From the NCBI GenBank assembly GCA_034521445.1, contig JAXHMM010000005.1:558001-622000 (forward strand): a stretch of 64,000 bases of DNA, in the 5' to 3' direction. A model generated the notes under the pieces. The model ran no database searches. It worked only from the letters and a program-made list of their open reading frames with translations, and was not told the DNA's origin. Within the stretch, counting starts at the first letter, position 1, and each line of letters opens with the position of its first letter. This document shows, piece after piece, positions 1-64,000 of this stretch. The position numbers were made by a program, and so were the translations under genes. The DNA comes from Balneolaceae bacterium. GTDB lineage: Bacteria; Bacteroidota; Rhodothermia; Balneolales; Balneolaceae.

Positions 1-602
1 GCGCCGCCAATGTAGACGCCCATCTGCATGACGTCCATCCAGACCACCGCCTTGATGCCGCCGACCAGCGTATAGACCAGGGTGATCACGGAGATGGCCG
101 CGATGGCCAGCAGGTAGAGCTCCAGGTCGCCCCAGCCGGCGAAGGCGCCGCCCAGGCGCAGGATAATGGCCAGTGGAATGGCGGTTGCAAACAGGCGCAC
201 GCCGTCGGCCAGCAGGCGCGTCACCATAAAGGTGGAGGAGGCGGCGTTGCGCATGCCCGCCCCAAAACGCTGCTGGAGGAACTGGTAGGCGGTGGCCATG
301 TTGCCCTCATAGTAGCGCGGCAGGAAGAGGGCGCTGACCACGATGCGTCCGGCGATGTAGCCCAGGGTGATCTGCAGAAAGGTGAGGGTGCCCCCGTAGG
401 AGACGGCCGGAATACTGATGAAGGTAAGGGTGCTGGTTTCGGTAGCCACTACCGAAAAGAGGACGGCCCACCAGGGAATGTCACGTCCCCCCATGAAATA
501 GTCTGCCGTGGAGGTCTGACGGCCTGCAATCCAGGTGCCCAGCAGGGCGGCGCCCGCCAGGTAGACGACGATGACAACCAGGTCGAGGAGGGTAAATCCC
601 AT
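1..602 (-). CDS. Sodium:solute symporter (SSS family), 3' end outside window
   Basis: Reading leftward from the ATG at 602, the sequence encodes MGFTLLDLVVIVVYLAG, a first membrane helix, then a helix with an SVVATETSTLTFISIPA stretch and a YYEGNMATAYQFLQQRFG loop. These are hallmarks of the SSS (SLC5-like) Na+-coupled symporters. About 200 residues are present; the family usually has 450-550 residues and 11-15 helices, so more than half lies beyond position 1. The start is 5 bp after the rdgB stop, so it is the third gene of a pfkB-like/rdgB/symporter operon. The substrate cannot be read from this part. The association with a sugar kinase hints at a sugar or nucleoside, which is inference. 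Confidence 0.9.
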   Translation of the reverse strand, partial: MGFTLLDLVVIVVYLAGAALLGTWIAGRQTSTADYFMGGRDIPWWAVLFSVVATETSTLTFISIPAVSYGGTLTFLQITLGYIAGRIVVSALFLPRYYEGNMATAYQFLQQRFGAGMRNAASSTFMVTRLLADGVRLFATAIPLAIILRLGGAFAGWGDLELYLLAIAAISVITLVYTLVGGIKAVVWMDVMQMGVYIGG

Positions 603-607
603 AACGG

Positions 608-1201
608 TCAGAATTCCTGTGTGTGCAGCCAGTCCAGGAAGGCCTGCAGGGCGCGTCCCCGGTGACTGATGCGGTTCTTTTCACCCGCCTCCAGTTCGGC
701 AAAGGTTTCCCTGTAGCCCTCCGGCCGGAAGACCGGGTCATAGCCGAAGCCCTTCTCCCCGCGGCGCTCCTCCAGGATGGCGCCCCGGCAGACCCCTTCA
801 AAGGTGTGGGTGCTGCTGGGATGCACAAAGGCGACCACCGTACGGAACTGCGCGCCGCGGTCGTCCTGTGCCACTCCGGCCAGCTCCTCCAGCAGCTTGG
901 TTACGTTGTCCTCGTCGCGGGCGTCCTGCCCGGCGTAGCGGGCCGAGTAGACGCCCGGTCGCCCGTCGAGGGCATCCACCTCCAGGCCGGTGTCGTCGGC
1001 CAGGGCAGGCAGCCCCGTCTCCCCGTGCACATAGCGGGCTTTCTTGAGGGCGTTGCCCTCCAGGGTGGGACGGTCTTCCTCCACCTCGCCCAGTCCCTCA
1101 AAGTCCGATGCCGGACGCAGCCGGATGCCCAGCGGCTTCAGCAGCTCGCGCAGTTCGGCGATCTTGTGCTCGTTGCGGGAGGCGAGGACGATGGTGTCCA
1201 T
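608..1201 (-). CDS. rdgB: RdgB/HAM1 non-canonical purine NTP pyrophosphatase
   Basis: The 197-residue protein matches the usual RdgB length. It hydrolyses XTP, ITP and dITP to the monophosphates and keeps deaminated purines out of DNA and RNA. Visible signatures are the N-terminal SRNEHK substrate-binding motif (residues 8-13), the DDTGLEVDAL metal/active-site stretch near residue 68, FGYDPVF around 152 and the C-terminal SHRGRAL motif. It lies 5 bp downstream of the pfkB-like gene and 5 bp upstream of the symporter, so the three are probably co-transcribed leftward. Nothing is missing or unusual. Confidence 0.96.
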   Translation of the reverse strand: MDTIVLASRNEHKIAELRELLKPLGIRLRPASDFEGLGEVEEDRPTLEGNALKKARYVHGETGLPALADDTGLEVDALDGRPGVYSARYAGQDARDEDNVTKLLEELAGVAQDDRGAQFRTVVAFVHPSSTHTFEGVCRGAILEERRGEKGFGYDPVFRPEGYRETFAELEAGEKNRISHRGRALQAFLDWLHTQEF

Positions 1202-1206
1202 GAGAT

Positions 1207-2133
1207 TCAGGCCAGCTGGGTGTGATCGGGAATGCGACTCAGCTCCATGAACTCGCGGTAGCGTCCGTAGATCTCGTCCTGTGAAAGTTCGCGCAGACGC
1301 AGAGTGCCGAACTGCTCCACGCAGAAACTGGCCATGACCGATCCGAAGGTGACCGCGCGTCGCAGGTTGGTGGGCGAGAGGTCGTCGGTGTAGCCCAGCC
1401 AGCCTATAAGTCCCCCGAGAAAGGTGTCGCCGGCGCCCGTGGGATCAAATATGTCGACCACCGGGTAGGCGGGGGCGGAAAAAAATTCGTCCTCCGTGTA
1501 GAGCAGGGCGCCGTGCTCGCCCTTCTTGATAATAAGGCTGCTGGGTCCCATCTCCAGGATCTGCCCGGCCGCCTTGTTGAGGTTGGGCTCCTCGGTGAGC
1601 TCGCGCACCTCCGAGTCGTTGATCACCAGCATGTCAATGCGCGCAATGGTCTCGCGCAACTCTTCGGGCGCGCCCTCGATCCAGAAATTCATGGTGTCCA
1701 TGATCACAAAATCGGGACTGTTGACCTGGTCGAGCACCTTGCCCTGCAGATCCGGCTGGATGTTGCCCAGGGCGACGAAGCGGGAGTCGCGGTAGGAGCC
1801 GGGGATTACCGGGTCGAAGTGTTCAAAGACGTTGAGCTGGGTGTCCAGGGTGTCGCGGGTGTTCAGATCGTAGTGGTATCGTCCCTTCCAGAAAAAAGTT
1901 TTCCCGGAGTTGTCCACCTGCAGCCCCTCCAGATCGATTTCGCGGTTACGCAGAAGATCCATGTCCTCCTCAGCGAAATCGCGTCCCACCACGCCCACCA
2001 GATTTACGGGATCGGTGAAATAGCTGGCGGCAAGCGAGATGTAGGTAGCCGAACCGCCCAGGGTGCGGTCTACCTTTCCAAAGGGCGTTTCCAGTCCGTC
2101 GTATGCCACGGATCCAACGACAAGCGTGCTCAT
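1207..2133 (-). CDS. PfkB-family sugar/nucleoside kinase
   Basis: A 308-residue PfkB/ribokinase-fold kinase that transfers the ATP gamma-phosphate to a sugar or nucleoside hydroxyl. It has the N-terminal glycine patch (LGGSATYISLAA, about residues 25-36) and the PfkB signature DPTGAGDTF at residues 230-238, which includes the catalytic Asp and the anion hole. Bacteroidota orthologues are usually annotated only as sugar kinase; the sequence does not fix the substrate. It is the first gene of the leftward operon with rdgB and the SSS symporter. The intergenic space to the divergent Nudix gene (2134-2266) should hold both promoters, but I see no clear consensus there. Confidence 0.9.
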   Translation of the reverse strand: MSTLVVGSVAYDGLETPFGKVDRTLGGSATYISLAASYFTDPVNLVGVVGRDFAEEDMDLLRNREIDLEGLQVDNSGKTFFWKGRYHYDLNTRDTLDTQLNVFEHFDPVIPGSYRDSRFVALGNIQPDLQGKVLDQVNSPDFVIMDTMNFWIEGAPEELRETIARIDMLVINDSEVRELTEEPNLNKAAGQILEMGPSSLIIKKGEHGALLYTEDEFFSAPAYPVVDIFDPTGAGDTFLGGLIGWLGYTDDLSPTNLRRAVTFGSVMASFCVEQFGTLRLRELSQDEIYGRYREFMELSRIPDHTQLA

Positions 2134-2266
2134 GTACCTACCTTTTCTTGAGATTTTCGATGCGGCCTAAAGGTAACAAAATTTATGTATATTCCTGCCC
2201 CCGCGCCCCGGGAACCGCCTCAAATCCGGGCCGGATGACGCTCATACCCGACCACAGCGAGCCGAC

Positions 2267-2902
2267 GTGACCCCCCACGATTTCATCGCTTTCCTGCAGG
2301 AACGCCTCGAGGAAAATCTCCCTGGGAAAACCTCCCAGGTGCGCATGGCGCCGGAACCGGTCGGGGAGGCGCCCGGCCGCAATATGGAGCCTCCGGACCA
2401 CGCCGGCAGGAGCGCGGTGCTGGTGCTGCTCTTCCCCAATCCCGAGCGGGAGCTCGAGCTGCTGCTCACCCTCCGCAGCCGCGACATCGATCACGGGGGA
2501 CAGATCTCTTTTCCGGGCGGACGGGCCGAGGAAGGGGAGTCCGCACGCCAGACGGCCCTGCGCGAGGCGCGCGAGGAGGTGGGGCTCTCCGGGGAGGGAA
2601 TACAGATGCTGGGCACCCTGAGCCAGCTCTACATGAGCCCTTCCAACAGCCTCATCACCCCGGTGGTGGCCTACCTGCCGGAGCGCCCCGCCATGCGTCT
2701 CAACCCGGCGGAGGTGGAGGAGATCTTTGCCGTCGAGCTGGGCTCCCTGGCCACCAAGAAGAACCTGGAGGTGGAACAGTGGAACCTGAGCGAATACACC
2801 TACCGGGTTCCCTTCTGGAATGTGCACCGGGTGCCGCTCTGGGGCGCCACCGCCATGATGATCAGCGAGCTGATGGACCTCTTCCGGGAGTGGCGCAGCT
2901 GA
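2267..2902 (+). CDS. Nudix hydrolase, CoA-pyrophosphatase-like
   Basis: A 211-residue Nudix enzyme read from a GTG at 2267. The Nudix box is complete at residues 85-107 (GG-x5-E-x7-REAREEVGL). It is preceded by GGQISFPGG, the arrangement typical of the NudL/CoA diphosphatase branch that cleaves CoA to 4'-phosphopantetheine and 3',5'-ADP. The downstream YMSPSNSLITPVVAYL stretch also fits that branch. The gene is single, divergent from the pfkB-like operon and convergent with the FAD oxidase. The GTG start is the first in frame after the divergent intergenic space. Substrate assignment is from family resemblance only. Confidence 0.88.
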   Translation: MTPHDFIAFLQERLEENLPGKTSQVRMAPEPVGEAPGRNMEPPDHAGRSAVLVLLFPNPERELELLLTLRSRDIDHGGQISFPGGRAEEGESARQTALREAREEVGLSGEGIQMLGTLSQLYMSPSNSLITPVVAYLPERPAMRLNPAEVEEIFAVELGSLATKKNLEVEQWNLSEYTYRVPFWNVHRVPLWGATAMMISELMDLFREWRS

Positions 2903-2926
2903 GACAGGCGCTGCCGGAAGGAAGCG

Positions 2927-4012
2927 CTAGTCCAGCTCACCGGCCGCCTGCCGTGCGATCTCCATGCCGATGGCGATGCCCATGCCGCTGAGTCCGGCCG
3001 CCACGTGCACCCCGGGGCGGACCTGTCGAATTTCGGGGGTTTTGGTGGGGGTGAATCCCATAATGCCCGACCACTCGTACTCCACCGACCAGTCCTGACC
3101 GGGCAGCAGATGCTCGTTCACGAAAGAGACCAGGTGCGAGCGAATTTTTTTGTTGATCCCGAAGCGGTCTGTCTCTTCCTCCTCCATGGCGATATTTCGC
3201 GCGCCGCCTATGAGCAGCCGGTCGTCCACGCTGCGGAAATAGACGTAGCCGCGGTCGTGGTGAAAAATGCCGCGCCAGGGCAAATCCGGCTGCGGGTCGG
3301 TCACCATCACGTATCCCCGGGCCGGCGCCACGGAAACCTCGGGCAGGAGACGTCGGCTGAAGCCGTTGCAGGCCACCAGCACCCGGGACGAGGACCAGCA
3401 CTGGCCGTCCTCCAGCACCGCCTCACCCTCCCCGACGGAGGCGACCGGGCTGTTCCACCTGATCTCGATGCCCTCGGCGGCGGCTCGCCGGACCAGGTGC
3501 TGCATCATGCGCCCCGGCCGCAGCGCCCCCTCCAGCCTGTTGCGGATGACCGGGTAGCCGTTCAGGGTGTCTTCGCTGTAGACCTGATTCTCGCCCGTAA
3601 GCTCCTTCAGCCATGCGTTAAATTCCTCGACGTGCTCAAGGGAATGCTCAAAAGCCTCCCGGTCGGTAAAAAAATCGCATCCCCCGCAGGCTTCATAGCC
3701 TATGGCCTCATCACCGAGCGTCTCGCGAAGCAGCTGCAGACCGCGGTAGCGGCGCACAATACGGCGGCCGATGTTTTCAGGGCTTTCCTTCTGCATGTCC
3801 GCCACGTGCTCCGAAATGGAGCCGATGCAGGCGAAGCCGGCGTTTCGCGTGCTCGCGCCCTCCGGCATGGCCCCCTTGTCCAGCACGATCACCCGGCTGT
3901 CGGGATGGTCGCGCTTGTAGAAGAGAGCGGCTGAAAGTCCTACGATACCCGCCCCTACCACGATCAGGTCGCAGGGTGCCAGAAAGGACTCTTTTTCCCA
4001 GAATGACGCCAT
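2927..4012 (-). CDS. FAD-dependent oxidoreductase of the DAO family
   Basis: 361 residues. An N-terminal Rossmann dinucleotide-binding motif ([13 protein letters not shown], about residues 18-30) is followed by an ASTRNAGFA segment and a C-terminal GLSGMGIAIGMEIA FAD-contact motif. This architecture is shared by glycine/D-amino-acid oxidases and sarcosine-oxidase-like enzymes. The substrate amine is not identifiable. It reads leftward behind the M20 amidohydrolase, separated by 96 bp filled by a degenerate AAGTC repeat tract, so co-transcription is possible. Confidence 0.9.
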   Translation of the reverse strand: MASFWEKESFLAPCDLIVVGAGIVGLSAALFYKRDHPDSRVIVLDKGAMPEGASTRNAGFACIGSISEHVADMQKESPENIGRRIVRRYRGLQLLRETLGDEAIGYEACGGCDFFTDREAFEHSLEHVEEFNAWLKELTGENQVYSEDTLNGYPVIRNRLEGALRPGRMMQHLVRRAAAEGIEIRWNSPVASVGEGEAVLEDGQCWSSSRVLVACNGFSRRLLPEVSVAPARGYVMVTDPQPDLPWRGIFHHDRGYVYFRSVDDRLLIGGARNIAMEEEETDRFGINKKIRSHLVSFVNEHLLPGQDWSVEYEWSGIMGFTPTKTPEIRQVRPGVHVAAGLSGMGIAIGMEIARQAAGELD

Positions 4013-4013
4013 A

Positions 4014-4108
4014 AAGTCTTTAAAGTCTTAAAGTCGAAAAGTCGAAAAGTCCGAAGTCGAAAAGTCCGAAGTCGGGAAGTCGAATAGCCCGAAGCCCGAA
4101 GTCCGAAG
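4014..4108. repeat. Degenerate AAGTC-unit tandem repeat tract 1
   Basis: The whole spacer between the FAD oxidase start and the M20 amidohydrolase stop consists of about eleven imperfect copies of a 7-10 bp unit, (A)AAGTC(C)G, with variants such as AAGTCTT and AAGCCCG. A second tract of the same unit fills another spacer at 15369-15425. The unit is not a recognisable terminator or coding sequence. Confidence 0.85.
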
Positions 4109-5308
4109 TCAGTTGGTCGGGGCGAGGGGGCGGAAGACCAGGCCGGCCATAAGGGCGGCCCCGGTGCGGAAGCACGCCTCATCGACGTTGTAGCGCGGGT
4201 GGTGCCAGGACCAGGTGCTGCCGGAGCGCTCGTGTCCGCTTCCCAGCAGGAAGAAGACCCCCGGAAAGTGCTGCTGGTAGAAGGCGAAATCTTCGCCGGC
4301 CATAATGGGATCGTCCATCCTCTTCACCTTCTCCTCGCCCAGCAGCTCCGCGGCGGCGCCCCGCAGCTCTTCGGTGGCCCAGGGAGTATTCATTACCGCC
4401 GGGTAGCCGTGGTTGAAGTCGAAAGTGTAGCGGGCGCCGGCCGACTCGGTCACGCCTTTGACGATGGACTCAATGCGGTTTCGGATCATGCCGGCCGTAT
4501 CGGCCGAAAAGGTGCGCACCGTACCTTCCAGGGTCACTTTCTCGGGGATGATGTTGAAAGCGGTGCCCCCGTGGATGGAACCCACCGTCACCACGGCGGC
4601 CTCGGTGGGACGCACGTTGCGGCTCACGATGGTCTGCAGTTGTCCCACCACCTGCGAGGCCAGCACAATGGGATCCACCGCCTGGTGGGGATAGGCGGCG
4701 TGCCCGCCCTTGCCGATGATTTCGACGGTGAATTCGTCCGGCCTCGCCATAAAGGGCCCCTCCTTCACGGCGACGGTACCCGGTTCGTAGTGGGGGCTCG
4801 AGTGGAGCCCGTAGATCACGTCCACCCCCTTCTCCTGCAGGTAGCCCGTCTCACAGAGCAGGCGTCCCCCGCCCGGCAGCTTTTCCTCCCCCGGCTGAAA
4901 GACCAGCAGCACCGTGCCCTCGATCTCCTCGCGCAGCTCCGCCAGCACGCGGGCCGCGCCCAGCAGGTTGGCCGTATGGCTGTCGTGACCGCAGCAGTGG
5001 GCCACCCCCTCCTTCTGCGAGAGAAACTCCTGCTTGTGCTCGCCCTCCTCGCTCATGGCGAGGGCGTCGATATCGGCCCGCAGGGCCACCACGCGATCGG
5101 AGGAGCGCCCTCCCTCCAGCACGCCCACGCAACCGGTTTCCAGGGGGCGGTCGGCCGGGATACCCAGTTCCTCCAGGGCGTCCAGGATGAAGCGGGTGGT
5201 TTCGTGCTCCTGGTAACTCAGTTCCGGGTTGCGGTGAATATGACGGCGGTCGGCCACCATGCGGTCGAAGTGGACGTCCACCAGCTTTTGAATGCGATCC
5301 TTGTCCAT
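4109..5308 (-). CDS. M20-family amidohydrolase (metallopeptidase)
   Basis: 399 residues, the normal length for M20D amidohydrolases (IAA-amino-acid hydrolase, hippurate hydrolase or N-acyl-amino-acid deacylase type). Metal-binding signatures are visible: LRADIDAL, CCGHDSHTANLLGAARVL, VFQPGEE and the HHPRYNVDE end motif. The GHAAYPHQAVDPIVLA segment belongs to the dimerisation (lid) domain. It removes an N-acyl group from an amino acid or peptide. No signal peptide is seen, so it is probably cytosolic. It precedes the FAD oxidase in the same direction, across a repeat-filled gap. Confidence 0.92.
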   Translation of the reverse strand: MDKDRIQKLVDVHFDRMVADRRHIHRNPELSYQEHETTRFILDALEELGIPADRPLETGCVGVLEGGRSSDRVVALRADIDALAMSEEGEHKQEFLSQKEGVAHCCGHDSHTANLLGAARVLAELREEIEGTVLLVFQPGEEKLPGGGRLLCETGYLQEKGVDVIYGLHSSPHYEPGTVAVKEGPFMARPDEFTVEIIGKGGHAAYPHQAVDPIVLASQVVGQLQTIVSRNVRPTEAAVVTVGSIHGGTAFNIIPEKVTLEGTVRTFSADTAGMIRNRIESIVKGVTESAGARYTFDFNHGYPAVMNTPWATEELRGAAAELLGEEKVKRMDDPIMAGEDFAFYQQHFPGVFFLLGSGHERSGSTWSWHHPRYNVDEACFRTGAALMAGLVFRPLAPTN

Positions 5309-5456
5309 TGCCTTAATGCCAAATATTGTTCATCATGGGCTGCGTACCGGCAATATAGAACACAGAGCTGAAAATACAGAATGCGCAACTATGCACGCGC
5401 GCTGACGTACGCGCAAGTGTATCCGCCGGCAATCCAACGAGGCTGAAGGAATTTCA

Positions 5457-6749
5457 ATGAAAAACCGATTCACATCCTGGGAGATTGTACTGGCCGGGCT
5501 GGCCCTCACCTCCGTGGCCCTATTCCTGATGGCCCGCGCCGGTGACAACGAAAGCGTATCCCAGGCGAACGTCTCCCAGGTACCCGGTCACCCCGAAGCC
5601 CCCGAAGTTCCCCATCCCAACATGCCCGGCGCGGTGGTCATCGACCTGGAGCGGCTGGAGAGTCTACGCAGCCTGGGCAACCTGGAGAACCTGCGAAACC
5701 TGGGCAATATCGAAAACCTGGACATCCGACTGGAGAACCTGGAAGCGCTCATGGAGTCGGAATCGGAGGAAGCCACCGTGCGGACCCTGGAAGAGCTGCG
5801 CAAGCATCTCGAGGAGGCAGGCAAAGCCAACTTCCGGGTGCAGCTCCAGAACCGCAAGCTCTTCATCAACCGCAACTACAACGTGGAGCAGGCCAACTGG
5901 ACCGAAGTCTCCCCCGGCGTCTACGTCTTCCGCCAGACCCTGGACACCGAAAACGTCCGTCGCCTTGAGCTGCTCATCGGTTTCGGCAATCTCACCATCG
6001 TAGGCAGCGAGAACGGCGGCGGCGAGCTCACCCTGAAGGCCACCGGCGACATCCCGGGTGCACAGGTGCTGGCCGAACAGCTCACCGTCGAGCGCTCCGA
6101 AGGAAGCGAGGGCAATGCCATCCGTGTGACCGGGGCCGAAGGCTCCGATTTGCGCAACCGCATCAACCTCAACGCCACCCTTACCGTGCCCCGCAGCCTC
6201 GCCCTTCAGGCGATCACGCGGGGGGGACACATCAACGCCAGCAACCTGGAGGGCAATCACTCCTTCGAGACCTCGGCAGGCCATGTGAACCTGTCCGCCG
6301 TCTCCGGCAGCACGGTCGTGCGCTCCAGCGGGGGACATATCATCGGCGAACTTCTCTCCGGGGAGGCCGACCTGAAGACCACCGGGGGACACATCCGCGT
6401 ATCCGATTTCGACGGCTCCCTGGTGGCCCAGACCGGCGGGGGACACATCGATATGCAGTCTCTCAGCGGACAGGTGGAGGCGCGCACCTCTGGCGGCAAC
6501 ATCAACGCTTCGATGGCCTCGGCCGGCGGGCCCCTCTCCTTTACCACCTCGGCAGGCAACCTCACCCTCGTACTTCCTTCCGGCGTACAGGCCGATATCC
6601 AGGCCGACGGATCACAGGTTACGCTTGCGGAGGGATTTGCCTTCGACGGCACGCAAACCAACGGCTCGCTGGACGGTACCCTCAACGGCGGCGGCATCCC
6701 CATCACCCTTCGCTGCTCCTTCGGCAACATCGTCATCCGGCATGAGTGA
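5457..6749 (+). CDS. DUF4097-type beta-solenoid protein with 18-residue GGH repeats
   Basis: 430 residues. The N-terminus (residues 8-27) is one hydrophobic segment, a signal anchor or signal peptide. Residues 63-100 form a short Leu/Asn-rich repeat (LENL, LGN). The C-terminal half resembles DUF4097: GGH/AGH/GGN motifs recur with H or N at 258, 276, 294, 312, 330 and 348, exactly 18 residues apart, then at 368. That fits one rung per repeat of a right-handed beta-solenoid. No catalytic motif is seen. In other bacteria such domains accompany envelope-stress or anti-sigma loci, but no such partner is present. Its stop overlaps the mnmD start by 8 bp. Confidence 0.8.
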   Translation: MKNRFTSWEIVLAGLALTSVALFLMARAGDNESVSQANVSQVPGHPEAPEVPHPNMPGAVVIDLERLESLRSLGNLENLRNLGNIENLDIRLENLEALMESESEEATVRTLEELRKHLEEAGKANFRVQLQNRKLFINRNYNVEQANWTEVSPGVYVFRQTLDTENVRRLELLIGFGNLTIVGSENGGGELTLKATGDIPGAQVLAEQLTVERSEGSEGNAIRVTGAEGSDLRNRINLNATLTVPRSLALQAITRGGHINASNLEGNHSFETSAGHVNLSAVSGSTVVRSSGGHIIGELLSGEADLKTTGGHIRVSDFDGSLVAQTGGGHIDMQSLSGQVEARTSGGNINASMASAGGPLSFTTSAGNLTLVLPSGVQADIQADGSQVTLAEGFAFDGTQTNGSLDGTLNGGGIPITLRCSFGNIVIRHE

Positions 6750-7534
6750 TTCCGGCGAGACGCCCGGCGTCGAGCGCACCGAAACCGGCGACGGATCCCA
6801 TACCCTCTACTCCCGCCGTTTTTCCCAGCACTACCATAACCCTGCCGGGGCTGTGGCCGAAAGCCGGCACGTCTTTTTCGAGCACAGCGGACTCTACCGC
6901 CGCCTGGAAGCGGGGGGCGAAGCGCTTACCATCCTGGAGGTGGGTTTCGGCACGGGACTGAACCTGCTCCTGCTGCTGGAAGCCCTGCGCGAGCGCGGCC
7001 GGCCTGCACGCGTGGACTACGTGAGTGTGGAAGCCTGGCCTCTTGACCCTGACCAGGCCGCGGGACTGAACTACCCGGGGCTGCTGGACGTCGACCCCGG
7101 GCTGCTGCCCGGCATCTTCGCCACCCTAGAGCCCGGCATGAACCGCCTGCATCCTGCCGAAGGCGTGCATCTGCACCTGTGGCAGGGCGCCTTCGAGAAC
7201 TTTGAGCCGGCGAAGCATGAGGGGCATCCGGCGCCGGGCCGATTTCATCTTCCACGATCCCTTCTCTCCCGACGTGAACCCGGAACTGTGGACCGGCGAA
7301 GTGTTCAGCAAGCTGCTTGCCTGGAGCGCCCCTTCGGCCGTGCTGGCTACCTACTGCGCCGCCTCGGCGGCCCGCGGCGCCATGTGCTGGGCCGGCTGGA
7401 AAGTGGCTCGTGCGCCCGGGGCCCTGGGCAAGCGCGAGATGAGCCTCGCCTCCCCCGATGCCTCCATGCTGGAGGGTTTCGAAAGGGTCAACGAAGAGCG
7501 CCTGGCCGCGCGCTACGAGGCAGGAGATTTCTGA
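6742..7534 (+). pseudogene. mnmD: MnmD-like tRNA U34 methyltransferase, frameshifted
   Basis: From the ATG at 6742 the frame encodes the start of a DUF752/MnmD protein: SRRFSQHYHNPAGAVAESRHVF, then the SAM-binding motif EVGFGTGLNLLLLLEA. At about 7217-7232 (inside a ggcgccggg run) the continuing homology moves to the +1 frame: ADFIFHDPFSPDVNPELW, with the family's D-F-I-F-H-D-P-F catalytic-region motif, and on to YEAGDF at 7534. The combined length of about 263 residues matches standalone MnmD, which completes mnm5s2U at tRNA wobble positions. One indel explains the break, so it may be a sequencing error. It overlaps the upstream DUF4097 gene by 8 bp. Confidence 0.82.
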
Positions 7535-7546
7535 TACCGCTGTTCC

Positions 7547-8683
7547 CTACTCCATAAACAGCGCCGCGATGCGGCGGTGGATGTCGCCGTAGCCCACGCC
7601 GCCCATGTTCGCAATGATGGCCACCACCACCTGCTGTTCGGGGAAGACCACGAACTGCGTGGTGCCGCCCACCGAGCCGCCGCTGTGTCCCACCCAGGGG
7701 CGACCCTGTTCGTCCTCGCCGCTGCTCCAGCCGATGCCGTAGCCGGTGGACTCCCCGTCGGAGGTCTGCATGGGACGCCAGAGCTCTTCCACGGTGGTGC
7801 GCGTCAGAAAGCGGTCACCCATCATCGCCTGGCCGAAGATCAGCAGGTCCTCCGCCGTGCCCAGGTAGCCGCCCCCGGCCCACTTGTAGGAGTTATCCAC
7901 GTAGGGGGCGTTCTGAAGCTGTCCCTCCTCGTTCTGCGCATAGTAGGCCGTACGGTGGTGAATGATGGGGGTGGTGTAGTCGGCTACGGTTTGCTGCATG
8001 CCCAGGGGGTCCAGCACCTCGCTGCGCATGTAGTCCAGGTAGGGGCGGCCGGAGGCTCCTTCGATGACCGCGCTCACCAGGTTCCAGCCGTAGCTGCTGT
8101 AGCTGTAGTCGCTGCCGGGCTCAAAGAGCAGGGTGTCCTCGCGGAAAATCGTAATGCCCTCGCGCACCGTGGGATAGTGCTCGTCGCTCATGAATTCATC
8201 GCCCCGGTAGTGGCGGATGCCCGCCAGGTGTCCCGCTACCAGGCGTGTGGTGATCGTATCCTTCTCCTTTTCCGGGAAATAGGGGACATACTCCTGCACG
8301 GGAAGATCCAGGTCGAGGCGGCCCGCCTCCATAAGCTTGCCAAGCGCGGCGGAGGTGATGGTCTTGGAGACACTACCAATGCGCATGCGCGTATAGGGCC
8401 AGACCGGCACGCGCTGTTCCACGTCGGCCCATCCGAAGCCCTCCGACCAGGCGGTGGCGCCGGCCACCGATACGGCCACCTGCACCCCGGGGATGTTCTG
8501 GTCGGCCATCATGGAGTCGATGAGGGCGTGCGCCCGGGTGGCGGCCGCCTCGTACCTTTCGTCCAGCGCCGGCAGGTCGGCCGGGTAGTGCTGGGCGGAG
8601 GCAGGCGGTACGAAAGCAGGAGCGAGAACCAGGGCCAGCAGGAGAGTGAGCGTCAGAAGCGAAGGAGTACGACGGGTAATCAT
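7547..8683 (-). CDS. Secreted serine hydrolase, class C beta-lactamase fold
   Basis: 378 residues with an N-terminal signal peptide (about residues 10-30, ending ASA-Q). The catalytic S-x-x-K is SVSK at residues 104-107, the Tyr motif lies in YSYSSYGWN, and HSGG near the C-terminus replaces the KTG motif. This is the pattern of esterase/D,D-peptidase-like PBP4*/LACTB homologues rather than true beta-lactamases. It probably acts in the periplasm on a peptide or ester. Its ATG overlaps the helicase stop by 4 bp, so it is translationally coupled to that gene. Confidence 0.9.
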   Translation of the reverse strand: MITRRTPSLLTLTLLLALVLAPAFVPPASAQHYPADLPALDERYEAAATRAHALIDSMMADQNIPGVQVAVSVAGATAWSEGFGWADVEQRVPVWPYTRMRIGSVSKTITSAALGKLMEAGRLDLDLPVQEYVPYFPEKEKDTITTRLVAGHLAGIRHYRGDEFMSDEHYPTVREGITIFREDTLLFEPGSDYSYSSYGWNLVSAVIEGASGRPYLDYMRSEVLDPLGMQQTVADYTTPIIHHRTAYYAQNEEGQLQNAPYVDNSYKWAGGGYLGTAEDLLIFGQAMMGDRFLTRTTVEELWRPMQTSDGESTGYGIGWSSGEDEQGRPWVGHSGGSVGGTTQFVVFPEQQVVVAIIANMGGVGYGDIHRRIAALFME

Positions 8684-10653
8684 GAGCTCTTCCGGTTGTT
8701 TTCGAGTTCGAGGAAACGCGCGAGGAGGCGTCCCAGGTACTTTTTGTGGTACATGCGGTAAATGTGGTCCATGTCGGCGATAATTACAAGCCGCTCCTTG
8801 CTGCGGGAAAAGGCCACGTTGAGCAGGCGGGGTACGGCCAGCCCGTTCTTCTCCTCATCGAAGGGGCGTACCGAGTAGTGCCGCCGGCGCCCGTGCTCCC
8901 ACTCCCCGCTCATCACCGTGTCGAAAAGGATCACCTTCTTTTCGCGTCCCTGGAAAGTGTGGATGGTGCCCACCTCCACCTGGTCCAGTCCTTCGGCATA
9001 GAGCTCCCTGCGCAGGTCGTACACCGTGCTGCGGAAAGGCACGATCACCCCGATCTCCTCCACCGGCACGTGATGTTTCAGCACCAGGCGCTTGAGCAGT
9101 TTCTGCACCAGGGCCATATGCACCTCGTTGACGGGACTGAAGCCCCGACCCTCGTCCTTCTGCCGCAGCTCCGGCCCGTAGCGCCGGGTGTCCACCACAT
9201 TCACGGTGGGAGCCTCATCCTCCCCGCTGCCGGCGGCTTCCTCCCCCGCCGCACCGGCCGTCTTGAGGCGCCCCTCGTAGAAGACGCTACTGAGCACCTC
9301 CGCAAGGTCGCGGTTCATCCGGTACTGCACGTCGAAAAAGGAGGTCAGCGGACGGTTGCGGTCGTGCCAGTCGAACAGCTCCTCGGCCCTCCCGGCGCCC
9401 GAGACCCAGGTAAAAATATCCTCTTCCAGGAAATCGCGTGCCTCCGGCTCGTCCGTCAGCGCGATGGGGGGCAGCTGCATGGGATCGCCCACCACCACGA
9501 TGTGGCTGCGCGACTTGGAGGCCAGCACCATGAGATAGGGCAGGTTGGCCATGGAGGCCTCGTCCACCACCACGGCGTCGAAATGAAGCCCGTGAAACAA
9601 CTCCGAGGTGCAGACCTTGGCCAGGGTGGTAGCCACCAGCTCGCGTTTTTCCAGTTCTTCGCGTTCGCTGACCTTCAGCATGCGCTCCAGCTTCTCCTCC
9701 AGGGCCTCAGCCCCCCCGTACTCCTCCAGCTGCTCACCCAGCGCGTCGATGCGGTCGTCGAGCACCTTCGGCACCTCCTCCCCGTGCTCCATCAGGTTGT
9801 CGATCTCCTTCTGCAGGTTGAGGAATTCGTCCAGAAGCCCGCTCAGTTCGCCCGCCTCCCCCTTTCGGCGCTCCTCCTCCCGCTCCAGCTGGGCGTCAAA
9901 GTGGACCTCCTCCAGGCGGCGGTCATCCAGGGCCACCTCCCCGAAACGGCAGATGCGGTCCAAGAGATGGTCCCGCTCCACGGCCTCCAGGGCGTCGAGG
10001 ACGCTTAGCAGACCCACGTCCACCGCCCGGTTGGTGTTGGAGGCGAAGAGCACCTTTTTGCCCTTGACCAGGTAGTTGGCCATGATAAATCCCAGCGTGG
10101 AGGTCTTGCCGGTGCCCGGCGGACCCCAGACGTAGAGCACGCGGTTGCTGAGGGCCTTGCGGAGGGCCTCCGACTGGGCTTCGTTGCGGCTGCTGTCGTC
10201 CAGCACCCGCACCTCGCCCTCACCCGCGTGCTGCTCCGGGTCGGGTGAAAAAAGGCGGCCTATGCGCTCCTGCGCCTCCTCGTTCTCCGACAGGTACTCC
10301 AGCTCCCCCCGCAGCTTGCGCAGCACGAAATCGTTCTCCCACTCCAGGCTGATCTTCTCGATGGTCTCACCCAGGTTGTGGGGAAATTCAAGAACGACCT
10401 CGCGCTCCCCGTGCTCCACCGAATAGAGCGTCAGCTCCTCGTCGTAGCCCTCCAGCTCGCCGCGGATCTCCTCTGCGAAGCGCAGGGAGGTGTTGCGCGT
10501 TTCAAAGACGTAGTAGAATACCCCGGGCGGATGGTGCTCCCGCCGGCGTCCCCCGAAGAGCACGTCGCGGGAGGGCTTCTCGCGCACGGTGTCGATCTCA
10601 GACTCTACCGCCTCGATGGAGCGCGTCAGCAGTTTTTTGATGCTATCGGTCAT
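8680..10653 (-). CDS. Superfamily I DNA/RNA helicase (UPF1/Dna2-like AAA_11/AAA_12)
   Basis: 657 residues. The Walker A is GPPGTGKT at residues 177-184 and the Walker B is VVVDEASM. GDPMQLPPI is motif III, QYRMNRDL motif IV, GTIHTFQGRE motif V, and LLNVAFSRSKERL motif VI. A Glu-rich, probably coiled-coil insertion (about 250-330) separates motif I from motif II, as in UPF1-type helicases. It is an ATP-driven 5'-3' helicase or nuclease-less repair protein. It lies 84 bp after the gntR gene in the leftward mutS-gntR-helicase-hydrolase series. Confidence 0.92.
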   Translation of the reverse strand: MTDSIKKLLTRSIEAVESEIDTVREKPSRDVLFGGRRREHHPPGVFYYVFETRNTSLRFAEEIRGELEGYDEELTLYSVEHGEREVVLEFPHNLGETIEKISLEWENDFVLRKLRGELEYLSENEEAQERIGRLFSPDPEQHAGEGEVRVLDDSSRNEAQSEALRKALSNRVLYVWGPPGTGKTSTLGFIMANYLVKGKKVLFASNTNRAVDVGLLSVLDALEAVERDHLLDRICRFGEVALDDRRLEEVHFDAQLEREEERRKGEAGELSGLLDEFLNLQKEIDNLMEHGEEVPKVLDDRIDALGEQLEEYGGAEALEEKLERMLKVSEREELEKRELVATTLAKVCTSELFHGLHFDAVVVDEASMANLPYLMVLASKSRSHIVVVGDPMQLPPIALTDEPEARDFLEEDIFTWVSGAGRAEELFDWHDRNRPLTSFFDVQYRMNRDLAEVLSSVFYEGRLKTAGAAGEEAAGSGEDEAPTVNVVDTRRYGPELRQKDEGRGFSPVNEVHMALVQKLLKRLVLKHHVPVEEIGVIVPFRSTVYDLRRELYAEGLDQVEVGTIHTFQGREKKVILFDTVMSGEWEHGRRRHYSVRPFDEEKNGLAVPRLLNVAFSRSKERLVIIADMDHIYRMYHKKYLGRLLARFLELENNRKSS

Positions 10654-10737
10654 TGGTGTTTAGAACAGTGCGGATTCAGGTCCTTACAATTTCTGATGGA
10701 CGGAAACGGATCGGCCGCCGGGGATGGCAGCCTCCCC

Positions 10738-11631
10738 CTACTGGTCCCACAGCTCCGCCCGGATGGTATCGGCGCTCTTGGAGGCGATCTGGTACTCCAC
10801 CCTGATCCGCCGCCGCTCGGGAATCTTCTCCTCCACCAGGGTGGCGCTCCGGGAAGTATACAGTATAAGATCGGTGTTGCGCACGAAGAGCGGCAGGGAC
10901 TTCCCGTAGGAGGCCCCGGCCACGAAGGAGCCCTCGAAACGGATGCTGGTCTTGAGCTCGTCGATGATCTTGGGAATGCTCTTCTCCTCGGCCGCCACCA
11001 GGCCGATGGTCTCGATGGCGGCGCGGTCCACGATGGAAAGCAGGGTGTCGGGGTGCACCGAATAGACAATGGGCAGCAGGCGGCCGGTCTCCGCAAAGTC
11101 CCGGAAGGTATGGATGTGCTGCACCGGCACAAAGAGGGCGTCGTACTTGACCGTCTCGTTGTACTGGTTGGCCGTGAGCACCTTCGAACGCACCCCCACC
11201 TCGCGGCGGATGGCCTCGGCCAGCATGCCCCCCAGCTCCTCGGTATCCCCCACGGTGGCGCAGGTCTCGATGCGGTCGGGCCAGTCCATGAAGCTGAGCT
11301 GCTCCTGGAAGAGCTCGTCAATTTCAGATTCGTCCAGCCCGTAGCCGATCAGCTCCTCCAGCAGCCTGCGCATCTTTTCGGAGCCCACCTCCAGTCGGTC
11401 GGCCTTGTCGAGGGTGGTGGTCTGGCGCTCCACGATAAATCCGCGGCCCTGCTCCCCGCGGACCAGTCCCTCGTCCACCAGGATATGATACGCCTTTCGA
11501 ACGGTGTGGAAGCTGGTTTCCAGCTGCTGGCCCAGCTCGCGGGTGGAGGGCAGCGTCTCGCCCACCTGGAACTGCTTGGTGGCGATCATCAGCCGGATGC
11601 GGTCGGCGATATATTTGGCGGAGGTTTTCAC
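10738..11631 (-). CDS. GntR-type winged-helix regulator with novel effector domain
   Basis: 297 residues. Residues 1-70 form a GntR winged helix (LPSTRELGQQLETSFHTVRKAYHILVDEGLV). Residues 75-297 do not look like the FadR, HutC or MocR effector domains; I do not recognise the fold. The start codon overlaps the mutS stop by 4 bp, so the regulator is translationally coupled to mismatch repair. The target is unknown. Autoregulation of the mutS operon is a guess; no operator was identified. Confidence 0.85.
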   Translation of the reverse strand: MKTSAKYIADRIRLMIATKQFQVGETLPSTRELGQQLETSFHTVRKAYHILVDEGLVRGEQGRGFIVERQTTTLDKADRLEVGSEKMRRLLEELIGYGLDESEIDELFQEQLSFMDWPDRIETCATVGDTEELGGMLAEAIRREVGVRSKVLTANQYNETVKYDALFVPVQHIHTFRDFAETGRLLPIVYSVHPDTLLSIVDRAAIETIGLVAAEEKSIPKIIDELKTSIRFEGSFVAGASYGKSLPLFVRNTDLILYTSRSATLVEEKIPERRRIRVEYQIASKSADTIRAELWDQ

Positions 11632-14330
11632 CCCTTCTTATCCACCATCTTCTTGAGTTCGGTGAGCAGCATGAGCGATTCGATGGGCGTCATCCGGTTG
11701 GGGTCGCAGGCCTCCAGCTTGTCCATGAGCTGCTCGATCCGGGGGTCAAGCTCCGCCTGAAAGAGGGACATCTGCTCGATCTGCTCCTGCTTGTCCATTT
11801 GTTGGGCCGCCTTACGGGCCGCAGCCTGCCTGGCCGCGGCGGCGGCCTTGCCATTTTCGCCCCCCTCCTTGAGGGTGCCGGCGGAGTCGGTCAGGTCGAG
11901 ACTGTGGCTCTCCAGGTTCCCCAGGATCTCCCGGGCGCGCTCGATGACGATGGAGGGAAGCCCGGCCATATCGGCCACCTGTATGCCGTAGCTGTGGTCG
12001 GTGCCGCCGGGCACCAGCTTGCGCAGGAAGATCACCTTGCCCTCGTGCTCCTTCACCTGCACGTTGTAGTTTTTAATATGCTCGTAAAGGTTCTCCAGCT
12101 CGTTGAGCTCGTGGTAGTGGGTGGCAAAGAGGGTCTTGGCGGCCACCGAGGGCTGGTTGTGCAGGTACTCGGCCAGCGCCCAGGCGATGCTCAGCCCGTC
12201 GAAGGTGCTGGTGCCCCGCCCCACCTCGTCCAGCAGAATGAGGGAATTGCGCGTGGCGTTGTTGAGGATGTTGGCCGCCTCGTTCATCTCCACCAGAAAG
12301 GTGCTCTCCCCGGCGGCCAGGTTGTCGGAGGCGCCCACGCGGGTGAAGATCTTGTCCACCAGTCCGATGTGCGCCTTTTTGGCGGGCACGAAGCAGCCGA
12401 CCTGCGCCAGCAGCACAATGAGGCCGGTTTGTCGTAAAATAATGCTTTTGCCGGCCATGTTGGGACCGGTGATGATCAGGATCTGCTCGTCCTCGTTCTC
12501 CAGGTGGATGTCGTTGGGAATGAAGGGCTCACCGGGCGGGAGGGTCTTCTCCACCACCGGGTGGCGCCCCTTGGTGATATCGACCACCTGGTCGTCGGCC
12601 ATCTCCGGCTTGCAGTAGTTGTTGCGGAAGGCCACCTCGGCAAAGCTCTGCAGGCAGTCCAGCTCGGCCACCGCTCGGGCCACCTGCTGCACCTGCTCGG
12701 CGTATTCGGCCACCTGGCTGCGAAGCTCCTCGAAGAGCTCGTACTCCAGGGTTTTGCTGCGCTCCTCGCTGGAGAGGATCTTCTCCTCCACCTCCTTCAG
12801 CTCCTCGGTAATGTAGCGCTCGGAGTTGACCAGGGTCTGCTTGCGCGTGAAGTGGTCGGGCACCTTCTCCTTGTGGGTATTGGTGACCTCGATGTAGTAG
12901 CCGAAGACCTTGTTGTAGCCGATCTTGAGCGAGCCGATGCCGGTTTCCGCGGCCAGCTCCTCCTTGATCTTTTCGATGTACTGCTTGCCGTTGCGGGCGA
13001 TGTCGCGCAGCTCGTCCAGCTCCTCGTTGTAGCCGTCCCGGAAGATGCCGCCGTCGCGCAGACTGGCGGGGGGATCCTCCTGTATGGACTCCTCGATCAG
13101 CTCCTGCAGCTCGTCCAGCAGGGGAAGACGCCCGCGCAGGTCGTTCAGCAGGGGCTCGTCCAGCCCCTGGAACTGCTCCTTCACGAAGGGCACGCGCAGC
13201 AGCGAACTGCTGAGCGCCGCCAGGTCGCGGGCGTTCGTGCGTCCCACGCAGATGCGGGAGATGAGCCGTTCCAGGTCACCCACCTGATCCAGTTCCTCCC
13301 GAAGGTTCTCCCGCGCCTCGTGGTCCCCGTTCAGCGCTTCCACGGCGTTGAGGCGTGCCACGATGGGCTCGAGGCGCTTGAGGGGACGCATGATCCACTT
13401 GCGCAGCATGCGGCCGCCCATGGCCGTGCATGTGCGGTCGAGGATGGAGATGAGCGTGCCTTCGGTGCCTCCCTCCTGCAGGCTGGTGACCAGCTCCAGG
13501 TTACGCTTGGTGGAGCCGTCCAGGGACATGTACTCATCGTCCTCGTAGGCATAGAGCCGTCGGATGTGTCCCAGCGAAGCCTTCTGGGTCTCCTGGACGT
13601 AGTGCATGAGCGCGCCGGCGGCCACCTGTGCGGTCTCCATACCCTCCACGCCGAAACCCTTCAGGGAGTGAGTCTCGAAGTGATCTGTGAGCAGCTCGTA
13701 GCCGTAGTCGCCCTCGTAGACCCAGTCTTCGACATAGGTGACGTTGTAGCCCTCCAGTCCCTCCGGCAGACTGTTCTTGAGCCTGCGGGGGAGCAGCAGC
13801 TCCGAGGGGGTGACAGACTGCAGCAGGTCGCCCAACCGCTCTTTGGGGGTTTCCGACAGGCCGAACTCCCCCGTGGAGACATCGGTGAAGGCCACCCCGA
13901 CCGTGCCGCCCGACCAGTGCACCGCGGCGGCGTAGTTGTTGCGTTTGTGCTCGAGCAGTTTCTCCGACATGGTGACGCCGGGAGTGGTGATCTCGGTCAC
14001 CTCCCGCTGCACCACCTTGCGGCCGGCACTCTTCGCCTCGGAGGGGTCCTCCGTCTGCTCGCAGATGGCCACCCGGTGTCCCAGCTTGACCAGCTTGGGG
14101 AGATAGGTGTCGAGGGCGTGGTAGGGAAAGCCCGCCAGCAGGGTCTGGTCGCTGCCGTTGTTGCGCTTGGTGAGGGTGATGCCCAGCTCCTCGCTCACCG
14201 TTTCGGCGTCGTCGGCGAAGGTCTCGTAGAAATCTCCTACCCGGAAGAGCAGAATAGCCCCCTCGTGCTCCTCCTTGATGGCGTGATACTGCTGCATCAG
14301 GGGGGTTAAAGACTTGTTCTTGGGACTCAT
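11628..14330 (-). CDS. mutS: DNA mismatch repair protein MutS
   Basis: 900 residues, within the usual MutS1 range. The mismatch-contact motif F-Y-E is at residues 34-36 (VGDFYETF). The ATPase domain carries GPNMAGKSIILRQ (Walker A), the LDEVGRGTSTFDG signature and ATHYHEL. A linker rich in Ala/Lys (AAAARQAAARKAAQQ) precedes the C-terminal helical tail, as in many MutS proteins. It recognises mismatches and small loops and recruits MutL. It is the first gene of a leftward unit and overlaps the downstream regulator by 4 bp. Confidence 0.97.
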   Translation of the reverse strand: MSPKNKSLTPLMQQYHAIKEEHEGAILLFRVGDFYETFADDAETVSEELGITLTKRNNGSDQTLLAGFPYHALDTYLPKLVKLGHRVAICEQTEDPSEAKSAGRKVVQREVTEITTPGVTMSEKLLEHKRNNYAAAVHWSGGTVGVAFTDVSTGEFGLSETPKERLGDLLQSVTPSELLLPRRLKNSLPEGLEGYNVTYVEDWVYEGDYGYELLTDHFETHSLKGFGVEGMETAQVAAGALMHYVQETQKASLGHIRRLYAYEDDEYMSLDGSTKRNLELVTSLQEGGTEGTLISILDRTCTAMGGRMLRKWIMRPLKRLEPIVARLNAVEALNGDHEARENLREELDQVGDLERLISRICVGRTNARDLAALSSSLLRVPFVKEQFQGLDEPLLNDLRGRLPLLDELQELIEESIQEDPPASLRDGGIFRDGYNEELDELRDIARNGKQYIEKIKEELAAETGIGSLKIGYNKVFGYYIEVTNTHKEKVPDHFTRKQTLVNSERYITEELKEVEEKILSSEERSKTLEYELFEELRSQVAEYAEQVQQVARAVAELDCLQSFAEVAFRNNYCKPEMADDQVVDITKGRHPVVEKTLPPGEPFIPNDIHLENEDEQILIITGPNMAGKSIILRQTGLIVLLAQVGCFVPAKKAHIGLVDKIFTRVGASDNLAAGESTFLVEMNEAANILNNATRNSLILLDEVGRGTSTFDGLSIAWALAEYLHNQPSVAAKTLFATHYHELNELENLYEHIKNYNVQVKEHEGKVIFLRKLVPGGTDHSYGIQVADMAGLPSIVIERAREILGNLESHSLDLTDSAGTLKEGGENGKAAAAARQAAARKAAQQMDKQEQIEQMSLFQAELDPRIEQLMDKLEACDPNRMTPIESLMLLTELKKMVDKKG

Positions 14331-14467
14331 CTGGGCGGTTTGCTGGGTTCGGGAGGGTGCATCGGGCGACAGGCGCCATCCTGCGGAATCGGGAGCCCGG
14401 CAGAATCTGTTGGCATTACCGGGTGCTAGGAATTAATTTAAGCTGTTCTCAAACAACCGTATCTGTT

Positions 14468-15370
14468 GTGCAGAAGTATAAGAATTTCTGGCGCCGCATC
14501 GTAGATCTGTTAAAGAATAAGGACGTGTTTTTCAACGCGTCCGCGATCACCTTTAACCTCTTTATCTGCGCCGTACCCTTCGTCCTGCTGATGATTTCAC
14601 TCATCGGCTACGTGCTTTCCTACGAGGACGCCTTCAACGAGATCCTGCGCTATGGACGGGAGCTTTTTCCCGCCTTTTCGCACGAGACGCAGAGCGGGGA
14701 CGTCTTTGAGGGGGCGGTTACCCTGGAGAACCTGCTGAACCCCCTGGTCGGCGCGCGTCAGGTCTTCGGTATTTCGGGGGCCGTCATTCTGGTCTTCTTC
14801 TCCCAGGGCCTCTTCTACACCATCAAGCACGTGATCTTTGACATTTTTGAGATAGAAGACCGACGTCACCCGGTGATGGAGATGGTCTACAACTTTTTCA
14901 CCTTCGGACTGGTGGGCGGGGTCTTTATCTTTTTCAGCGTCTCCATCTCCTTCCTCTCCCTCTTCTCCTTCAGCGAGATCGCCCTGCCCTTTACCGACCT
15001 GGTGCTGCGCATGGGGTGGCTCTACAACCTGCTGAACATTCTAATCCCGCTGCTGTTTACCCTATTCCTGTTCTACACCCTCTTCCGATACATCAGCGAA
15101 AAGCGCATGCAGCGCAAGGTGGCCCTGGTGGGCGCCCTGGTCTACACCGCCCTCTTTGAGGTTGCCAAATGGGGGGTGGGACTCTACCTGGGCTACGCCT
15201 TCAGCGCCTACCGATACTTCTACTCCGGCTACACCATTCCGGTCATCATCGCGATCTGGGCCTTCTATTCGGCGGTGCTGCTGGTGATGTCGGCTATCGT
15301 GGCGCGCTCCTACCAGCAGACCTTCGTCGAAAGAGGGATCTCTGAAAACCCGTATACAGCCATCTCTTAA
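14468..15370 (+). CDS. YihY/BrkB family integral membrane protein
   Basis: About 300 residues from the GTG at 14468 (VQKYKNFWRRIVDLLKNKDVFF). An upstream in-frame ATG at 14357 would add an unlikely 37-residue extension. Six hydrophobic segments, the NASAITFNLFICAVPFVLLM first-helix motif and the late segment with a YSGYTIPVIIAIWAFYSAV pattern identify the BrkB/YihY family. These were once called ribonuclease BN in error; their function is uncertain (efflux or stress permeability). It is divergent from mutS and precedes the alkyladenine glycosylase in the same direction. Confidence 0.85.
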   Translation: MQKYKNFWRRIVDLLKNKDVFFNASAITFNLFICAVPFVLLMISLIGYVLSYEDAFNEILRYGRELFPAFSHETQSGDVFEGAVTLENLLNPLVGARQVFGISGAVILVFFSQGLFYTIKHVIFDIFEIEDRRHPVMEMVYNFFTFGLVGGVFIFFSVSISFLSLFSFSEIALPFTDLVLRMGWLYNLLNILIPLLFTLFLFYTLFRYISEKRMQRKVALVGALVYTALFEVAKWGVGLYLGYAFSAYRYFYSGYTIPVIIAIWAFYSAVLLVMSAIVARSYQQTFVERGISENPYTAIS

Positions 15371-15425
15371 AGTCGAAAAGTCCAGAAGTCTTAAAGTCAA
15401 AAAGTCGGAAAGTCGGAAAGTCGAA
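15369..15425. repeat. Degenerate AAGTC-unit tandem repeat tract 2
   Basis: About six imperfect copies of AAAGTCG/AAAGTCGG occupy the whole space between the BrkB stop and the glycosylase start. The unit is the same as in the 4014-4108 tract, 11 kb away. Both tracts start within a base or two of one gene's end and finish just before the next gene. Confidence 0.85.
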
Positions 15426-15429
15426 TGTC

Positions 15430-16026
15430 ATGAAGCTGGAACGTGCATTTTATCTGCGTGATGATGTGGTGCAGATCAGCCGGGAGATGCTCGGCAAGGT
15501 GCTCTACACGCGTTTCGATGGGGAGCTCACCTCGGGCATAATTACCGAAACGGAGGCCTACCGCGGACACGACGACAAAGCCTGCCACGCCAACGACGGG
15601 CGCCGCACCGATCGCACCGAGGTGATGTACCGCCGCGGCGGCACCGCCTATGTCTACCTCTGCTATGGCATCCACCACCTGTTCAATGTGGTCACCAACC
15701 GGGAGGAGACGGCCGACGCCGTGCTGGTGCGCGCCGTTCGTCCCCTGGAAGGGAAAGAACGGATGCTCCGGAGGAGGGAGCGGGAAGAGGTGGAGCCGGC
15801 CCTCACGGCCGGACCCGGACGACTCACCCAGGCCCTGGGCATCTCGGTCGACCATTACGGGACCGACCTGCTTGGCGATACCATCTGGATCGAGGACCGC
15901 GGGCTGAATACTGGCTCCGCGGGCGTTGCATCAGGCCCCCGCGTGGGCGTGGACTACGCGGGGGAGCACGCCAAACGACCCTGGCGCTTCTGGCTGGAGG
16001 GAAACCGGTGGGTGAGCCGGGGCTGA
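15430..16026 (+). CDS. DNA-3-methyladenine glycosylase (AAG/Mpg family)
   Basis: 198 residues, normal for bacterial AAG-type glycosylases. It excises alkylated purines by base flipping. The ITETEAYRGHDDKACHAN segment carries the catalytic Glu (E in TETEAY), MYRRGGTAYVYLCYGIH is the conserved base-binding stretch, and GPGRLTQALGI is the C-terminal signature. It follows the BrkB gene across a repeat-filled 59 bp gap and is convergent with the DUF4168 gene, with a hairpin terminator between them. Confidence 0.94.
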   Translation: MKLERAFYLRDDVVQISREMLGKVLYTRFDGELTSGIITETEAYRGHDDKACHANDGRRTDRTEVMYRRGGTAYVYLCYGIHHLFNVVTNREETADAVLVRAVRPLEGKERMLRRREREEVEPALTAGPGRLTQALGISVDHYGTDLLGDTIWIEDRGLNTGSAGVASGPRVGVDYAGEHAKRPWRFWLEGNRWVSRG

Positions 16027-16063
16027 TATCCGGCGTGCATGGGATACACCCTGCCGGGCGCAC

Positions 16064-16100
16064 ACAAAAAAACGGCCCGCCGCTGGGGCAGGCCGTTTGT
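16064..16100 (-). terminator. Intrinsic terminator between mpg and the DUF4168 gene
   Basis: An 8-bp stem, AAACGGCC (16070-16077) with GGCCGTTT (16091-16098), and a 13-nt loop. On the minus strand the stem is followed by a run of seven T, so it best serves the leftward DUF4168 transcript. It may also stop the rightward one. Confidence 0.85.
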
Positions 16101-16159
16101 AGATTCATTGCCTTGCGTGTGCGTTCCGGACGATGTCCGCCCGGGATCACGACCGGTGA

Positions 16160-16696
16160 TTACCGATTTCCGCCGTTACCGCCTCCATTGCCGCCGGTAC
16201 CGGTGGTGTCTGACATCTCAGCCTGCACGCGCTGCTGGATGTCCGGGTTTGAACGAATAGTAGCATCCATGCGCTGAAATCGCTGCATGCTCATCTCGCT
16301 TTCCGTAATGATCTGCATCTGCTGCTTCTGCACCTGCATGCGCAGCTGTTGGAATTTCGGCTGCAGGCGCTGAAGGGCGCGCTTCTCCGAATCGGACAGC
16401 TGCATGTTTTGCTGCTGGCCGGTCTGCTGGGCCTGCATGATCTGCTGGAATTTCTGTACCGTGATGCTGTCAGCCTCCTCAACGATCTGCATCTGCTTCT
16501 GGTTCACCTCTGAGATGATAGGCTGGAAGCCCTGGACAATCTCTACAAACTGCTGGACGTCGGCATCGGTGACGCTGTCAGCAGGGATGGGATCGGGTTG
16601 CGGCGGCTGCATCTGCTGCTGGCCCTGAGCAAAAACAGTGCCTGCCGTCAGGGCAAATACCAGCACGAGGGAGAAAAATTTCGTTGAAACTTTCAT
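16160..16696 (-). CDS. DUF4168 exported protein, Gln/Met-rich
   Basis: 178 residues. A classical signal peptide (FFSLVLVFALTAGTVFAQ) leads into a mature protein very rich in Gln and Met, with long predicted helices (TDADVQQFVEIVQGFQPIISEV and similar). A Gly/Asn-rich tail ends the protein. The helical core resembles DUF4168, whose function is unknown; it is probably periplasmic. The gene stands alone. The region behind its start (16697-16790) is AT-rich and probably holds the promoter. Confidence 0.8.
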   Translation of the reverse strand: MKVSTKFFSLVLVFALTAGTVFAQGQQQMQPPQPDPIPADSVTDADVQQFVEIVQGFQPIISEVNQKQMQIVEEADSITVQKFQQIMQAQQTGQQQNMQLSDSEKRALQRLQPKFQQLRMQVQKQQMQIITESEMSMQRFQRMDATIRSNPDIQQRVQAEMSDTTGTGGNGGGNGGNR

Positions 16697-16877
16697 AGAA
16701 AAAGTCAGTCTTGGATTAGATTGTTGCCTTTAATATAAGTCTAACTAATATACGGATTTAATCATTCGATCTAAAAAAGGACAAACAACCCGCTGCAGCC
16801 CAGGGCCGGCGGAAACCGGACCTCACCCCGCAGCTTCAACAAGCTTCAGAGGCAAATAAGGCGGGCTGCCGTGCGCA

Positions 16878-18479
16878 CTACTCCAGGTTGAGGGCGCCGG
16901 CGGAAGGCACCTTGACCACCGGAAAGGAATCGCCGGATTCGAGGGCCTGATTGAAGAGTCCCCACTTGACATAGCCGTCGTCCGATTCGGGCTCCAGCAG
17001 GTAGAAGATGAGCTGGCGGTTGGAGTTGTTGGTGGGAATGATCACCCAGTCGTCCAGCGCCACCTCTTCGTCCCGGAATGCGCCCTCCACGGTCACCAGG
17101 CGGTGCCCCTCGTAGGCGTCCTCCTCCTGCTGGAAGGTCTCGGCCGCAAAGCGGCGTACCGGCACCGGGTCTCCGTTGGAGGTTGACACGGTGGTGATGC
17201 CGTGCATACGAAGGTTTTCCACGACGTGATCGTAGTCGCCCGAGCGGTTGTCCAGGGCGTAGGCGAAGGGTATGGAGCGGCTCTCGGTGGCGCGGAACTC
17301 GTTGTAGAGCAGGGAGCTGACCGTATCGGCGATGCCCATGCGCATATAGGTGTTGCGCTCCAGGTCATCATGGCGCATGGTGTCCAGGTCGGCAATCAGC
17401 ACGGGAAACTCGGCAGGAACCTGCGTATAGTCAAAGGAGATGCCCGCCTCCAGGCTGTCGGCGTGTTCGGTGTAGTTGGCGTCGAGTACCTGTTTCATGG
17501 CCTGTATCTCGACGGCGTTCTCGGACATGAAGGCGACGGTCTCCTTCACGAAATCCTCTACCACGTCGATGCGCGATTCGTAGTCCACGTAGGCGTAGGT
17601 CTCGCTGAGCAGTCCCAGACGGTTGCGGAGGCCGTGATAGTTGGAGGAGTAGCGCGGCATATGGCTGTAGGTGAACCAGCCCTGCTCGGGTCCACGGTAG
17701 AAATTGCCGTAGTCGAACACCTGCCAGCCCTTCTCCTGCATGTCGCTGCGGATCTCCGGCAGCATTCGCCCGCGCATGAACTCGCGGATCATGGGATCGG
17801 TGTTGGGATTAAGGGGCTCGGCGTAGGTCAGGTGGTAGCCGTGCGGGGAGCCGTTGGTGGTGTGCAGGTCCATAAAGAGCATGGGATCCCACGTAGCCAG
17901 CACGTTTTGTACCAGTCCCTGTCCCTCGCTGGTGTCAAGCTTGGTAAAATCGCGGTTCAGATTGAGTCCCTCGGCATTGGGCCGCGTACCCACCCCGCCT
18001 GAGGGTCCCCACTGGTTGGTGCGGTGCTCCCGGTCGATCATCTCATTGCCGTCGGCGTTGTAGATGGGCGCCAGGGCCAGGGTGACCTTGCCCAGCCACT
18101 CGGTGTGCTCACCGGCGGTGAGCTCCAGGATGAGGCGCAGCAGGGCCTCCTTGCCCTCCACCTCACCGGAGTGGATATTGGCCACGATAAACACCACCGG
18201 TCGACTAAGGTCGCGCGCCTGCTGCGGGCTGCTGACCACACGGTCAGAGAAGACCAGCAGGGGGAGATCCCTGCCCTGCTCGGACTGCGCGAAGACTTCA
18301 TAGTGCATATTGTCGGCATGCTGCCGGGCGTAGTCCACCACCTCCATCACATCATCGTACCGGGAGGTCTCCGTAAAATCAGTTGCCTCGGGCACCAGCT
18401 CCGGGGGCTCGGGAGCCGAACACCCCGCCGCCATGCCGATGACCGCCGCCAATACCGTAATGCTCATCCATCCTTTCAT
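16878..18479 (-). CDS. M14-family zinc carboxypeptidase lipoprotein
   Basis: 533 residues with a lipoprotein signal (GMAAGC, lipid Cys about residue 20). HSGEVEGKE supplies the H-x-x-E zinc ligands, MDLHTTNG the third zinc His, and LLSETYAYVDYESR a candidate catalytic Glu region, all in M14 order. NLNRDFTK provides the substrate-carboxylate-binding Asn-Arg. The C-terminal 170 residues form a second domain commonly seen in Bacteroidota M14 proteins. It likely trims peptides at the cell envelope. The gene is monocistronic. The 232 bp between it and the doxX start are AT-rich and hold nothing else I recognise. Confidence 0.9.
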   Translation of the reverse strand: MKGWMSITVLAAVIGMAAGCSAPEPPELVPEATDFTETSRYDDVMEVVDYARQHADNMHYEVFAQSEQGRDLPLLVFSDRVVSSPQQARDLSRPVVFIVANIHSGEVEGKEALLRLILELTAGEHTEWLGKVTLALAPIYNADGNEMIDREHRTNQWGPSGGVGTRPNAEGLNLNRDFTKLDTSEGQGLVQNVLATWDPMLFMDLHTTNGSPHGYHLTYAEPLNPNTDPMIREFMRGRMLPEIRSDMQEKGWQVFDYGNFYRGPEQGWFTYSHMPRYSSNYHGLRNRLGLLSETYAYVDYESRIDVVEDFVKETVAFMSENAVEIQAMKQVLDANYTEHADSLEAGISFDYTQVPAEFPVLIADLDTMRHDDLERNTYMRMGIADTVSSLLYNEFRATESRSIPFAYALDNRSGDYDHVVENLRMHGITTVSTSNGDPVPVRRFAAETFQQEEDAYEGHRLVTVEGAFRDEEVALDDWVIIPTNNSNRQLIFYLLEPESDDGYVKWGLFNQALESGDSFPVVKVPSAGALNLE

Positions 18480-18711
18480 TATAAATACCCCATTGTTTTT
18501 AATTTGCCCGTGAAGTCGCTAGCAGTAACGCGTGTTCAATGTAAAATACCAAACGCTGTCTTGTTGTAATATTTTGATAAGCGCTACCGGAAAAACACCT
18601 ATTTACAAAGATTTAAACACTAAGCGGCCCCTCCCATTCGATATTAACGTTAGCTCCTTGTATAATGGCGCCCTGCGGAGCATACCAATAATCGAGTCAC
18701 CGGAAGGACCT

Positions 18712-19143
18712 ATGCTGAAAGGAGGAAGACGAAGAGGAGTATACCGCGACATCGGACTGCTGATTATCCGCGCTGGTCTGGGCGTGGTCTTCGTTCTTCA
18801 CGGCTATCCCAAGGTGTTCGGGGGACCCGAAAAGTGGGAGGAGGTCGGCGCCACCATGCAGTACCTGGGCATCGAATTCGCTCCCATGTTCTTCGGTTTT
18901 ATGGCCGGCGCCATCGAACTGTTTGGAGGACTCTTCCTGGCTTTCGGCCTCTTTTTCACCCCCACCCTGGCACTGATGATCCTGGTGATGGCCGTGGCTG
19001 CGGCCGAGCAGGTGGCCACAGGCGGGGGACTCACCGGCATTGCCCATCCCATTGAACTGGCCCTGGTCTTCCTGGGACTGCTGTTTATCGGACCGGGACG
19101 CTACAGCCTGGAGTGGCGCATCAACCGCAGGAGGCGGTACTGA
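18712..19143 (+). CDS. DoxX family membrane protein
   Basis: About 143 residues from the ATG at 18712, preceded by GGAAGGACC, a plausible ribosome-binding site. Four transmembrane helices and the motifs LIIRAGLGVVFVLHGYPKVF and GAIELFGGLFLAFGLFFTP mark the DoxX/SURF4-like family, linked to redox stress or quinone reduction. The frame stays open upstream to 18532, but that part is AT-rich and not protein-like. The gene precedes the isocitrate dehydrogenase by 78 bp in the same direction. Confidence 0.88.
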   Translation: MLKGGRRRGVYRDIGLLIIRAGLGVVFVLHGYPKVFGGPEKWEEVGATMQYLGIEFAPMFFGFMAGAIELFGGLFLAFGLFFTPTLALMILVMAVAAAEQVATGGGLTGIAHPIELALVFLGLLFIGPGRYSLEWRINRRRRY

Positions 19144-19221
19144 AACGTTCATTTGGCCTATTTTCTTCATATCTTCCGCGCTGCCAGAAAGAAGTTCTCC
19201 GCAATCATCAATACCTGACCC

Positions 19222-20238
19222 ATGCAAGACGTCGTACTCATTCCCGGCGACGGAATCGGACCCGAAATCACCGATGCCGTCCTCTCCATTCTTGAGGAAG
19301 CCGGGGTAGAGATCAACTGGATCCGCCATACCGCCGGACTAAAGGCCTACGAGGAAATGGGCACTCCCCTCCCCGAAGAGACGCTGGAGGCCATCGCCGA
19401 ACACCGCCTCGCCCTGAAGGGTCCTCTGACCACGCCCGTGGGCGCCGGATTCCGCTCGGTGAATGTCGCCCTTCGCAAGAAATTCGACCTCTACAGCAAC
19501 ATACGCCCGGCCAAGACCCTTCCGCATATTCCCTCACGCTACGAGGATGTGGATCTGGTGATTTTCCGCGAGAATACCGAGGGGCTCTACATCGGCAAGG
19601 AGCAGTGGGTGCGCGAGAACGGCCATGCCGAAAGCATTGCGGTGGTGACCCGCGAGGCCAGCGAGAAGATCATCCGCGCCGCCTTCGAATACGCCGTGGA
19701 CAACAACCGCGACAAGGTGACCCTCGTCCACAAGGCCAACATCCTCAAATATACCTGCGGGCTCTTCCTGGAAGTAGGCAACGACATCGCCTCCGACTAC
19801 CCTTCTGTGGAATACGAAGACCTGATCGTCGACAACATGGCCATGCAGATGGTGCTGCGTCCCGAAACCTTCGATGTCATTGTGACCACCAACCTCTTCG
19901 GAGACATCCTCTCCGACCTCTCCTCCGGACTGGTAGGCGGACTGGGCCTGACGGGCTCGGCCAATATAGGCGACGACGCCGCCATGTTCGAGGCCGTACA
20001 CGGATCGGCCCCCGACATTGCCGGGCAGAATAAGGCCAATCCCATCGCCTTCCTGCTCTCCGCACTGATGATGCTTGATTATATAGGCGAGGAGGAGAAG
20101 GCGCATGTTATTCGGGAAGCCGTCTACCAAACGCTGGCTGACTCGTCGGTCTGCACGGCGGACATCGGTGGCAGCGGCTCCACTTCGGTTTTTGCCGAGG
20201 CGGTGTGCGGGCAGCTCAGCAAGCTGCAGTCTGCCTGA
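19222..20238 (+). CDS. NAD-dependent isocitrate dehydrogenase (IDH3-like)
   Basis: 338 residues, a beta-decarboxylating dehydrogenase. VVLIPGDGIGPEI opens the fold, FRENTEGLYIG is the phosphate/substrate loop of isocitrate enzymes, LVHKANILKYTCGLF carries the catalytic Lys, and LFGDILSDLSSGLVGGLG carries the metal-binding Asp residues. HGSAPDIAGQNKANPIA is the NAD-binding loop. IDH3-like enzymes oxidise isocitrate to 2-oxoglutarate. Isopropylmalate or homoisocitrate dehydrogenase activity is less likely because of the NTEGLY motif. 2-oxoglutarate metabolism recurs at 44-48 kb. Confidence 0.92.
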   Translation: MQDVVLIPGDGIGPEITDAVLSILEEAGVEINWIRHTAGLKAYEEMGTPLPEETLEAIAEHRLALKGPLTTPVGAGFRSVNVALRKKFDLYSNIRPAKTLPHIPSRYEDVDLVIFRENTEGLYIGKEQWVRENGHAESIAVVTREASEKIIRAAFEYAVDNNRDKVTLVHKANILKYTCGLFLEVGNDIASDYPSVEYEDLIVDNMAMQMVLRPETFDVIVTTNLFGDILSDLSSGLVGGLGLTGSANIGDDAAMFEAVHGSAPDIAGQNKANPIAFLLSALMMLDYIGEEEKAHVIREAVYQTLADSSVCTADIGGSGSTSVFAEAVCGQLSKLQSA

Positions 20239-20271
20239 CCGGCTTGCCTGTTCCCCGGCGCGCCGGACGCG

Positions 20272-21468
20272 TCAGGAACCTATACGGCGGATCAGCGCAC
20301 CTGCACGGTCCCGGTATCCGGATTCCGCATCGTGCCGGCGCACGTGCTCCAGAACCTCCAGCGCCTCTTCGTTTCGATCCAGCTCATGCAGCACGCGTCC
20401 CAGGTAGTACCCCGAAATCACATGACTGGGACGTTCGTCGGTGCCGGGCAGCTCCTCGCCCAGCCGAAAGGAGGCTCGCAGCGCCTCTTCGGCCAGATCA
20501 TGGTTTCCACGCTCCATATGGATGCGTCCCCGGTAGCCTAGCAGTTCTTCCCGCAGAACCCTGCCGAACGACAGGCTACGCGCCTCCCATCGTTCAAGGG
20601 ACGCACGAATAACCGACTGGGCCTCCTCGTAGCGCTCCGATTCGAAAAGCGCCCTTACATAGGTGCGCACATAGTAGGAATTGCGGGGATAGTCCCGGTA
20701 GAGGCTTTCGAAATGGTGCGCGGCCTCCCGGTAGTCTCTCTGGTGATGGTAGGTGATGTTGCCCAGGAAATAGGTGGCCTCGGCAGAGGCGAACACAGCG
20801 CTGTCGGCTGCCTGCCGCAGCAGTTCAAGGCCTTTCTGCTTGTCCCCGTCCGGCAGGAACCAGGCGACGGGACGCACGACCGGATAGGTATCCGGCACCC
20901 AGGACGAATAGTAGATCATGAGTCCCTCGGCAAGTTTCAGGTCGGCCAGCCCGGTGTTCTGCTGCTGCAGCAGATCGTAGGCGCTGAGTGCCTTCCGCGC
21001 AACGTTCAGGCTGGATATCCAGTTGCCGCGATTCGACCGCTGCCGCGCGATGTACCCGTTGCTGATAGCCTTGATAATCAGGGCGTCTGCGTGACCTGCC
21101 TGCCGGTCCAATAGCCGGGATGCGGCGTAGTCGACCCGTGCCATGCGCTCCATCAACTCCTCGTCCCTGGACCGGTCGTGCAGGTCGGCCAGCACCTGCC
21201 ACCAGAGTTCAATACCGTCGATCAGTTCCCAGAGCGGGTGTTGCGGGTGGCGGTTGCGCCAGGGACGAAGCACCTCCCGGGCCGCGTCAAAGCGAAAATT
21301 GTAGATGGAGTCAATGGCGGCCCTCGCATCGGGCCGGAATTCGTGATCCATGACCAGTTCCGGCACCTGCGCACCGGCCGAAGGCAGGACGGGCGGGGCA
21401 AAAAGCAGCAGGAGCAGCAGGGGTAGAAAAACCTTGTCGCGGCAAGAGGCGGGCAGGAAACGCTTCAA
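20272..21468 (-). CDS. Exported TPR protein
   Basis: About 398 residues. I place the start at the TTG at 21466-21468, which overlaps the TGA of the upstream hydrolase (TTGA). A signal peptide follows at once (VFLPLLLLLLFAPPVLPSAGA). The longer in-frame reading upstream lies inside the hydrolase gene. The mature part is a run of TPR-like helical pairs (for example SAEATYFLGNITYHHQRDY, and later YYLGRVLHELDRNEEALEV). No enzymatic motif is seen. It is the last gene of a leftward run. Confidence 0.8.
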   Translation of the reverse strand: MKRFLPASCRDKVFLPLLLLLLFAPPVLPSAGAQVPELVMDHEFRPDARAAIDSIYNFRFDAAREVLRPWRNRHPQHPLWELIDGIELWWQVLADLHDRSRDEELMERMARVDYAASRLLDRQAGHADALIIKAISNGYIARQRSNRGNWISSLNVARKALSAYDLLQQQNTGLADLKLAEGLMIYYSSWVPDTYPVVRPVAWFLPDGDKQKGLELLRQAADSAVFASAEATYFLGNITYHHQRDYREAAHHFESLYRDYPRNSYYVRTYVRALFESERYEEAQSVIRASLERWEARSLSFGRVLREELLGYRGRIHMERGNHDLAEEALRASFRLGEELPGTDERPSHVISGYYLGRVLHELDRNEEALEVLEHVRRHDAESGYRDRAGALIRRIGS

Positions 21469-22340
21469 AGCAGGTGGTCTTCGAACCAGCCGGCGGTTCG
21501 GCCAAGCATCTTCTCGAAAGGCTCCGGGAAGGACTCCTCCCCGAAAGGATGGGAGCCGCCGAAGGTATGGCCGGTGCCGGGAACCAGCATGAGCTTCTTG
21601 TCGGCCGAGGGACAGTTCCGGTGCAGCAGTTCGGCGTCGGCGGGGGGCACCGACTCGTCCCCCCGCGCATGTACGAACAGCACAGGAATATGCAGTTCCT
21701 TTACACGTTCGGCGGCCATGAGACGGCCGGCGTTTTCGCGGGCGTCGTCCCACACCACACGGTCCACCGGCATCATCTGCCCGGTACGTCCGTTCCTGAT
21801 TTCCGTCACGCCCTTATCCTCCCAGTCGGCGATCATCTCCTCGGACCAGCGCTGGTTGTAGTCCGCCACGGCTGACCAGGTGACCAGACAAGCCACCTCT
21901 TCGTATTCAGCGGCCGCCGCCACGGCGGTATGCCCCCCGCGGGAGTGCCCCAGAAGTCCTATGGCGTCGGTATTCAACCGCCTCCCGCCGGCGTCGACAT
22001 CGCCCTCCTTCAGAGCCCGGATCACCAGGTCCACCTCGTCGAGGTCGCGGCTGAGGGTTTCCCGACGGAAGAGATCCAGCCGGTCGAAGACCCTGGGATC
22101 CTCCCCGATGCCGTTGTGGGAAAAATTGACGGCCATCACAGCAAAACCCGCCTCGCTGATAGCCTCGCAGGCATCAGGAAATGGACCCCAATCCTTGAAA
22201 CCCTTAAAGCCGTGCAGGAAAATAATCACGGGAAGCGCCCTTCCGCTGCGGTCGCCGGGCAGGTAGAGGTCCCAGGTAATGGAGGATCCGTCATCGGCGG
22301 GAATACTGCCCGTACGCCTGCTGATAACATGGTGGGCCAT
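21465..22340 (-). CDS. Alpha/beta hydrolase (dienelactone-hydrolase-like)
   Basis: 291 residues. The nucleophile elbow is GHSRGGHTA, the oxyanion region IIFLHGFKGFKDW, an acidic residue lies in FVHARGDESVPP, and the catalytic His is in GTGHTFGG. No signal peptide is seen. It is probably a cytoplasmic esterase or peptidase of broad type. It starts 4 bp after rluB ends and overlaps the TPR gene at TTGA, so it sits in the middle of the scpB-rluB-hydrolase-TPR unit. Confidence 0.88.
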   Translation of the reverse strand: MAHHVISRRTGSIPADDGSSITWDLYLPGDRSGRALPVIIFLHGFKGFKDWGPFPDACEAISEAGFAVMAVNFSHNGIGEDPRVFDRLDLFRRETLSRDLDEVDLVIRALKEGDVDAGGRRLNTDAIGLLGHSRGGHTAVAAAAEYEEVACLVTWSAVADYNQRWSEEMIADWEDKGVTEIRNGRTGQMMPVDRVVWDDARENAGRLMAAERVKELHIPVLFVHARGDESVPPADAELLHRNCPSADKKLMLVPGTGHTFGGSHPFGEESFPEPFEKMLGRTAGWFEDHLL

Positions 22341-22344
22341 GGGC

Positions 22345-23244
22345 TCAGGAATCGCTGCGGTTAAAATTGAGGGTGTCCAGCTTGACCAGCTTGCGGAGGG
22401 CGTTCACCTCCTCGCGGCGCAGATAGCGCCAGCGTCCCATCTTCACATCCTCCAGGGTAAGCCCGGCGTACTCGATGCGTTTGAGGCGGGATACCTCGCT
22501 GCCAAAATGTTCCACGATACGCCGCACCAGCCGGTTACGTCCCTCGAAAAGCGACAGCAGAAAACCGTCAGGAGTGCCGGTGATGCGGTGGGGTTTGACC
22601 GGGCCGTCCTCCAGTTCGATGCCGGCGGCGAGTTCGCGGAGCTGCGCTTCGGTGAGCCTGGGCCTGGACTCCACCTCGTAGGTCTTGCGCACGCGATAGC
22701 TGGGGTGCATCAGGCGGTGGGCCAGGTCTCCGTCGTTGGTGAGAATGAGCAGGCCCATGGTGTGACGGTCCAGTCGCCCGACGGGATAGACGCGCTGGCC
22801 CGTGGCGTCCTCGATGCGGTCCATGACCGTATCGCGTCCCCGCGGGTCGTCCGTAGTGGTAATAGTGTCTTTGGGCTTGTTCAGAAGGATGTAGACGAAG
22901 GGTTCCAGGCTCATGGTCTGATCCTCCACCATCACCCGGTCGCTGCGACGCACCTTGGAGCCCAGCTCCGTGACCGTCTCCCCGTTGACGGTCACCTTGC
23001 CCGCGGCGATGTAGTCATCGGCATCGCGGCGGGAGCAGAATCCCGAATGGGCGATGAACTTGTTGAGGCGTATTTCCTCGTCCTTCCCGTAGTCCTGATC
23101 GGCTTCGGGTGGCTTCTTGCCCTTGCCTTTGGGACCGCCGCGCCTTTGTCCGGAGGGACGTTTGTTCTTCCTGCCGGGCCTGTCCCCTCCCCCGGACCTC
23201 GATTTCCTGCCTTGCGGGCGCTCTTTTCGCTGGTCCTTGCTCAC
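22345..23244 (-). CDS. rluB: 23S rRNA pseudouridine synthase RluB-like
   Basis: 299 residues. The first 60 are very basic (KGKGKKPPEADQ and similar) and probably disordered. Next comes an S4 RNA-binding domain (IRLNKFIAHSGFCSRRDADDYI), then the pseudouridine synthase catalytic motif GRLDRHTMGLLILTNDG with its Asp. The basic N-terminal extension is common in Bacteroidota RluB. It overlaps scpB by 4 bp, the classical scpB-rluB coupling of many bacteria. Confidence 0.93.
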   Translation of the reverse strand: MSKDQRKERPQGRKSRSGGGDRPGRKNKRPSGQRRGGPKGKGKKPPEADQDYGKDEEIRLNKFIAHSGFCSRRDADDYIAAGKVTVNGETVTELGSKVRRSDRVMVEDQTMSLEPFVYILLNKPKDTITTTDDPRGRDTVMDRIEDATGQRVYPVGRLDRHTMGLLILTNDGDLAHRLMHPSYRVRKTYEVESRPRLTEAQLRELAAGIELEDGPVKPHRITGTPDGFLLSLFEGRNRLVRRIVEHFGSEVSRLKRIEYAGLTLEDVKMGRWRYLRREEVNALRKLVKLDTLNFNRSDS

Positions 23245-24083
23245 GTCTGTTCGGTTTTTTCGGATTCCTCTTGCGATGTGTCTCCGGACGCCTCCTCCGG
23301 CGCCGTCTCTTCGTCGTCCCTGCCGGCGGCCTCTTTCTCTTCCCCCTCACTTTTCTCCCCACCGTCCTCTTCCGAAGCCGGTCCCGCCAGCTTTTCCACG
23401 GCATTCACCAGGCTGGGATCTACGATGTCGGCCTCATCCTCGTCCACCTCTGCCTGGAGGCGTTCCAGCTCCAGCTGCCGGTCAAAGAGGAACTGGCGGT
23501 GCTCGGACATGTCGTCGTCCTGCAGGATCTCCTCGATCTCCCGTGGCTTCGGCAGCTCGTCCAGGGAGTTGATGCCGAAATGCTTCAGAAAATGGCGCGA
23601 GGTGCGGTAGATGAGCGGTTTTCCCGGAGCGTCCATGCGTCCCGCCACCTCGATGAGCACCTTCTCCAGCAGCTGCCGCAGGATGTAGCCGGAATCGACC
23701 CCCCGGATGTCGTCCACTTCCGGCTTGGTGATGGGCTGCTTGTAGGCCACGATGGCGAGCGTCTCGATGGCCGCCTGGGAGAGCTTGCGGTAGGCGTCCT
23801 CGTGCTGAAAGATGCTCAGCCAGGGCTCGAAGCGCTTGCGGGTGGCGAAGGTGTAGCCCCCGCCCAGATTGCGTATTTCGAAGGCCAGCCCGTTTTCATC
23901 GTAGCGCCGGTTCAGCTTGTCCACAAAAGTATGGATGGCGTCGGCCTCCAGCTCCAGCTCCTCCTCACCCCTGGCGATGATGTCCACGATCTTGTCGGCG
24001 GAGACCGGCTCCTCACTGGCGAAGATGATCGCCTCGATTACCGAAGAGAGTCGCGTGCCGTCAATAAACTGGTAATCGTTCAT
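23241..24083 (-). CDS. scpB: Chromosome segregation protein ScpB with acidic tail
   Basis: 280 residues. The two winged helices of ScpB (ISSVIEAIIFASEEPVSADKIVDI and later LSQAAIETLAIVAYKQPITKPEVDDIRGVDS) fill residues 10-180 and bind the SMC-ScpA kleisin. The last 100 residues are a Glu/Asp-rich, low-complexity tail, longer than in standard ScpB. The acidic tail precedes a very basic RluB N-terminus, but no interaction is shown. No scpA is in the window. Confidence 0.94.
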   Translation of the reverse strand: MNDYQFIDGTRLSSVIEAIIFASEEPVSADKIVDIIARGEEELELEADAIHTFVDKLNRRYDENGLAFEIRNLGGGYTFATRKRFEPWLSIFQHEDAYRKLSQAAIETLAIVAYKQPITKPEVDDIRGVDSGYILRQLLEKVLIEVAGRMDAPGKPLIYRTSRHFLKHFGINSLDELPKPREIEEILQDDDMSEHRQFLFDRQLELERLQAEVDEDEADIVDPSLVNAVEKLAGPASEEDGGEKSEGEEKEAAGRDDEETAPEEASGDTSQEESEKTEQT

Positions 24084-24164
24084 GGCAATGATGTGGAGAC
24101 TTCAGGGTTGCGGGCCGTCCGCGCTTGCACCGTCAAAATAACAAAAAATGGAACCGATTTCCGA

Positions 24165-25127
24165 TCAGGTACGGGCGCGCACGATGAAGAAGCCGTCGTT
24201 TCCCTGGTTCTGGTAGAGGGGCATAAGCAGGTAACCGTCGCACCGTGCCACGATGCGCCCCTCGCGGTCCGAGGCCAGCCACTCTCCCTCCTTGACGGGC
24301 TGAAAATTGCGGTAGTCCGGACGCATTCGGAAGCGGTCACCGGGCTGGATGATGTGCTGGTAAACCAGGTCCGACTTGACGGGCAGCACGCGGGTCTGCC
24401 GCCGCAGGTGGTGATGGTACTCCTCGAAATCGGGCAGGCGCCCGCTGTCGATGATCCCGGCCTTCGACAGGGCCAGCAGCAGGGCGGCCACCGTATTGTC
24501 CACCGTCAGGTCGTTGCGGTGCTGTCCTCCCTCGAAGGCGTAGGTAAGATAGCCGCGGTCCTGGAAGTAGCGCAGGGCGGCGCCACGAAGGCTCTCTTCG
24601 ATGCCGAAGACCATGGGCACGTGCAGGTGACTCAGGAAATCCACATGGTTTTGACGCGGAGCGGTGATGGCGAAGATGTGTCCCTCAGCCGAGAAGGAGT
24701 GCAGGTCGACCAGGATGTTGTCGGGCGAACCGCCGTGGTCGCCGTAGGGCAGGGCCGACTCCCCGATCAGCGGCAGCAGCTTCTTGATCTGCCGGCGCTC
24801 GCTGCTGTCCAGCTCCCCTGCCGGCGTGCCGCGCACCTGCTCCAGGATACGTGGAAACCAGATCCGGTTCATGTCCTCGTCAATGTAGCGCACGCCCTCC
24901 CGCAGGGCCGGGAGATTGGCGCGCAGTCCCAGTACGGTGCCCCGCACCACGGCCCCATGCCGCTCCATCATGCCGAAGACCTGCTGCAGGGCCTCGACGC
25001 CGGCCGGCTCGTTGCCGTGCATCCCGCCGAGGATCAGGAAGCGCGGTCCGGGAACGGGACCCTCGGCATGACCGACCACGCGGTCCGCTTCGGCCTCTTC
25101 TATGTGCTCGGCAAGGGTATGCTTCAT
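24165..25127 (-). CDS. AstE/AspA-like M14 carboxypeptidase-fold hydrolase
   Basis: 320 residues. GGMHGNEPAG gives the H-x-x-E zinc ligands and VDLHSFSAEG the third zinc His; MNRIWFPRIL has the substrate-site Arg area. This is the succinylglutamate desuccinylase/aspartoacylase branch of M14. In Bacteroidota such genes recur beside GCS2-CBS fusions, often with an ATP-grasp RimK-like ligase, hinting at gamma-glutamyl or N-acyl-amino-acid cleavage. It starts 1 bp after the GCS2-CBS stop, so the two are tightly coupled. Confidence 0.87.
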   Translation of the reverse strand: MKHTLAEHIEEAEADRVVGHAEGPVPGPRFLILGGMHGNEPAGVEALQQVFGMMERHGAVVRGTVLGLRANLPALREGVRYIDEDMNRIWFPRILEQVRGTPAGELDSSERRQIKKLLPLIGESALPYGDHGGSPDNILVDLHSFSAEGHIFAITAPRQNHVDFLSHLHVPMVFGIEESLRGAALRYFQDRGYLTYAFEGGQHRNDLTVDNTVAALLLALSKAGIIDSGRLPDFEEYHHHLRRQTRVLPVKSDLVYQHIIQPGDRFRMRPDYRNFQPVKEGEWLASDREGRIVARCDGYLLMPLYQNQGNDGFFIVRART

Positions 25128-25128
25128 T

Positions 25129-27060
25129 CTATTCGTTGTTGCCGTGCAGCAGCCGCAGCAGACGTGCGGTAATGGTCATGTAGTTCTGTTCGGTGATGAT
25201 GCCCACCAGGCGGTTGTTCTTGACCACGGGGAGACAGCCGATTTTTTGGGAGTCCATGATGTCCATGGCCTCCATGATAGAGGCCTCAGGATGGATGGTG
25301 ATGGGATTGTCGATCATGATCTCCTCTACAGTCTGCGAGAGCTCCTCGTCATGGTTGATGGACTTGATGTACTCCTTGAAGAGGATGCGCATGGTGACCA
25401 GCCCCACCAGATGCTTCTTGTCGTCCTCCACCGGCACGTATCGGATGCGGCGCCAGTCGATCAGGTTAGCCACGAATTCCAGAATGTCGTCCTTCTGGCA
25501 GGTGAACAGATCGGTGGTCATGAACTCCTCCACCAGCAGGCTGGACGGCTGCCAGTCCTCAAGGTCCTCCAGGCGCGCGCGACCCCACTTGTGCACCGGC
25601 TCCCCCTTCTTCTGGTATTTGATCATGGCGCGGGTAACAGCGGCCAGGGACTGCTCTTTCGAGCTGTTCTCCTTCATCAGTCCGTTGTAGTTGTCGATCA
25701 TCCACTGCGCGCCTGTCTGTCCGCTCTCCACGCGGTCGCGTATGATGCCCAGATAGGTATCGATGTCGCTCTCCCGGATGCCCGCCTTCTCGAGTCCCTC
25801 GCGCGCAATGGGCAGCAGCTCGCCCTGGATAAGCTCCGCGGCGTTGAAGCGCTTGTTGTTCACCCAGCGTATGGTGGTGTCCAGCCCCATCTTGGAGGCG
25901 GAGATAAAGTTCATCTTGGCTTCGTCGAAGCTCATCACCTCGGTGATATCCGGGTAGTAGTCGCCCAATTTGTTGAGCGTGCCCAGCCAGAAGGCGGAGT
26001 TGGCAATCTCGTCGGTCACGGTGGGACCCGAGGGGAAGACCCGGTTTTCGATGCGCAGGTGGGGCTTGCCGTTGGGACCCACCCCGTAGCAGGGGCGGTT
26101 CCATCGGTAGACCGTCCCGTTGTGCACCTGCAGGGCCTTCAGGGCCGGAGGCTTGCCCTCCTCCATAAGCGCCTCTACGTCTTCGGTCACCTCCGAACTG
26201 AGCATCACACGGTAGCGGGCGGTGTCCTCGCGGAAAATCTCCAGGATGCTCTCCTTCACCCACTCGTTTCCGAAGGTCACCCGCGGGGAGCTGTCGCGCA
26301 GGTGGTCGCCCACCGTGCGCGTGTCCACCGACTGCTGGAAAAGGGCGATGCGGGTCTCGCTCCAGAGGCGCTTGCCGAAAAGCAGCGGAGAGCCGACAGC
26401 GCTGGCCAGGATGGGTCCGGTAATAGCCTGGGCGATGTTATACTTGTTGACGAACTCCTCGGGCGTCACCTGCAGGTGCACCTGCCATCCGGTGTTGCTG
26501 GCCTCCAGCAGGGGGGAATCGAACTTCATGAGCAGCTCGTCCATGCCCTGGATGCGCAGTTCAAACTCCTCGCCCCGCAGGTTGTTGATGGCCTGGCAGA
26601 GCGCGCGATAGCGCTGCAGGGGCGTCATGTTCTTCAAATCGAGGTCCACCTTGCGGATGGTGGGCAGGATGCCCGTCAACACCAGGTTGCCGTCCATCTC
26701 CTCGGCCGCGCGCCTGACCCGGTCCACCCTCTCCTGCAGATTCTCCTCCATACGCGAGAGGCTGTCGCCGGTAAATTCCAGCGGAGTGAGGTTGATCTCC
26801 AGGTTGAACTTGGCGAACTCGGTGGTAAAGGCGCCGTCATCCTCCCCGAGCTGCGCCAGAATCTCCATGGCGCGGGGAGCGGCCTTGGCCTGCCGGTCCA
26901 CCAGGCAGAGCTCCTGCTCGGCGCCGATGCGGATGGGATCGGTCTCGAACCAGTCGCCCTGCAGCATCTTGTCCAACGCGCGCAGGTCCTTCAGCACATA
27001 TTTCATGAAGCGCTGAACCTCTTCCTGGCTGTCGGCCAGTTTAACTCTTTCTTCGCCCAT
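25129..27060 (-). CDS. GCS2-family carboxylate-amine ligase fused to a CBS pair
   Basis: 643 residues. The first 470 match the glutamate-cysteine-ligase GCS2 fold: RIGAEQELCLV is the nucleotide/metal-binding start, FNLEINLTPLEFTG the second acid cluster, and RIENRVFPSGPT a conserved ligand-binding part. Residues about 500-640 carry two CBS motifs (VEEIMIDNPITIHPEASIMEAMDIM and IGCLPVVKNNRLVGIIT), which bind adenine nucleotides. The enzyme probably makes a gamma-glutamyl or similar amide under adenylate control. The substrate is unknown. It forms a pair with the AstE/AspA-like hydrolase. Confidence 0.88.
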   Translation of the reverse strand: MGEERVKLADSQEEVQRFMKYVLKDLRALDKMLQGDWFETDPIRIGAEQELCLVDRQAKAAPRAMEILAQLGEDDGAFTTEFAKFNLEINLTPLEFTGDSLSRMEENLQERVDRVRRAAEEMDGNLVLTGILPTIRKVDLDLKNMTPLQRYRALCQAINNLRGEEFELRIQGMDELLMKFDSPLLEASNTGWQVHLQVTPEEFVNKYNIAQAITGPILASAVGSPLLFGKRLWSETRIALFQQSVDTRTVGDHLRDSSPRVTFGNEWVKESILEIFREDTARYRVMLSSEVTEDVEALMEEGKPPALKALQVHNGTVYRWNRPCYGVGPNGKPHLRIENRVFPSGPTVTDEIANSAFWLGTLNKLGDYYPDITEVMSFDEAKMNFISASKMGLDTTIRWVNNKRFNAAELIQGELLPIAREGLEKAGIRESDIDTYLGIIRDRVESGQTGAQWMIDNYNGLMKENSSKEQSLAAVTRAMIKYQKKGEPVHKWGRARLEDLEDWQPSSLLVEEFMTTDLFTCQKDDILEFVANLIDWRRIRYVPVEDDKKHLVGLVTMRILFKEYIKSINHDEELSQTVEEIMIDNPITIHPEASIMEAMDIMDSQKIGCLPVVKNNRLVGIITEQNYMTITARLLRLLHGNNE

Positions 27061-27123
27061 ATTCGGGGGACTTTTTTGCGGATGCTATGTCAATAATCGA
27101 ATTTCTGCCACCTAATGCAAGCC

Positions 27124-29586
27124 CTATTCGAGGGCGTCCACGTTTACGTTGATGCGCACGGAACTGGCCCCCTCGGGCTTGCGATCACCGTAGAGGCCGA
27201 ATACCTCGTCCAATAAACGTTCGATGGCGCGGGCACCGTTTCGCGGGTGGATCTTGAGCATGCTCTCCCAGCGGTACTCCTTCTGCATGCGCTCCACGGC
27301 GGCGGGGGTGGGACCCAGCACCGGCTCGCTTCGGCGGACCGCCTCTTCCAGCGCTTCGGTGAAGCGCCCGGCCACCTCGCGCACCCTATCCTGCCGGCTC
27401 CCCTTGAAGACGAAGCGCACGATGCGCGAATAGGGAGGATAGACCAGCTCGCGGCGGAAAGCCATCTCACGGCGGGCGAAGGCCTTGTAGTCGTGGTCCC
27501 GGGCGGCGCGCAGGGAGGGATGCTCCGGCTGGCGGGTCTGGAAGAAGACCCGTCCCTCCTTGTCGGCGCGTCCCGAACGGCCGGCCACCTGGCTCAGCAG
27601 CTGGAACATCCGCTCGGAGGAGCGGAAGGAGGGAAAGGCGAGTTCGGTGTCGGCGTCCACCACCCCTACCACCGTCACGTCCGGGAAATTAAGTCCCTTG
27701 CCCACAATCTGGGTGCCGGCCAGGATGTCCGCCTCCTTGCGCCCGAAGCGCGAGAGAATCTCCGCATGTCCCCTTCGTCCCGAGGTGGTGTCGTAGTCCA
27801 TGCGCAGCACCCTCGCCTCCGGGTAGAGCCCTTCCAACTCCTCCTCCAGCTGCTGGGTGCCGCCGCCGCGCGGGGAGAGTCCCCCGGGCTGCTCGCATCG
27901 GGGGCAGCGCTCCGGAAGGCGCGCCGAGGCGCCACAGTAATGGCAGCGAAGCTGCTTTTTGGCCTTGTGGTAGTTGAGGCTCACTGAACAGTTGGGGCAC
28001 TGGGGAATCTCCCCGCAGGTCTCGCAGTGCAGGTAGTTGGAGTAGCCCCGGCGGTTGTACAACAGGATGGCCTGCTCCCCCCGCTTCACCGCCTCCCCGA
28101 CAGCCTCGTAGAGGGGAACGGCCAGGGAGCCGCGCATGGCCGCACGGTACTGCCGCAGGTCGAGCACCTTTACCTCAGGCATGGCGGCCTGAAAGGGGCG
28201 TTCGCTCAGCTCCAGGAAGGTGCTCTTGCCGCGGCGGCTGCCGTGCAGGGCGCTCATGCTGGGGGTGGCCGAACCCATCACCACCACGGCGTCGTTCAGG
28301 TGGGCCCGCATGACCGCCGTGTCGCGGGCGTGGTAGCGGGGCGACGGGTCCTCCTGCTTATAGGAGGCGTCGTGCTCCTCGTCCACCACGATGAGTCCAA
28401 GGTCGGGCACCGGCGCGAAAACCGCCGACCGGGCGCCGATGGCGATGTGCTTCTCCCGGTTCAGCAGGGCGCGCCAGGCGTCGTAGCGCTCGCGGTCGGT
28501 GAGGCGGCTGTGGATGACCACGATGTCGTCGCCGAAAATACGGTAAAAACGCTCCACGATCTGCGGCGTGAGGCCGATCTCCGGCACCAGCACCAGTCCC
28601 CCGCGTCCCATGGCGCGCGCCTTGCGCAGGGCGTGGATGTAGACCTCGGTTTTGCCGCTGCCGGTCACCCCGTAGAGCAGATGGCTGGCGAAGCGTCCCT
28701 CTTCGATGCCTTCGCAGATGGCCTCGCAGGCGCTGCGCTGCTCGGCGTTCAGCTCCTTGAGGGCCGAGGGGTCGTAGGTGTGGCGCAGGCCCGGGTCGGC
28801 GTGCTCCACCTCACGGGAGGAGATGAGCCCCTCCTCGGCGATACGCTTCAGGGTGTAGTGCTCCAGCAGCTCGTGGGCGTAGAGGTCGTCCTGGAACTCC
28901 GGCAGCCCCTCGCTGAGCAGCAGCTCCAGGGCGCGCACCCACTTGTAGTCGCGGCCCGCCTCCCGGTGCTCCTTCACGATCTCCCCCGCCCTGTCCGGAC
29001 TCTCCTCCACCGACCATTCCCAGAGCGTGCGGGTGGAGGGCGACATCTGCATGCGGGGCTCCTCCCACACCTCCAGCCACCGGCGTCCCACCAGCCGCTT
29101 GAGCACGTCGGCGCCCCAGCGGCGGGAGGCCTCCTTCCAGTCGTAGCTGCCGGATGCGCCCACCTCCTCCAGCACGTTGCGCTCCGTTTTGCCGGCGGCC
29201 TCCGGGATCTCCCCCTCCAGGCCGGGGTGAAGCCGGATCTGCCGGGAGGAGTAGAAGTTGAGTCCGGCAGGCAGGGCGGCCTGTACGGCCTCCCCCCAGC
29301 TGCAGTAGTAGAAGCGGTGGATCCACTCGGTGAGCTGCAGCAGCTCTTCGGAGAGCACCGGCTCCCCGTCGAGCACCTTCTGCACGGGACGTGTGTCGAA
29401 GTCGGGCTGCTCGTCGTGCACCCGCACCGTCATGCCGATGGCCATCTGCCGGCGCAGGGGCACCCAGACCCGCATGCCGGGACGCAGAGATTCGATCGCC
29501 TCACGCCCCAGGACGTCCTCCGCCAGGGCGTATGTGAAGACCCGCCGCACGGCGGTGGGAAAAACGATGTCGGCGTAGCCGGGCAC
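27124..29586 (-). CDS. priA: Primosomal protein N' (replication restart helicase)
   Basis: 820 residues. The helicase core has GVTGSGKTEVYI (Walker A), VVDEEHDASYKQE (DEEH box), and the zinc-binding cluster CETCGEIPQCPNCSVS ... CHYCGA ... CPRCEQ. GTQIVGKGLNFPDVTVVGVVDAD and QVAGRSGR complete the PriA motifs. The N-terminal PriA 3'-DNA-binding domain (ADIVFPTAVRRVFTYA) is intact. It restarts stalled replication forks. Confidence 0.97.
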   Translation of the reverse strand: MPGYADIVFPTAVRRVFTYALAEDVLGREAIESLRPGMRVWVPLRRQMAIGMTVRVHDEQPDFDTRPVQKVLDGEPVLSEELLQLTEWIHRFYYCSWGEAVQAALPAGLNFYSSRQIRLHPGLEGEIPEAAGKTERNVLEEVGASGSYDWKEASRRWGADVLKRLVGRRWLEVWEEPRMQMSPSTRTLWEWSVEESPDRAGEIVKEHREAGRDYKWVRALELLLSEGLPEFQDDLYAHELLEHYTLKRIAEEGLISSREVEHADPGLRHTYDPSALKELNAEQRSACEAICEGIEEGRFASHLLYGVTGSGKTEVYIHALRKARAMGRGGLVLVPEIGLTPQIVERFYRIFGDDIVVIHSRLTDRERYDAWRALLNREKHIAIGARSAVFAPVPDLGLIVVDEEHDASYKQEDPSPRYHARDTAVMRAHLNDAVVVMGSATPSMSALHGSRRGKSTFLELSERPFQAAMPEVKVLDLRQYRAAMRGSLAVPLYEAVGEAVKRGEQAILLYNRRGYSNYLHCETCGEIPQCPNCSVSLNYHKAKKQLRCHYCGASARLPERCPRCEQPGGLSPRGGGTQQLEEELEGLYPEARVLRMDYDTTSGRRGHAEILSRFGRKEADILAGTQIVGKGLNFPDVTVVGVVDADTELAFPSFRSSERMFQLLSQVAGRSGRADKEGRVFFQTRQPEHPSLRAARDHDYKAFARREMAFRRELVYPPYSRIVRFVFKGSRQDRVREVAGRFTEALEEAVRRSEPVLGPTPAAVERMQKEYRWESMLKIHPRNGARAIERLLDEVFGLYGDRKPEGASSVRINVNVDALE

Positions 29587-29681
29587 GGGCGCTCGTATTT
29601 GGACTGGAGTTGGCTGTAGCGAAAAGGGTATCCAATTTAGGGGTGCCTGTCAACGCGGATTTGTACAGGCGGCAGGGCCCG

Positions 29682-31223
29682 CTACCGCAGCCACCCCTCA
29701 CGGTCCAGGCTGCGGTACTGCACCGCCTCGGCCACGTGGGCAGTGCGGATGGACTCGCTTCCTTCCAGGTCGGCGATGGTGCGTGAAACTTTCAAAATGC
29801 GGTCGTAGGCGCGCGCCGACAATCCTAGCACCGACATGGCGCGCCGCAGCAGAGTGGCGCCTTCCGGTCCCAGCCGGCAGACCGTGCGCGTGGTGCGCGC
29901 GTCCATCTGGGCGTTGGCGTAGACGCCGTCGAGGGACTCAAAACGGCGGCCCTGCCGCTTCCTGGCGGACGCCACGCGGGTGCGGATGGCGGCGGATCCC
30001 TCGGATGCCCCGGGGGAGGAGAGCTCCTCGAAGGGCACCTTTCGCACTTCGATGTGAAGGTCGATGCGATCGAGCAGGGGTCCGCTGAGACGGCCCAGGT
30101 AGCGGTGCATCTCCTGCGGGGAGGGTCCCTCGGGATTGGCCGGGTCGTACCAGTCGCCTGAAGGCGAGGGATTCATGGAGGCCACCAGCATGATGCGGCT
30201 GGGATAGGTAACGCTGAGCCGCGCCCGGGCGATGCGCACCTCCCCGCGTTCCACGGGCTGACGCAGCACCTCCAGGGCGCTGCGACGGAACTCCGGCAGC
30301 TCATCCAGGAAGAGTACCCCGTTGTGCGCCATGGAGATCTCGCCGGGACGCGGAATGCCCCCGCCGCCCACCAGCGCGGCGTCGGAGAGGCTGTGATGAG
30401 GCGCGCGGAAGGGACGCTCGGTCACCAGGGCGTCGCCGCGGGGCAGCAGTCCGGCCACGGAGTGAATCTTGGTGGTCTCCAGCGCCTCCTCCAGGGTCAG
30501 CGGCGGAAGGATGCCGGGCAGGCGCCGCACCATCATGGTCTTGCCGGAACCCGGTGGACCTACAAGGATTGCGTTATGTGAACCTGCCGCGGCCACCTCC
30601 AGGGCCCTCCTGACGTTCTGCTGCCCGCGCACCTCCCGGAAGTCGAGTACCGTAGCCGATCCGCCCTCCCTGAACGCCTCCTGAAGATCCACCCTCACCG
30701 GCTCGAAGTCTCCCTCCCCCCGCAGCCAGGCCATGACCTGTTCCAGGCTGTCGAAGGCCCACGTGCTCAGGCCTTCCACCACGGCCGCTTCATAGCCGTT
30801 ATCCCGCGGCACCACAAGGTTTTTCAGTCCGCGCCGGCGCGCCTCCAGGGCAATGGGAAGCACCCCGCAGACCGGCTTGAGCTTCCCGTCCAGGGCCAGC
30901 TCCCCCACGATGAGGCTGTCCTCCAGCCGCCGGGAGCTCACCTGCCCGGAAACCGTAAGCAGGCTTACAGCGATGGGAAGGTCGAAGGCGCTGCCCTCCT
31001 TGGGCAGGTCGGCCGGCGCCAGGTTGACGGTGACCCGCCCGAAGGGAAATTCAGCCCCGGAGTTCCGCACAGCGGCCTCAATGCGGCGGCTCGATTCGGT
31101 CACCGCCCGGTCGGGCAGCCCCACCAGAAAGTAGCGGGGCATGCCGGCGGACATGTTGGTCTCCACCTCGATGATGCGCGCGTCCACCCCGAGGGTGGAT
31201 GCGCAGTAGACGCGGGCGAGCAT
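29682..31223 (-). CDS. YifB-family Mg-chelatase-like AAA+ ATPase (ComM-like)
   Basis: 513 residues. An N-terminal Lon-like fold (GMPRYFLVGLPDRAV, LAPADLPKEG) precedes a MCM/Mg-chelatase AAA+ core with GPPGSGKTMMVRR (Walker A), LFLDELPEF (Walker B) and the C-terminal helix ARAYDRILKVSRTIADLEGS. In competent bacteria ComM drives branch migration of incoming DNA. It is leftward and separated from priA by 95 bp. Confidence 0.94.
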   Translation of the reverse strand: MLARVYCASTLGVDARIIEVETNMSAGMPRYFLVGLPDRAVTESSRRIEAAVRNSGAEFPFGRVTVNLAPADLPKEGSAFDLPIAVSLLTVSGQVSSRRLEDSLIVGELALDGKLKPVCGVLPIALEARRRGLKNLVVPRDNGYEAAVVEGLSTWAFDSLEQVMAWLRGEGDFEPVRVDLQEAFREGGSATVLDFREVRGQQNVRRALEVAAAGSHNAILVGPPGSGKTMMVRRLPGILPPLTLEEALETTKIHSVAGLLPRGDALVTERPFRAPHHSLSDAALVGGGGIPRPGEISMAHNGVLFLDELPEFRRSALEVLRQPVERGEVRIARARLSVTYPSRIMLVASMNPSPSGDWYDPANPEGPSPQEMHRYLGRLSGPLLDRIDLHIEVRKVPFEELSSPGASEGSAAIRTRVASARKRQGRRFESLDGVYANAQMDARTTRTVCRLGPEGATLLRRAMSVLGLSARAYDRILKVSRTIADLEGSESIRTAHVAEAVQYRSLDREGWLR

Positions 31224-31326
31224 GGCGTGCGGATGAATCTTTGGGGAAGGATGTTCGTAATAGACCTGTAGCGCACAAAATCCTTACATTGGCGGGTCAC
31301 CCCAATGCGAACCAGCTTCCGAATCC

Positions 31327-31695
31327 ATGGGCCATGAGATTATGAAAACTTCCGAATCCAACAAGAAGAAAACCTTCACCGAGGAGATCAAGGGTACCGC
31401 TTCGGAGATCATCTCCCAGGTCAGGAAGATCATCAGGGAGGGCAACGCCCGGCGGGTCATGATCATGGATAAGAAAGGCAAGATCCTGTTTCAGTCCCAG
31501 ATGACCGTGGGCGTCGGAGGGGCCGTGGTGGTCGCCGCCATCGCTCCCGTGGTATCGGCCATCAGCATGTTCCTGCTCTTCATGAGCGAGGTAAAGATCG
31601 TCGTGGAGCGCTACCCCGACGAGGAAACCGACGGGGACGAGTACGAGGTGGAGGCAGACGCCGAAGTGATCGAGGTGGAGGACGAAGAAGACTAA
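31327..31695 (+). CDS. DUF4342 protein
   Basis: 122 residues, or 117 if the second ATG at 31342 is used. FTEEIKGTASEIISQVRKIIREGNARRVMI leads into a TVGVGGAVVVAAIAPVVSAISMFL hydrophobic hairpin; an acidic tail follows. This matches DUF4342, whose function is unknown. It is small and possibly membrane-associated. The gene is divergent from yifB and ends 7 bp before the trxB stop on the other strand. Confidence 0.85.
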   Translation: MGHEIMKTSESNKKKTFTEEIKGTASEIISQVRKIIREGNARRVMIMDKKGKILFQSQMTVGVGGAVVVAAIAPVVSAISMFLLFMSEVKIVVERYPDEETDGDEYEVEADAEVIEVEDEED

Positions 31696-31702
31696 AGACC
31701 GA

Positions 31703-32695
31703 CTACCCCGCCACCGCTTTTTCCCTGCCCTCCTCTTCACTCTCCTCCTGCACTTCCAGTTCGGAGAGGTAACGCTCGGCGTCCAGCGCGGCCCGGCAGC
31801 CCGTGCCGGCGGCCGTGACGGCCTGGCGGTAGACCGGGTCCATGGCATCGCCTGAGGCAAAGATGCCCGGCACGCCGGTGCGCGTGGACTGGCCCTCGGT
31901 CTTGATATAGCCCACATCGTCCATCTCCAGCACCCCCTTGAACAGATCGGTGTTGGGCTTGTGTCCGATGGCGATGAAGACCCCCGTGACATCCTCCAGC
32001 GTGGTAATCTCCTGCGTCTCGTTGTTGATCACCTTCACGCCGTCCACGGCCTTGTCGCCCAGCACCTCCTGCAGCTCGGTATTCCACATGAACTCGATCT
32101 TGGGATCGTTGAAGGCGCGCTTCTGCATGGTTTTGGAGGCGCGCAGCTCCTCGCGGCGGTGCAGCACGGTAACCTTGCCGGCAAATTTGGTCAGGAAGGT
32201 GGCCTCCTCCATGGCGGTGTCGCCCCCGCCCACCACAATCACGTGCTGGTCGCGGAAGAAGGCGCCGTCGCAGGTGGCGCAGGCGGAAACGCCCTGCCCG
32301 CGCAGTCGCTGCTCGCTGGGAAGCTCCAGCCACTTGGCCGAGGCGCCCGTGGAGACGATGATGGCCTTGGCGTAGAGTTCGTGCTCCTCGTCCACCGTCA
32401 GCTTGTAGGGACGCTCGTCAAAATTAATGTCCGTTACCGTGCCGTAGCGGCAGTCGGCCCCGAAGCGCTGGGCCTGCTCCCGAAAATCCTGCATCATCTG
32501 GGGTCCCATTACCCCCTCCGGGTAGCCGGGATAGTTCTCCACGTCGGTGGTCTGCATGAGCTGTCCCCCGGGCTCGGCTCCCTCGAACACCAGGGGCTTC
32601 AGGTCGGCCCGCGCCGCGTAAAGGGCGGCGGTGAGTCCTGCGGGGCCTGAGCCCACGATTACCACGTCAAAAGTTTTGCCAGCGATGTCTTCCAT
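31703..32695 (-). CDS. trxB: Thioredoxin-disulfide reductase
   Basis: 330 residues from the ATG at 32693-32695; an upstream in-frame ATG would add a 12-residue AT-rich extension. FDVVIVGSGPAGLTAALYAARA binds FAD, SACATCDGAFF is the redox-active CATC, VVGGGDTAMEEATFLTKFA binds NADPH, and GVFIAIGHKPNT completes the fold. It transfers NADPH electrons to thioredoxin. A Glu-rich C-terminal tail of about 25 residues exceeds the E. coli type. Confidence 0.96.
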   Translation of the reverse strand: MEDIAGKTFDVVIVGSGPAGLTAALYAARADLKPLVFEGAEPGGQLMQTTDVENYPGYPEGVMGPQMMQDFREQAQRFGADCRYGTVTDINFDERPYKLTVDEEHELYAKAIIVSTGASAKWLELPSEQRLRGQGVSACATCDGAFFRDQHVIVVGGGDTAMEEATFLTKFAGKVTVLHRREELRASKTMQKRAFNDPKIEFMWNTELQEVLGDKAVDGVKVINNETQEITTLEDVTGVFIAIGHKPNTDLFKGVLEMDDVGYIKTEGQSTRTGVPGIFASGDAMDPVYRQAVTAAGTGCRAALDAERYLSELEVQEESEEEGREKAVAG

Positions 32696-32893
32696 GTTGC
32701 GCTTCTCTTTCCGATTATAAATGGCATACAAAAATACAAAAAAAATGCACCCTTATGGCCTCGATATTTTCTATGATGGGCATAGAGAGAGGCTAATCTC
32801 TCCCTTGATCCCATGACAGGAGCATACAGAGATATGGAAAGTATACGTATGATTTATTACATTAATACGTATTCCAAATCCATCCCCGGAAAC

Positions 32894-33166
32894 ATGAAAA
32901 AGAAACTGACCCTCACGGTTGAAAACGCGGTAAAAGAAAAAGCCAAGAAATATGCCGCGCATAACAACACCAGCGTGTCCCAAATGGTCGAAAACTACCT
33001 GGAAGTGCTCACAAGAGAGGGATCTCGATACCGCCCGGATCCCGGTTCGTGGACGGAATCCCTTCGCGGAAGCGCAAAACTCCCGGAAGAATACAAAAAC
33101 CTGGATTACAAAGAGATCAAAGAGCGAGAAATAGGGAGGAAGCATGGAGATCAGGGCTCTGCTTGA
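32894..33166 (+). CDS. DUF6364-type antitoxin
   Basis: 90 residues from the ATG at 32894 (MKKKLTLTVENAVKEKAKKYAAHNNTSVS, under 20 at a stretch: MKKKLTLTVENAVKEKAK). The N-terminus is a ribbon-helix-helix-like segment, typical of DUF6364 antitoxins. The C-terminal 40 residues are polar, as expected of a toxin-wrapping tail. The PIN gene overlaps it by 23 bp, the standard antitoxin-first layout. Base composition is visibly AT-richer than the chromosome around it. Confidence 0.8.
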   Translation: MKKKLTLTVENAVKEKAKKYAAHNNTSVSQMVENYLEVLTREGSRYRPDPGSWTESLRGSAKLPEEYKNLDYKEIKEREIGRKHGDQGSA

Positions 33167-33572
33167 CGTCAATATCTGTCTGGATGCCATGCTGGATCGT
33201 CAACCCTTCTCAGATTCCGCCCTCAGGATCCTGCAATCGGTCGAACGACAAATCATCACCGGTGTGGTACCCGCCATTTCATTCGACACTATTTTTTACC
33301 TTCTTCGTCCGGCGATGGGGACTGACGCCGCCCATTCAAGAGTTCGGGAACTCAGCCGGCACGTCCGAATCGGTGCGGTTACAGAGGCAACCGTGAGGAA
33401 AGCTATTGATGCCGGGTGGAAAGACCTGGAGGATGCTATACAGTACCACACCGCTCTGCAGTCGGAGTGCGACGTACTGGTCACGCGCAATGTCGCTGAT
33501 TTCAAGGGACGGGAAATTCCTATTCTGACCCCGGAAGAGTTTCTTTCTCATTATCTTCCGGATAACCGCTGA
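33144..33572 (+). CDS. PIN-domain ribonuclease toxin (VapC-like)
   Basis: 142 residues. The four acidic PIN residues can be placed: D in LLDVNICLD, a second D in the same helix, the D/E in WKDLEDAIQYHTA and the final D in VTRNVADFKG. PIN toxins cleave tRNA or rRNA in growth-arrest responses; the overlapping DUF6364 gene is the expected antitoxin. It is intact. Confidence 0.87.
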   Translation: MEIRALLDVNICLDAMLDRQPFSDSALRILQSVERQIITGVVPAISFDTIFYLLRPAMGTDAAHSRVRELSRHVRIGAVTEATVRKAIDAGWKDLEDAIQYHTALQSECDVLVTRNVADFKGREIPILTPEEFLSHYLPDNR

Positions 33573-33594
33573 TTGCATTTCAACATTACCGTCC

Positions 33595-33855
33595 ATGACC
33601 TCCGAGAACTATAATAATAGCGATCACAAACTAAGCAGAGCTGAAGAACCTGAAACGGCGTTCGAGGGGCAACGAATCGTCGTTTTTGACTCCTTCGAGC
33701 AGATGAACCAATACGATATCCGCCGATATGCCCGTATGACTCCGGAAGAGCGGCTGCGATCAGTGTATCTTATGCGTACAGCCTCCCACCCCAAACGCAA
33801 GACCAAATATCCCTTTGGAAGGCGCGTTCATTTTATCAAGTCCCTTCCCAGTTAA
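33595..33855 (+). CDS. Small hypothetical protein, partner-type of MNT nucleotidyltransferases (copy 1)
   Basis: 86 residues, no signal peptide. It shares with the next gene the pattern RAEEPxxAF...F-SFEE/Q, then an Arg/Glu helix (MTPEERLRSVYLMR versus LSHGERLRHVRD). Proteins of this size often precede MNT-type nucleotidyltransferase genes in Bacteroidota and may form TA-like modules. Its own partner is missing; the second copy has one. The AT-richer composition marks it as part of the 32.8-34.6 kb islet. Confidence 0.6.
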   Translation: MTSENYNNSDHKLSRAEEPETAFEGQRIVVFDSFEQMNQYDIRRYARMTPEERLRSVYLMRTASHPKRKTKYPFGRRVHFIKSLPS

Positions 33856-33874
33856 CCAATTTTATCATTGTACC

Positions 33875-34156
33875 ATGTCTTCAGAAGAACAAGAGGAACA
33901 AAACGGTAAAGAAGGTAGAGCTGAGGAACCCCAGGCAGCTTTTAAAACCGTTAAAATATTCAGCTCCTTTGAAGAAGAAGCGGAGTATACCGCCAAACAG
34001 CGTGCTGAATTATCCCATGGTGAACGTCTCAGACATGTTCGAGACTGACTCAGAAAACATGTCTTCGGTAAGCATCTGAAGGAAGACGGAACATGGCCCG
34101 AGATTTCGAGGAAATTCAAGATTATAGAACCGCGCACGGATGACGCTGGCAAATAA
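33875..34156 (+). pseudogene. Small partner protein copy 2, in-frame TGA
   Basis: From the ATG at 33875 the frame reads 57 residues to a TGA at 34046-34048 and would continue in the same frame for another 35 residues (LRKHVFGKHLKEDGTWPE and on) to TAA at 34154-34156. The continuation matches the expected Lys-rich C-terminus of the family and overlaps the nucleotidyltransferase start by 17 bp. It is paralogous to the preceding gene. A nonsense mutation or a base error is the simplest reading; no recoding signal is evident. Confidence 0.62.
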
Positions 34157-34627
34157 TTTTGAACAGATCCTACAAGCATTTAATGCCAACGAGGTAGATT
34201 ACCTTATCACCGGCGGTTATGCAGTAATTTTTCACGGATATGGAAGAACCACAGGTGATCTGGATATTTGGATTAATCCCTCCAAAGAGAATAAACCCAG
34301 ATTGATCTGTAAAGGCCATGTAAGGAGCATCGGCGTTACCTGTGAGGGACTCGGATGCATTACCTGAGCCAACTCGATTTTAAGAAACCCTTTGCCATTC
34401 GATTAGGCGAAGAACCTATTCAAGTGGATGTCTTTAATGCTATTACGGGAGTCGACTATCAAGAAGCATCCAAGAATAGCATCCTTTTCGAAATTTCAGA
34501 AGGACTGGAAGTAAATTTTCTCGGGTTTAATGAACTGGTGATCAACAAAATGTTGACGGGCCGATTACGTGACAAAGCAGATGTAGATGAATTACAGCGA
34601 ATAAAAAAATACGAGAAGGACAGCTAG
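34140..34627 (+). pseudogene. MNT-type nucleotidyltransferase, frameshifted
   Basis: The first part (MTLANNFEQILQAFNANEVD, then LITGGYAVIFHGYGRTTGDLDIWINPS) is the nucleotide-binding half of a polymerase-beta-like nucleotidyltransferase with the GG and DLDIW motifs. At 34330-34355 the continuation moves to another frame: KKPFAIRLGEEPIQVDVFNAITGVDY, then FLGFNELVINKMLTGR and RDKADVDELQRI. This is the third acid and C-terminal helix. One indel restores a protein of about 162 residues. Such proteins AMPylate targets or neutralise partners. Confidence 0.75.
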
Positions 34628-34791
34628 GCATGACCTTGGAGAAGAAGCTGAGAATAGGTCTATCTTAAGCGTACAGCCTGCCTCATCCGCCATATCACGG
34701 CAAGAAAGGTCCTTCCCCCCTGCACAATCCGGTTTGCAAAACCGGGCCATTTCGCTATGTTTGTACCGTAGAACCAAACACGGAGGGTGAA

Positions 34792-35925
34792 GTGAATCTG
34801 GCCGTTCCCAAAGAAACCGGCGACCGCGAGAAACGCGTGGCCCTGACGCCCGAGATTGCCGGCAAGCTGGCCGACAAAGGCCACCGCCTGCTCATCGAAA
34901 GCGGCGCCGGAACCGCCTCAAACTATCCCGACCGTGCCTATGAGGAGGCGGGCGCGGAGATCGCCGACGGCCGCGAGGAGCTCTTCCGGCAGGCCGATAT
35001 CCTCATCGCCATTCAGTGCCCCCCGCAGGCCGACCTCGACCGCCTCTCCGAAGGGAGCCTGCTTATCTGCCTGCTCTGGGCCCTGCAGGAACCGGAGCTG
35101 GTGGACTACCTCAAGGACCGGAATATCACTGCCCTGGGCATGGACGCCATCCCGCGTATCTCCCGGGCGCAGAATATGGACGTGCTCTCCTCCATGAGCT
35201 CCATCGCCGGTTACAAGGCGGCGCTGATCGGGGCGCAGGAACTTGACCGCTACCTGCCCATGATGATGACCGCAGCCGGCACCATCCCGCCCGCCAAGGT
35301 GCTGGTACTGGGCGCGGGCGTGGCCGGCCTGCAGGCCATTGCCACGGCCAAGCGTCTGGGTGCCCGCGTGGAGGCCTTCGACATACGTCCCGCCGTCAAG
35401 GAGCAGGTGGAGAGCCTGGGCGCCACCTTTGTGGAGGTGCCTTCGGCCGGGGCCGACACCGAAACCGAAGGAGGCTACGCCAAGGAACTGGCGGAGGACG
35501 AGCAGGAACGCCAGCGCCAGGTCATCCACAAACACGCCGCCAAATCGGATATCGTCATTACCACCGCCCTGGTTCCGGGCAAGAAGGCGCCCCTGCTGAT
35601 CACCGAAGCGATGGTGGGCGACATGCACCCGGGCGCGGTGATCGTAGATCTGGCCGCCGAACAGGGCGGAAACTGCGCCCTGACGGAGGCGGGCGAGACC
35701 GTGGATGCAGGCGGGGTGAAAATAGTAGGACCGCTCAACCTGCCCAGCTCCCTCGCCTACCACGCCAGCCAGCTCTACGCCAAAAACATGCAGGCCCTGC
35801 TGAACCACCTGCTGCCGGAAGGCGAGCTGGTGCTGGACTTCGAGGACGAGATCACCCTCAATACCACCATTACGCACAACGGGGAGATCGTCTCCCCCAT
35901 GCTGAAGGACCACGACAGCAACTGA
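34792..35925 (+). CDS. pntAA: NAD(P) transhydrogenase subunit alpha part 1 (PntAA)
   Basis: 377 residues from GTG 34792 with a GGAGGGTGAA ribosome-binding site. VPKETGDREKRVALTPE, PAKVLVLGAGVAGLQAIATAKRLGARVEAFD and the VIVDLAAEQGGN motif are the NAD(H)-binding domain I. It transfers hydride between NAD and NADP, driven by the proton gradient. It is followed in operon by the other two subunits, the split layout usual in Bacteroidota. Confidence 0.96.
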   Translation: MNLAVPKETGDREKRVALTPEIAGKLADKGHRLLIESGAGTASNYPDRAYEEAGAEIADGREELFRQADILIAIQCPPQADLDRLSEGSLLICLLWALQEPELVDYLKDRNITALGMDAIPRISRAQNMDVLSSMSSIAGYKAALIGAQELDRYLPMMMTAAGTIPPAKVLVLGAGVAGLQAIATAKRLGARVEAFDIRPAVKEQVESLGATFVEVPSAGADTETEGGYAKELAEDEQERQRQVIHKHAAKSDIVITTALVPGKKAPLLITEAMVGDMHPGAVIVDLAAEQGGNCALTEAGETVDAGGVKIVGPLNLPSSLAYHASQLYAKNMQALLNHLLPEGELVLDFEDEITLNTTITHNGEIVSPMLKDHDSN

Positions 35926-35936
35926 CGGAGGATCCC

Positions 35937-36236
35937 ATGTCCGGACTCATTTTCAACCTTTTTATTTTTGTGCTGGCCTCCTTCGTGGGCTTCGAGCTCA
36001 TCTCGAAGGTGCCGCCCACCCTGCACACGCCCCTCATGTCGGGGGCCAACGCCATCTCGGGCATTACCCTCATCGGCGCCCTGGTGGTCGCCGGACAGGT
36101 GGGGGACACCATGGGACAATATATCGGCATGGCCGCCATCATCTTCGCCACCATCAACGTGGTGGGAGGATTCCTGGTGACCGACAGGATGCTCGAGATG
36201 TTCAAGAAGAAAAAGAAGGAGGACGCCGATGAGTGA
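35937..36236 (+). CDS. pntAB: NAD(P) transhydrogenase subunit alpha part 2 (PntAB)
   Basis: 99 residues, three transmembrane helices (FNLFIFVLASFVGFELI; GANAISGITLIGALVVAG; GMAAIIFATINVVGGFLV) and a Lys-rich C-terminus. It is the membrane part that in E. coli is fused to PntA. It starts 11 bp after pntAA and overlaps pntB by 8 bp. Confidence 0.95.
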   Translation: MSGLIFNLFIFVLASFVGFELISKVPPTLHTPLMSGANAISGITLIGALVVAGQVGDTMGQYIGMAAIIFATINVVGGFLVTDRMLEMFKKKKKEDADE

Positions 36237-37659
36237 GCTCTTCCCCCCCTCCGTACAGGCCCTGCTTCCCGACCTGATCCAGCTCACCTACCTGGTGGCC
36301 ACCGGCTTTTTTATCGTGGGCATCAAACGACTGGGATCGCCGGCCACCGCCCGATCGGGCAACCAGATGGCGGCCCTCGGCATGCTGATCGGCGTAATCG
36401 TGACGCTCTTCGACCAGCAGATTGTCTCCTACCAGTTTATCATCGCGGGTGTGCTCATCGGCGGAGCGATTGGAGTCTTCGCCGCCCGCACGGTCCAGAT
36501 GACGGCCATGCCCGAAATGGTGGCCATCTTCAACGGCTTCGGGGGCGGCGCCTCCGCCCTGGTGGCCTGGGGTGAGTTCGCCCGCGCCGCCGAACCGGCG
36601 ATAGCGTTCGGGGCACAGGACCTGGTGACCATCGGACTCAGCATCGTGATCGGCTCCATTACCTTCACCGGCAGTTTCATAGCCTTCGGCAAGCTGCAGG
36701 GATTCATCAGCGGCAACCCCATCACCTTCCCCGGACAAAATATTTTCAACCTGGTGCTGACGTTCGGCTCGCTGGGACTGATCGGGTGGTTTGCTGTCGA
36801 CCCGGCGTTTATGACGGTTTTCTGGACCCTCTACGGCGTCGCCCTGCTGCTCGGGGTACTGATCGTGATTCCGATCGGCGGGGCCGACATGCCGGTGGTC
36901 ATCTCCCTGCTTAACTCCTTCTCGGGCATCGCCGCCTCCATGGCCGGCTTCGTGATCAACAACAACCTGCTGATCATCAGCGGCGCGCTGGTGGGGGCTG
37001 CAGGACTGATCCTCACCAACATCATGTGCGTAGCCATGAACCGCAGCCTGGCCAACGTGCTCTTCGGGGCCTTCGGGGGCGATTCCTCCGGCGGAGGCAG
37101 TCCCGCCGCCGATACCGACCGGACCGTCCATGAGACAACCGCCGAGGACGTGGCCCTGCAGTGCACCTATTCCGACAAGGTGGTGATCGTGCCCGGCTAC
37201 GGGCTGGCGGTGGCCCAGGCTCAGCACGTGCTCAAGGAGGTGGCCGACAAGCTGGAGAAAAAGGGCGTAACCGTGAAATACGGCATCCATCCCGTCGCGG
37301 GACGCATGCCGGGACACATGAACGTGCTGCTGGCCGAGGCGGACGTGCCCTACGACCAGCTCTACGACATGGAGCAGATCAATACCGAATTCAAGTCCAC
37401 CGACGTGGTGCTTATCATCGGGGCCAACGACGTGGTCAATCCCGCCGCCAAAACCAATCCGGGCAGCCCCATCTACGGCATGCCCATCATGAACGTGGAC
37501 GAGGCCCGGCGCACCATCATCTTCAAGCGCAGCCTGAGCCCGGGTTTCGCCGGCATCGACAACGAGCTCTTTTATGCCGACAAGAACCAGATGTTCTTCG
37601 GCGACGCCAAGGATTCCCTGCAGAAAATAAGCCAGGCGCTCAGCGAGATGAAGGATTAG
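36229..37659 (+). CDS. pntB: NAD(P) transhydrogenase subunit beta
   Basis: 476 residues. The first 270 are hydrophobic and hold nine helices (QLTYLVATGFFIVGIKRL onwards) of the proton channel. The C-terminal domain III binds NADP(H): VVIVPGYGLAVAQAQH, GIHPVAGRMPGHMNVLLAEA and NDVVNPAAK. The whole complex makes NADPH from NADH using the proton motive force. Last gene of the pnt operon, convergent with the MFS transporter gene. Confidence 0.97.
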   Translation: MSELFPPSVQALLPDLIQLTYLVATGFFIVGIKRLGSPATARSGNQMAALGMLIGVIVTLFDQQIVSYQFIIAGVLIGGAIGVFAARTVQMTAMPEMVAIFNGFGGGASALVAWGEFARAAEPAIAFGAQDLVTIGLSIVIGSITFTGSFIAFGKLQGFISGNPITFPGQNIFNLVLTFGSLGLIGWFAVDPAFMTVFWTLYGVALLLGVLIVIPIGGADMPVVISLLNSFSGIAASMAGFVINNNLLIISGALVGAAGLILTNIMCVAMNRSLANVLFGAFGGDSSGGGSPAADTDRTVHETTAEDVALQCTYSDKVVIVPGYGLAVAQAQHVLKEVADKLEKKGVTVKYGIHPVAGRMPGHMNVLLAEADVPYDQLYDMEQINTEFKSTDVVLIIGANDVVNPAAKTNPGSPIYGMPIMNVDEARRTIIFKRSLSPGFAGIDNELFYADKNQMFFGDAKDSLQKISQALSEMKD

Positions 37660-37665
37660 AATGCC

Positions 37666-38979
37666 CTACCCTCCTTCGGCGTCCTCCCCGTAGTGTTTCA
37701 TGGCCGCCAGGAAGCAGGCGGTGCCCAGCACGCCGCAGGCGGCAATCACCGTCATGAGCGCCTTTGATGGCCCGTAGGGCCCGGTAAAGACCGCATCCAT
37801 GAGCCAGCCGGTGAGCGGGGGACCCACCCCGAAGCCCACCACACTGATCACGAAGAGATAGAGGGAGCCGGCCACCGCCCGCATGTTGGGCGGCACAAGG
37901 TACTGGATGAGAGCGGCGGCCACCCCGTTGTAGGAGGAGGAAATCACGTTTGCCAGTCCGATGCCCACCAGGGCCGCCGTTCCCGACCCCGCGAAGAGTC
38001 CGGCGTAGTAGAGCGGCAGGCAGGCCAGTCCGGCCACCATCCCCATCACGAAACGGAAGGAAGGTCCCCACCGCCGGGCCAGCCGGTCGGCCATCCTCCC
38101 GGCAAGCATCACGCTGCCGCCGGTGGCCAGCATGAACCAGCCGTAGTGCGGGATGAGCTCGCCCGCGCCATGCACCTCCGTGAGCACGGTACCCACAAAT
38201 CCCAGCACGACGTAACCGGTGAAGGCAAGGAAGGAGAAGCCCAGGAAGTGCCAGAGCAGGGTGCGCTTGGCCATCAGGTAGCGGATAACCTGCCGGAAGG
38301 GCAGGGCGGTTTCGAAGCGGCGGGCGGACGCCGCCTCCCCGTTGCTCCCGGCAGACGCCTCTTCCAGATGGGCGATTCCACGCGGAAGCTCACGAATCAG
38401 CCACCAGGCCAGGGCTGCAATGAGCAGCCCGGGGAGTCCCACGGCGATCAGCGCCGTGCGCCAGTCGTAGGCCTGGGCTACCGCGCCGCCGGCAAGGTAG
38501 GCCGTGCCGATGCCAACAAAGATGCCCGAAGCGTAGATGGAATAGACGGTGGCGCGTTGATCGGGACGGAAGTAATCGGCCAGCAGGGAGTAAACAGCCG
38601 GACTGAGGGCCGACTGGCTCACGCCAACCAGCAGGCGGGCCACCACCAGGAAGGCAAGCGAGGTGGCGAAGCCGCTGACCGCCGTCATCAGGCTCCAGGT
38701 CACCAGTCCTGCGATGATAATGCGCTTGCGGGAACCGCGGTCAGCCAGCCAGCCCATGGGAATACCGCAGGCGGCGTAGATCAGCGAAAAGGCCGTGCCG
38801 TAGAGCGCGCCCACCTGCAGGTTGCTGAGGCTGAGTTCCTGCTGGATCTGCGTGGCCAGGACGGCAATGATCTGCCGGTCCACAAAGCTGCTGATGTAGA
38901 TAAGCGTCAGCAGTCCCAGCACGCCCCAGGCGTAGGGGCTGCCGACCAGCTTGCGGGGTTGGTTGTCGGTATCGCTCAT
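37666..38979 (-). CDS. MFS transporter
   Basis: 437 residues from the ATG at 38977-38979. Twelve hydrophobic segments and the intracellular loop signature GWLADRGSRKRIIIAG identify the major facilitator superfamily. VARLLVGVSQSALSPAVYSL is typical of the Spinster/glucarate-type branch. The substrate cannot be inferred. A longer in-frame reading to 39171 overlaps the divergent nth start and is not protein-like. Confidence 0.87.
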   Translation of the reverse strand: MSDTDNQPRKLVGSPYAWGVLGLLTLIYISSFVDRQIIAVLATQIQQELSLSNLQVGALYGTAFSLIYAACGIPMGWLADRGSRKRIIIAGLVTWSLMTAVSGFATSLAFLVVARLLVGVSQSALSPAVYSLLADYFRPDQRATVYSIYASGIFVGIGTAYLAGGAVAQAYDWRTALIAVGLPGLLIAALAWWLIRELPRGIAHLEEASAGSNGEAASARRFETALPFRQVIRYLMAKRTLLWHFLGFSFLAFTGYVVLGFVGTVLTEVHGAGELIPHYGWFMLATGGSVMLAGRMADRLARRWGPSFRFVMGMVAGLACLPLYYAGLFAGSGTAALVGIGLANVISSSYNGVAAALIQYLVPPNMRAVAGSLYLFVISVVGFGVGPPLTGWLMDAVFTGPYGPSKALMTVIAACGVLGTACFLAAMKHYGEDAEGG

Positions 38980-39133
38980 GCTGGAATTGGGTTTGCTGAC
39001 GTCGGAAAAGGTAGGCAATTGCGCCGTGGAATTCAGCGTTCCGGCATAGGCGGGACCTGCCGGCCGCCGCATTGTGAATGTCCCCGCACTTTGCCATTTT
39101 ACGTGGGCCAATTTTGACCGGAATCCCCCCGAC

Positions 39134-39847
39134 ATGGCTCCCAAGACCAAGGAGAAAAACAAGCTTCCCAAGCTGCCCGAGAAGAGCGAAAAGGAGAAAA
39201 AGCGCGCGCTGGAAATCCTGGACGCCCTTTACGAGCACTATCCCCAACCAAACTGCGCGCTGGATCACCGCAACGCTTTTGAACTTCTTATCGCCACCAT
39301 CCTGAGCGCCCAGTGCACCGATGTGCGGGTTAACAAGGTGACCCCCGAACTGTTCGAGACCTACGGCACCGCCGAGGAGATGGCCCAGGCTCCGGAGGAG
39401 GAGCTGCAGGAGCTGGTGCGATCCACGGGATTCTACCGGAACAAGGCCAAGGCGCTCAAGCAGTCTTCCCAGGCCATCGTGGAGAAGCACGGCGGCAAGG
39501 TGCCCGACACTATGGAAGACCTGCTGGAGCTCTACGGGGTGGCGCGCAAGACGGCCAACGTGGTGTTGGGCAACGCCTTCGATACCAATGTGGGGGTGGT
39601 GGTGGACACCCACGTGCGGCGCCTGTCCAACCGCTTCGGACTGACCGAACACGAGAAGAACACCGACAAGATCGAGCGCGACCTGATGGCTCTCTTCCCC
39701 CGGGAACACTGGACCAACCTCTCCCATCTTATGATCCACCACGGGCGCAACGCATGCAAGGCCCGCATCTCCGAGCCGCCGGACCATCCCGTCTGCAAAA
39801 CGTACGGCGTGCACTGCGAATGCCGGGAAATGCGGGAGGAAGGCTAG
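39134..39847 (+). CDS. nth: Endonuclease III-like DNA glycosylase, unusual cysteine spacing
   Basis: 237 residues from the ATG at 39134. ILSAQCTDVRVNKVTPELF, LYGVARKTANVVLG (helix-hairpin-helix with catalytic Lys) and VVDTHVRRLSNR (catalytic Asp) mark Nth, which removes oxidised pyrimidines. The C-terminal iron-sulfur loop is odd: the four Cys are spaced C-x12-C-x6-C-x1-C, where typical Nth has C-x6-C-x2-C-x5-C. An acidic/Lys N-terminal extension of about 20 residues is present. It is 4 bp upstream of the Memo-like gene. Confidence 0.9.
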   Translation: MAPKTKEKNKLPKLPEKSEKEKKRALEILDALYEHYPQPNCALDHRNAFELLIATILSAQCTDVRVNKVTPELFETYGTAEEMAQAPEEELQELVRSTGFYRNKAKALKQSSQAIVEKHGGKVPDTMEDLLELYGVARKTANVVLGNAFDTNVGVVVDTHVRRLSNRFGLTEHEKNTDKIERDLMALFPREHWTNLSHLMIHHGRNACKARISEPPDHPVCKTYGVHCECREMREEG

Positions 39848-39851
39848 CGGC

Positions 39852-41135
39852 ATGGCGGCAAACAACGAGCTCTTCAACTCCAAGGACAAGCCCATTCCCG
39901 GGGTGCGGCGGGAAATCTCCCTGGTGCCCGTCAGCCAGAACGGGGACTCTTACCTCTACGTGCACGACATGATGGGCTACGTGCCCGACGACCTGGCCCT
40001 CAACGCCCAGGTGCAGACTCTGCTGTCTCTGTTCGACGGTCGCAAAAGCGTAGAGGATCTCAAACCCTTTCTCGGCGAGGACGTGACCACGGATCATCTG
40101 CTGGAGTTCGTACAGTTTCTGGACGAAAAACGCCTGCTGAACTCCGCCTACCTTGACGACTACCGCGAAAAGGTGGAATCGGACTACGAATCCTCCCGCA
40201 CCCACGCATCGGTGACCGCCGGCGGGAGCTACCCGGCCGACCCGGAGGAGCTGCACGCGCTGCTGGATGAGGCCTTCCAGAAGCGAAACGATCAGCCGGT
40301 AGATGGCAAGCCCAAGCAGGGAAAGGATGCCTCAACCCGGGACGAAAATCCCGTCCGAGCCCTCTACGCCCCGCATATCGACCCGCGGGTCTCCCTCGAC
40401 GTCTACGCCGGGGCCTTTTCCCGCATCGCGGAGCAGCGGCCGGAGCGCGTGGTCATGCTGGCTACCTCCCACTACGCCGGCCTCTACCCCGAGCGGTACA
40501 AAAATCGTCCCTACATCCTGGTTGACAAGGACTTCGAGATGCCCAACGGCCTTGTGCCGGCCGACCGCGAGTCCCTGGAACGGCTGGCCGAGGCCGACAA
40601 GAACCTGGGCGTGACCGCCAGCGATCGCGCTCACCGCATGGAGCACAGCATCGAGCTGCACCTGGTATTCCTGAATCACCTGTGGGACCACGATTTTCAA
40701 ATCGTGCCCATCCTGGTCAACGGTTTCGACGAGCTATACTACAAGGATGACGGTTTTCTCGGGGAGAGCGTGGCCGGCTTTTCGGACGTGCTGCGGGAGA
40801 CGTTCGCTGGCGACGGGAACACCCTCTTCCTGGTCAGCGGTGACCTGGCTCACGTGGGACGCAAGTTCGGGGACGACCGGGCGGCCGACACCATGTTTGA
40901 CGAAATCCGGGAGTTCGACGCCCGTTTCCTCGACCATGCCGTTGAAAACCGGCGCGGGGAGCTGCTGGCCCATATGAAAGAGGAGTACGACCCCTATCGC
41001 ATCTGCGGCTTCCCCCCTCTTTATACGCTCATGCACACCTTGCCCGACCTGAAGGGCGAGCTGATCAACTACGAGATATGGGACGAGCAGGAGCGCGAGA
41101 GTGCTGTTTCCTTCGGATCCATCGCCTACCGGTAA
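39852..41135 (+). CDS. AmmeMemoRadiSam system protein B (Memo-like) with N-terminal extension
   Basis: 427 residues. The C-terminal 290 residues match the Memo family, whose fold is like extradiol dioxygenases: APHIDPRVS, VMLATSHYAG, HRMEHSIELHLVFLNHL, and LVSGDLAHVGRKFG. The first 110 residues are an added domain with a PqqD-like look (LTLLSLFDGRKSVEDL pattern). Memo, AMMECR1 and a radical SAM protein usually cluster, but neither partner is here. It is co-directional with nth. The function is unsettled. Confidence 0.85.
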   Translation: MAANNELFNSKDKPIPGVRREISLVPVSQNGDSYLYVHDMMGYVPDDLALNAQVQTLLSLFDGRKSVEDLKPFLGEDVTTDHLLEFVQFLDEKRLLNSAYLDDYREKVESDYESSRTHASVTAGGSYPADPEELHALLDEAFQKRNDQPVDGKPKQGKDASTRDENPVRALYAPHIDPRVSLDVYAGAFSRIAEQRPERVVMLATSHYAGLYPERYKNRPYILVDKDFEMPNGLVPADRESLERLAEADKNLGVTASDRAHRMEHSIELHLVFLNHLWDHDFQIVPILVNGFDELYYKDDGFLGESVAGFSDVLRETFAGDGNTLFLVSGDLAHVGRKFGDDRAADTMFDEIREFDARFLDHAVENRRGELLAHMKEEYDPYRICGFPPLYTLMHTLPDLKGELINYEIWDEQERESAVSFGSIAYR

Positions 41136-41220
41136 ATGAATATCCCCGCCAGGCAGACCTTCCTAAACAAGATATTTGTTATATTGGAAAGCAGTGTAAC
41201 AGTAATATGCCTCTTTAACC

Positions 41221-41499
41221 ATGAATATTGAAGAGCTAAAAGAGCAAATTACTCCCATCTTACACAAGTATGGGATACAAAAGGCAGGAATCTTCGGGTC
41301 TTCAGCACGAGGAGAGGAGAACGTCGGAGATGTAGACCTGCTGGTAAAAATCGATAAAAAAATAAGTTTATTGGAATTCGTGGGACTACAGCAGGAACTG
41401 GAGGATCATCTAAATTTAAAGGTAGATCTGGTCGAGTACGACGCCATTAAACCTGCCCTCCGTGAAGATATACTCCGTGAAGAGATTCCGGTGTTATGA
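41221..41499 (+). CDS. Minimal nucleotidyltransferase (MntA-like), no HEPN partner
   Basis: 92 residues. GIFGSSARGEENVGDVDLLV is the complete GSx10DxD nucleotidyltransferase motif, with a third acid in VDLVEYD. MntA proteins are antitoxins that AMPylate HEPN toxins, but no HEPN gene follows: the next gene is gldC on the other strand. The region before it (41136-41220) is AT-rich, as expected of a transferred fragment. Confidence 0.85.
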   Translation: MNIEELKEQITPILHKYGIQKAGIFGSSARGEENVGDVDLLVKIDKKISLLEFVGLQQELEDHLNLKVDLVEYDAIKPALREDILREEIPVL

Positions 41500-41526
41500 G
41501 CCCCCGCAACACCGAAGAATAGAAGC

Positions 41527-41865
41527 CTACCCCGCGATTTCCATCTTGTCGGCAAAGTAGGCCGTAAAATCACGCATATCCTCCGCCATGTCGGTCTCCT
41601 CGGTGGAATTCTCCAGGGTGTCGGCCATGGTCACCAGCGTCTGGTGGAAAAAAATCTTCATCTCGTCGACGGTCATATCGCGCGTCCACAGGTCCAGCCG
41701 CAGGGTGTCCTTTCGCTGCGGGTCCCACATCGAAAGCAGCATAGCGCGGCATTCGGCCACGTCCTGTCCCTGCAGGTCGCTGGCATTCCAGAGGATGCTG
41801 GTGGGAATATCCTCCTCATCCAGTTCCACGGTGATGTTGATGTCCTTTTTCTGGGTATCGGGCAT
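41527..41865 (-). CDS. gldC: Gliding motility protein GldC
   Basis: 112 residues. SILWNASDLQGQDVAECRAMLLSMWD and TLRLDLWTRDMTVDEMKIFFHQTLVTMADT are near-identical in pattern to GldC of Flavobacterium. GldC is a cytosolic accessory of gliding in Bacteroidota but is also kept by non-gliding members. Its presence supports the lineage call. Single gene. Confidence 0.92.
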   Translation of the reverse strand: MPDTQKKDINITVELDEEDIPTSILWNASDLQGQDVAECRAMLLSMWDPQRKDTLRLDLWTRDMTVDEMKIFFHQTLVTMADTLENSTEETDMAEDMRDFTAYFADKMEIAG

Positions 41866-41883
41866 GGCTTATTCGGGCTTTAT

Positions 41884-41925
41884 TAAAAGAAAAGCCCCAT
41901 CCGGTTTATGAATGGGGCTTTCCAT
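41884..41925 (-). terminator. Intrinsic terminator downstream of ahcY
   Basis: A 10-bp stem, AAAGCCCCAT (41891-41900) with ATGGGGCTTT (41912-41921). On the minus strand it is followed by TTTTCTTTT, so it terminates the leftward ahcY transcript, 20 bp after the ahcY stop. Confidence 0.88.
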
Positions 41926-41945
41926 ACGTTGGCTTGTGCAATGGA

Positions 41946-43256
41946 TCAGTAACGGTAGTGCTCGGGCTTGTAAGGGCCTTCCTTCGGCACGCCGATGTAC
42001 TCGGCCTGTTCTTCGGTCAGCTCCTCGAGCTCCACGCCGATTTTCTCGAGGTGGAGGCGGGCCACTTTTTCGTCGAGGTCCTTGGGCAGCACGCTGACAT
42101 CCAGCTCGAAGTCCTCCGGACGGTTCCAGAGGGCGATCTGCGCCAGCGTCTGGTTGGTGAAGCTGTTGGACATCACGAAGGAGGGGTGACCGGTGGCGTT
42201 GCCCAGGTTCATCAGGCGGCCTTCGGACAGCAGGATGAGTTCCTTGCCGCTGTCCAGGCGGAAGAGGTCCACCTGCGGCTTGATGGTGTCGCGCTCGGCG
42301 TTGCCTTTCAGCCAAGCCACGTCGATCTCGTTGTCGAAGTGGCCGATATTGCCGATGATGGTTTTGTCTTTCATCGCCTTGAAGTGGCGCTCGGTCAGAA
42401 TATCCTTGTTGCCGGTGGCGGTGATGACGATGTCAGCCTCCTTGACCGCGTCGTCCATCTTTTTCACCTCGTAGCCCTCCATCGCGGCCTGAAGGGCGCA
42501 GATGGGATCAATTTCGGTAACGATCACGCGGGCACCGCCTCCACGCAGCGAGGCGGCGGATCCCTTGCCTACATCGCCGAAGCCGGCGACCACGGCCACC
42601 TTGCCGGCCAGCATCACGTCGGTGGCGCGGCGAAGGGCGTCCACGCAGGACTCCCGGCAGCCGTACTTGTTGTCGAATTTCGATTTGGTAACCGAGTCGT
42701 TCACATTGATGGCCGGGGCGCCGAGGGTGCCTTCCTTGGCCATGCGGTAGAGGCGGTTCACGCCGGTGGTGGTCTCCTCAGAGATGCCCCGAATGCCGTT
42801 GAGCAGCTCGGGATACTCGTCATGGACCAGCGCTGTCAGGTCGCCGCCGTCGTCCAAAATCATGTTCAGCGGTTCACCATCCTCGAAGAAAATCGTCTGC
42901 TCGATGCACCAGGTGTACTCCTCTTCGGTCTCCCCTTTCCAGGCGTAGACGGGCACGCCGGTATCGGCGATGGCGGCCGCGGCGTGGTCCTGCGTGGAAA
43001 AAATGTTGCAGGAGGACCACTGCACCTGTGCGCCCAGCTCAACCAGCGTTTCGATGAGCACCGCCGTCTGCACGGTCATGTGCAGGCAGCCGGCAATCCG
43101 GGCGCCTTTCAGTGGCTGCTCGTTGGCATACTCCTCTCTCAGGGCCATCAGGCCAGGCATCTCGGCTTCCGCAAGGCGAATCTCCTTGCGGCCGAATTCA
43201 GCCAGGCCGATGTCTTTTACTTTGTAGGGAAGTTTCTCTTTGACTTGCTGTGACAT
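41946..43256 (-). CDS. ahcY: Adenosylhomocysteinase
   Basis: 436 residues, the standard length. It splits S-adenosylhomocysteine to adenosine and homocysteine with bound [33 protein letters not shown] is the substrate domain, [20 protein letters not shown] the NAD-binding Rossmann loop, and EHYRY-like PEHYRY the C-terminal tail that closes on the neighbouring subunit. Its terminator follows at 41884-41925. The space before its start (43257-43298) is short. Confidence 0.97.
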
Positions 43257-43298
43257 GAATCCGTGTATGGCTTGGGTTGTGTGTTAAAGTCTCGCAAA

Positions 43299-43859
43299 TT
43301 AACGGTTTTCCGCTCTCCTCTCAAGAGGAAAGTGACTCAGATTTTCCTGCTGTTCGGCAACCGGGGAGCTGTGCTTCTCGATCAGGTCGCGGACCACCTG
43401 GTACTCCTTCTCCGGTCCGTAACTGCCCATGGATTTCTCGATAAATTCGCCCCCGGCATCCACGTACACTTTAAAAGGTATGCCCTGAACACCCAGCTTG
43501 GTGTGCAGACCGCTGGAGTCCATCAGGAAATGAAAATCGTAGTCGTTTTCGCTGGCAAACCGTCGGGCGTCCTCCACCGTATCGGTGAAACCCGGGGTAA
43601 CCGCCAGCACGGCAAAGCGGTCAGGATACTCCTCCACCAGTTTCTGCAGCACCGGGAAGGTGGCCAGGCAGGGCGAGCACCAGGTCTCCCAGAAATCGAT
43701 GAGCACCACCTTACCCTGGAAATCGGACACCGCCACCTCCTCTCCCTCCAGGTCGGTGAAGACGGCCTCCTCCACGTAATCGGCTTCGGTTTTCTCACCG
43801 CAGGAAGCGAGAATGAGCAAGGCCATGCAAGCCAGTGCGAGGATGTTCAGGTGTCTCAT
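43299..43859 (-). CDS. TlpA-like thioredoxin-fold lipoprotein
   Basis: 186 residues from the ATG at 43857-43859. [14 protein letters not shown] is a lipoprotein signal with the lipid Cys about residue 19. [19 protein letters not shown] is the W-C-x-x-C redox site and [14 protein letters not shown] the cis-Pro loop. It is a periplasmic thiol-disulfide reductase of the TlpA/ResA type. Convergent with nothing on the right; divergent from the 2-hydroxyglutarate operon. Confidence 0.9.
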
Positions 43860-44050
43860 AAGCCAATACAGCATTTCCTTGGAGTGGGTTCGGGCCTGCA
43901 ATATACAAAAAGACCGTGGACCGGGTGGGGCCGTAGAGCCCGCCGGGGCGCCTCCCGCGCCGGCCCGTGCGATGCACGGTGGACCATCATTTTTGTATAT
44001 TGGCGGCGTGACCAAAATCCAACCCCATTGAAGTCCCCAGCATTCCCTGC

Positions 44051-45253
44051 ATGAATCACGACGTCATCATTGTGGGCGCCGGCATCGTCGGCCTCTCCGC
44101 CGCCTGGAAACTCGCCCGGAAGTACCCCGACATGAACATCACGGTCCTCGAGAAGGAGGACCGTGTGGCCGCCCACCAGACGGGCAACAACTCCGGGGTA
44201 ATCCACTCGGGCATCTACTACAAACCCCACTCCTACCGGGCCCGCAACTGTGTGGACGGGCGGCACCAGCTGGTGGACTTTTGCGAGGAGCACGGGGTGG
44301 CCTACGAGATCTGCGGCAAAGTGATTGTGGCCACCAGTGAAGAGGAGATCCCGCGTATGGAAAAAATCTATCATACCGGCACGGTTAACGGCATCGAGGG
44401 CATCCGCATCATCGACGCCGAGGAGATTCGCGAGATCGAGCCCTACGTGCGCGGCCTGAAGGCCATCCACGTGCCCTGCTCGGGGATCGTGGACTTCACC
44501 GGCATGTGCGAGAAGCTGCGCGAACTGCTTGAGGCGCGTGGACAGCAGGTGCGCCTGGAACAGGAGGTGCTCGCGGTGCACCGGCGCGACGGCGACCTGG
44601 AGGTGCGCACCGGCAGCGACACCTTCCGTTCGAAATACCTGGTAAACTGCGCCGGGCTGCACAGCGACCACGTGGCCGAATCGGCCGGGGTCTCCACGCC
44701 CGTACAGATCGTCCCCTTCCGGGGTGAGTACTACGAGCTCGGGGAGCACGCCCGGCACATGGTCAACGGGCTGGTCTACCCCATTCCCGATCCCGACTTT
44801 CCTTTCCTGGGCGTGCACTTTACCAAGATGGTACTGGGCGGGGTGGAGTGCGGCCCCAATGCTGTGCTCGCCTTCAAGCGTGAGGGCTACACACGCACCT
44901 CCTTCGACCTGGAGGACACCATCGAGACCGTCAACTTCCCCGGTTTCTGGAAACTGGCCTTCGAACACTGGCGCAAGGGCATGGACGAACTCTACCGCTC
45001 CTTCTCCAAGCGCGCCTTCGTCCGCGGCCTGCAGAAGCTGATCCCCTCCATCGAAACCAGCGACCTGGAAGCGTCCCCGGCCGGCGTACGTGCCATGGCC
45101 ATGCTGCCCGACGGGAGCATCCTGGACGATTTCCGCTTCGAGCAGAGCCGCCGGGAGATCCACGTGCTCAACGCCCCCAGTCCCGCGGCCACGGCCGGAC
45201 TGGCCATAGGCGACGAGATTGTGCGCCGCGCCCAGCAAACCTTTGGCCTATGA
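44051..45253 (+). CDS. lhgO: L-2-hydroxyglutarate oxidase
   Basis: 400 residues. [21 protein letters not shown] binds [21 protein letters not shown] is the characteristic LhgO/L2HGDH motif with the substrate-side residues; [10 protein letters not shown] and [11 protein letters not shown] follow in order. It oxidises L-2-hydroxyglutarate to 2-oxoglutarate. The next gene, a FAD/Fe-S oxidase, overlaps it by 4 bp. Confidence 0.94.
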
Positions 45254-48156
45254 ACCCAACCGACGCTGTTACTCCGCGCGTGCACCGGGATCGCCAGACC
45301 AGGCTGCTGTACGCCAACGACGCGTCCATGTACGAGGAGCTGCCCCGGGGCGTGGCCTTCCCCCACGACGCCGCGGAGATACAGGCACTCGTACGGCGGG
45401 CGGCCGACGAGGACTTCTCCCTTACCGCACGGAGTGCGGGCACCAGCCTGGCAGGACAGGCCACCGGAGAGGGCGTCATCATGGACGTCTCCCGTCACAT
45501 GACGGGCCTGCTGGAACTGGACCCCGACCAGCGCACCGCCCGCGTGCAGCCCGGGGTGATCCGCGACAGCCTCAACCGCGCCGCGGCGCAGCACGGTCTG
45601 CTCTTCGGTCCCGATACAGCCACCACCAGCCGCTGCATGCTGGGCGGGATGATCGGCAACAACTCCTGCGGCATCCACTCGGTAAAATACGGCACCACCC
45701 GCGACCACATCCTGGAAATAGAAGCGGTGCTCAGCGACGGCAGCCGCGCCGTTTTCGGTCCCCTGACCCCCGCCGAGCTGGAGGCCAAGAAGCAGCTCGA
45801 CAGCCTGGAGGGCTATATCTACCGGGGCATGACGGAGCTGGTGCGCCGCAACCGCGAGGCCATCCTGGAGGCCTATCCGCACCCCGACATCCTGCGCCGC
45901 AACACGGGCTACGCGCTGGACCGCCTCTGCCGGATGGCCCCCTTCGAACCCGGCGGACCGCCCTTCAACCTGGCCGAGCTGCTCTGCGGAAGCGAGGGCA
46001 CCCTGGCCATAACCGCCTCCGCCACCGTACGGCTGGTCCCGCAGGATCCCCACCGCTGCATGGTGGTGCCCCATTTCGACTCCATCGAAGCGGCCATGGA
46101 GGCCACCGTGGAGATTGTCCGGCACGGCCCCTCCGCGGTGGAGCTGGTGGACGACATCATCCTGGAGGCCACCCGGGGCAACCTGGAGCAGCAGAAAAAC
46201 CGCTTCTTCCTGGAGGGAGAGCCGCGCGCCATTCTCATCACCCAGTTCGACGGCGACGATCCCGCTCGGCTGCGTGAGCGTGCGGAGGAGGTGGTTGCCC
46301 TGCTGCGCGAAAAAGGACTCTGCGAGGCCGCCCCGGTACTCGACGATTCGGGTGACATCCGGCGCGTGTGGGAGCTGCGAAAGGCGGGGCTGGGACTGCT
46401 GATGGGACTTGGAAGCGAGGAACGCTCGCCTTCTTTCTGCGAGGACACCGCGGTGCGCGTGGAGGACCTGCCGGATTACGTGGCCGATTTCCGCCGGCTG
46501 CTGGACAAATACGGCACCGACTGCGTCTTCTACGCCCACGCCTCGGTGGGCGAGCTGCACCTGCGACCGGTTATCGACATAGAGAACCCGGAGGGTGTGG
46601 AGAAGATGCGGGCCATGGCGGAAGAGGTGGCCTCCCTGGTGCGCAGCTACCGCGGCTCCCTCTCCGGGGAGCACGGTGACGGACGCGTCCGGGCGCCCTA
46701 CATCGAGAAGGTGCTGGGCACGGAGATGATGCCCCTGCTGCGGCAGGTGAAAGAACTTTGGGATCCCAACTACCGCTTCAACCCCGGCAAAATCATCGAG
46801 CCCAAGCCCCTGGGGGTGGACCTGCGCCGGCCCACCCGTCCCCGGGCGATGGAGGCGGACACCGTCTTCGCCTGGCGCCGGGAGGGCGGCTTCGACCGCG
46901 CCCTGGAGCTCTGCAACGGCGCCGGCGTCTGCCGCAAGCTGGCCGGAAGCGGGGGCACCATGTGTCCCTCCTATATGGCCACCCGCGAGGAGAAGGACAG
47001 CACTCGGGGGCGCGCCAACCTCTTCCGCCAGCTATTCGCGGGCGAAGGTCCCGAAGCCTTCCGGTCGGAGGAGCTGCATGACGCCCTCTCCCTATGCCTG
47101 AGCTGCAAGGCATGCAAAAGCGAATGCCCGGCCAACGTGGACATGGCGCGGATGAAGGCCGAGTTCACCCATGGCTGGCACCGTGAGCATGGGATCACGC
47201 GGACCGAACGCTTCTTCGGGCAGGCAGGGCGTCTCTATCCCCTGGCCGCGCGCTTCCCCCGTCTGAGCAATGCACTGCTGGCCTCGCCGGCCGGCAAGGA
47301 GATGCTCTACCGACTGCTTGGCATCGACCGGCGCCGCACCCTGCCCCGCTTCGCCCGGCAGACGTTCACGGACTGGTGGGAAGAACGCCGGGAAGGCGGC
47401 ACCGACGTAGAGAAGCGCCCGGCGGTCTACCTGTTGAACGACCTCTTTACCAATTACCACGAACCGCAGATTGCCCGCTCGGCCGTCCGCGTGCTGGAAG
47501 CGCTCGGCTACCGGGTGATCTGCGACGGCGTCACCGAAACGGGACGCCCGCAGATATCGAAGGGACTCATGGACCGGGCCCGAGAGCTGTCCCTCGAAAA
47601 CATTCCCCGTCTCCACGCCCTCGCCGCACAGGGCATCCCGGTGGTGGGCCTGGAACCCTCCGAGCTGCTCACCCTGCGCGATGAGTACCTCGACCTCTCT
47701 CCCGACGACATGCTGGAGCAGGCCCGGAAACTGGCAGACCGTAGTTTCCTGCTGGAGGAGTTTCTGCTATCCGGAGACCACCCCCTCCAGCCGGCGTGGC
47801 GCACCGACAGGGAGAAGGCGGCAGTACTCCTGCACGGTCACTGCCACACCAAAGCCCTGACCGGCAACGGTCCCGTGCTGGAAGCCCTTTCACAGGCGGG
47901 CTACCGGCCTGAGGCGGCCGACACCGGATGCTGCGGCATGGCGGGCAGCTTCGGCTACGAGGCCGACAAATACGAACTCTCCATGCAGATCGGCGGGCAG
48001 CGACTCTTCCCTGCCATACGGCAATCGTCCGTACAAGAGCGTGAAGAGACTATAATCTGCGCACCCGGTTTCTCCTGCCGCCATCAGATCCGCGACGGGA
48101 CGGGCGAACGCGCGCTCCATCCGGCGGAACTGCTGGAAGCCGCACTTCCGTCGTGA
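45250..48156 (+). CDS. FAD-linked oxidase with Fe-S domain (D-2-hydroxyglutarate/D-lactate dehydrogenase type)
   Basis: 968 residues. The FAD_binding_4 domain (RSAGTSLAGQATGEGVIMDVSRHM; GGMIGNNSCGIHSVKYGTTRDH) and the FAD-linked oxidase C domain with HASVGELHLRPVID are followed by a 4Fe-4S part (CLSCKACKSECPANVDMARMK) and a C-terminal CCG domain (TGCCGMAGSFGYE). This long YdiJ-like type oxidises a D-2-hydroxy acid, most likely D-2-hydroxyglutarate, given its coupling to lhgO. Electrons would go to quinone. The exact acid needs biochemistry. Confidence 0.9.
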   Translation: MNPTDAVTPRVHRDRQTRLLYANDASMYEELPRGVAFPHDAAEIQALVRRAADEDFSLTARSAGTSLAGQATGEGVIMDVSRHMTGLLELDPDQRTARVQPGVIRDSLNRAAAQHGLLFGPDTATTSRCMLGGMIGNNSCGIHSVKYGTTRDHILEIEAVLSDGSRAVFGPLTPAELEAKKQLDSLEGYIYRGMTELVRRNREAILEAYPHPDILRRNTGYALDRLCRMAPFEPGGPPFNLAELLCGSEGTLAITASATVRLVPQDPHRCMVVPHFDSIEAAMEATVEIVRHGPSAVELVDDIILEATRGNLEQQKNRFFLEGEPRAILITQFDGDDPARLRERAEEVVALLREKGLCEAAPVLDDSGDIRRVWELRKAGLGLLMGLGSEERSPSFCEDTAVRVEDLPDYVADFRRLLDKYGTDCVFYAHASVGELHLRPVIDIENPEGVEKMRAMAEEVASLVRSYRGSLSGEHGDGRVRAPYIEKVLGTEMMPLLRQVKELWDPNYRFNPGKIIEPKPLGVDLRRPTRPRAMEADTVFAWRREGGFDRALELCNGAGVCRKLAGSGGTMCPSYMATREEKDSTRGRANLFRQLFAGEGPEAFRSEELHDALSLCLSCKACKSECPANVDMARMKAEFTHGWHREHGITRTERFFGQAGRLYPLAARFPRLSNALLASPAGKEMLYRLLGIDRRRTLPRFARQTFTDWWEERREGGTDVEKRPAVYLLNDLFTNYHEPQIARSAVRVLEALGYRVICDGVTETGRPQISKGLMDRARELSLENIPRLHALAAQGIPVVGLEPSELLTLRDEYLDLSPDDMLEQARKLADRSFLLEEFLLSGDHPLQPAWRTDREKAAVLLHGHCHTKALTGNGPVLEALSQAGYRPEAADTGCCGMAGSFGYEADKYELSMQIGGQRLFPAIRQSSVQEREETIICAPGFSCRHQIRDGTGERALHPAELLEAALPS

Positions 48157-48211
48157 CTCCCTAATCTGCCGTACACGAGGATCTGTTTCTTCATGGCATC
48201 TATAAGGCTAG

Positions 48212-48607
48212 TCAGAAGATCCTAGTCCTATGATCCCTTTTCTCGATGGGCAGGCCCGCCTCGTTCCAGGAGCGGAAGCCCCCTTTGAGCGATTTGACGT
48301 CCCTGTATCCCATTTTCTGGAGGTTGTCGGCCGCCAGTGCGGAGCGGTATCCTCCTCCGCAGTAGAGAACCATCTCCGTATCCACGTCGGCCTCCTCTTC
48401 GATGTCGCGCTCTATCACGCCCTTGCCCAGGTACTCCGCGCCTGCGATGCGGGCCTCCTCCCACTCCTCGCGCTCGCGCACGTCAATCAGCCGGAAGTCG
48501 TCCTTCTTGTCCAGTTTCTCCTGCACCTCCTCCGGGGTTATCTCCTCCACGCGGGTGAGGGCGTCGTTGACCAGGGTGACGAATCGCTCGGAGTGTTGCT
48601 TGGACAT
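48212..48607 (-). CDS. Rhodanese-like domain protein
   Basis: 131 residues from the ATG at 48605-48607. FRLIDVREREEWEEARIAGAEYL and the active-site loop LYCGGGYRSALAA, with the catalytic Cys, then KMGYRDVKSLKGGFRSW, complete a single rhodanese domain. It is probably a sulfur-transfer or redox protein. It has no neighbour in the same unit other than recN upstream. Confidence 0.9.
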   Translation of the reverse strand: MSKQHSERFVTLVNDALTRVEEITPEEVQEKLDKKDDFRLIDVREREEWEEARIAGAEYLGKGVIERDIEEEADVDTEMVLYCGGGYRSALAADNLQKMGYRDVKSLKGGFRSWNEAGLPIEKRDHRTRIF

Positions 48608-48701
48608 GGGGGCAAAAATGTGGGTTGGAAAGAGATTAGCGTTCGTGCGGCTTCCTTGCAAGTCGCATGCGGCGCCGAGTGTTCCCGTCCGACAGAGCCG
48701 G

Positions 48702-50410
48702 TCAGTTACGTGAAGAATTCTTTTCGATGAGTTCCTGGGCACTCTCCAGCGCGGCGTCGGTGATGTCCTCCCCGCTCATCAGTCCCGCCACCTCCCGCAC
48801 ATGCTCCTGTTCCGAAAGGGGCACGATACGTGTCACCGTTCTGCCGCCGGACTCCATTTTCTCCACGCGGTAGTGGCTGTGGGCCTGGCTGGCGATCTGC
48901 GGCTGGTGGGTGATGGCGATGATCTGGCAGCGGGAGGAGAGGCGCCGCATGGTGCGCCCCACCTTCTCGGAAATATGTCCGCTGATGCCGTTGTCAATTT
49001 CGTCGAAGATCATCACGGGCAGGGACTGCTCGCGGGCCAGGATGGATTTGAGGGCCAGCATCACGCGGCTGATCTCCCCGCCTGAGGCGATCTTGGCCAG
49101 GGGTTTGGGCGCCTCCCCCTTGTTGGTGGAGATAAAGAGAGAAACGCGGTCCGAGCCGTGCTCGGTGCACTCCACCGGGGTGCCGTCGATCTGGATCCAC
49201 CCCTCGTCGGCCTCGATGCCACGACACCTGTACCTCCAGGCTGGCGTCGGGGATGCCCAGAGAGGCGAGCTCCTCCTCGATGGCCCCGGAGAGTTTCTCG
49301 CCCACCTCCAGGCGGCGCTCGTGCAGAGCCGCCGCCCGTTCTTTCAGCTGCCCGGAGACCTTGTCGATCTCCTTCTCCTTCTTCTCGATTTCAAGGTCGA
49401 AGTTCTCCGCCAGGTTGAGCTCTTTTTTGATCTCCCGGAGATAGTTGACCAACTCGGGCAGGGTACGGGCTGTATTTTTTACGAAGGCGGTTCAGCTCCG
49501 ACAGACGGCTGCGCAGCTCCTCCAGGCGTCGAGGATTGAACTCGATGCCGGAGCGGTAGCGTTCGGTAAAGCTGACGGTTTCCTGAATACTGATACGCGC
49601 CGAGGAGAGCTCCTCCAGGTAGGTCTCGAATTCGGGTTCGATGCGCGCCATATCCTCCAAGTGCAGTTTCATGCGGTTGAGCAGTTCCATGACGCTCCCT
49701 CGTCGCCGCCGCCCATTTCCACCACGGCCGCCGCCTTCTCGTCCAATTCTTCGGCGTTGTCCAGCAGGTTCATCTCCGCCTCCAGCTCCTCCTCTTCGCC
49801 CGGTTCGATCTGGGCCTCCTCAAGTTCCTTTACCTGGAAGCTGTAGAGCTCACGCTTCTCCTCCAGCTCCGACTCGCGTTTGCGCAGCTTCCTGAGTTCG
49901 CTCCGAAGCCCGCGCATGCGGTCGTAGGTTTCCCGGTAGTCGGCCAGCAGCTCGTCCAGGTTCCCGAAGGCATCCACCACGCCACGGTGGTGCTCCTCGC
50001 GAAGCAGCATCTGGTGGTCGTGCTGCCCGTGGAGGTCCACCAGCCGGTCGCCCACCTGGCGCAGAAGGGTGATAGTGACCGGGGTGTCGTTGATGAAGGC
50101 GCGGCTGCCGGCAGTCGCGAATCTCCCGGCGCAGGATCATCTCCCGGCGAAATTCCACGGCGTTTTCCTCCAGGAGGTCTTTCAGCTCCGGGTCCTCCTC
50201 CACATGAAGAATGCCCTCGGCGATGGCCTTGGAGGTGCCCTGGCGGATGACGTCGGTGTCGGCCCGCTCGCCCAGGATCATATTCAAGGCGCCGATAATG
50301 ATGGACTTCCCCGCCCCGGTCTGCCCGGTAAGAATATTGAGCCCCTCACTGAACTGCACCTCCAGTTCGTCGATGAGCGCATAGTCTTTGATGTAGAGGG
50401 ACTGGATCAT
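48702..50410 (-). pseudogene. recN: DNA repair protein RecN, four frameshifts
   Basis: Leftward from the ATG at 50410, MIQSLYIKDYALIDELEVQF and LTGQTGAGKSIIIGALNMI (Walker A) begin RecN. The reading then jumps frame near 50110, 49690, 49470 and 49215. Together the pieces rebuild LHGQHDHQMLL, the coiled-coil middle, LAKIASGGEISRVMLALKSI (ABC signature) and VMIFDEIDNGISG (Walker B). The total of about 569 residues equals a normal RecN, so each break is a one- or two-base indel, not loss of sequence. RecN is an SMC-like double-strand-break repair ATPase. I suspect sequencing error. Confidence 0.88.
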
Positions 50411-50494
50411 GGGGAGGTGTTTCGTTGGCTGGCGCCCGGTTCAAAAGGAAATATCCGCCTTTGAGGGCTGAGGTTCAAATGGGCGCGAAAATAA

Positions 50495-50539
50495 AAACGG
50501 CCCGCCCTCCCGGCAAAGCCGGAACGGGACAGGCCGTTT
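50495..50539 (-). terminator. Leftward intrinsic terminator between divergent recN and rluA-type genes
   Basis: The outer stem AAACGGCC (50495-50502) pairs with GGCCGTTT (50532-50539), and an inner CCGGC-AAA-GCCGG hairpin sits within. On the minus strand TTTTTATTTT follows, the classic form. It stands upstream of recN and of the divergent pseudouridine synthase, where no annotated gene ends, so it implies an unlisted leftward transcript or a recN leader attenuator. Confidence 0.75.
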
Positions 50540-50683
50540 CCTCTCCTGTGGTAAAATCGTGCGCCCTGCAGGTCTCTCTTAATGAACAGTCACAGGTAAG
50601 ACCGTCGCGGGAGCCGATCCTTACAAAATTTTTCCCTATCATGAGGCGCTCTGCCTAACCGACTATTCAACAACCGCTTAGAC

Positions 50684-51688
50684 GTGTCCGACAAGCAGAA
50701 GAATACCAAAACCACCGACTACCACTTTGAAGTCCCCGAGGGATATCGTGCGGGAGAGCGCCTGGACAAGTACATCACGGGCTTCGTGGAGAACGCCTCG
50801 CGCACCAAGGTACAGGAGGCCATCGAGGAGGGACATGTGCTGGTCAACGGCAAGCAGGAGAAGTCTTCATACAATTTGAAGGCGGGCGACATCATCGACA
50901 TCTCCATCCCCAAGTCCCCTCCCCCGGAGGCCACGCCGGAAAAGATGGAGCTGGATATCATCTACGAGGACGACCATATCATTCTGGTGAACAAGCCCGC
51001 CGACATGGTGGTGCATCCCGCCTATGGCAACTGGACCGGCACCCTGGTGAACGGTCTCCTCTGGCATGCCGACGAGCTCTCGGAGCCCGACACCGACACC
51101 ATCCGCCCTGGCATCGTACACCGGCTGGACAAGGACACCAGCGGCATCCTCGTGGTGGCCAAGAACGACGAGAGCCACCGCACGCTGAGTGAGTATTTCC
51201 GCACCAAGGAGATCGAACGCACCTACTGGGCGATCGTATGGGGGCGGCCGGAACAGGAGAAGGGCACCATCGAAGGGAACATCGGGCGCGACCCGAGGAA
51301 CCGCAAGAGAATGGCAGTGGTGCCGGCCGGCAAGGGCAAGCACGCCGTCACCCACTACGAGGTGCTGGAGCACTTCGATCACCTGACGCTGGTGCAGGTG
51401 CAGCTGGAGACCGGGCGCACCCACCAGATACGGGTGCATTTCGCGCACATGCATATGTGGGTTTTCGGCGACCGGCAGTACGGGGGCGACTCGGTACGCT
51501 ACGGACCCAATACCGGAAGCCGCAAGGCCATGTTCAACAATCTGCTGGCCGGCATGGAGCGGCAGTGCCTGCACGCCAAGACGCTGGGTTTCGACCATCC
51601 CCGCACCGGCGAATTCATGGAATTCCACTCCGATTTGCCCGGCGATTTCCAGCAGGTGCTGGGTACCCTGCGCATGAACTGCAAATAG
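50684..51688 (+). CDS. RluA-family pseudouridine synthase (RluD-like)
   Basis: 334 residues from GTG 50684. An N-terminal S4 domain (GERLDKYITGFVENASRTKVQEAI) precedes the catalytic core HRLDKDTSGILVVAK, with the catalytic Asp, and the TGRTHQIRVHFAHM motif. It isomerises uridines in 23S rRNA, probably helix 69 as RluD does. It ends 2 bp before a bidirectional hairpin. Confidence 0.92.
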   Translation: MSDKQKNTKTTDYHFEVPEGYRAGERLDKYITGFVENASRTKVQEAIEEGHVLVNGKQEKSSYNLKAGDIIDISIPKSPPPEATPEKMELDIIYEDDHIILVNKPADMVVHPAYGNWTGTLVNGLLWHADELSEPDTDTIRPGIVHRLDKDTSGILVVAKNDESHRTLSEYFRTKEIERTYWAIVWGRPEQEKGTIEGNIGRDPRNRKRMAVVPAGKGKHAVTHYEVLEHFDHLTLVQVQLETGRTHQIRVHFAHMHMWVFGDRQYGGDSVRYGPNTGSRKAMFNNLLAGMERQCLHAKTLGFDHPRTGEFMEFHSDLPGDFQQVLGTLRMNCK

Positions 51689-51689
51689 T

Positions 51690-51722
51690 AAAGGGGACCC
51701 CGCCTGCGCGGAGCCCCCTTTG
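51690..51722. terminator. Bidirectional hairpin terminator
   Basis: AAAGGGG with CCCCTTT flanks an inner CCCCG/CGGAG stem. It lies between the convergent RluD-like gene (stop at 51688) and the leftward metalloprotease gene (stop at 51755). The U-tracts are short on both strands. Confidence 0.7.
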
Positions 51723-51754
51723 AAATGTTCAGGCTGCCGGTCGGTTTCCCGGCG

Positions 51755-54366
51755 TCAGTTCTGCAGGGTCAGTCCCGCCTCCAGGGCCTTGTCTATGCGT
51801 GCCTTCGCCTCCTCGAGATGGGCGCGCGTATAGTCGTCGAACTCGAAGGTGGGCGGCGACAGGCGTGAGGCCAGCCGCGAGGAGAGGTTCTTGAGCTGCA
51901 TGCGGGCCACCGAAATGGCGTCGGCCGGCATCTCGTCGTCGGCTTCGGTGACAATGCTGATCATCGACTCCAGATAGGCGCGCTGCAGGTCGCGCCGGTT
52001 GCTGACGATGTTCTGCCCCGGTGCACTCCAAATCTCCTGCCAGATGGCGCCCGTCAGGCGCCCCATCAGCTCAGGGATGGTCACCGTGTTCTCTGCACCG
52101 AACTTGGCCTCCGTGTCACGGATGCGGGAGAGGCGTTCGCCGTCAAGGAGCTGGCTGAGCACCGACTGCTGGATACCCAGCATGGTCTGGTGCAGTGGGT
52201 AGTCGACACGTCCCCATAGGGAGGAGCTGTTGCCCCAGTGGCTCCAGCGGTTGGCGCCGAACTGCTGGAAGACCTCCTGCGGGACGTCCAGGGCGCCCGG
52301 CCGGAAGGCGTATTCGATGATCATATCCAGCGCCTCCACCTGATCCTCCCGGGGAACCGGCACAAAGGGCATGCGGCCCTGCGGGTCGCCCACATGATCT
52401 CGGTACTGGTGCTGGCCTCCGATGTACTTGACGGTGGGCGCCAGCGCGCGGGCGTATTGGAAGAAATAGGACTGGAAGAGGTCCGTGGCCTCGTAATAGG
52501 GCATGTTGTCGGCAAGCGCAATTTCCGGCACCCGGGAAATCAGGTCGCGAAGCATATCGGCTCGCTGCCGGCCCCAGGCCAGAGGGTCGTTGCTCAGGTC
52601 GTAGGTGCGCGTGCGGGATCGAGTCCCGCCGGTATCGGTCCCGTAGGCGTGACCGGGGAAGGCCGAATTACGGGCGTCGATCGGCTGGCGTCGGCCTGCT
52701 GCGGCGTATAGCCGTAGCTGACGACCCAGCGGCCCGGCAGGATCCGACGCCCTGGGTTCCCAGTCGTGCCCGCCCGTGCCTTCGCCTTCGGGATTCGCGC
52801 TTCCGCCGTCGGGATACTCCATGGCGGAACTGAAGACCCCGTTCTGCGCCGTAAACTCCTCGTCGTAGAGCTGCTCAAGCGGCGTGTCGATGGAGGAGCG
52901 GAAGTTGTGCGCTCAGCTCCCAGCGTGTGCCCCACCTCGCGCATGTGGTCACCCAGCGGATGGCCTGGTCGAGGAATTCCTTGGGAACCGGCGAGCCCGG
53001 CTCGATGACGCCGCGGGCCACCATGATGCCGCGGGCCATGTCAAGCTGGGTATGCAGCTCGGCAAAGAAGGCCTTGGTCTTCACGCCCTGCTCCATCAAC
53101 GCAAGCTCCTCTTCGGAGCGGTTGTAGATTTCGTCGATGGCATTGCGGGGCTCAACCATTTCACGGTAATCCGCCTTGTCACCCAGGATCACGTCGGCTT
53201 CGAAGAGAATGTCGGCGTCCATGATCTCCCGGGTGCGGGGATCGACGATGGAGGGACCGATGGCACCGTAACCCGGCTGGTCGGAAGTGCTCCAGCGCAG
53301 GGTGGCGTAGCGGATGTCCGCCGGATCCACGCCTTCGGGCAGCATTTCAGACTGCACGGCGTTGCGGAAACCGGCAGCCTCATAGGCATCAGGACCAGGG
53401 CTTGCACCCCCTCCATCATGGCCTCCCGAAATTCCTCGGGTACCGTGTGGTCGATGTAGTAGATGATGGGCTCCTTCGGAGTACAGAGTCCGTCGGATCC
53501 GGGCGCGCCGTCGCACTCCAGCCGCCAGCGGTTCACATAACGCTTGAAGAAGGTTTTGTCCTCCGTGGTGAAATCCTTGTGCACCGTCAGGAAAAAGCCG
53601 GTGCGGTCATCCCCCATCCGAGGTTCCATCGGCTGCTCGGGGAGCTTGGCCAGATCGTAGTGGATGGAGACGGGGATATAGCGTGTGTCGGGCACCGTGC
53701 GCGGACCGCCGGGATGTTCCGGTTGCCGAAGGTAAGGGACGCGGTGATGGCGGCGTTCTCCAGGAAAACCCTTCACCGATTTCATGTAGCTCCGGGATGG
53801 GTCTACCTGCACGCGGCCGCCGGCCGCGCCCTGCACACGCTGGCTGATATTGGACATGTCCGACACGAACCAGCTGTAGGCATCGATCAGCATCACCGAA
53901 TCGTCATCGGTGGCCGCGATCTCAGCGGTCTCGAGCGCCCGACGGGCTGTAGGCCAGGGTCGCACCGCAAGGGCCTCGGGAGTATCGGGTTCGGCCTTGT
54001 GTCGGTGTGGCTTCTGCATAAAGAAAATCTTGCCCTCGTGTTTTTCGAAGGCTACGAGATGGCCCTCGGAAATAGTTGAGCATGGTGCCCCCGTAGAGGC
54101 CGCTGGAGCCGATGCCCTCGGCGATCTCGAAATTCATCAGAGAACCCCGTCCCAGCATATCCTTGGGAATGGCCAGGTAGAGATGTCCGTCCTTGGCGTA
54201 AGTGTCGATGTAACCGGGCCGGTGGGTGGTACCTTCTGTCAGTTCCGTAAATGTGTCCGTCGTGTCCGCCGCCTCGCCTTCCCCGTTGCCGCCCCGTTGG
54301 GCGAAGGCATCGGCGGAGGAGAGAAGCAGACACGCACAGAAAATAAGCAGGTAGTACTTCTTCATA
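51755..54366 (-). pseudogene. Zinc-dependent metalloprotease, DUF5117/DUF5118 family, frameshifted
   Basis: The start at 54366 encodes a signal peptide (MKKYYLLIFCACLLLSSADA) and then RPGYIDTYAKDGHLYLAIPKDMLG. After frame changes near 54040, 53980, 53750, 53400, 52920 and 52830, the rest of the family can be pieced together: WFVSDMSNISQRVQGAAG, YIPVSIHYDLAKLP, YYIDHTVPEEFREAMMEGV, and the C-terminal MLGIQQSVLSQLLDGERL. The summed length of about 870 residues is normal. At the active site the sequence reads REVGHTLGA where the family has HEVGHTLGL, so the first zinc His appears as Arg. It would be a periplasmic peptidase. Confidence 0.85.
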
Positions 54367-54536
54367 ATATGCGTGTCCGTTGGTTGGGAATGAGTCGTTA
54401 AAACAAAACAGGAATACGGGCAAAGTAGCTTTTTCTGTTTGGGACTGAATCGAGAAAAAGATAGGATGAGGGGTTGAAAAAAGTGGCCCGGGTTTGCCAA
54501 GCAGCAGAGAGCTGCGTATCTTTGAGGCTTCCGATT

Positions 54537-54601
54537 GCGCCCGTAGCTCAACTGGATAGAGCGTCTGGCTACGGACCAGGGTTGGGTTCGAATCCTCCCG
54601 G
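54537..54601 (+). tRNA. tRNA-Arg(ACG), 5' part, acceptor stem interrupted
   Basis: The acceptor strand GCGCCCG (54537-54543), TA, D-stem GCTC...GAGC, anticodon stem TCTGG, loop CTACGGA (anticodon ACG, Arg) and TTCGAAT loop are all present. After CCTCCCGG (to 54601) the expected GCGTA acceptor end is replaced by CAAATTCGG, so only three acceptor pairs form. The T-stem is also short. The proper 3' end lies at 57176-57202. As it stands the gene cannot make a normal tRNA. Confidence 0.85.
54587..54601 (+). repeat. Left attachment-site repeat (attL core)
   Basis: The 15-bp core TTCGAATCCTCCCGG is repeated at 57183-57197. The preceding bases GGTTGG are also shared with small differences. Outside the core, the sequence to the right is island-like and AT-rich, while the left flank is tRNA. 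Confidence 0.8.
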
Positions 54602-54791
54602 CAAATTCGGTAACATTTGGGTAACAAATAACGGCCTTCTATATTTTTATAATTCTATCAATATTGTAATCTGTTCATAACCTTCTACAGAAAACCTTAT
54701 TTTGAATAATTTTGATTAAACCGTTCCAATCCTTTCATCGGCTTTTAAAGGTAACAAAGGTCCTTGTTAAAAAAACTCTCTCCAATGTTTT

Positions 54792-56870
54792 TTAGTGTTT
54801 AATTAAGGTCATTCCAATGGATGAAGAAGTCTCTTGCATGAAATCATCAGGTAATCCTACGCCATTATCTCGAACTTCCACTATTACCTTTTTGTCATTC
54901 TCATGCAGTTTAACCTCAATTTCGCCCTCCTCCCGATTTTTAAAGGCGTGTTTATAGGCATTGGTAACAACCTCGTTAACCAGTAGCGCACACGGAATGG
55001 CCTGGTTAATATTCATGGAAACCGGATCCGCCTCTACGGTAATAGTAATTTGTTTATCCCTGTCATACATTTCCTCAAGGCTTCGAACCAGCCGGGTTAT
55101 ATTTTCCCCAAAGTTTAAATGAGAAAGGCTTTCTGAACTGTACAACAATTCATGAATGGTAGCTATGGTCTGTATTCGCTGCTGAGCAGTTCTAAGCAAA
55201 TCCTGCAACTTACTATTACCAGTATTCATGACCTGCAACTCCATCATGCTCGTAATAATGGCTAAGTTATTTTTTACCCGGTGATGGATTTCGGCCAGGA
55301 GCGTTTCCTTTTCTTTGAGGGATTCCTTCAACTGTTCTTGGGAGGCAATCTGTTCACTAAAATCCATCGCTTCCACAGAAACTCCATAGACGTCCCCTTT
55401 ATCATTAAAGAGTGGTTCATACAATCAAATTAGATGTGTTATTCTTGTTGTGCGTCCTCGTTGCCCTTATCAATAAATATCCGCTCGCTACGGCCAAAAT
55501 ACGGCTCTCCCGTGTCGTGCTGCTTGTTTTCAGTCTATCGATATAGCCCTGACCTTCGGCTTCGGGTATAACCTCATCAACACGCACTTCCTATAATATC
55601 CTCTTGCCCTGCCACTTCCCGGTACGCTTTGTTAGCAATAACAAATTTCATTTCTCGCCCTTCTCAACAGACATTTAGGAGTCGGGGCTTTTTTCAAACA
55701 TCTTCTTAAGCTTGTCTCGATCGCCTTCGGCTTTCTTGCGTTGGGTCTTGCTCCTTGTTCGAGCAACGTGCTCAGCTGCTCCTGGAAGCTACCGATTTGC
55801 TTCGTGATATCCACTCCGAATACCGACCAATATTAGTTTGGTTATCTTGATTCCAGCCTTTCTGCATTAATGGTATACGTGGCCGTGTTACCGCCGGCTG
55901 TATCTGCTGGTCATCTCAAACGAGCCATATCCCTCCTTAAGTACGTGTTGAATTTCCTCCGGCAGCTTTCTCTTTGTCGGCTTCATGCGACGAAGTTCTA
56001 CAGCGGGCTAGCCCTTCTATTTTTCCGAGACAGGTCCCCCTTAAGGACGTTCGCCGTATGCTCATTCGTCTGTACCACCGTTCCCTCTTGGTCTAACACA
56101 TAAAAGACCCCGGGCAAACTGCTAAGTAATACTTTTGTAAATTCTTTTTCATCCCGCAGGTCTTGTTCCTGTTCTTTTCGATCGCTGATTATCTCGAAAT
56201 ATTAAGCATGATCGCTTTCACCGGCATAATTCTTAAACGCCGTCGACGTTACTTCAACGGGTATCTTTTGGCCTTCTTTATGAATAAAAGGTAAGCTCAC
56301 CAGCGTAACTTCCCGTTTCTGCCCGTTCTTTTAATGCCTTTTCTGATTTTTCATCCTTGGCTACAATGCCCTCGCGCCCCCGCTTCGTGATCTCCTTCTC
56401 GGTCATGCCCAACATGTCACAGGCCGCGTAGTTCGCCTGCAGGATTCCCCCGTTGGAAGTTGTCAGCATCATCCCTCCCATGCTCTGCTTGAAGGGTATA
56501 TCTATTGCTTAGCTGGGTGTTCAGCTCCCCCGTAAGATCTTTAAACATGGCCAACTGATAGGTACAGCGCCCTCAGACGGTCACCGGATTGGTGATGACA
56601 TACGCATATGTAAATTCGCCGGTCTTTTTTTGATGTTTCCACAGCCCTTCATCACTGACCATTTCATTATCCATCTGGGCCAGGTGTTTTTTCAGTTTGG
56701 GAACTTCTTCCTAGGGCACAGGTCAAATAAGGTGAGGGGAGACGTTGGAGTCGCTTGAATACCGCATAGCTCAACCATCGACTGATTGACATCCTTTATG
56801 GAGTAATCGTCCGGATCGTAAATACACATCGGGATGGGGTTATCACGAAAAAACTAATAAAGTTTTTATT
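54792..56870 (-). pseudogene. Multi-PAS HisKA_2 histidine kinase, decayed
   Basis: The intact 3' part (54792-55424, about 210 residues) has LLAEIHHRVKNNLAIITSMM, the HisKA_2 phospho-acceptor His, LLVNEVVTNAYKHAF (N box) and VEVRDNGVGLPDDF (G1). It stops at SSIGMTLIKH within the G2 area, so it is truncated. Upstream, PAS fragments appear in changing frames with stops: VFYVLDQEGTVVQTNEH about 56.1 kb, GGMMLTTSNGGILQANYAA about 56.4 kb, and GLWKHQKKTGEFTYAYV about 56.6 kb. At least three PAS domains were present. Codon use is AT-rich, as in lower-GC Balneolales. Confidence 0.8.
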
Positions 56871-57175
56871 TGCATAATATACTCTCTTAAACAGCTATGC
56901 TTTTATTGTATATCCTCTAACTTATTTAAGTAAAAGTATGGATATAGCTGATAAATCAATCTCTAGTGAAAAATATTTCTTTAAACAACCTTTGGGAACT
57001 ATGGTATAGTTACTTTTCGACTGGTTTTTGTCTCCAAGCAACAGCTCATTGGATAAAGTTTTCGGGAAAGCTTATCCCACAGTTACCTTCAGTACTACAA
57101 ATAGTACTACATGAAGTGCAAATTCACGGCCCATTTCCCCGCACAGAAATATCACGTGTAAATTTTACGACGGAG
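56871..57175. other. Gene-free AT-rich right end of the island
   Basis: No protein-like reading frame is convincing here. The only structure I see is a 9-bp direct repeat AGTACTACA at 57091-57099 and 57103-57111 (12-bp period), close to the right att site, and AGTTACC just before it. Confidence 0.6.
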
Positions 57176-57202
57176 GTTGGTTTTCGAATCCTCCCGGGCG
57201 TA
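57176..57202 (+). repeat. Right att repeat with displaced tRNA-Arg 3' end
   Basis: GGTTGG-TTTTCGAATCC followed by TCCCGGGCGTA. CGGGCGT at 57195-57201 pairs with GCGCCCG of the tRNA start 2.6 kb to the left, and A at 57202 fits the discriminator. The core TTCGAATCCTCCCGG at 57183-57197 equals the left repeat. It is the original 3' end of the tRNA-Arg gene. Confidence 0.85.
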
Positions 57203-57234
57203 CTCATTTTCCAACAGCTCCTCCTCCACCACCA

Positions 57235-57271
57235 CAAAAGCCGGGACCGACCATAGTCCCGGCTTTTTTTA
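57235..57271 (+). terminator. Intrinsic terminator, probably that of the original tRNA-Arg
   Basis: AAAAGCCGGGAC pairs with GTCCCGGCTTTT around an eight-base loop, and TTTTTTT follows on the plus strand. It begins about 33 bp after the displaced tRNA 3' end, where a tRNA transcript would normally stop. The remaining 57272-57583 holds no gene I can see. Confidence 0.88.
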
Positions 57272-57583
57272 TGTGCCTGCCCTTCTGTATACGACATCGG
57301 CTGCAATCGCCCACGAGGCATTCCCCTTCGCGCACAGAATTTACCCAACCCAGCCGAAAAGGCATACAACCATCTTTCATCCAATAGTATTCAATATTAA
57401 GTGTATTAGATTATGTACGAATAGTATTTAACTGCCTGTTTTAACAACAATATAGGGAATAAGTTTTTTACAAATATTAGAAAAACAATTTTGAATTAAA
57501 CTTATTTGATTCGTTAAGTCGTCGATGCTAATCTAATTATAGAAAACACACAAACGCCCACCGTCAAATCGAGAGGTTTCATC

Positions 57584-57787
57584 ATGAAAGCCGTTTATAT
57601 TTTCCGGATCCTCTGTATCTGCACCATTCTCGCACTCAGTCCATTTTTACTGGCCGACCGCAACAGCGGGGCACCCGCATTCAACGATGCCAGAGCAGAA
57701 ATCGGAACCTGCTGCAGCCAGCAGGGAGCCATCTGCGTCATTCCGCCGCTGGCCGTGCACAACTTCTATGCCTTGCCACCGGGCTGA
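57584..57787 (+). CDS. Small exported CC-LC protein, copy 1
   Basis: 67 residues to the first stop. MKAVYIFRILCICTILALS is a signal-type hydrophobic start. The mature end has GTCCSQQGAICVIPPLAVHNFYALPPG. Beyond the TGA the +1 frame continues ADPCPPVWGPIPLPDPDG to a TAG, which would add the fourth Cys seen in the other copies, so a one-base indel near 57785 is likely. The family motif is [GA][TY]CC-x5-[IL]C, then YA, then a C-P pair. I do not recognise it. First of four tandem copies. Confidence 0.72.
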   Translation: MKAVYIFRILCICTILALSPFLLADRNSGAPAFNDARAEIGTCCSQQGAICVIPPLAVHNFYALPPG

Positions 57788-57889
57788 TCCTTGTCCCCCC
57801 GTCTGGGGACCGATCCCACTACCTGACCCTGACGGCAACCACTAGTCAGAGTCCCTTCTCCTCACCCTGAAAACCCACGGTACTTTCTC

Positions 57890-58114
57890 ATGACCCGCAA
57901 GAAACGAAGCAGGTTATTAAGGGTGCTAGCCGTCCTCCTATTCGGTCCCATAGCGCTGTTCGGCAGCCCTGCGGATTGGCTATCATTTCGCGAGGCGCCT
58001 TCCAGCAGCGGGACCTGCTGCAAGAGTGACTCCAGCCTCTGTGTCATCCCCCCACACATGATACAGCACCGCTACGCCATGATGCCGAACATCCCCTGTC
58101 CGCCCGTGAGTTGA
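57890..58114 (+). CDS. Small exported CC-LC protein, copy 2
   Basis: 74 residues, complete. The basic start MTRKKRSRLLR precedes a hydrophobic segment (VLAVLLFGPIALFGSPA), a secretion signal. The mature part shows GTCCKSDSSLCVIPPHM, YAMMPN and IPCPPVS at the end: CC, C and C positions as in copies 1 and 3. Four Cys could make two disulfides or bind metal. Intergenic spacing to copy 1 is about 100 bp, to copy 3 about 40 bp. No known family. Confidence 0.78.
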   Translation: MTRKKRSRLLRVLAVLLFGPIALFGSPADWLSFREAPSSSGTCCKSDSSLCVIPPHMIQHRYAMMPNIPCPPVS

Positions 58115-58153
58115 CCCGCCCGACGACGAAACCTGAACATCAGCCTTCCGACC

Positions 58154-58423
58154 ATGAAATCACCAGCCCATTCCTACCGTATTGCCCTCACTTCCCTAAT
58201 TGCCGCCAGCGCGTTCGTGATCCTCTTCTGGAATCCATCCAGCCTGAGAGGGGAGAGCTCCTTGGCCCACGAGGGATATTGCTGTCCACAGGCCGAAGCC
58301 TTGTGCATTGTAAACTGCCACATACGGAACAATGCCTACGCAGTGACCGAAATGCAAAACTGTCCATCCTACCCGCTGGTCTACGTGGAAGGCGGCCCGT
58401 GCCCCGGTGTCAACCCCTGGTAG
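58154..58423 (+). CDS. Small exported CC-LC protein, copy 3
   Basis: 89 residues. IALTSLIAASAFVILFW is the signal segment. The mature part has GYCCPQAEALCIVNCHI, NNAYAVTEMQNCPSYPL and a C-terminal GGPCPGVNPW. It carries extra Cys (six in all after the signal) compared with copies 1 and 2 but keeps the CC-x5-LC core and YA. The open reading frame is clean. Its function is unknown. Confidence 0.75.
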   Translation: MKSPAHSYRIALTSLIAASAFVILFWNPSSLRGESSLAHEGYCCPQAEALCIVNCHIRNNAYAVTEMQNCPSYPLVYVEGGPCPGVNPW

Positions 58424-58457
58424 CCGGCACCTCCATTCAACCAATCAACCTCCTGCC

Positions 58458-58701
58458 ATGACCTCCCGAATCCGATTCCGACTGGCCCTTATTCTTCTAA
58501 TCCTGACAGCCTGCCCCTTCCTTCTCCCCGAGAGCAGGGGCAGCGAGTACCTGGACCCGGACCGATGAAGCCGCCACCTGCTGCCCAGCGAGAACAGCCT
58601 GTGCTTCTTCTCGGAGGAGCTGAAATTCCCGGGCTACTACGCCATACCTCCCGGCAGGCGATGCACTCCGCCCCGGCAACCCGGGCGACCACACCGAATA
58701 A
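58458..58701 (+). pseudogene. Small exported CC-LC protein, copy 4, frameshifted
   Basis: ATG 58458 starts MTSRIRFRLALILLILTAC, a signal (possibly lipoprotein type, Cys after LTA). Three frame changes (about 58545, 58590, 58675) are then needed to read DEAATCCPSENSLCFFSEEL, KFPGYYAIPPGRRCTPP and PGDHTE to TAA at 58699-58701. The CC-x5-LC, YYA and final Cys all match copies 1-3. The density of indels in so short a gene suggests data error more than decay. Confidence 0.65.
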
Positions 58702-58739
58702 CCAGGTCCCGCAACCACCAACATTCATCTGGCAACGCT

Positions 58740-59839
58740 ATGAATACCCGAACACGCTTCCTTCGACGCACTTCCGGCGCCCTCCTGCTGGCGCTGCTCT
58801 GGGCCGGAGACCTCCTCGGCCAGGAACCCGCCGTTCCGGTACAGCCTCTCACCCCTGCCGGGGAGTGGGTGCTGGACCAGGAAGTCATCTGACAATCCCT
58901 CCATGATCCGGTATGTCCGGGGATACATCGTGCTGACCGACGGCAACCCCGACCGGCAGGTAGCCCTCTCGCACGAATCGGACATGCAGTACCTGGGCGG
59001 ATTCGGGCGTAACGGCAGGGGGCCCGCGGAGTTCCTGAGTCCCTGGCTCATCATGGGCGAGCCCGGGTGTCCGCTCTTCTGCATCTACGACCTCAATCTA
59101 CGGCGCATATCGTGCTACGATGCCGACCAGGTGTCGACTGACTTTTCCCGTGTGGAGCCTGAGCTGACGGTCAACCTGGACGGAAGTTTCGGCATGCCCC
59201 TCAACCTCGAAGCACGCCTGTCGCGCAAGGAGTTCATCGTTACCGGCATCTTCGCCGACGAAACCCGCTACCTCGTTTCCGACAGCACCGGGCGCGTCAT
59301 ACAGCGTTCCGGCGCCATTTCGGGAGTCATGCCCAGGGCCCCGGTCAACGTTCAGCACAACGCCGCCCTGGCCCGGGTGGGCGGCCCATCCGCTGGACGG
59401 CCGGCTGGCTTTCGCCTACCGGTTCACGGACCAGATTGACATCTACTCGGCCGAAGGAGAACTTCTGCGCGAGGTCGCCCATCCCGAGAGAACCTCGGAA
59501 CCGGGCCTGGTCCTGGCCTACACACCTTCCGGCCAGCCCTATATGGCGCAGGACAACAACACACGCCTCTCCTACGTCCACGTCATGGCCGACGCCCGGT
59601 TTATCTACGGGCTCTATTCGGGCCGGCAGCGCAGGCAGGGAGCCGCCGACTTCGCCAACCACCTGTTCATCTTCGACTGGGAGGGCAGGCTGGTCTCCAG
59701 CCATCCGCTGAATACCTATGTGGGAAACTGCACGCTGACCGGGGAGCCCGGCACGGTGCTCTGCCTGGAACGTCCTGCAGATCCCCAAGATGATTTCCGC
59801 ATTCTGAAACTACAAGTCCCGGAGCCCCGCGATGGCTGA
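58740..59839 (+). pseudogene. TolB-like six-bladed beta-propeller protein, two frameshifts
   Basis: ATG 58740 encodes a signal (RRTSGALLLALLWAGDLLGQ), then LTPAGEWVLDQEVI. A one-base insertion at 58888-58890 moves to IRYVRGYIVLTDGNPDRQVA, YLGGFGRNGRGPAEFLSPW (the G-x-GP-x-EF loop of the TolB_like family, PF15869) and DLNLRRISCYDAD. A second shift near 59390 leads to HPLDGRLAFAYRFTDQIDIYSA and on to 59839. About 366 residues in all, normal for the family. In Bacteroidales such propellers sit beside NVEALA small peptides; here they follow the CC-LC peptides. Confidence 0.75.
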
Positions 59840-60030
59840 GCAAAAGAGCATCGACTGGAAGTAGCTCGATCGCAGCAGGGCGCCCATTCCCCGGCGAAGC
59901 CGCAGAAGGGCCGACCTCGCATTTAGACTCATTCACTCCGCAAATGTGAGGTCTCATACGCTGGAGACGCCTACTTTCTACCGATTTGCTTATCGTAGAG
60001 CACATCCTGCATGGTACATCCCCGCCGCAC

Positions 60031-61262
60031 ATGAATATCCATCGTAACAGCCTTGCCCTCCTGGTACTGCTTACCCTTGCCGTATCCCAGGCCTCCTGCC
60101 AGCAGAATCAGGAAATCCGCGGGGCGCAGGTTCTCCCCCTTTGATTTTGTTCACCATCTACATGTGCCCGTATTGATTAACGGCCGGGAGGCGAACCTGC
60201 TCTTCGACCCGATTCAAGACATCATGCTTGATTCTAAATTCGCCCGTTCCCACGACATCCACCGAATCGGAGGAGAAGAAGCCGGTTACGGTGGACCGGT
60301 AAGAGCCGGGGGAGCCCGGCCCCCGGGAGCGCCTTGGTGCAATTTGCAAGAAATATCAGCCTTGAGGCGGGAGGGAAAATCTACGGCTATAGCCTGACGC
60401 CGGCCATTCCCCTCGATTCGATGATGGCCTCTTCCCTGGGCCGTCATGTCGACGGTCTCCTGGGCATCAATGTCATTCTCGGATTTCGTGCTTGCCTTTG
60501 ACTTCCCCGGAAAACGCTTCCAGCTGCATCCACACATGGACTTTGATCCTCCACCGGGGGCGGTGCCGCTTTCCATAACATGGGTTCGCCGGCGTCCTAC
60601 GGTCACCCTCACTTACCGCGCCGGGAAGAGATTGTCCCAAGGTCGGTTTCTCCTGGATTTCAGAATGGGCGGGACCATAGCAATTCACCACGTTCCACAC
60701 GGACTCCCCCGATCTCCTGTCGCTTGCATCCCACCATTACAACGGAGGGAGAAGCGGCCTGGGTAGCCTGGAAAGTAGGGCGGGCCGGCTGCCTCGCCTC
60801 TCCGTGGGAAAATTCAACCTGGACTCCCTGGTGGTAACCCTGGCCAGGGAAAGATCGGGAGCCGATTTTAACCCCCCATGGGATGGCCTGGTGGGACTAG
60901 GCCTGCTGAGCCAATTCCGAAATTTGGCTGGACTTGAACAGCAACCGCATATGGCTCCGTCCCAACAGGCGTTTCGGCCGCCCTTCCGAATGGATATACA
61001 CCGGCGTGGGATTCACGCCCGGGAAGAACCCGTTCACCGTCAACCAAATTGACAAAAATTCACCTTCCGAGCATGCCGGTTTTAAAAACGCAAACACCCA
61101 TCCGTTCTGTGAACAGCAAACGCCGTCAGTTGGAACGTACGGGAGTGGAAGGAAGAGCTGGAAAAATTTCCCGGCCAAAAGGTGGTTGTGGAGGTGATAA
61201 GAGAAGGTCAAACCATTCGCCTGCACTTTTCCGTGACCTCCAGGATACCAGGGCGTAGGTAA
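60031..61262 (+). pseudogene. Two-lobed aspartyl-protease-like protein with C-terminal PDZ, frameshifted
   Basis: ATG 60031 starts with a signal (LALLVLLTLAVSQASC). Pieces in three frames rebuild lobe 1 (VPVLINGREANLLFDPIQD), the inter-lobe stretch VDGLLGINVIL and FDFPGKRFQLHPHMDF, lobe 2 (GRFLLDFRMGGTIAIH), and a PDZ domain (WIYTGVGFTPGKNPFTVNQI; PGQKVVVEVIREGQTI). Retropepsin-like Bacteroidota proteases have this order. The catalytic D-T-G reads D-P-I in lobe 1 and D-F-R in lobe 2, so as given it would be inactive. About 400 residues when joined. Confidence 0.68.
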
Positions 61263-61332
61263 ATACGGACCATTAACTGAGCGTGTACTCCCTGACATGC
61301 CCCATTTCCTTTCCCCTTAACAACCAGATCAC

Positions 61333-61849
61333 ATGAAAATGTACACCCGCATCACAGGCCTGAAACAATCGATCAAAAATCGCGGGTGTTGTGATTCTCT
61401 GGCTTATAGCGAGCGGGTGTCTCCCTTATCGAAGACAGGCTGACACCGATGAGATCGCGCGGTGGGAGGAGGAGGAGTTGATGGAAGCGGACCGAACCTT
61501 CCAGGAGACCAGCCGGAAGCAGGGACTGGAGGGGTGGCTTTCCATGATGAGCCGGGATGTGGTACGCATGCCCGTATTCGGGAGTGCCTTTATCAAAGGA
61601 CGAGACAAGGTCGCCCGGCTGGACTCCTCCCTGTGGAATACGCCCGGCCTGCACCTGGAATGGGAGCCCGAGCAGTCGGTAGTATACTCCGGCGGATCGC
61701 TAGGCCTGACCACGGGCAGTTACCGGTTGCTGGAGGATGTGTCCGGTAGATGCAGGCAAGAGAGACACCGGGCAATACCTTACCTTGTGGAAAAGGACGA
61801 TACCGGAAGGTGGCAGGTCCTGTTCGATACTGGCGTCTCCGATTACTAG
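61333..61849 (+). pseudogene. DUF4440/SnoaL-like lipoprotein, frameshifts
   Basis: ATG 61333 is in a different frame from the lipoprotein signal ILWLIASGC at 61391. The body, WEEEELMEADRTFQETSRKQG, then MSRDVVRMPVFGSAFIKGRD, fits the NTF2-like DUF4440 family. Near 61742 and 61790 two compensating shifts hide AGKRDTGQYLTLW; the second lies at an AAAA run. With both corrected the end reads KKDDTGRWQVLFDTGVSDY, a classic DUF4440 ending. It is a probable envelope lipoprotein of unknown role, last in the rightward row of exported-protein genes. Confidence 0.68.
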
Positions 61850-61869
61850 TAGCGTATCCACACCAACGC

Positions 61870-62278
61870 CTACGAGGCTGCGTAGCTGACCACGCGCTTC
61901 CAGTGCAGTTTTGCAAAAAGAACCACCGCAGCCGCCTCCATGCCCCGGCCCGCAAGCTGCATCCAGCCGGAACCCGCCAGGTGGTAGGCCAGCACCAGGG
62001 CGATGCCCCCGTTCAGCAGCAGGGCCATCGGCCCAGGGCCGCGACGGGATTTCCTCGGGGGGACCCTCCAGGTGGCGGGGCAGCATCCAGTAAGCCGTGC
62101 CGAGGGTGAACTGGACCACCCAGCCGGGAAGGGCCAGCTCGATGTGCAGGGGCAGCAGATGCCAGAGTCCGTCATGCAGCGGCCAGGCCTTGTGCACCAG
62201 CAGCAGCCCTCCCATGCCCGTGGCCGTCAGCAGGCAGGCGAGGGAGGATCGGATCATGATGCGGCTCACAAGAGGCAT
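61870..62278 (-). pseudogene. Polytopic membrane protein, His-rich helices, frameshifted (A)
   Basis: From 62278 leftward, MIRSSLACLLTATGMGGLLLV, LHDGLWHLLPLHIELALPGW and VVQFTLGTAYWMLPRHLEG give helices with H-x2-H and W-x2-Q patterns seen in heme-copper-oxidase-subunit-I/NnrS-like relatives. A shift near 62040 leads to MALLLNGGIALVLAYHLAG and LFAKLHWKRVVSYAAS. About 135 residues. It could be one half of a split NnrS-like protein. Function unknown. Confidence 0.6.
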
Positions 62279-62291
62279 CTAGCTTGCGGGT

Positions 62292-62776
62292 TTATTTCGA
62301 CCAGAGGGGTTGCCGCTTCCCTTTCGCCCGCCTGCGCTCCCGCTCCTTTCTACGCTGCCGTCGCCGCTTCTCCTTGGACTGCACCCGGGGCCAGATCTCC
62401 AGCAGATAGGCCCCGGCCCCGGAAAACTGCAGAAGGGCCCGGAAAGGCCCAGGACGACGGCAGCCGCCTCGTCAGGCCGGCCCGCCGCGAAAGGTTCGGC
62501 CCCCACCCGGAGCATGAGTCCGACGTTTAGCGCCAGGAAGGCCAGCCAGGGTTTGGGCTGGGCACGGAATCCCTCCTCCCGCGTCCGCCCGGGAAACATC
62601 CAGACGGAGACGCCCATGATAATCTGGGTGATCCATCCCACGGTGAGCATATGCCAGAAAAGCGGCATGAGCGCCGGCAGTCCCGCCGGGTCGAGGGCGG
62701 ACAGAAGGCCCGCGGCCAGGGAAAGCAGAAACCAGACGAGGCCGGACTTGATAAAAAGCCGGGTGATACGAGGCAT
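62292..62776 (-). pseudogene. Polytopic membrane protein, His-rich helices, frameshifted (B)
   Basis: MPRITRLFIKSGLVWFLLSLA, PLFWHMLTVGWITQIIMGVSVWMFPGR and KPWLAFLALNVGLML give four helices; the W-H-M-L-T-V-G-W-I-T-Q motif resembles gene A and its right neighbour. Near 62435 the frame changes and the tail becomes AYLLEIWPRVQSKEKRRRQR, very basic, to TAA at 62292. About 160 residues. It follows the next gene C by 3 bp, so A, B, C and D are likely one unit. Confidence 0.6.
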
Positions 62777-62779
62777 GAA

Positions 62780-63004
62780 TCAGCGGTCATCCTTTCCGGA
62801 TGGTTCGACGACCGAATCTATTCCTTCCACGGGGGCCGAACGCGCCAGGACGGCCCACATCCAGGTCATGGCCAGCACGGGCAGGGCGGCTGCGGCCGCA
62901 AGCGTCCAGAAGGCCCACATGCCGGTCCACCCCGCCGGTACGGCCGGGGTAAGCAGCAGGAGACAGCAGCACCGCGACCACGCTGCCCGCGAGCAGATAA
63001 TCAC
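62780..63004 (-). CDS. Short membrane protein, start uncertain (C)
   Basis: The end of the frame, TGMWAFWTLAAAAALPVLAM and TWMWAVLARSAPVEGID, is a membrane helix pair; the first 20 residues of the reading are not protein-like. A neighbouring frame holds GRDYLLAGSVVAVLLS just upstream, which may be its true first helix joined by an indel near 62960. It may be a small subunit of the D-encoded system. Confidence 0.45.
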   Translation of the reverse strand: MIICSRAAWSRCCCLLLLTPAVPAGWTGMWAFWTLAAAAALPVLAMTWMWAVLARSAPVEGIDSVVEPSGKDDR

Positions 63005-64000
63005 GACCGGTACGGCACCTGACGGAGCAGGTGCAAGTCCGGCAGCGCCCGCCAGCGTAAAGCGCCCAGCAGCAATACATGCAGATAGAAAATGCGAAGC
63101 GCATGACTGGAGAGCAGGAAGTCACCGGGAACCACCGAAGCAGCAACCTGCATGAAACCCTTGAGCGCCAGGAGGGCCAGCGGCCACAGAAGCAGTCCCC
63201 CCAGCCGGCTTTTATGCTTCCAGAAACCGTAGCAGAGAACCAGCAGTCCCACGCCGGCCGCCACCCCTCCCAGGCGCCCGATCACCAGCATGAGTGGGGA
63301 GAGCAGATCCTCCGATATGCCGTAGATAAAGGTAAGAGGGGCACCCAGCACAATGGCCGTCACCGGCAGCGCAAACGCCCCCCGGCCGGTCCACGCGCGC
63401 AGGTCTGCCGTCTCGGCAAGCATGGCCAGCGCGGCCAGCACCACCCAGCCCTCTGCAAAACAGGCCAGGAAGAAATGGGTCAGGGCCATGCCCAGCAGGG
63501 GCGTGCCCGGCGCCAGGTTCTGGGCCAGGGCCACCCCCCAGGCGCCCAGGCTGCTGACCAGCAACAGGAGCAGCGCGGAGTCCATGAACAGCAGGCCCGG
63601 CCGGTTGCCCGGCCGCAGGCGCAGTTTCCACCAGATGGCCATAAAGGCATACCAACTGACCATCACGGCCCCGCTGATCATGACGGAGAGGGGCAGGGAG
63701 ATACCGCCCAGAGAAACCGGCCGGTAGCCGTAAAGCAGGAAAAAAGCCAGGAAAGCAGGCCGAGTCCCAGTCCCCAGCCGATGCAGGCCCGGAGCCGGCT
63801 AATAAGGCGCGACTGTTCGGGGAGCAGGCGGGCCATGCTCTTCCAGAGAAGGTACATGGGAAGGGGACAGCCCACCCGAAGAACATCAGGTGGGAATGAG
63901 CGTGGCGGAGGTTATCCAGGCTGAGTTCCCCGGGGAGCGGGGACACCATGCCCGCACGGAAAAACAGGCCCGTGGCCCCCGCCAGCACGAAGCAGAACAG
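63001..64000 (-). pseudogene. Polytopic membrane protein, frameshifted, 5' end outside window (D)
   Basis: The first part visible (leftward from 64000) has ATGLFFRAGMVSPLPGELS and LDNLRHAHSHLMFFGW, a His-rich helix start. Shifts near 63865 and 63745 lead to MYLLWKSMARLLPEQSRLIS and then to a clean 226-residue stretch (MISGAVMVSWYAFMAIWWKL; FFLACFAEGWVVLAALAML; YGFWKHKSRLGGLLLWPLAL) ending RQVPYRS. At least seven helices are seen. The H-A-H-S-H and related motifs suggest heme or metal sites as in NnrS/oxidase-like proteins. Family not settled. Confidence 0.6.

What the first reader, a model, noticed from the sequence alone, without database searches (positions are those of the whole stretch)
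54537..57271. tRNA-Arg(ACG) split by a 2.6-kb insertion, 3' end and terminator left behind
The tRNA body at 54537-54601 loses its acceptor end inside the 15-bp core TTCGAATCCTCCCGG. The same core, followed by GGGCGT + A that pairs with GCGCCCG, is at 57183-57202, and a strong rightward terminator follows 33 bp later. This is the footprint of tRNA-targeted integration, but the element did not restore the tRNA 3' end at the left junction. If real, the gene is dead and another Arg(ACG) tRNA must serve.
Basis: partly seen in the sequence, partly recalled or inferred. Interest (0 to 1): 0.72.

Follow-up and report, generated by a model that had tools for sequence, protein, structure and literature searches.

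The report
Island remnant in tRNA-Arg hotspot
A 2.6-kb leftover of mobile genomic islands sits inside an arginine tRNA gene that is a regular landing site for such islands in this bacterial family; the tRNA looks broken here, but this stretch is an error-rich strain variant in the assembly, which also holds the intact, island-free version, so it is ordinary biology plus poor sequence.

Summary
The split tRNA-Arg(ACG), the repeated 3' end and the terminator are really in the window. The same assembly holds the empty site: contig C14 is the other path of an assembly bubble (window 47966 to 84246), with an intact tRNA-Arg(ACG) followed directly by the same terminator. tRNA-targeted integration is therefore supported. 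The attachment core is longer than 15 bp; relatives' fragments start at the anticodon loop. In Balneolaceae relatives this tRNA, beside the same pseudouridine synthase/metalloprotease genes, is an island hotspot, and the islands leave the tRNA whole. The insert has ends of two island types (left GGTAACA arms, right GTACTACA module), one sensor-kinase gene and no integrase: most likely the remnant of a collapsed tandem array. Against its family the left junction lacks about 85 bp, including the tRNA's last bases and the island's own terminator. The branch is full of single-base indels (20 frameshifts in a gene 94.6% identical in protein), so the broken kinase, and probably the smaller gaps in the tRNA, are sequencing error. 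A dead tRNA in a living cell is not shown and is unlikely, because no other tRNA in the assembly would read CGU/CGC/CGA.

The parts
47966..64000 (.). window part of an assembly bubble (continues to window coordinate 84246 on the contig); contig C14 (25.9 kb) is the other path
   Evidence: C14 1-3707 matches window 47966-51681 at 97.8% and C14 24950-25905 matches 83292-84246 at 98.7%, with 70-86% between; frameshifts in most tested genes of this stretch
51755..54361 (-). metalloprotease gene (DUF5118/DUF4953) next to the tRNA
   Evidence: Pfam; intact 924 aa in C14, 12 frameshifts and 0 stops here at 88% identity
54537..54601 (+). tRNA-Arg(ACG) body, attL side; lacks four bases in variable loop/T stem and the last GCGTA
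54602..54608 (+). deletion point: CAAATTC joins the truncated tRNA directly to the arms; relatives have 85-88 bp with a terminator here
54609..54626 (+). type A integrase-arm repeats GGTAACATTTGGGTAACA
   Evidence: motif in 11 of 129 genomes of the order; in relatives 7 of 13 places have an ARAGORN tRNA just upstream of the arms and 4 lie beside an integrase-like reading frame
54701..56875 (-). single cargo gene: multi-PAS HisKA_2 histidine kinase, about 720 aa, readable only across about 20 frameshifts
57053..57171 (+). type B right-end module (TTTTCGGGAAAG...GTACTACAAATAGTACTACATG)
   Evidence: 75-78% identical to island right ends in G046, G048, G051, G052, G056
57172..57202 (+). displaced tRNA-Arg 3' fragment (attR), ends in GGGCGTA
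57238..57271 (+). terminator of the original tRNA gene; follows the intact tRNA in C14

Best explanation
The tRNA-Arg(ACG) gene is an integration hotspot. In the strain behind this branch of the assembly it carries a 2.6-kb remnant of two different islands that once stood in tandem. The left arm comes from a type A island (GGTAACA arms, integrase with an arm-binding domain), the right end from a type B island (GTACTACA module). Almost everything between, both integrases included, has been lost, leaving one sensor-kinase gene. About 85 bp at the left junction (last tRNA bases, island-borne terminator, spacer) are missing, either by true deletion or by a wrong join in this poor stretch. The kinase frameshifts, and probably the small gaps in the tRNA, are sequencing errors. 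Shown: empty site, types of the two ends, hotspot in relatives, the missing 85 bp, the error load. Inferred: the tandem-collapse history and the functional state of the tRNA in the cell.
For: Empty site in C14 with intact tRNA and the same terminator; C14 is the other bubble path. Type A: arms 85-88 bp behind an intact tRNA in 6 of 6 measured cases, integrases with Arm-DNA-bind_3 and Phage_integrase beside right-end arms. Type B: left ends with GGTACTACATTTGGTACTACA and a long integrase-like frame, right ends with the module, 73-95 kb apart in G046, G051, G056 (the related frame in L121 is Phage_integrase). An A-type island followed by a B island at this tRNA stands in G046 at 470636/478911/568961. 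In the window the GGTAACA pair is at the left end and GTACTACA only at 57092 and 57104. No integrase trace in the insert. The same tRNA near the same pseudouridine synthase is intact and followed by island ends in Fodinibius sediminis, F. roseus and Aliifodinibius salipaludis. Error load: nos_propeller gene 20 frameshifts at 94.6% identity, substitutions 97/16/14 at codon positions 3/1/2, insertions mostly outside homopolymers.
Against: The kinase's relatives (69-72% nt) are not shown to be island cargo; in G006 it stands among housekeeping genes. Base-level errors here are insertion-biased and do not by themselves make an 85-bp loss. The mixed ends could also mean an island type whose two arm sets differ.
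Confidence: 0.55

Rival explanations
1. Assembly artefact at the junctions: the true locus holds a full tandem of islands with an intact tRNA, and a chimeric or wrongly joined read dropped the middle and the 85 bp.
For: Error-rich branch; the family's islands leave the tRNA whole; loss of the tRNA would leave CGU/CGC/CGA unread in this assembly.
Against: Both ends and a near-complete kinase gene lie in a compact, sensible order; a mis-join would have to make both the short insert and the deletion.
Confidence: 0.3
2. One reading: the element integrated without restoring the tRNA 3' end, the gene is dead and another Arg(ACG) tRNA serves.
For: The letters of the window as they stand; score under the Rfam cut-off.
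Against: No second Arg(ACG) locus in the assembly, only the other allele; no Arg(TCG) tRNA either; relatives' islands restore the tRNA; error load.
Confidence: 0.06
3. A tiny non-autonomous cassette (one sensor kinase between two attachment ends) moved by integrases supplied by other islands.
For: Compact, both ends present, no integrase.
Against: Ends are of two different types; no second copy of the whole insert in 129 genomes of the order; only three Phage_integrase genes in the own genome.
Confidence: 0.09

Closest known systems
tRNA-targeted genomic islands as in the Islander database (PMC4383910)
   Same: tRNA gene split by an insert, displaced 3' fragment in the same orientation at the far end, fragments beginning at the anticodon loop, tandem arrays at one tRNA
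   Different: no integrase inside, only 2.6 kb, ends of two types, tRNA at the near end not whole in the assembly
Islands at tRNA-Arg(ACG) of Fodinibius/Aliifodinibius found here (G046, G051, G052, G056; L156, L158, L160)
   Same: same tRNA near the same genes, same right-end module
   Different: those are tens of kb, carry integrases and leave the tRNA intact

Membership tests
tRNA-targeted integrative genomic island | insert absent from an otherwise matching locus (empty site) | tested here: met
   contig C14
tRNA-targeted integrative genomic island | displaced tRNA 3' fragment in the same orientation at the far end | tested here: met
   57172-57202
tRNA-targeted integrative genomic island | tRNA gene regenerated at the near end | tested here: not met
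   last GCGTA and four inner bases missing in the assembled sequence; sequence quality leaves it open for the cell
tRNA-targeted integrative genomic island | tyrosine integrase gene inside | tested here: not met
   tblastn of four relatives' integrases gives only chance matches in the insert; hence filed as a remnant, not a complete island
type A island of Balneolaceae (GGTAACA arms) | arms 85-88 bp behind an intact tRNA, same arms at the right end | tested here: not met
   left arms present but 7 bp behind the truncated core; right end is type B
type B island of Balneolaceae (GTACTACA module) | right-end module plus type B left end with integrase | tested here: not met
   module met; left end is type A

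The most novel reading that the evidence does not exclude
A strain truly lives with its only tRNA-Arg(ACG) truncated by a one-gene cassette whose two ends belong to different integrases, so that arginine CGN decoding is compensated in some unknown way.
Probability: 0.03. Interest if true: 0.65.

Novelty: new member of a known kind. Interest (0 to 1): 0.18.

Why it matters
It documents tRNA-Arg(ACG) as a recurrent island hotspot in Balneolaceae, with two island types that form tandem arrays, and shows how a strain bubble in a metagenome-type assembly can mimic a dead essential tRNA gene. That is a useful caution for scans of tRNA integrity; it opens no new question of mechanism.

Tried and rejected
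Second Arg(ACG) locus in the own genome: none beyond C14. Kinase as recurrent tRNA cargo: in G006 it lies near tRNA-Leu(GAG), but no repeat of flanking sequence was found and the neighbours are housekeeping genes, so rejected. Genuine decay of the kinase: rejected because other genes of the same branch have a similar frameshift density. Homopolymer-type errors: most gaps are single inserted bases outside long homopolymers. One Pfam scan failed on wrong coordinates and was repeated. A paper search for disrupted tRNA-Arg genes gave nothing direct.

Full report
What is in the sequence. The window holds a tRNA-Arg(ACG) body at 54537-54601 that stops inside the acceptor stem, and the same core followed by the proper end GGGCGTA at 57183-57202 with a terminator behind. 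No tool calls a tRNA there at normal thresholds; at a loose one the left piece scores 23.7 bits against a cut-off of 29.

Empty site. The window is bases 558001-622000 of contig C5 of a genome in 18 contigs. The only intact tRNA-Arg(ACG) of that genome is on contig C14. C14 is not a second locus: it matches C5 at both of its own ends (97.8% over 3.7 kb and 98.7% over 1 kb) and at 70-86% between, in the same order, so the two are best read as alternative paths of an assembly bubble reaching from window 47966 to 84246. In C14 the tRNA runs straight into the terminator that stands at 57238 in the window. The 2.6 kb between is therefore an insertion in one of two strains.

Quality of the stretch. 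Before about 48 kb the window has long open genes; after it open-frame coverage falls and recovers near 85 kb. With C14 proteins as guides, the window's path carries 12 frameshifts in the metalloprotease (88% identity, no stop), 12 in a NosD gene and 20 in a nos_propeller gene that is 94.6% identical. Substitutions in the last fall 97/16/14 at codon positions 3/1/2, as in a gene under selection, and the gaps are mostly single inserted bases outside homopolymers. This pattern fits sequencing error and not gene decay. Not every gene is hit: the pseudouridine synthase at 50684 has none. The kinase in the insert has about 20 frameshifts, a density like that of its neighbours. Three other tRNAs of the genome show a four-base anticodon call, which may be the same kind of error.

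The right end. Bases 57053-57171 are 75-78% identical to a module that precedes a tRNA-Arg 3' fragment in several genomes. The fragment there starts at the anticodon loop (TTACGGATCAGGAGG...), and traces of it (TTTTACGACGGAGG) stand in the window before 57183, so the exchange lies in or near the anticodon loop and the shared core is about 40 bp, blurred by indels. In G046, G051 and G056 this module closes islands of 73-95 kb whose left ends carry GGTACTACATTTGGTACTACA and a long integrase-like reading frame; I call this type B.

The left end. Bases 54609-54626 are GGTAACATTTGGGTAACA, a rare motif in the order (11 of 129 genomes). In relatives it stands 85-88 bp behind an intact tRNA (Asp, Phe or Arg), with a terminator between, and again at the right end beside an integrase with an arm-binding domain; I call this type A. 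The window insert thus joins a type A left end to a type B right end. G046 shows an island with an A-type integrase followed directly by a B island at this tRNA. The simplest history is a tandem array that lost its middle; this is inference.

The missing tRNA end. Aligned to a type A left end, the window lacks one block from the last five bases of the tRNA through the island's own terminator to the arms, about 85 bp. Single-base errors do not make such a block, so it is a true deletion or a wrong join; these tools cannot tell which. The two inner gaps of two bases in the tRNA fit the general error load. The assembly has no Arg(TCG) tRNA and no other Arg(ACG) locus; from general knowledge of decoding, Arg(CCG) reads only CGG. 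A cell with this tRNA dead and no other copy could not read CGU, CGC and CGA, so a dead gene is the least likely state.

Context and filing. The relatives are Balneolaceae. In Fodinibius sediminis, F. roseus and Aliifodinibius salipaludis the same tRNA lies close to the same pseudouridine synthase, is intact, and is followed by island ends. The kind is that of the Islander islands, in which the tRNA is restored and its fragment displaced, with tandem arrays and anticodon-loop sites known (PMC4383910). The insert is filed as a remnant of such islands, because it has no integrase and its near-end tRNA is not whole as assembled.

Noticed in passing
contig C14 (L080, L104) versus window 47966-64000 and on to 84246: Two divergent strain paths (70-86% identical, with nos genes) were binned into one genome; the window follows the poorer one.
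   Followed up: partly
L042, L043, L044 (G000:C3:167139-167213, G000:C6:483761-483835, G000:C6:479882-479954): Three tRNAs with a four-base anticodon call (enlarged loop), probably single-base insertion errors, possibly damaged copies.
   Followed up: no
L106, L109, L111: McrBC-like, OLD-like nuclease and type I restriction genes stand next to the type B module at tRNA-Arg, so the hotspot may collect defence genes (read from translations only).
   Followed up: no
L112:8855-9134 and L113:9162-9469: Decayed tRNA-Arg 3' ends beside degraded copies of the module, one next to a heavy-metal P-type ATPase gene: older remnants of the same kind of site.
   Followed up: no
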